Origin: a bacterium
GTDB taxonomy: Bacteria > CG2-30-53-67 > CG2-30-70-394
DNA: 19,979 bases
Direction: 5' to 3'
NCBI GenBank assembly: GCA_024278555.1
Contig: JAJRSX010000100.1
Coordinates: 1-19,979, forward strand
Shown here: positions 1 to 19,979 of the stretch, one piece after another
Layout: each line of letters opens with the position of its first letter
How positions within the stretch are numbered: position 1 is the stretch's first letter
The notes under the pieces: generated by a model
Told to the model about the DNA's origin: nothing
Databases searched by the model: none
Seen by the model: the letters and a program-made list of their open reading frames with translations, nothing else
Made by a program: the position numbers and the translations under genes

Positions 1-75
1 CACCGGCAGGACACAAATCCGGCTCTTCCGGTCGCTCACGTCCACTCCGATCGTCTGCGTGGTAGCCCGCTTCAT
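1..75 (-). CDS. IS110-family transposase, N-terminal fragment (runs off left edge)
   Basis: Reading leftward from an ATG at 75, the first 25 codons give MKRATTQTIGVDVSDRKSRI followed by CVLPV. An N-terminal I-G-[VI]-D-[VL] strand followed by a short DRKS-type turn is the usual opening of IS110-family DEDD transposases, whose first catalytic Asp lies in this strand (here D12). A good ribosome binding site (AAAGGAGAG) sits about 8 bases before the ATG. The rest of the gene, including the C-terminal serine-containing Tnp_20 domain, lies outside the window, so I cannot say whether it is intact or whether it belongs to the IS110 or IS1111 subgroup. The enzyme would move its element by site-specific recombination guided, in characterised members, by an element-encoded bridge RNA. 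Only 25 residues support the call, but the pattern is distinctive. Confidence 0.62.
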   Translation of the reverse strand, partial: MKRATTQTIGVDVSDRKSRICVLPV

Positions 76-200
76 GGTCGCTCTCCTTTGCTTGTGGGCT
101 CCGAGCCCGTGGTTAGCATTGAGCCAGGTGAGAACCTGAGCCCGCGAGGAGAGCGGCCTCCTCATCCCATCTCCGCCTCTGCGCCGAGGCCCGGCACGAC
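76..200 (-). other. Leader / end region of the IS110-type element, possible bridge-RNA locus
   Basis: This is the non-coding stretch upstream of the transposase start. It contains two short perfect hairpins: gggct-ccg-agccc at 96-108 and caggt-gaga-acctg at 125-138. The second is flanked by direct GAGCC copies. In the IS110 subgroup (for example IS621) the bridge RNA is encoded in the element end upstream of the transposase, so this is where it would lie. The outer boundary of the element cannot be placed, because IS110 elements lack terminal inverted repeats; 200 is an arbitrary limit before the methyltransferase gene. The structures are seen; the RNA is inference. Confidence 0.25.
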
Positions 201-260
201 GGTGGAAGAGGGGCTCCCCTTGACGGCCGGATCGGGGGCGTGGCCCCCTCCTACCCCTCT

Positions 261-1436
261 ATGGACGCACCCCTCCCCGAGATCCGCCTCCGCCGGGGCG
301 AGGCGCGCCGCCTGAAGCTCGGCCACCCGTGGGTCTTCTCCAACGAGGTGGAGAGCGGGCTCAAGGGAGTCGCGCCGGGGGCGGTGGTGCAGGTGGTCGA
401 CCACCGCTCCGCCCCCGTCGGGGTGGGGACCGCCAACCCCCACTCGCTCATCTGCGTCCGCCTCTTCACCCATGGCCGGCGACCGCTGGATCGCCACCTG
501 CTGGAGAGGAGGCTGCGCCAGGCGCGGGCGGTACGCGACCGGCTTCACCTCGGCGACACCTACCGCTGGGTCCACGGCGAGGGCGACCGGCTGCCGGGGC
601 TGGTGGTCGACCGGTACGGCGACGGCCTGGTCGTCCAGCCGCTCACCGCCGGGACCGACCGCCTGTGGCCGGAGCTCCTGCCGCTCTTGGTGGAGATTGC
701 CGCGCCGGCGTGGGTGGTCCTGCGTGGCGACAGCCCGGCACGTGGCCTGGAGGGGATCGAGCCGCGGGTGGAGGTGGCCCACGGCCACCTCCCCGAAGCC
801 CCGGTCGTCGATGAGGGAGGTCTCGCCTACCGCTTCGACCCGATCGGCGGCCAGAAGACCGGCCTCTTCCTCGACCAGCGCGACAACCGCGCCCGCTGGC
901 GGGGGCTGTGCGCGGGCGAGCGGTGCCTCGACCTCTTCTGCCACACCGGCGGCTTCACCCTCGCCGCGGCCGCGGGCGGCGCCAGCGAGGTGGTGGGGGT
1001 GGACCGCTCGGAGCCGGCCCTGACCCTGGCCGCCGAATCCGCCGAGGCCAATGGCATCGCCGACCGGTGTCGTTTCGCGCGGGCCGACGCATTCACCTTC
1101 CTGGAGCAGAGCGTCGAGCGGTGGCCGCGGATCAACCTCGACCCCCCCGCCTTCATCAAGAGCCGCAAACGGGTCCGCGAGGGGGTCGCCGGATACGAAA
1201 AGCTCCACCTCCTCGCCCTGCGCCGCCTCGCCCCGGGGGGGCTGCTGATGACCTCGTCGTGCTCCCACCACCTCGACCTTTCCAGCTTCCTCCAGGTGGT
1301 CGCCCGCGCCGCCTCCCGCGCCGGTCGGCCGGTGCGCCTGCTGGCGGTCACCGGCGCCGCCATGGACCACCCGGTCTTGCCGGTGTTGCCGGAATCGGCG
1401 TATCTGAAGTGCCTGCTCCTCCAAGCCGAGGGGTAA
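261..1436 (+). CDS. rlmI: 23S rRNA cytosine-5 methyltransferase, RlmI/YccW family (class I SAM-dependent)
   Basis: A 391-residue protein of the RlmI family, which methylates a cytosine of 23S rRNA at C5 using SAM. The N-terminal part (about 1-75, LRRGEARRLKLGHPWVFSNE) is the PUA RNA-binding domain typical of this family. The central region ends in GGQKTGLFLDQRDNR (196-210). SAM-binding motif I is LDLFCHTGGFTLAAA (223-237), motif IV is LDPPAFIKS (293-301), and the catalytic-type TSSCSHH is at 331-337. The C-terminus DHPVLPVLPESAYLKC is also diagnostic. The segment before motif IV (ERWPRIN) is less hydrophobic than the usual strand. I chose ATG 261 because homology begins there; GTG 240 would add seven unconserved residues. 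No clear ribosome binding site is seen. The gene ends 15 bases before batA, so co-transcription is plausible although the functions are unrelated. The exact target base cannot be read from sequence. Confidence 0.85.
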   Translation: MDAPLPEIRLRRGEARRLKLGHPWVFSNEVESGLKGVAPGAVVQVVDHRSAPVGVGTANPHSLICVRLFTHGRRPLDRHLLERRLRQARAVRDRLHLGDTYRWVHGEGDRLPGLVVDRYGDGLVVQPLTAGTDRLWPELLPLLVEIAAPAWVVLRGDSPARGLEGIEPRVEVAHGHLPEAPVVDEGGLAYRFDPIGGQKTGLFLDQRDNRARWRGLCAGERCLDLFCHTGGFTLAAAAGGASEVVGVDRSEPALTLAAESAEANGIADRCRFARADAFTFLEQSVERWPRINLDPPAFIKSRKRVREGVAGYEKLHLLALRRLAPGGLLMTSSCSHHLDLSSFLQVVARAASRAGRPVRLLAVTGAAMDHPVLPVLPESAYLKCLLLQAEG

Positions 1437-1451
1437 CGGCCGCTTGCCGCC

Positions 1452-2441
1452 ATGCGCCTCGCCTACCCTCTCGCCCTCCTCCTGCTCCTCCCCGCCGTCG
1501 CCGCGGTGGTGGCCGGCTGGTGGTTCTCGCGCCACCGCCGGCGCGGCGTGCCGGTGGCGGGGCTCGCCTTCGTGGCGAGCGGCCTGCCCGCGACCTGGCG
1601 CACCCGCGCCCGGGCGGCCCTCCCCCTCCTGCGCCTCCTCGCCCTGGCGGCCCTGGTGGCGGCGGTGGCCCGCCCCCAATCGGTGGCCACCGCCGAGCGG
1701 GTGGCGAGCTCCGGGATCGACATCGTCCTGGCGCTCGACACCTCAGGCTCCATGCGCGCCGAGGACTTTCAGCCGGACAACCGTCTCACGGTGGCCAAAC
1801 GGGTGATCCGCGACTTCATCGCCCAGCGCCACACGGACCGCATCGGCCTGGTGGTCTTCGCCGGGGAGAGCTTCACCCAGTGCCCCCTGACCCTCGACTA
1901 CCCGATGCTCGACACCCTGCTGGCGCAGGTCGACTTCGGCATCCTCGCCGACGGCACCGCCATCGGCACGGCGATCGCCAACGGGGTGAACCGGCTCGCC
2001 GACTCGAAGGCGAAGTCGCGCATCCTCATTCTGCTCACCGACGGGGAGAACAACGCCGGCCCCATCGACCCGATCACCGCCGCGAAGCTCGCCGCCGGTC
2101 GTGGGGTGCGGGTCTACACCATCGGGGTGGGCAAGGAGGGGATGGTACGGATGCCGGTCCAGACCCCCTTTGGGGTGCGCTACCAGCGGCTGGAGAGCCA
2201 CATCGACGAGGAGGCCCTGAAGAGGATCGCCGAGACCACCGGCGGCCGCTACTTCCGCGCCGACGCCGCCGATGCCCTGGCAGAGATCTTCACCACCATC
2301 GACAAGCTGGAGAAGAGCGAGGTGGCGGTGCGCGCCTACCACCGCTACGGCGAGCTCTTCCCGTGGCCGGTGGCCGCGGCCCTGGCACTGCTGCTCATCG
2401 AGGTGGTGCTGCGCGCCGGACCCCTGGCGGTGGTGGGGTAG
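1452..2441 (+). CDS. batA: BatA-like von Willebrand factor A domain membrane protein
   Basis: A 329-residue inner-membrane protein. Hydrophobic segments at about 4-24 and 53-73 precede a VWA domain, and a third membrane segment lies at about 304-322. The metal-ion-dependent adhesion site is complete: DTSGS (96-100), Thr147 in PLTLDY, and Asp197 in LLTDGEN. The arrangement TM-TM-VWA-TM and the length match BatA of the Bat (aerotolerance) group, usually encoded with a MoxR AAA+ ATPase, a DUF58 protein and BatB. None of these neighbours is present here: the gene stands alone after rlmI and faces a convergent gene. The molecular role of Bat proteins is poorly defined; envelope stress tolerance or chaperone-like complex maturation has been proposed. 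There is no obvious ribosome binding site before the ATG. Confidence 0.8.
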   Translation: MRLAYPLALLLLLPAVAAVVAGWWFSRHRRRGVPVAGLAFVASGLPATWRTRARAALPLLRLLALAALVAAVARPQSVATAERVASSGIDIVLALDTSGSMRAEDFQPDNRLTVAKRVIRDFIAQRHTDRIGLVVFAGESFTQCPLTLDYPMLDTLLAQVDFGILADGTAIGTAIANGVNRLADSKAKSRILILLTDGENNAGPIDPITAAKLAAGRGVRVYTIGVGKEGMVRMPVQTPFGVRYQRLESHIDEEALKRIAETTGGRYFRADAADALAEIFTTIDKLEKSEVAVRAYHRYGELFPWPVAAALALLLIEVVLRAGPLAVVG

Positions 2442-2455
2442 GCGCCTTCGGCGCC
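2441..2455 (+). terminator. Terminator-like hairpin directly after batA
   Basis: The palindrome ggcgcc-ttc-ggcgcc begins on the last base of the batA stop codon and would form a UUCG-capped stem, a very stable RNA hairpin. No U tract follows; the next bases are G-rich. It may act as an mRNA end-stabilising or Rho-assisted terminator rather than a classical intrinsic terminator. Confidence 0.45.
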
Positions 2456-2478
2456 GGGGATGGGCTCGCTACGCTCGC

Positions 2479-2503
2479 GGGGTGGGGGGTGAGGGGTGAG
2501 GGG
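2479..2503 (+). other. G-quadruplex-type motif downstream of batA
   Basis: Four G runs occur in series on the plus strand (GGGG, GGGGGG, GGGG, GGGG) separated by loops of one to three bases (T, TGA, TGA). This meets the usual pattern for intramolecular quadruplex formation, in DNA and in the batA 3' transcript. A matching run on the opposite strand is at 2592-2616. Confidence 0.5.
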
Positions 2504-2504
2504 A

Positions 2505-2529
2505 TGGTGCCGGCCTGCGGCCGGCAATG
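2505..2529. repeat. Palindromic repeat, copy 1 (inverted partner at 4081-4105)
   Basis: The core tgccggcctgcggccggca (2508-2526) is a perfect palindrome with 8-bp arms and a 3-base loop. The 25 bases 2505-2529 are the exact reverse complement of 4081-4105, so two copies bracket the gshA gene in opposite orientation. It lies between the convergent genes batA and gshA, where it could serve as a bidirectional terminator. It resembles REP-type intergenic palindromes, but copy number in the genome is unknown. Confidence 0.6.
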
Positions 2530-2591
2530 ATTCTTCTTGCCTGCGTTCCTCGACCTCCCGAGTCGGCCCGCAGGGCCGTCCATCCCCTCAT

Positions 2592-2616
2592 CCCCCACCC
2601 CTCACCCTCCACCCCC
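2592..2616 (-). other. G-quadruplex-type motif (minus strand) across the gshA stop codon
   Basis: The plus strand shows C runs 2592-2596, 2598-2601, 2605-2607 and 2612-2616, so the minus (gshA coding) strand has four G runs with short loops. The gshA stop codon (2602-2604) lies inside it. Together with 2479-2503 it forms a loose inverted pair bracketing the convergent intergenic region. Confidence 0.45.
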
Positions 2617-3966
2617 GCGAGCGCGGCGGGCCCCGCGCGCGACATACTCCTGCCACTGGTCTCGCTCATAGGCGAGCCACGCCGCCACGTCGAGGCGGCC
2701 ATCGTCGCCGGCGCACGCCTCGCGGACGGCGTCGCCGGGGCCACGGCCCGCCTCCGCCACCGTCCGCAGGGGGTCGAGGTAGGTCGTCGCCTCCCCGAGG
2801 CGAGCCAACCCGGCGGCGGCGAGGTCGACGAGGTCGCGGGCGAGGGCGGCCACGGTGGTCCCGCGGACGGGGGTGGCGAGCCCTTTGGCAATGGTCTGCA
2901 GGTCGAGGTCGTCGAGCTCCCCAAAGGAGATCGACCCCATGCGCGCCCAGGCAGCGGCCCGCGCCTCCTCGTCGTAGAGGAGCCCCACCCACAGGGCGAT
3001 GAGGGGGAGGACGAGGGTGACGCCCGGGTGGTCGCAGGCGCGGATCTCGATGAAGTGTTTCAGGCGGATCTCGGTAAAGATCGAGGTGGCGTGGAGCTCC
3101 CAGTCGTCGGCGGTCGCGTCACCCGCGTCGAGGAGGGCGCGGAAGGGGCGGCCGCCGCCGTCGTGCCAGGCGCCGTCCCGCTGGAGAAAGGGCATGGGCA
3201 GGGTCAGGAGGTGGCGGGCGTAGTCGGCGAAGCCGTAGTCCGGCCGCTCGTGGGGAGCGGCGAGCAACCCGCAACGGGCCGGGTCGGTCTCGCGCCAGAT
3301 GTGGCGTCGCCAGTCGGCCACCGGCGCCGGACCGCCGGCACAAAACGGCGAGTTGGCCGCCAGCGCCCCGACCACCGGTGCCACCGCCTGGGCGGTGCGA
3401 AAGAGGTCGATCGCCTCGCGCTCGTCCCGGTAGTCGAAGGCGGCCTGGACCCCGGAGGTAAGCTTCATCATCCAGTGGCCGAGCTCGCCGGTACCGGCGA
3501 GGTGGCGCGACAGGTAGGCGTACCGCCCCTTGGGGACCCACGCCACCTCCGCCGGCGTGTCGAGCGGGTGGGCGGAGAGACAGGTCCACTGGACCCCCAG
3601 GGCCTGGGCCGCGCCGTCGAGCTCCACGAGAAAGCGGTGGTGGTCGGCCTCCAGCTCCGCCAGCGTCGCGCGCGGCGCGGTGGAGAGCTCGACCTGACCG
3701 CCTGGCTCCAGGGTGATGGTGGCGTGGCCGCGCGTCAGGGCGGTGAGGCGGCCCCCCTCGTGGGAGCGCGCCCACCCGCCGTGGGTGGCGAGGTGGTCGA
3801 GGACCGCCTCGATGCCGCGCTCACCCTCAAAGGGGAGACGGTGGCCGGTGAGGGGATCGACCCCCTGGACCTCCACCTCCATGCCGATCCGCCGCGCCGC
3901 CCGCGGTGTACACCCATCGGTAAAGGGGGCCAGCAGCCACCCGGGAAGGTCCACGTCGTGCGCCAT
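2602..3966 (-). CDS. gshA: Glutamate-cysteine ligase, plant/alphaproteobacterial type (GCS2 family)
   Basis: A 454-residue cytoplasmic enzyme that joins glutamate and cysteine through the gamma-carboxylate using ATP, the first step of glutathione synthesis. Family marks in order: GMEVE (28-32 region), where the conserved Glu residues bind metal/ATP; TLEPGGQVELS (85-95), the hallmark of this ligase type; MMKLTSGVQAAFDY (166-179); and FTEIRLKHFIEIRACD (297-312). The length matches plant-type bacterial GCLs and differs from the larger enterobacterial GshA. ATG 3966 is chosen because similarity starts there; the open frame extends upstream only as an antisense shadow of the next gene. The C-terminal tail (RRARGGGG) is low-complexity and lies in the G-rich repeat. 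No gshB is visible in the window. An EgtA-like role in ergothioneine synthesis is a less likely alternative, as no egt genes are nearby. Confidence 0.85.
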   Translation of the reverse strand: MAHDVDLPGWLLAPFTDGCTPRAARRIGMEVEVQGVDPLTGHRLPFEGERGIEAVLDHLATHGGWARSHEGGRLTALTRGHATITLEPGGQVELSTAPRATLAELEADHHRFLVELDGAAQALGVQWTCLSAHPLDTPAEVAWVPKGRYAYLSRHLAGTGELGHWMMKLTSGVQAAFDYRDEREAIDLFRTAQAVAPVVGALAANSPFCAGGPAPVADWRRHIWRETDPARCGLLAAPHERPDYGFADYARHLLTLPMPFLQRDGAWHDGGGRPFRALLDAGDATADDWELHATSIFTEIRLKHFIEIRACDHPGVTLVLPLIALWVGLLYDEEARAAAWARMGSISFGELDDLDLQTIAKGLATPVRGTTVAALARDLVDLAAAGLARLGEATTYLDPLRTVAEAGRGPGDAVREACAGDDGRLDVAAWLAYERDQWQEYVARGARRARGGGG

Positions 3967-4080
3967 GGGGCCAGGGTACTCCGGGGCGGAGAGTAGGGGA
4001 GGGCCTCTGGCCCTAGGGTTAGGGAAGGACGACCCTTCAGGTCGAATGAGGTGACGACATGAAGCCAACCACGGCACAAA

Positions 4081-4105
4081 CATTGCCGGCCGCAGGCCGG
4101 CACCA
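4081..4105. repeat. Palindromic repeat, copy 2 (inverted partner at 2505-2529)
   Basis: The core tgccggccgcaggccggca (4084-4102) has 8-bp perfect arms around GCA. The full 25 bases are the reverse complement of copy 1. It lies in the ponA-gshA gap, downstream of ponA and upstream of gshA on the same strand, together with a tandem repeat and a second hairpin. Confidence 0.6.
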
Positions 4106-4106
4106 C

Positions 4107-4133
4107 CCCTGGTCCCTGGTCCCTGGTCCCTGG
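4107..4133. repeat. 7-bp tandem repeat (ccctggt, 3.9 copies)
   Basis: Three full copies and one six-base partial copy of ccctggt run without mismatch. The tract sits between the two palindromes in the ponA-gshA gap. Short tracts of this kind can vary in copy number by replication slippage; here the variation would be outside coding sequence. Confidence 0.75.
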
Positions 4134-4148
4134 CTCGCGCAGCGAGCC
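4132..4148 (-). terminator. Terminator-like hairpin just after ponA
   Basis: ggctcgc-gca-gcgagcc is a perfect 7-bp stem with a 3-base loop, two bases beyond the ponA stop codon at 4151. No U tract follows on the minus strand. Its position suggests transcript-end formation for ponA. Confidence 0.4.
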
Positions 4149-4150
4149 CC

Positions 4151-6511
4151 CTACAGCACCGGCACCCGCCGCTCAACGCCGGTGGCGCCCTTTTCCGGCG
4201 CCGCGGCCTCCTCCACCGGGGCGACCTCGGTGGGCTCACTCCCGGGGGCGAAACATTCGATGTAGACCCCCTCCTCTTCGCCCGGGCGCGGCAGCATGCC
4301 GGTGCGTTGGTCCACCCGTCGCCAGCGGATCTCCGGTGGGGCGGTGAAGGGGATGCGGGGCTGGTCGGCAAGGGCCGCCTGCATGTACTGGGTCCAGATG
4401 GGGGCGGCGGCCCGCGCCCCGGTCTCGCGCTTGCCGAGGGTCTTGAGCTCGTCGAAGCCGACCCAGACGCCGGTGGCGATCTGCGGCGTGTAGCCGAGAA
4501 ACCAGGCGTCGTTGTAGTCGTTGGTGGTGCCGGTCTTGCCCGCCACCGGCCGCTCGGGCAGCGCCCGCCCCACCCGTCGACCGGTGCCCCGCCGTACCAC
4601 GTCGCGGAGCATGTCGGTGACCACGAAGGCGACCGGGGCGGAGACCACCCGCTTGGGCTTGGGCAACGCCTCGAAGAGGATGTCGCCGTCACCGCCGACC
4701 ACCCGCGCAATCGCCGACGGGGCGACGTGGAGCCCGCCAGTGGCGAAGGTGGCGTAGGCGGAGGTGAGCTCCAGGGGGGAGAGGACCGAGGCCCCAAGGG
4801 CCAGCGACAGGTTCGACTCCAGGGGCGAGGTAATCCCGCAGGCATGGGCAAAGCGGATGGCGCGGCGGATGCCGATGTCTTGCAGCAGCCGGATGGTGAT
4901 CACGTTGCGCGAGTGGATCAGCCCCTCGCGCAGGGGGGTGGGGCCGTAGAACCGCTGCTCGTAATTCGCCGGCCGCCACTTCCGGGCGAGCTTCACGTCG
5001 TCGTAGATGATCGGCGAGTCGAGGTAGATGGTCGCCGGGGATCGTCCGGCGGCGATCGCGGCGCCATAAATGAACGGCTTGAAGGCGGAGCCGGGCTGGC
5101 GTCGCGCCTGCACCGCGCGGTTGAACTCGGAGGTGGCGAAGTCCTTGCCGCCGACCAGCGCCACAATGGCGCCGTCGCTCGGACGGAGGGAGACGAGGGC
5201 GCCCTCCACCTCGGGGAGCTGGGAGAGCTCATAGACCTCCCCCTCCTTAGCGGGCCGCCGACGCACGAGGATCTCGTCGCCCACCGCCAGGACGTCCGCC
5301 GGCTGGCGGGCGCGCTGCCAGTGCATCTCATCCGGGTGGTCCGGGTCGACGAGCCGTTTGCCCGCCCACCGGAAGGAGGTGAAGGGGAGGCGCTGTTCAC
5401 CGCCGGCGACCCAGACGGTAACCCCCTTGGCGTCGACCCCGGTGACCACGGCGGGCAGGTGGCCCCAACCATCGGGCCGGTCCACGGCGTGGTCGCGCTT
5501 GAACAGGTCGATTGCCTCCCCCGTGTGGTGGGCGACCGGGCCGCGGTAGTGGTGCCGCCGGTCGTAGGCGATCAGGCCGTCGCGCAGGGCGTGAAAGGCC
5601 GCCCTCTGCAGCGACAGGTCGAGGGTGGTGTAGACATCGAGCCCCTGGCGGTAGACCGCCTGGTGGCCATACCACTCGGTGAGCCGCCGGCGAACCAGCT
5701 CCAGGAAGTAGTCGACCTCGCCATTGCGCCTCTCCGGGGCGGCGAGGTGAAACGGCTCCGCCTCCGCCAGCCGCCGCTCGGTGAGGGTGATGTCGTGCTC
5801 GTCGTACATCCTGGCGAGGACCACCGCCCGCCGTTGCCACGCCCGCTTCGGGTGGAGGCGCGGATTGAACCCCGACGGGGCCTTGGGCAGACCGGCGAGG
5901 ATCGCCATCTCCCCCAAGGTGAGCTCGGCCGGGCGCTTGCCAAAATAGGTCTGCGCGGCGGAGGCGATGCCGTAGGCGCCGGAGCCGAAGTAGATCTGGT
6001 TGAGGTACATCTCCAGAATCTCCTCCTTGGAGAACTGGCGCTCGATCCGCACCGCCAGCAGCGCCTCCTTGATCTTCCGATCCAGGGTCCGCTCCGGGGT
6101 GAGGAGGAGCACCTTGGCGAGCTGCTGGGTGATGGTGGAGCCCCCCTGGGCCACGTGGCCCTCGGTGACGTTGGCGACGAAGGCGCGGACGATCGCCTGC
6201 GGGTCGACCCCGTGGTGGGAGTAGAAGCGGGCGTCCTCGGTGTCGATGAAGGCCTGACGCAACAGCTTCGGGACCTGGTCGAGGTCGACCGGGATCCGCC
6301 GCTCCAGATAGAAGCTGCCGATCTCTTCACCGCCGGCGGCGAAGACACGGGTCATCCGGCTCGGGGTGTAGTGGTGCAGCGGTTCGACGTCCGGCAGGTC
6401 GCGCATGTAGTGGCGGTACCCCCACACCGCCACCCCTCCGGCGACGACGACCACCAGGAAGACGAGGGCGGCGACGACCGCTGCAACGGTGCGAAGGAGG
6501 GTGCGAAGCAT
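4151..6511 (-). CDS. mrcA: Penicillin-binding protein 1A (bifunctional peptidoglycan glycosyltransferase/transpeptidase)
   Basis: A 786-residue class A PBP that polymerises lipid II and crosslinks the strands on the periplasmic face of the inner membrane. A membrane anchor lies at about 9-31. The GT51 domain shows EDARFYSHHG (92-101, catalytic Glu92), GGSTITQQLAK (123-133), RKIKEALLAVRIER (145-158) and KEEILEMYLNQIYFG (162-176). An OB-like insertion (about 330-430) is characteristic of PBP1A. The transpeptidase domain has SAFK (475-478, nucleophile Ser475), SRN (534-536) and KTGTT (659-663). All catalytic motifs are intact. The ATG at 6511 places the anchor near the N-terminus; an upstream ATG at 6574 would add 21 Pro/Gly-rich residues. 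The C-terminal tail is acidic and Pro/Ala-rich. It is transcribed divergently from pomA. No pilM-Q genes, common PBP1A neighbours, are present. Confidence 0.93.
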   Translation of the reverse strand: MLRTLLRTVAAVVAALVFLVVVVAGGVAVWGYRHYMRDLPDVEPLHHYTPSRMTRVFAAGGEEIGSFYLERRIPVDLDQVPKLLRQAFIDTEDARFYSHHGVDPQAIVRAFVANVTEGHVAQGGSTITQQLAKVLLLTPERTLDRKIKEALLAVRIERQFSKEEILEMYLNQIYFGSGAYGIASAAQTYFGKRPAELTLGEMAILAGLPKAPSGFNPRLHPKRAWQRRAVVLARMYDEHDITLTERRLAEAEPFHLAAPERRNGEVDYFLELVRRRLTEWYGHQAVYRQGLDVYTTLDLSLQRAAFHALRDGLIAYDRRHHYRGPVAHHTGEAIDLFKRDHAVDRPDGWGHLPAVVTGVDAKGVTVWVAGGEQRLPFTSFRWAGKRLVDPDHPDEMHWQRARQPADVLAVGDEILVRRRPAKEGEVYELSQLPEVEGALVSLRPSDGAIVALVGGKDFATSEFNRAVQARRQPGSAFKPFIYGAAIAAGRSPATIYLDSPIIYDDVKLARKWRPANYEQRFYGPTPLREGLIHSRNVITIRLLQDIGIRRAIRFAHACGITSPLESNLSLALGASVLSPLELTSAYATFATGGLHVAPSAIARVVGGDGDILFEALPKPKRVVSAPVAFVVTDMLRDVVRRGTGRRVGRALPERPVAGKTGTTNDYNDAWFLGYTPQIATGVWVGFDELKTLGKRETGARAAAPIWTQYMQAALADQPRIPFTAPPEIRWRRVDQRTGMLPRPGEEEGVYIECFAPGSEPTEVAPVEEAAAPEKGATGVERRVPVL

Positions 6512-6643
6512 GGGCGGGAGCGGGAGAGGGCGGCGCAGGATACCACCGGGGCGGCCGTGGGGCGGCCCATTCAACCACGCCCCGCCCCCCGTCGATGAGG
6601 GGGGCCAGAGCCATCCAACTCGGCCTCCGGAGGAACTGGTCCC

Positions 6644-7408
6644 ATGGATATCGCCACCCTCATTGGTCTCGTCCTTACCTTTGCGCTGATCGTCGCCTCA
6701 ATCCTCCTCGGCGGCTCACTCATGGCCTTTGTCGACACCCCCAGCCTCCTGGTGGTCGTCGGCGGCGTGATCACTACGACGCTGATCATGCAGAAGCTGC
6801 CGGTGGTCCTGGCGACGGTGAAGGTCGTCATCCAGTCCTTCTTTGATCGCGGCACCGCCAAGACCGATCTGGTGGAAAAGATCGTCGAGCTCGCGGACAA
6901 GGCGAGGCGCGAGGGGCTCCTGGCCCTGGAGTCGATCGAGATCCCCGACGAGTTTCTCAACAAGGGGGTCAGGCTGGCGGTCGACGGTACCGAGCTCGAC
7001 GAGATCAACCAGGTGCTCGGGGCGGAGCTCGACTCCCTGAAGAGCCGCCACGGCCAGGGGCAGGAGGTCCTCGAGTTCATGAAGGGCAACGCCCCCGCTC
7101 TCGGAATGATCGGGACGCTCATCGGCCTGGTGAACATGCTCCAGAACCTCTCCGACCCGGCCGCCATCGGCCCGGCCATGGCGGTGGCGCTGCTCACCAC
7201 CTTCTATGGCGCCATCCTCGCCTTCGTCATCTTTGGACCGATCAACGACAAGCTGAAATCGCGCACCTCGGAGGAGGTCAGCCGAATGGAGATGTGCATC
7301 CTCGGGGTGAACTGCCTCAACAAGGGGGAGCACCCGCGGCTGGTGAAGGAGAAGCTCCTCGCCTTCCTGCCGCCGCCGCAACGCGCCGCCCTCGAGGAGG
7401 CCAAGTAG
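6644..7408 (+). CDS. pomA: Flagellar stator channel subunit PomA (MotA family, Na+-type)
   Basis: A 254-residue inner-membrane protein with four membrane segments (about 5-25, 33-52, 150-170, 177-199) and a cytoplasmic loop carrying the charged KARREGLLALES segment (86-97), which in this family contacts the rotor protein FliG. GNAPALGMIGTLIGLV (148-163) and ALLTTFYGAILA (182-193) line the ion path. Pro151, Thr158, Thr185 and Thr186 fall at the same positions as in Vibrio PomA, where these threonines take part in Na+ binding, so a sodium-driven stator is inferred. GGAGGA at 6629-6634 is a good ribosome binding site. The stop codon (TAG, 7406-7408) abuts the GTG of pomB, which suggests translational coupling. 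The length is normal for the family. Confidence 0.93.
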   Translation: MDIATLIGLVLTFALIVASILLGGSLMAFVDTPSLLVVVGGVITTTLIMQKLPVVLATVKVVIQSFFDRGTAKTDLVEKIVELADKARREGLLALESIEIPDEFLNKGVRLAVDGTELDEINQVLGAELDSLKSRHGQGQEVLEFMKGNAPALGMIGTLIGLVNMLQNLSDPAAIGPAMAVALLTTFYGAILAFVIFGPINDKLKSRTSEEVSRMEMCILGVNCLNKGEHPRLVKEKLLAFLPPPQRAALEEAK

Positions 7409-7771
7409 GTGGCCAAGGAGTGCGACTGCCCGCCACCGGGGGCCCCGGCGTGGATGGCGACCTTCGGGGACATGATGTCCCTGCTCCTCACCTTCTTCGT
7501 CCTCCTGCTCTCCTTCGCCAACATGGACGTGCAGAAGTTCAAGGAGGCGATGTCTTCGGTTCAATCGGCCCTGGTGGGCGGCCCCACCACCATGCGTGAG
7601 GCGGCAAACACCACCATGCTCCAGCTCTCCGACACGGCCAACAACGCGATGATCCCGCCGGTGGAGACCACCCCCGGCTACACCCCCGAGGGGGAGGCGG
7701 AGGAGCGACCCGACACCGAGACCGTGGCCCAGGGTCGCCAGGACCTGGAGACCCTCGCCTCCCTGCAGTAG
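7409..7771 (+). CDS. pomB: Flagellar stator subunit PomB, N-terminal part (interrupted by in-frame TAG)
   Basis: This 120-residue reading frame starts with GTG next to the pomA stop; GAGGAGG at 7394-7400 inside pomA is its ribosome binding site. The CDCPPPG start, then WMATFGDMMSLLLTFFVLLLSF (15-36) with the ion-binding Asp21 (equivalent to Vibrio PomB Asp24), and the following plug-like amphipathic segment MDVQKFKEAMSSVQ (39-52) are clear PomB features. The frame ends at a TAG (7769-7771) in the periplasmic linker, before the peptidoglycan-binding domain, which continues in the same frame from 7772. A normal PomB would be one chain of about 276 residues. As written, this product is an anchor-less channel helix with plug. 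Causes could be a nonsense mutation, a base-calling error (CAG to TAG) or readthrough. Other genes here end in TAG, so genome-wide recoding is unlikely. Confidence 0.88.
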   Translation: MAKECDCPPPGAPAWMATFGDMMSLLLTFFVLLLSFANMDVQKFKEAMSSVQSALVGGPTTMREAANTTMLQLSDTANNAMIPPVETTPGYTPEGEAEERPDTETVAQGRQDLETLASLQ

Positions 7772-8239
7772 ATGATTGACGCCGAGGGGATGGGCGACGC
7801 CGCCGAGGCGGAGGCAACCTCCCGTGGCGTGGTGGTCCGGGTGAAGGGCCACCTCTTCTTCCAAAGGGGCGGCGCCGATCTGCGCCACGAGTCCGCCAAG
7901 GTCCTCGACGAGATCGGCGCCATCCTCGATGTCTACCCGTACGACCTCACCGTCGAGGGCCACACGGACAACATCCCGATCCACACCGAGCGGTTCCCCT
8001 CCAACTGGGAGCTCTCCACCAGCCGCGCCATCTCGGTGATGCGCTACCTGCAAGAGACGCGTCACATCCCGGCCTCACGCATGGCGGTGGCCGGTTACGC
8101 CGACACCCACCCCCTCTTTCCCAATGACACCCCGGCACACCGGGCGGCAAACCGGCGGGTAGAGTTCGTCTTCCACCACGGACAAACGGGGCCGAAGGTG
8201 ATCGACTCGCCCCTGGCGATCAACAAGATCGGGGGGTAG
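7772..8239 (+). CDS. pomB: Flagellar stator subunit PomB, C-terminal OmpA-like domain (after in-frame TAG)
   Basis: The 155 residues continue PomB in the same frame immediately after the amber codon. The OmpA/MotB peptidoglycan-binding domain is complete: HLFFQRGGADLR (27-38), VEGHTDNIPI (61-70), SNWELSTSRAISVMRYL (77-93) and RAANRRVEFVF (124-134). There is an ATG directly after the TAG, but no ribosome binding site close before it and no signal peptide, so a separately started product would stay in the cytoplasm and could not bind murein. This makes an independent gene unlikely. The intact domain shows no other decay, which suggests a recent change, a sequencing error or functional readthrough. 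The pair pomA-pomB would need this domain to anchor the stator to the cell wall. Confidence 0.85.
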   Translation: MIDAEGMGDAAEAEATSRGVVVRVKGHLFFQRGGADLRHESAKVLDEIGAILDVYPYDLTVEGHTDNIPIHTERFPSNWELSTSRAISVMRYLQETRHIPASRMAVAGYADTHPLFPNDTPAHRAANRRVEFVFHHGQTGPKVIDSPLAINKIGG

Positions 8240-8307
8240 CGAAGGGCTGCTCAATGACGCAGCTTTGGTAGGCTCCCTCCTCACCCACACCCTTGGAGGA
8301 GGCCACC

Positions 8308-9327
8308 ATGTCCCAGCTCGTCACCGCCCTGCTCGTCGCCCTCACCGCCCTTCCCATCGCCCACGCCGCGGAGAAGGGGTACACGATCCACTTCCCCAAG
8401 GGGGTGGACGGGGAGGCCCTGGAGATCCCGGAGGACAACCCGATGAGCGCCGCCAAGGTGGCGCTCGGCAAGCAGCTCTACTTCGACCCCCGCCTCTCCG
8501 CGGACGGGACGGTGAGCTGTGCCACCTGCCACGACCCGGCCAAGGGGTGGACCGACCAGCTCCCGGTCTCCACCGGCGTCGGCGGCAAGCACGGCACCCG
8601 CAACGCCCCCACGGTACTCAACTCCGCCTTCAACTACATGCAGTTCTGGGACGGCAGGGCGCCGTCCCTGGAGGCCCAGGCCCTCGGCCCGATCGAGAAC
8701 CCGGTGGAGATGGCCAACACCCTGCCGAAGGTGGTGGCATGGCTCAACACGGTCCCCGGTTACCGCAGCCAGTTCCAGGCGGTCTTCGGCGGCCCGGCCA
8801 CCGCCGACCGTCTGGCCAAGGCGATCGCCTGCTTCGAACGCACCGTCTACTCGGGGAACTCCCCCTACGACCGCTACACCCAGGACAAAGACAAGAACGC
8901 CCTCACGCCCGCGGCACGCCGCGGCCTCGCCCTCTTCGAGGGCAAGGCGCGCTGTACCCAGTGCCACGTGGGGTTCGACCTCTCCGACCGCGTCTTCCAC
9001 AACCTCGGGGTGGGGATGGACAAGAAGGATCCGGACCTTGGCCGCTACACCGTCACCCATAAGGAGAAGGACAAGGGCGCCTTCAAGACCCCGATCCTCC
9101 GTGACCTCACCAAGACCGCGCCGTACATGCACGACGGCTCCGTAGAGACCCTGGAGGAGGTGATCGACCTCTACCTGGTGGGCGGCGAGGACAACCCGTG
9201 GCTCGACCCGAAGATGAAGCCTCTCGACCTCACCGACAAAGAGAAGGCGGACCTCCTCGCCTTCCTCAAGTCGCTGGACGGCGACATGCCGTTAGTGAAG
9301 GCGCCGTCCCTGCCGCCGGCGCCGTAG
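8308..9327 (+). CDS. ccpA: Diheme cytochrome c peroxidase, periplasmic (CcpA/MauG family)
   Basis: A 339-residue exported protein; residues 1-20 form a signal peptide ending AHA, with cleavage before AEK. Two heme c sites are present: CATCH (71-75, low-potential peroxidatic heme) and CTQCH (216-220, high-potential heme). PYMHDGS (272-278) carries Met274, the usual distal ligand of the high-potential heme. GTRNAPTVLNSAFN and FWDGRAPSLEAQALGPI are family signatures. It reduces H2O2 to water with electrons from small cytochromes or copper proteins in the periplasm. GGAGGAGG at 8295-8302 is a strong ribosome binding site and decides ATG 8308 over an ATG at 8293 lying inside it. The gene stands alone, 68 bases after pomB, and is convergent with a DUF2892 gene across a long hairpin. 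Confidence 0.92.
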   Translation: MSQLVTALLVALTALPIAHAAEKGYTIHFPKGVDGEALEIPEDNPMSAAKVALGKQLYFDPRLSADGTVSCATCHDPAKGWTDQLPVSTGVGGKHGTRNAPTVLNSAFNYMQFWDGRAPSLEAQALGPIENPVEMANTLPKVVAWLNTVPGYRSQFQAVFGGPATADRLAKAIACFERTVYSGNSPYDRYTQDKDKNALTPAARRGLALFEGKARCTQCHVGFDLSDRVFHNLGVGMDKKDPDLGRYTVTHKEKDKGAFKTPILRDLTKTAPYMHDGSVETLEEVIDLYLVGGEDNPWLDPKMKPLDLTDKEKADLLAFLKSLDGDMPLVKAPSLPPAP

Positions 9328-9335
9328 GACCGGGA

Positions 9336-9378
9336 CGGTCGACCCTCCCCGGAGTGGCGCCCCGGGGAGGGTCGACCG
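9336..9378. terminator. Bidirectional hairpin between convergent peroxidase and DUF2892 genes
   Basis: Left arm 9336-9352 and right arm 9362-9378 are perfect 17-base reverse complements (cggtcgaccctccccgg and its complement) around a 9-base loop. The structure lies 9 bases after the peroxidase stop and 8 bases beyond the end of the DUF2892 gene. It lacks flanking T tracts, so it is either a Rho-assisted terminator or a transcript-stabilising stem serving both directions. Confidence 0.7.
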
Positions 9379-9385
9379 CCGGAGG

Positions 9386-9595
9386 TTACGCCTCGCGCAC
9401 CCCGAGCTTCTTCAGGAAGATGTCCATCGGGCAAAAGTTGGTGAAGCCGCTCTGAAAGAGGTTGGCGCCGACGAAGGCGGTGAACCAGAGCCACGGCGCG
9501 CTGCCGAAGGCCACCTGGCCACTGCGCGCCGCCATGGTGAGGCTGAAGAGGATGAAGAGGCCGGCGATGATTCGGACAACGCGGTTGACGGTCAT
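9386..9595 (-). CDS. Small DUF2892 (YgaP-like transmembrane domain) membrane protein
   Basis: A 69-residue protein with two hydrophobic segments (about 5-22 and 32-50) and the DUF2892 pattern: MTVNRVVRIIAG at the start, and NLFQSGFTNFCPM with the conserved Cys in the second half, ending in IFLKKLGV. The domain also occurs as the membrane part of YgaP rhodanese proteins, and stand-alone copies are common in proteobacteria, often near sulfur or thiol-stress genes. A molecular function is not established. GGAG lies about 8 bases upstream of the ATG. A 27-bp dyad (9619-9645) lies in the promoter region, so regulated expression is likely. It is monocistronic here, with no ArsR-type regulator or rhodanese gene adjacent. 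Confidence 0.82.
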   Translation of the reverse strand: MTVNRVVRIIAGLFILFSLTMAARSGQVAFGSAPWLWFTAFVGANLFQSGFTNFCPMDIFLKKLGVREA

Positions 9596-9618
9596 GGCGT
9601 GCTCCGGAGGGGATGGGG

Positions 9619-9645
9619 AATAGACAAGAAATACGGTTGTCTATT
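9619..9645 (-). promoter_or_regulatory. Operator-like dyad upstream of the DUF2892 gene
   Basis: AATAGACAA (9619-9627) and TTGTCTATT (9637-9645) are perfect 9-base inverted repeats with a 9-base spacer, starting 24 bases before the DUF2892 start codon. Half-sites centred 18 bases apart are typical of dimeric repressor or activator sites. The tract is markedly more AT-rich than its surroundings, and minus-strand hexamers resembling a promoter (TAGACA and TATTCC, 15 apart) fall within it. The cognate regulator is unknown. Confidence 0.5.
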
Positions 9646-9700
9646 GCAGGAGCCCGCCCGACGCCGATCGGTTCACCGCCGTCCCTCGCGGGTCAGCCTC

Positions 9701-9867
9701 TAGGAGTCTGTCGGACTTTGGCGATCGTCGCGAGGGGAAGCGGGCTCGAGTCCGGATTGTGACCCGTTCGAGGAGCATAGTGGGCCTATGCGACGAAGAA
9801 CGGGGCGCGATCCGGGCCGAGATCCGCTTTCCCGCAGTAGATCGGGCCAAAATCCGACAGACTCCTA
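9701..9867. mobile_element. MITE-like full-length palindromic element
   Basis: The 80 bases 9701-9780 and the 82 bases 9786-9867 are imperfect reverse complements over their whole length around a 5-base centre (tgggc). The ends match best: TAGGAGTCTGTCGGA is identical in both arms, followed by [C/T]TTTGG. The inner 6 bases gcatag/ctatgc are also perfect, and intermediate stretches pair with scattered mismatches. Both ends carry a TA that could be a 2-bp target duplication. There is no transposase inside, so it would be moved in trans. The right end encodes the last 26 residues and stop codon of the neighbouring lipoprotein gene. The transposase family cannot be decided from this copy alone. 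Confidence 0.65.
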
Positions 9868-10316
9868 GGCCCCCACCCCTCACGCAGGAGGGTAGTGGGG
9901 AGGGTTACCCGGTAGCGCGGCCCACCCTCACCCTCCAGGAGGTAGCGACCGCCGACGCTCGCCCCCTCCCCCTGACCGCCGAGAAACTCGAGGCGCGCAG
10001 GGGTGACCTTGCCGCCACCGAGCCCCGGCTCCTCCCACCGGCCACCGATGAGATGGGCGGTGGGATCGACAACGATGGTCAGGGTGAGGGTGATCGGCCG
10101 CGCGTCCGGCCGCACCACCCGAAAGGTCGCCTCGGTGCGGTAGCCGTTGCGATGGCCCGACGCCGCCACCTCCACCACCGTTCGCCCCTTCCACCCCGCC
10201 GCTGTGTGCTCCTCCAGGCGCGCGCCGCCACGATGGCAGGCGCAGAGCACCGCGACGGCGGCCACGAGGGTCGCGACGCCGGCAAGTCGTCCCGATCGGC
10301 AAAGGAGGGCGGTCAT
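9786..10316 (-). CDS. Putative lipoprotein of unknown function, 3' end altered by palindromic element
   Basis: I do not recognise the family. The 176-residue frame starts with a short basic region and hydrophobic segment (about 12-26) ending in a lipobox, LCAC (24-27), so Cys27 would be lipidated. Residues 45-140 alternate in a beta-strand-like pattern (TEATFRVVRP, PITLTLTIVVDP, RYRVTLP), suggesting a small beta-sandwich domain on the periplasmic side. Residues 151-176 are encoded by the palindromic element at 9701-9867, and residues before that (REGWG) by a G-rich motif that recurs in other gaps, so the native C-terminus probably lay near residue 145. No good ribosome binding site is seen before the ATG at 10316. 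It is divergent from der, 117 bases away. A cytochrome-related FMN-binding-like domain cannot be excluded. Confidence 0.55.
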   Translation of the reverse strand: MTALLCRSGRLAGVATLVAAVAVLCACHRGGARLEEHTAAGWKGRTVVEVAASGHRNGYRTEATFRVVRPDARPITLTLTIVVDPTAHLIGGRWEEPGLGGGKVTPARLEFLGGQGEGASVGGRYLLEGEGGPRYRVTLPTTLLREGWGPRSLSDFGPIYCGKADLGPDRAPFFVA

Positions 10317-10377
10317 CGCCCAAGCTACCCCACCACCTGCCCACTTGCCCACACGCGCCCACCATCGCCCCGCCACG

Positions 10378-10406
10378 TTGCCCCCGACCGCAACCCTCCC
10401 TATCCT
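10378..10406 (+). promoter_or_regulatory. Candidate sigma-70 promoter of der
   Basis: TTGCCC (10378-10383) and TATCCT (10401-10406) are 17 bases apart, each matching the consensus hexamers at four of six positions. The -10 ends 27 bases before the der ATG. This is the best such pair in the 117-base divergent gap. It is a pattern match only. Confidence 0.38.
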
Positions 10407-10433
10407 CCGCCCCCCACCCCGGTGGGAGCGCCC

Positions 10434-11738
10434 ATGGCCGTCCCCCTCATCGCCATCGTCGGCCGCCCGAACGTGGGCAAGTCGACCCTCTTCAACCGCC
10501 TCCTCGGCCGACGCCACGCCATCGTCGAGGACACCCCGGGGGTGACCCGCGACCGCCTCATCGCCCAGGCACGGCTCGGCGAGCGCACCGCCCTGCTCGC
10601 GGATACCGGCGGTCTCGGCGGCATCGACGACCCCCTGGAAGATGACATCGCCCACCAGGCCGAGGTCGCAGTGGGCGCCGCCCACCTCATCGTCCACCTC
10701 CTCGACGCCCAGGCAGGGCTACAGCCGGGAGATGAGGAGATCGCCCGCCTCCTGCGGCGCGCCGGCGCCCCGGTGGTCACCGTGGCCAACAAGTGCGACG
10801 GCGTCGACGACGGCCAGATCATTGCCGACTTCGCCCCCCTCGGGGCCGACGAGCTCCTGCCAATCTCCGCCCTCCACGGGATCTCCACCGGCAAGCTCGC
10901 CGAGCGCCTCGCGGCGCTGCTCCCCGCCGGCGGGACGACGGCGCGGGCGGACCTCTCCCTGGCGGTGGTCGGTCGACCCAACGCCGGCAAATCGAGCCTG
11001 GTCAACCTCCTGGCGGGAGAGAGGCGGGTGGTGGTAAGCGACATCCCAGGCACCACCCGCGACGCCATCGACACCACCTTCGCCTGGCGGGGCAAGCGGA
11101 TCCGGATCATCGACACCGCCGGCCTGCGCAAGAAGAACGTCACCCGCGAGGGCATCGAGCGGTATTCGGTCCTCCGCGCCTTCGGCGCCATCCTGGAGGC
11201 GGAGGTCACCCTCCTGTTGATCGATGCCACTGTCGGTTGCCATGACCAGGAGCAGAAGATCGCCGCCTACCTCGCCGAACACAATCGCGCCTGCGTCATC
11301 GCGGTCAACAAGTGGGACCAGGTGAAGAAGCGCACCGAGACCCACGACGAATGGGTGGCCGAGATAAGGAGCCGCCTCCCCTTTCTGGAGTACGCCCCGG
11401 TGGTGACGATCTCGGTGACCGAACGCCAGCGGGTCCAACGGTTGCTGGAGACCACCAGCGCGGTGGCCGAGCAGTACCGCAGCCGGGTCCCCACCGCGCG
11501 GGTCAACACGGTGGTGGAAAAGGCGATCGCGGCACAGCCGCCGCCGCGGGTTCGCGGCAAGCGGCCGCGCGTCTACTACGCCAGCCAGACCCGCGTCTCG
11601 CCGCCGACGGTGGTCCTGTTCATGAACCGGCCCAACGACCTCTCCGCCTCCTACCGCCGCTACCTCGAACGGCGGCTGCGCGACGGCCTGGACATGAAGC
11701 TGACCCCGATCCGCCTGGTCCTGCGCCAGCGGCGGTAG
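10434..11738 (+). CDS. der: Ribosome biogenesis GTPase Der (EngA)
   Basis: A 434-residue tandem GTPase required for 50S subunit assembly. G domain 1 has GRPNVGKS (10-17), DTPGVTRD (33-40), DTGG (57-60) and NKCD (119-122). G domain 2 has GRPNAGKS (180-187), DIPGTTRD (203-210), DTAGLRKK (227-234) and NKWD (292-295). The C-terminal KH-like domain (about 350-432) contains RVYYASQTRVSPPTVVLFMN. The second-domain G5 loop reads SVTE instead of the usual S/CA, a small deviation. ATG 10434 is preceded by GGTGGGAG and gives the expected N-terminus; the frame is open far upstream only by chance. Length is normal. The gene is monocistronic here, without hisS or bamB, its usual neighbours in many proteobacteria, and converges on rho. 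Confidence 0.95.
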   Translation: MAVPLIAIVGRPNVGKSTLFNRLLGRRHAIVEDTPGVTRDRLIAQARLGERTALLADTGGLGGIDDPLEDDIAHQAEVAVGAAHLIVHLLDAQAGLQPGDEEIARLLRRAGAPVVTVANKCDGVDDGQIIADFAPLGADELLPISALHGISTGKLAERLAALLPAGGTTARADLSLAVVGRPNAGKSSLVNLLAGERRVVVSDIPGTTRDAIDTTFAWRGKRIRIIDTAGLRKKNVTREGIERYSVLRAFGAILEAEVTLLLIDATVGCHDQEQKIAAYLAEHNRACVIAVNKWDQVKKRTETHDEWVAEIRSRLPFLEYAPVVTISVTERQRVQRLLETTSAVAEQYRSRVPTARVNTVVEKAIAAQPPPRVRGKRPRVYYASQTRVSPPTVVLFMNRPNDLSASYRRYLERRLRDGLDMKLTPIRLVLRQRR

Positions 11739-11770
11739 CCACAGCCCGGCGCCATCCCCTCGGTCCCGAG

Positions 11771-11792
11771 GTAGAAGCCGGCTCCCACCGGC
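11771..11792 (+). repeat. REP-like element with GTAG head in the der-rho gap
   Basis: GTAG (11771-11774) is followed by the hairpin GCCGG-CTCCCA-CCGGC (11777-11792), the head-plus-palindrome layout of REP elements mobilised by RAYT transposases. More palindromes follow in the same gap (ccggccgcggccgg near 11809-11822, gcggga-aa-tcccgc near 11828-11841), so the 122-base convergent region can fold extensively and may end transcription from both sides. Confidence 0.4.
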
Positions 11793-11861
11793 GATCAGGC
11801 CCTTCGGACCGGCCGCGGCCGGAGGCCGCGGGAAATCCCGCATCGCAAGCGGCGCAGCCTC

Positions 11862-13049
<1,188 letters not shown>

Positions 13050-13057
13050 AACTACTT

Positions 13058-13063
13058 CCTCCT
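13058..13063 (-). promoter_or_regulatory. Ribosome binding site deciding the TTG start of rho
   Basis: The minus strand reads AGGAGG, then 8 bases, then TTG GCT ACC. No ATG or GTG in the rho frame exists between here and the upstream stop codon, so this consensus site makes TTG the start. Confidence 0.75.
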
Positions 13064-13551
13064 GATCATCCGTGGTTGTCGGAGCTGACAGCCACGACCG
13101 GCCCTTTCACGGCCGGGTGAGGGGTGGGAGTCACAGCCGGGAGAAAGGGCAGAACCCCCCCCGGTCGTGAAGCCCAAATGCAATAGATCAAATCGACCTG
13201 CGCCTTGCCTCCGCGTCGCATCCCACACGACACCACAACGGATCCATCGTTGTTACCCGATTGTGGAGCGCCCGAGCGCCTATCGAAAAAGGGCTCTCCA
13301 TTGCGGATCCCCTTCCCCGACTGTGCCACCGGCCCCTCACCCCATCGCGGCAACCAAGGCGACCGACGACCCTACGAACCCAAGAATGCATCCTTCTTCC
13401 ATATTGGACAACCCCTCACCACCCACCGACCCCGTTCCTGCCGGCCCCCTAGCTCACGGTATCGGTGCATGGCGCGCCACACAACATCCCCTTGCACCGG
13501 CCAGAAGGGGCCGCCAACCTCCCGCCTCTCGATTCGCCGGCCGCACCCTCC
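13064..13551. other. Gap without a convincing gene; leader of rho and upstream region of the antiporter
   Basis: This ~490-base stretch is less GC-rich than the genes around it. It holds a hairpin ccggcc-ctttcac-ggccgg (13098-13116), the G-rich motif gtgaggggtggg (13117-13128) also found at two gene ends, and an operator-like dyad ACAACG-gatccat-CGTTGT (13235-13253). A 95-residue minus-strand open frame (13066-13353) ends just before rho, but its composition is unlike a protein and I recognise nothing in it. No tRNA fold was found. The most likely use is a divergent promoter region with a long rho leader. Confidence 0.5.
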
Positions 13552-14496
13552 ATGAACCTCCTGCAGATCGCCCTCGCCGTCGTCGGCTTCATCCTCCTCG
13601 TAGGCGGTGCGGAGGCCCTGGTGCGGGGCGGCGCCCGCCTCGCGCGCCACCTCGGCATCTCGCCGGTGGTGATCGGCCTGACGGTAGTGGCGATCGGCAC
13701 CTCGGCGCCGGAGCTGGTGGTCAGCCTCAACGCCGCGGCGCGCGGCCGTCCCGACCTGGCGATGGGCAACGTGGTCGGCTCCAACCTGGCGAACATCGGC
13801 CTCATCCTCGGGATCAGCGGCCTCCTGCGCCCCCTGCCGGTGGCCCTGCGCCTCCTGCGGATGGAGATGCCGGCCCTGGTCGCCGCCACCCTCGTGTTCG
13901 TCGCCGTCTCCCTCGACCACACCCTCGGGCGGGCCAACGGCGCCCTCCTTACCCTGGGTGTTGTCCTCCTCATCCTGATGAACCTGCGTGGTGCGCGGCG
14001 TGAAGAGCCGGAGGTGGTGGAGGAGTTCGATACCGCCTTCGGGGAGCATGACGGCGTCCTCCGTGACGCCGTGTGGGTGGCGGTGGGGCTGGTGGCGCTG
14101 GCTGTCGGCGGCAATCTCCTGGTCAACGCCGCCACCGCCATTGCCCGCTCCCTCGGCGTCTCCGAGCTGCTCATCGGCCTCACCCTGGTGGCGGTCGGCA
14201 CCTCCCTGCCGGAGCTGGCCACCGCGGTGGTTGCGGTCCTGCGCGACGAGGTCGACATCGCGGTGGGCAACGTCGTCGGCTCCAACCTCTTCAACCTCCT
14301 GGCGGTGGCCGGGCCGACCGCGCTGATCACCCCGATCCCGGTGAACAGCCGCCTCCTCCACCTCCAGCTCCCCATCCTCGTCGGCCTCACCGTCGTCCTG
14401 TGGGTGGTACTGCGCACCGGCCGCACCCTGCAACGGTGGGAGGCCGCCTGCCTGCTTGCCGCCTACACGGTGACGATGGTCATCTCTGCCGGGTGA
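13552..14496 (+). CDS. Calcium/sodium:cation antiporter (CaCA family, YrbG-like)
   Basis: A 314-residue inner-membrane protein with about ten hydrophobic segments in two homologous halves. Each half holds an alpha-repeat: GTSAPELVVS (49-58, Glu54) with GNVVGSNLANI (72-82), and GTSLPELATA (216-225, Glu221) with GNVVGSNLFNL (239-249). The two Glu residues and GNxxGSN loops coordinate the transported cations in this family. An acidic loop (150-168) separates the halves on the cytoplasmic side. Family members exchange Ca2+ for Na+ or H+; the substrate of bacterial YrbG-type proteins is often untested. ATG 13552 gives the usual N-terminus (MNLLQIALAVVGFILLVGGA); an upstream ATG at 13465 adds a Pro-rich tail without similarity. 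No clear ribosome binding site. The kdsD-kdsC-lpt cluster that follows yrbG in E. coli is absent. Confidence 0.9.
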   Translation: MNLLQIALAVVGFILLVGGAEALVRGGARLARHLGISPVVIGLTVVAIGTSAPELVVSLNAAARGRPDLAMGNVVGSNLANIGLILGISGLLRPLPVALRLLRMEMPALVAATLVFVAVSLDHTLGRANGALLTLGVVLLILMNLRGARREEPEVVEEFDTAFGEHDGVLRDAVWVAVGLVALAVGGNLLVNAATAIARSLGVSELLIGLTLVAVGTSLPELATAVVAVLRDEVDIAVGNVVGSNLFNLLAVAGPTALITPIPVNSRLLHLQLPILVGLTVVLWVVLRTGRTLQRWEAACLLAAYTVTMVISAG

Positions 14497-14548
14497 CAAC
14501 ACCGCCGACAGCCGAGATCCAGTGGGGCGCGAAAGGCGGAAAACGCTC

Positions 14549-15631
14549 CTACGACGTCGGGCGAGCCACCTCCACCCGGGTCCCCGGCGGGATCCGGCGC
14601 CAGTCGCGCACCTGGTCACCACGCACGGTGCGACCGTTGGGGAAGGTGTAGCGGGTGGTCGGGCTGTCGTAGTCGCCACGGGCGATCTGCCACGGGGTGC
14701 GCCGCTCGGTGACCGTCTCCGCCGTCACCGTCTGCCGCGGCCCGAGGCTCACCCGGGTCCCCTTGGGGATCCTCGACCAGTTGCGGATCTGATCGCCACG
14801 CAGCCGCCGCCCCCCGGGGAAGGTATAGATCGTCGTCGACCGGTTGTAGGCGCCACCCGCCACCTCCCAGGCGCTCTGGTTCGGACCGATGGCGAGGACC
14901 CGGCGGTCCGCCACCCGCACCGGCGCCCCCCTCTTTTTCCAGGCGAGCTGGGCCAGACGTACCTCGGGGTCGGCGAGGAGCCGCCCGGCGGCCACGTCCG
15001 GATCCACCTGCGGCTCCGGGTTGGTAAGGCCGGCGAGGACCCGCGAAAAGTTGTTCACCCCGGGGTCGCGCTTGCGCCCGCGATGCGGCCGGCGGATCCA
15101 GATGTTCGGCCGGCCGTAGGCGACGCGGTAGTGCTCCAGCACCCGCCGGTCCGGAATGCGGTAGATCTTCTGAAGCTCCTCCAGGAGCGCCTTTAGGGAG
15201 CGGTACTGGGCGTTGGTAAAGGGGCGGGTGTAGTAGCCGACCAGCTCGATCCCCACCGAGTGGTTGGAGAGGTGGGTAATGCCGCCCCACATGGAGCGCC
15301 CCGCGTGGTTCGCACGATACCGGTGGGAGAGAATCCGATAGACGCGACCGTCACGCGCCACCAGATAGTTCGCCAGGCCGCGACGCGACAGGGTCCGAAG
15401 CGCCGACGACAGCCCCGACTCGGTGCAGTGGACGATAATAAAGCGGGTGTCACGCCGCTTCACCTTGCGAAAACGGTGCGGCAGATGGTGTTGGTAGTCG
15501 ATGATCCCCAACGCCGCCGCCGGCTCCGGCGCTGCCCAGAGAAGCATGAGGAAGCACAGAGATACAGCCACAAACTTTCGCCACGCAATGGCTCGGGCTC
15601 GAGCCCGACAGGCTCCTCGGAGACCGGACAT
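14549..15631 (-). CDS. Exported N-acetylmuramoyl-L-alanine amidase (Amidase_2/AmpD fold) with two C-terminal LysM-like repeats
   Basis: A 360-residue protein that should cut the bond between muramic acid and the stem peptide. A signal sequence (about 18-40: basic, hydrophobic, ending AAA) marks it as periplasmic, unlike cytosolic AmpD. The zinc site is visible: His68 in IIVHCTES, His167 in EHYRV and Asp189 in KRDPG; VGIELVGYY (126-134) is a family strand. Two ~44-residue repeats follow (253-296 and 312-355) sharing the pattern [AP]W[EQ][VI]A..Y...TT.YTFP.GR..RGDQ[IV]R[ND]W.RIP.GTRV; their layout resembles LysM, so murein binding is inferred. ATG 15631 gives a standard signal peptide. An in-frame ATG at 15784 has a good ribosome binding site but adds 51 residues of non-coding-like composition and leaves no room for promoters before divergent mpl. 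Confidence 0.83.
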   Translation of the reverse strand: MSGLRGACRARARAIAWRKFVAVSLCFLMLLWAAPEPAAALGIIDYQHHLPHRFRKVKRRDTRFIIVHCTESGLSSALRTLSRRGLANYLVARDGRVYRILSHRYRANHAGRSMWGGITHLSNHSVGIELVGYYTRPFTNAQYRSLKALLEELQKIYRIPDRRVLEHYRVAYGRPNIWIRRPHRGRKRDPGVNNFSRVLAGLTNPEPQVDPDVAAGRLLADPEVRLAQLAWKKRGAPVRVADRRVLAIGPNQSAWEVAGGAYNRSTTIYTFPGGRRLRGDQIRNWSRIPKGTRVSLGPRQTVTAETVTERRTPWQIARGDYDSPTTRYTFPNGRTVRGDQVRDWRRIPPGTRVEVARPTS

Positions 15632-15701
15632 GACGGAGGGGGGGAAGACGACGCGCCGACGGACGCCGGCAAGGAGGGGGGCGGGAGAGGCTCCCGGACA
15701 A

Positions 15702-15730
15702 ATCCTTACAACATCATCGCCGTTCTGCAA
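15702..15730 (-). promoter_or_regulatory. Weak candidate promoter for the amidase gene
   Basis: On the minus strand, TTGCAG (15730-15725) and AAGGAT (15707-15702) are 17 bases apart, about 70 bases before the amidase ATG at 15631. The -35 is good and the -10 matches only at three positions. It supports, but does not prove, the shorter amidase start. Confidence 0.22.
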
Positions 15731-15813
15731 CGGAAAAAACGCCTCCACCGTTTGCCGAAACCGACGCCACGGGCGATTCTCCATACCCCTCCTCTTCGGC
15801 TCTTCCCTCCGCC

Positions 15814-17268
15814 TTGCCCTCCCCCCTCGCCCCCCCCCTCGCCGCCGGCACCCGCGTCCACATCAGTGGGATCTGCGGCACCGGTACCGGCGCCCTGGCC
15901 TGCCTCCTCTCCGAGGCCGGGGCGGCGGTGCGCGGCTCCGACGACCACGTCTACCCGCCGATGAGCGACTACCTGGCGGCGCGCGGCGTGGAGATCCGCC
16001 ACGGCTACGACGCCGCCCACCTCGCCGACCGGCCCGACTGGGTGGTGATCGGCAACGCCCTCTCGCGCGACAACCCGGAGGCGACGGCGGCGCGCGACCT
16101 GGACCTCCCCACCACCTCCTTTGCCGCCGCCCTGGAGCAATGGGTCCTGCCGGACCGCCTCTCCATCGTCGCCGCCGGCACCCACGGCAAGACCACCACC
16201 ACCACCCTCACCGCCCACCTCCTGCGTGAGGCCGGCCTCGACCCGGGGTGGCTCATCGGCGGCCTGCCGCAAGGCCTCCCCGGCCCCGCCCACCTCGGCA
16301 CCGGCGCCCCCTTCGTGGTCGAGGGCGACGAGTACGACACCGCCTACTTCGACAAGGGGCCGAAGTTCCTCCACTACCGGCCGCGGATCTGCATCCTCAC
16401 TTCGATAGAGCTCGACCACCTCGACATCTTCGCCGACCAGGCGGCGGTCGACCGTGCCTTCGGCGACCTCCTGGCGCTGCTCCCCGCCGACGGCCTGCTG
16501 GTGGCGTGCGGCGACGACCCCGGCGTCCGGCGGGTGGTCGCGGCCACGCCGCCGGCGTGTCCGGTGGTGTGGTACGGGCTTGGACCGGGGGTCGATGTGC
16601 AGGCCCAGGCGGTGGCCCAGAGCGGCGAGTCGCGGAGCTTTCGCCTCGCCCTCGCCGGCGACCCCCTCACCTTCCACCTCCCCATGGCCGGCGACCACAA
16701 CGTCGCCAACGCCACCGCGGCGCTCATCGCCGCCCACCACGCCGGCGCCGAGCCCTCTGCCCTGGCGGCGGCGCTGGCCCGCTTCGCCGGCGTCCGCCGC
16801 CGCCAGGAGGTGGTGGCGGAGGTGGCGGGGGTGACCCTGATCGACGACTTCGCCCACCACCCGACGGCGGTGGCCGCCACCCTCGACGCCCTCGCCCGCC
16901 GCTATCCCAGCCGCCGTCTGTGGGCGGTCTTCGAGTTCCGCTCCAACTCGGCGATCCGCCGCCGCTTCGAGGCCGACTACGCGAAGGCGCTGGCCCACGC
17001 CGACCGCGTCGCCCTGCCGCCGATCCTGCGCCCCCACCGGCTGCGGCCCGAGGCCCTCCTCGACCCGCAAACGGTGGCACACGCCATCACCAACAGCGGT
17101 ACCTCGGCCACCGCCTGCGCCGACCTCGACGGGCTCATCGCCCACCTGGAATCCGAGCTGCGGCAAGACGACGTGGTGGTGGTCATGTCCTCGGGCGGCT
17201 TCGACGGCCTCCTCCCGCGCCTCGCCCGCGGCCTCGCCGAACGCGCAAAGACAGAAATTGGGTCTTGA
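15814..17268 (+). CDS. mpl: UDP-N-acetylmuramate:L-alanyl-gamma-D-glutamyl-meso-DAP ligase
   Basis: A 484-residue Mur-type ligase that attaches the recycled murein tripeptide to UDP-MurNAc, returning it to peptidoglycan synthesis in the cytoplasm. The N-terminal Rossmann region has HISGICGTGTGALA (16-29); the ATP loop is GTHGKTTTT (122-130). EGDEYDTAYFDKGPKFLHY (170-188) is the stretch that distinguishes Mpl from MurC. TSIELDHLDIF (196-206) and IDDFAHHPTAV (around 345) are further Mur family signatures. The start is TTG 15814: no ATG or GTG is found upstream in frame before a stop, and no ribosome binding site is evident, so the first residues are uncertain. Length is close to E. coli Mpl. 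It is divergent from an amidase gene, which fits a shared cell-wall recycling theme, and is followed by pal. Confidence 0.92.
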   Translation: MPSPLAPPLAAGTRVHISGICGTGTGALACLLSEAGAAVRGSDDHVYPPMSDYLAARGVEIRHGYDAAHLADRPDWVVIGNALSRDNPEATAARDLDLPTTSFAAALEQWVLPDRLSIVAAGTHGKTTTTTLTAHLLREAGLDPGWLIGGLPQGLPGPAHLGTGAPFVVEGDEYDTAYFDKGPKFLHYRPRICILTSIELDHLDIFADQAAVDRAFGDLLALLPADGLLVACGDDPGVRRVVAATPPACPVVWYGLGPGVDVQAQAVAQSGESRSFRLALAGDPLTFHLPMAGDHNVANATAALIAAHHAGAEPSALAAALARFAGVRRRQEVVAEVAGVTLIDDFAHHPTAVAATLDALARRYPSRRLWAVFEFRSNSAIRRRFEADYAKALAHADRVALPPILRPHRLRPEALLDPQTVAHAITNSGTSATACADLDGLIAHLESELRQDDVVVVMSSGGFDGLLPRLARGLAERAKTEIGS

Positions 17269-17293
17269 AGTCACACCCTACCCCCGCTAGCTT
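17265..17293 (+). promoter_or_regulatory. Candidate sigma-70 promoter of pal
   Basis: TTGAAG (17265-17270, overlapping the mpl stop) and TAGCTT (17288-17293) are 17 bases apart. The -10 keeps the important first two and last bases of TATAAT. It lies about 66 bases before the pal ATG, in a tract less GC-rich than its flanks. Confidence 0.3.
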
Positions 17294-17359
17294 CCCTCTC
17301 CTCTTATTCACTGACAAATCTCGCCTTTCGCAGCGGTGTACACATCTCAGGAGTTTCGC

Positions 17360-17950
17360 ATGAACCGCCTTCTGCTCCTCATCATCACCTCCCTCACCGT
17401 GGTCTCCCTTGGCGCCTGCGCCAAGAAGAACATCCGCGACACCCCCGTCACCCCCACCGAGGTGGCGGCGAACCAGGACGAGGGTGAGCTCTTCGCGGTC
17501 ACCCCGAGCGGCAGCGACGAGGGGAGCCTCCTCGGCGGTGGCGCCGGCGAAGAGGGGCTCGCCGGGGGTGCCGCCGGCGGCGGCAACGGGGTCGAGACAC
17601 CGCCCATCCCGTCGCTGGAGACCCAGGGGATCGAGGACGTCTTCTTCGCGTTCGACTCCGCCGACCTCACCGCCGAGGGCCGCGCCACCCTCGCCAAGGA
17701 CGCGGCGATCATCGGCCGCGTCGGCGGCCACTACCTGATCGAAGGCCACTGCGATGAGCGCGGCTCCGCCGAGTACAACCTCGCCCTCGGTGACCGGCGG
17801 GCGCGGGCGGTGCGCGACTACCTCGTCTCCCTCGGCGTCGATCCGGCCGCCCTCTCCACCCTCTCCTACGGTGAAGAGCGCCCCTTCGCGGAGGGCCACG
17901 ACGAGAGTGCCTGGTCGCAGAACCGCCGCGGCCACTTCGTCAGCCAGTAA
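17360..17950 (+). CDS. pal: Peptidoglycan-associated lipoprotein Pal
   Basis: A 196-residue outer-membrane lipoprotein of the Tol-Pal system, which ties the outer membrane to murein and helps it constrict during division. The signal sequence ends in a lipobox LGAC (17-20), with Cys20 lipidated. A Gly- and acid-rich linker (about 38-80) follows. The OmpA-like domain has VFFAFDSADL (94-103), EGHCDERGSAEYNLALGDRRA (128-148), which binds meso-DAP, and SQNRR (186-190). TCAGGAG 5 to 13 bases before the ATG is the ribosome binding site and decides this start over an upstream ATG at 17336. It follows mpl by 91 bases and precedes cpoB by 30, the usual pal-cpoB order. TolQ, R, A and B genes do not precede it here. 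Confidence 0.95.
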   Translation: MNRLLLLIITSLTVVSLGACAKKNIRDTPVTPTEVAANQDEGELFAVTPSGSDEGSLLGGGAGEEGLAGGAAGGGNGVETPPIPSLETQGIEDVFFAFDSADLTAEGRATLAKDAAIIGRVGGHYLIEGHCDERGSAEYNLALGDRRARAVRDYLVSLGVDPAALSTLSYGEERPFAEGHDESAWSQNRRGHFVSQ

Positions 17951-17980
17951 CCCGTGTGGGCCCAGTGCCCGTGTGAGCGT

Positions 17981-19060
17981 GTGAGGTCTCCTCGCCAACA
18001 GCCGCGTCGCCGCGCTCTCCGCGGCCCCGCCACGGCCGCGTTGACCGCCCTCCTCTTCGGGGCGGTCGGGTGTATCCCCGGCCCGCCCCAGGAGCTGACC
18101 TGGATGCGCCAGGACATCAAGGGGCTTCAGGAGCAGGTGCGCACCCTGCGCGCCGAGGTCCGACGGCCGGAGCTCACCGCCCAGGTGAAGTCCCTGGAGG
18201 CACGCCAGCGACGCAGCCAACAGGCCATCTCCGACCGGATGGTGGAGATCGAGGGACGCCTCGGAGAGGTGAGCCGGCAGATGGAGCGGCTGCAAGCGAC
18301 CACCGAGGAGGCGACCCACGCCACCGACGAGGCACGCCGGGAAAACGCCGCACTCACCGCCCGCCTCGCCGCCGCCGAGTCCGCCATGCGCGAGACCAGC
18401 CGCCGTGCCGGTGAGCAGCAGAGCCACCTGGCGCCGCTGGAGAGCCACCTCGCCGCGGTAGAGGCGGAGGTCGACGCCCTGGCCAAGCAGGTCACCGCCC
18501 TCCTCACCCGCAAGGCCACCCCGCCGCCCGCGAAGAAGAAAAAGAAGAAGAAGAGCATCGCGAAGAAGACGAGCAGCAAGAAGGCCAAGCCCTCCAAGAG
18601 CAGCGGCAAGAGCTCCGCGAAGGCCGGTACTGGCAAGGCGAAGACCACCGGGGTGAGCGCCGCTGTCCAGGCGGCCTACGACGCCGCCTTGAAGGAGATC
18701 CGCAGCGGCGACCGCGACAAGGGGATCGCCGCCATGGAGGCCTTCGCCAAGGCAAACCCACACACCTCCCTCACCGACAACGCCTACTTCTGGATCGGTC
18801 AGGGGTACTACACGGCAGGGAAGTACAAGCGCGCGATCTTCAACTTCGACACCCTCTTCATCGGCTTCCCCAAGTCCGACAAGGCGCCCGGCGCGCTCCT
18901 CAAGGAGGGGCTCTCCTTCCTCGCCCTCGCCCGCGACGGGAAGAGTGACGCCACCTTCGACGACGCCCGCATGGCCCTCCAGCAGGTCGTCCACGACTAC
19001 CCCGACTCCGCCGAGGCAAAGGTGGCGCAGAGGGAGCTGGCGAAGCTCAAGGGGAAGTAG
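17981..19060 (+). CDS. cpoB: CpoB (YbgF)-type Tol-Pal coordinator with long coiled coil and Lys-rich linker
   Basis: A 359-residue periplasmic protein that in E. coli links Tol function with PBP1B-driven septal synthesis. An Arg-rich start and hydrophobic stretch end in a lipobox-like GAVGC (27-31), so it may be a lipoprotein, whereas E. coli CpoB is soluble. Residues 40-177 are heptad-rich (coiled coil for trimerisation), and 178-223 form a Lys/Ser/Pro/Ala linker with seven consecutive Lys. The C-terminus (227-356) has TPR repeats of the YbgF type: [61 protein letters not shown]. It is about 100 residues longer than E. coli CpoB owing to the coil and linker. The start is uncertain: GTG 17981 (GAG just upstream) is preferred; GTG 17954 would add nine residues including two Cys. 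Confidence 0.86.
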
Positions 19061-19086
19061 GTCGGCCGCCTGCCCCCCTAGAAGCC

Positions 19087-19979
19087 ATGGAGGCGTGTGA
19101 GGCCACACAACCGTCGGTGAGCGCCACGGCAGCCCCGCCGCCGCTGCTGGTGGTACGCGGCCTCACCAAGGCGTTCCCGGTCCGGGGCAGCCGCCGCACC
19201 CTGCTGGCGGTCGACCGCCTCGACCTCGACCTCGCCGCCGGCGAGACCTTCGGGTTGGTGGGTGAATCCGGTTGCGGCAAATCGACCGCTGGCCGCTGCT
19301 GCCTGCGCCTCATCGAGCCCACCGCCGGCACCGTCCACTTCGACGGCGTCGACCTGCGCGCCCTGCGCGGCTCCGCCCTGCGCCGCTTCCGCCGCCACCT
19401 CCAGTACGTCTTTCAGGACCCCTACTCGTCGCTCAACCCGCGCATGCGGGTCGTGGAGCTCGTGGGCGAGGCGATCCGCGTCCATCGGTTGCGCCCGAAG
19501 GGGGAGGTCCGCAACCGGGTCACTGAGCTCCTCGACGTGGTCGGCCTCGGGGCCGACGCCCTCGACCGCTACCCGCACGAGTTCTCCGGCGGCCAGCGCC
19601 AGCGCATCGGCATCGCCCGGGCGCTCGCCGTGGAGCCGCGGCTAATCATCGCCGACGAGCCGGTCTCGGCGCTCGATGTATCGGTGCAGGCGCAGGTCCT
19701 CAACCTCCTCGCGGACCTCAAGCGGCGCTTCTCCCTCACCTACCTCTTCATCTCCCACAACCTCTCGGTGGTGCGCCACATCAGCGACCGGGTGGCGGTG
19801 ATGTACCTCGGCCGCCTCGTGGAGGAGGCGCCCACCGGGGACCTCTTCGCGACCCCCGCCCACCCCTACACCCGGGCGCTCCTGGCCGCCGAGCCGCTCC
19901 CCGACCCGAGCCGACGGACCACCGTCGTGCCCCTGACCGGCGAGATCCCCAGCCCGATCGACCCACCCCCTGGCTGCCC
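19087..19979 (+). CDS. Oligopeptide/dipeptide-type ABC transporter ATP-binding protein (OppF/DppF-like), 3' end outside window
   Basis: The first 297 residues are present; the frame runs off the right edge. All nucleotide-binding motifs are intact: Walker [10 protein letters not shown] (59-67), Q-loop [11 protein letters not shown] (108-118), signature SGGQRQR (167-173), Walker B LIIADEP (186-192) and the switch His224 in [19 protein letters not shown] (259-274) followed by [13 protein letters not shown] (285-297) is the start of the oligo_HPY domain typical of OppD/F and DppD/F subunits. It would energise uptake of peptides or other small solutes at the inner membrane. The gene starts 26 bases after cpoB with a poor ribosome binding site (AGAAG). 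The window shows no permease or binding protein; a partner OppD-type ATPase may lie downstream. The substrate cannot be told. Confidence 0.88.

Follow-up and report, generated by a model that had tools for sequence, protein, structure and literature searches.

The window, by which we mean the whole 19,979-nucleotide stretch of DNA analysed here, carries a pair of stator genes in the order pomA-pomB, with the B subunit gene (from 7409) directly downstream of the A subunit gene and interrupted in the assembled sequence by one in-frame TAG. The features concerned are:

6644-7408, plus strand: pomA/motA-like stator A subunit gene, intact, its own TAG (7406-7408) directly abutting the GTG start of pomB
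7409-7768, plus strand: 5' part of pomB, with the GTG start, a transmembrane helix bearing the conserved Asp, the plug region and most of the linker
7769-7771, plus strand: in-frame TAG at pomB residue 121, in the part of the linker adjoining the OmpA-like domain
7772-8239, plus strand: 3' part of pomB, with the end of the linker, the OmpA-like peptidoglycan-binding domain and the natural stop TAG (8237-8239)

When the TAG is read as a residue, positions 7409-8239 form a single 276-residue frame (120 codons before the TAG and 155 after it) in which TAG 7769-7771 is the sole internal stop. The first half matches Pfam MotB_plug (PF13677, residues 5-55, E 4.1e-18) and the second half Pfam OmpA (PF00691, residues 29-128 of that half, E 1.5e-19), the OmpA domain being in frame with the plug but split off from it by the TAG in the assembled sequence. 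The initial annotation had described two conserved PomB halves in one frame, divided only by this codon between the channel helix and the murein-binding domain; the anatomy is as it stated, whereas a functional split of pomB is not supported. The neighbouring pomA matches Pfam MotA_ExbB (E 1.5e-29) and NCBIfam PomA (PRK08990, E 9.9e-77, yet below that model's cut-off). The pomB frame can be aligned over its full length with PomB/MotB chains of solved structure (8bri, 8zyv, 6ysf) and has its N-terminus in common with Vibrio PomB (CDCPPPG..WM.TF.D.MSLL..FFVLLLSF..MDV.KFK), so it is not due to chance. It resembles PomB/MotB stator B subunits in domain order, in the CDCPPPG N-terminus, in the channel-helix Asp (residue 21, within F-G-D-M-M-S-L-L of the single N-terminal transmembrane helix), in the OmpA-type C-terminal domain and in its gene order; it differs in the single linker TAG of the assembled sequence, and nothing else about it is unusual.

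The same operon is present in G001, the one further genome of this genus in the comparison, where pomB has an uninterrupted frame with 73% identity to that of the window over its whole length (87% for the A subunit). A sense codon in a close relative had been named beforehand as evidence against a functional split, and G001 has GAG (Glu), one base from TAG, at the site of the window stop, with GTG (Val) as the next codon in place of ATG; the stop is thus not conserved, and nor is the restart codon. No split of this kind was found in the more distantly related stator B genes among the matches of a 60-genome search; as far as these comparisons go, only this assembly has the stop.

A search of the whole genome with RF00005 returned 48 tRNA genes, all of which read sense codons by ARAGORN, none having the CUA anticodon of the suppressor that the initial annotation had suggested looking for. 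The profile search for PylS stayed far below its cut-off, and pyrrolysine was rejected as an explanation, the matches being generic class II synthetases. The release factor 1 gene (prfA) is intact and scores above its cut-off. TAG terminates 222 of 539 long genes (~41%) in 1.06 Mb of the genome and, besides pomB, seven genes of the window: batA, pomA, the peroxidase, der, amidase and cpoB genes, already cited correctly as an argument against general recoding, and the PBP1A gene as well. TAG is an ordinary stop in this genome, and the sense-only tRNA set, the intact release factor 1 and the roughly 40% of genes that end in TAG, together with the TAA and TGA interruptions described below, exclude amber recoding and make suppression very unlikely.

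The PylS test also brought to light an in-frame TAG in lysS, whose frame is ~86% identical and open in G001. This is the only full lysyl-tRNA synthetase gene found in the genome: class II D/K/N hits elsewhere fall in an AspS-like gene and an EpmA-like gene truncated by contig ends, and what the class I LysRS model picked up was short and generic. Redundancy through a paralogue was rejected as an explanation for the lysS stop, since neither the class II nor the class I models revealed a second copy. Since lysyl-tRNA synthetase is indispensable to a living cell, the stop in the only lysS must be either a consensus error or a codon that the cell does not read as a stop. Given that there is no suppressor tRNA and that TAA and TGA also interrupt genes, error is much the simpler reading of the lysS stop.

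We surveyed 82 stretches (1.06 Mb, about one third of the 211-contig genome, G000; completeness of the assembly is given as 100% and its contamination as low) for stops directly flanked by coding sequence on either side, ordinary gene-gene junctions being set aside by eye. Nine clean single-stop interruptions were found, namely pomB and eight other conserved frames:

lysS, L193 (G000:C56) 19009-19011 and the same place in L167 near 1825: TAG, with Glu (GAA) in G001
CbbQ/NorQ-type ATPase gene: TAG, with CAG in G001
beta-propeller gene: TAG, a weaker case
MMPL/RND transporter gene: TAA, with GAG in G001
methyltransferase gene: TGA, with matching conserved sequence around the stop
cytochrome c7-type gene: TAG, a weaker case
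phoB-like regulator gene: TAG, with the receiver Pfam domain running across the stop
ntrC-like regulator gene: TAG, with matching conserved sequence around the stop

The seven interruptions other than lysS are located at L191 2681 (+), L178 17749 (-), L223 2177 (-), L275 611 (-), L278 1449 (+), L281 5953 (+) and L291 9238 (+), where the stops are TAG, TAG, TAA, TGA, TAG, TAG and TAG, respectively. A Pfam domain or strongly conserved sequence flanks the stop on both sides in six of the eight other frames; Pfam domains span it in lysS, the MMPL protein and the phoB-like receiver, and conserved sequence matches around it in the CbbQ protein. Where relatives were available, they have sense codons at the stops of these further genes. 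ABC-transporter domains served as a yardstick, and none of their 29 matches in G000 had an internal stop. An automatic G000-G001 homology comparison, which was swamped by shadow frames of GC-rich DNA and was read by eye, supported only the pomB, lysS and MMPL cases in G000 and none in G001; it gave no frameshift interruptions in G000.

The nine surveyed stops comprise seven TAG, one TAA and one TGA. Random single-base changes would be expected to give 68, 15 and 17%, respectively, the high share of TAG arising because GAG, CAG, AAG, TAC and TCG are frequent in this codon usage; seven out of nine is near that expectation (p 0.41), and no amber-specific biology is therefore needed. No common readthrough context was seen in the bases around the surveyed stops. 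The same survey on 0.65 Mb of G001 gave at most one doubtful interruption, a possible interrupted AAA-type ATPase frame (L249 17214 (-), VVVF/GPRQAGKTTL). The excess in G000 (9 in 1.06 Mb versus at most 1 in 0.65 Mb) has p ~0.06, or 0.014 when the doubtful case is left out, and a higher interruption rate in G000 than in G001 is only suggestive.

We consider the TAG in pomB most likely to be a single-base consensus error in the draft assembly, with a probability of roughly two in three. The organism would then have one ordinary, continuous pomB that forms an operon with pomA and codes for the flagellar stator's B subunit, and the pomB and lysS stops would share a cause. As the lysS stop is likely an error, error is by parity also the likeliest origin of the pomB stop; however, pomB, unlike lysS, could really be broken, given that a stator is dispensable and that a second intact stator cluster is present. 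A G>T or C>A change would fit several of the stops (pomB and lysS, for which the relative has Glu), and loss of MutY is known to raise G:C to T:A mutation. A G:C to T:A mutator was nevertheless rejected as the single cause, since the norQ stop fits C>T and MutY is intact, and no one cause is proven for the whole set. Base error comes first and a recent nonsense mutation second among explanations of the pomB stop: the organism itself most probably lacks the split, and should it have one, this is an ordinary nonsense mutation. Of the four options listed in the initial annotation, base error is thus the best supported and a fresh loss of the stator is possible, while amber suppression and reinitiation are contradicted by the evidence.

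A precedent is provided by Mycobacterium smegmatis, in which 28 of 73 re-sequenced interrupted genes proved to be sequencing errors, at ~4 per Mb (PMC1852416). As in that set of interrupted coding sequences, a conserved gene that is intact in relatives is split here by one base change, and there are several interruptions per genome, at several per Mb; in contrast, the genes were resequenced there and were read here from the assembled sequence, and the changes here are base substitutions that create stops, not frameshifts. The main value of the case is one of caution, in that one clean in-frame stop may give the impression of a split gene or recoding in a draft genome, and the fact that stops in the same assembly also hit a gene the cell cannot lose points to base errors.

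A real and recent nonsense mutation, by which the strain lost this stator or which exists as a within-population variant, is possible and, in our judgement, rather unlikely. Stator genes are dispensable, and both halves of pomB are otherwise well preserved, as they would be after a very young mutation; the dispensable genes among those interrupted (regulators, transporter, cytochrome) are also plausible as real mutations. PomB would be truncated and would lack its peptidoglycan anchor, and rotation would rest on a second stator cluster. The stator is positioned by its peptidoglycan-binding domain, and ion flow is controlled by the plug and linker (PMC9093738), so a PomB that stops within the linker would not be expected to function as an anchored stator. 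Such a loss would be tolerable, because flagellin genes are present and the second motAB/pomAB locus that the initial annotation had proposed to look for exists as an intact motA-motB-motB-fliL cluster on G000:C145. Against a real mutation, the same kind of stop occurs in the only lysS, where it cannot be a real loss, clean single stops are frequent for a genome that shows no decay, and MutY is intact.

Amber suppression or programmed readthrough would allow a share of PomB to be made at full length, with Gln or Glu, for instance, inserted at the TAG, and could account for the conservation of both halves in one frame, for the in-frame TAG in the essential lysS and for the preponderance of TAG among the surveyed stops. 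It would be important if true; however, the tRNA set and the stop usage speak against it, as do the intact prfA, the interruptions by TAA and TGA, the lack of a shared context and a TAG excess that codon usage predicts, and we regard it as very improbable. A still fainter prospect is a two-chain PomB, in which translation stops at the TAG and restarts at the directly adjoining ATG to give a membrane plug chain and a peptidoglycan-binding chain. The TAG-ATG arrangement would permit stop-start reinitiation, but the nearest GGAG ends ~20 bases upstream of the ATG, a greater distance than is normal for a ribosome-binding site, and no such site was found closer to that ATG; inspection by eye likewise found no export signal on the second half, both as first noted from the sequence. 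The GAG-GTG of G001 and the unsplit stator B genes of the 60-genome search are further evidence against two chains. General nonsense suppression, through ribosomal ambiguity or a modified tRNA that reads the scattered stops efficiently enough to leave PomB and LysS full length, is hardly credible.

The second stator cluster (L116, G000:C145:4000-9750) comprises motA (2959-3762), a B-like gene (3759-4478), motB (4465-5196) and fliL (from 5221), with the two B-type genes in tandem between motA and fliL. The first B-type protein keeps the OmpA-like domain and is without the channel Asp (NFVVLYTALSVILLSFFVLMNS), and the second has the channel Asp (FSDLITLLLTFFVLN). Paired B-type matches close together were also observed in two other genomes (G017 and G041).
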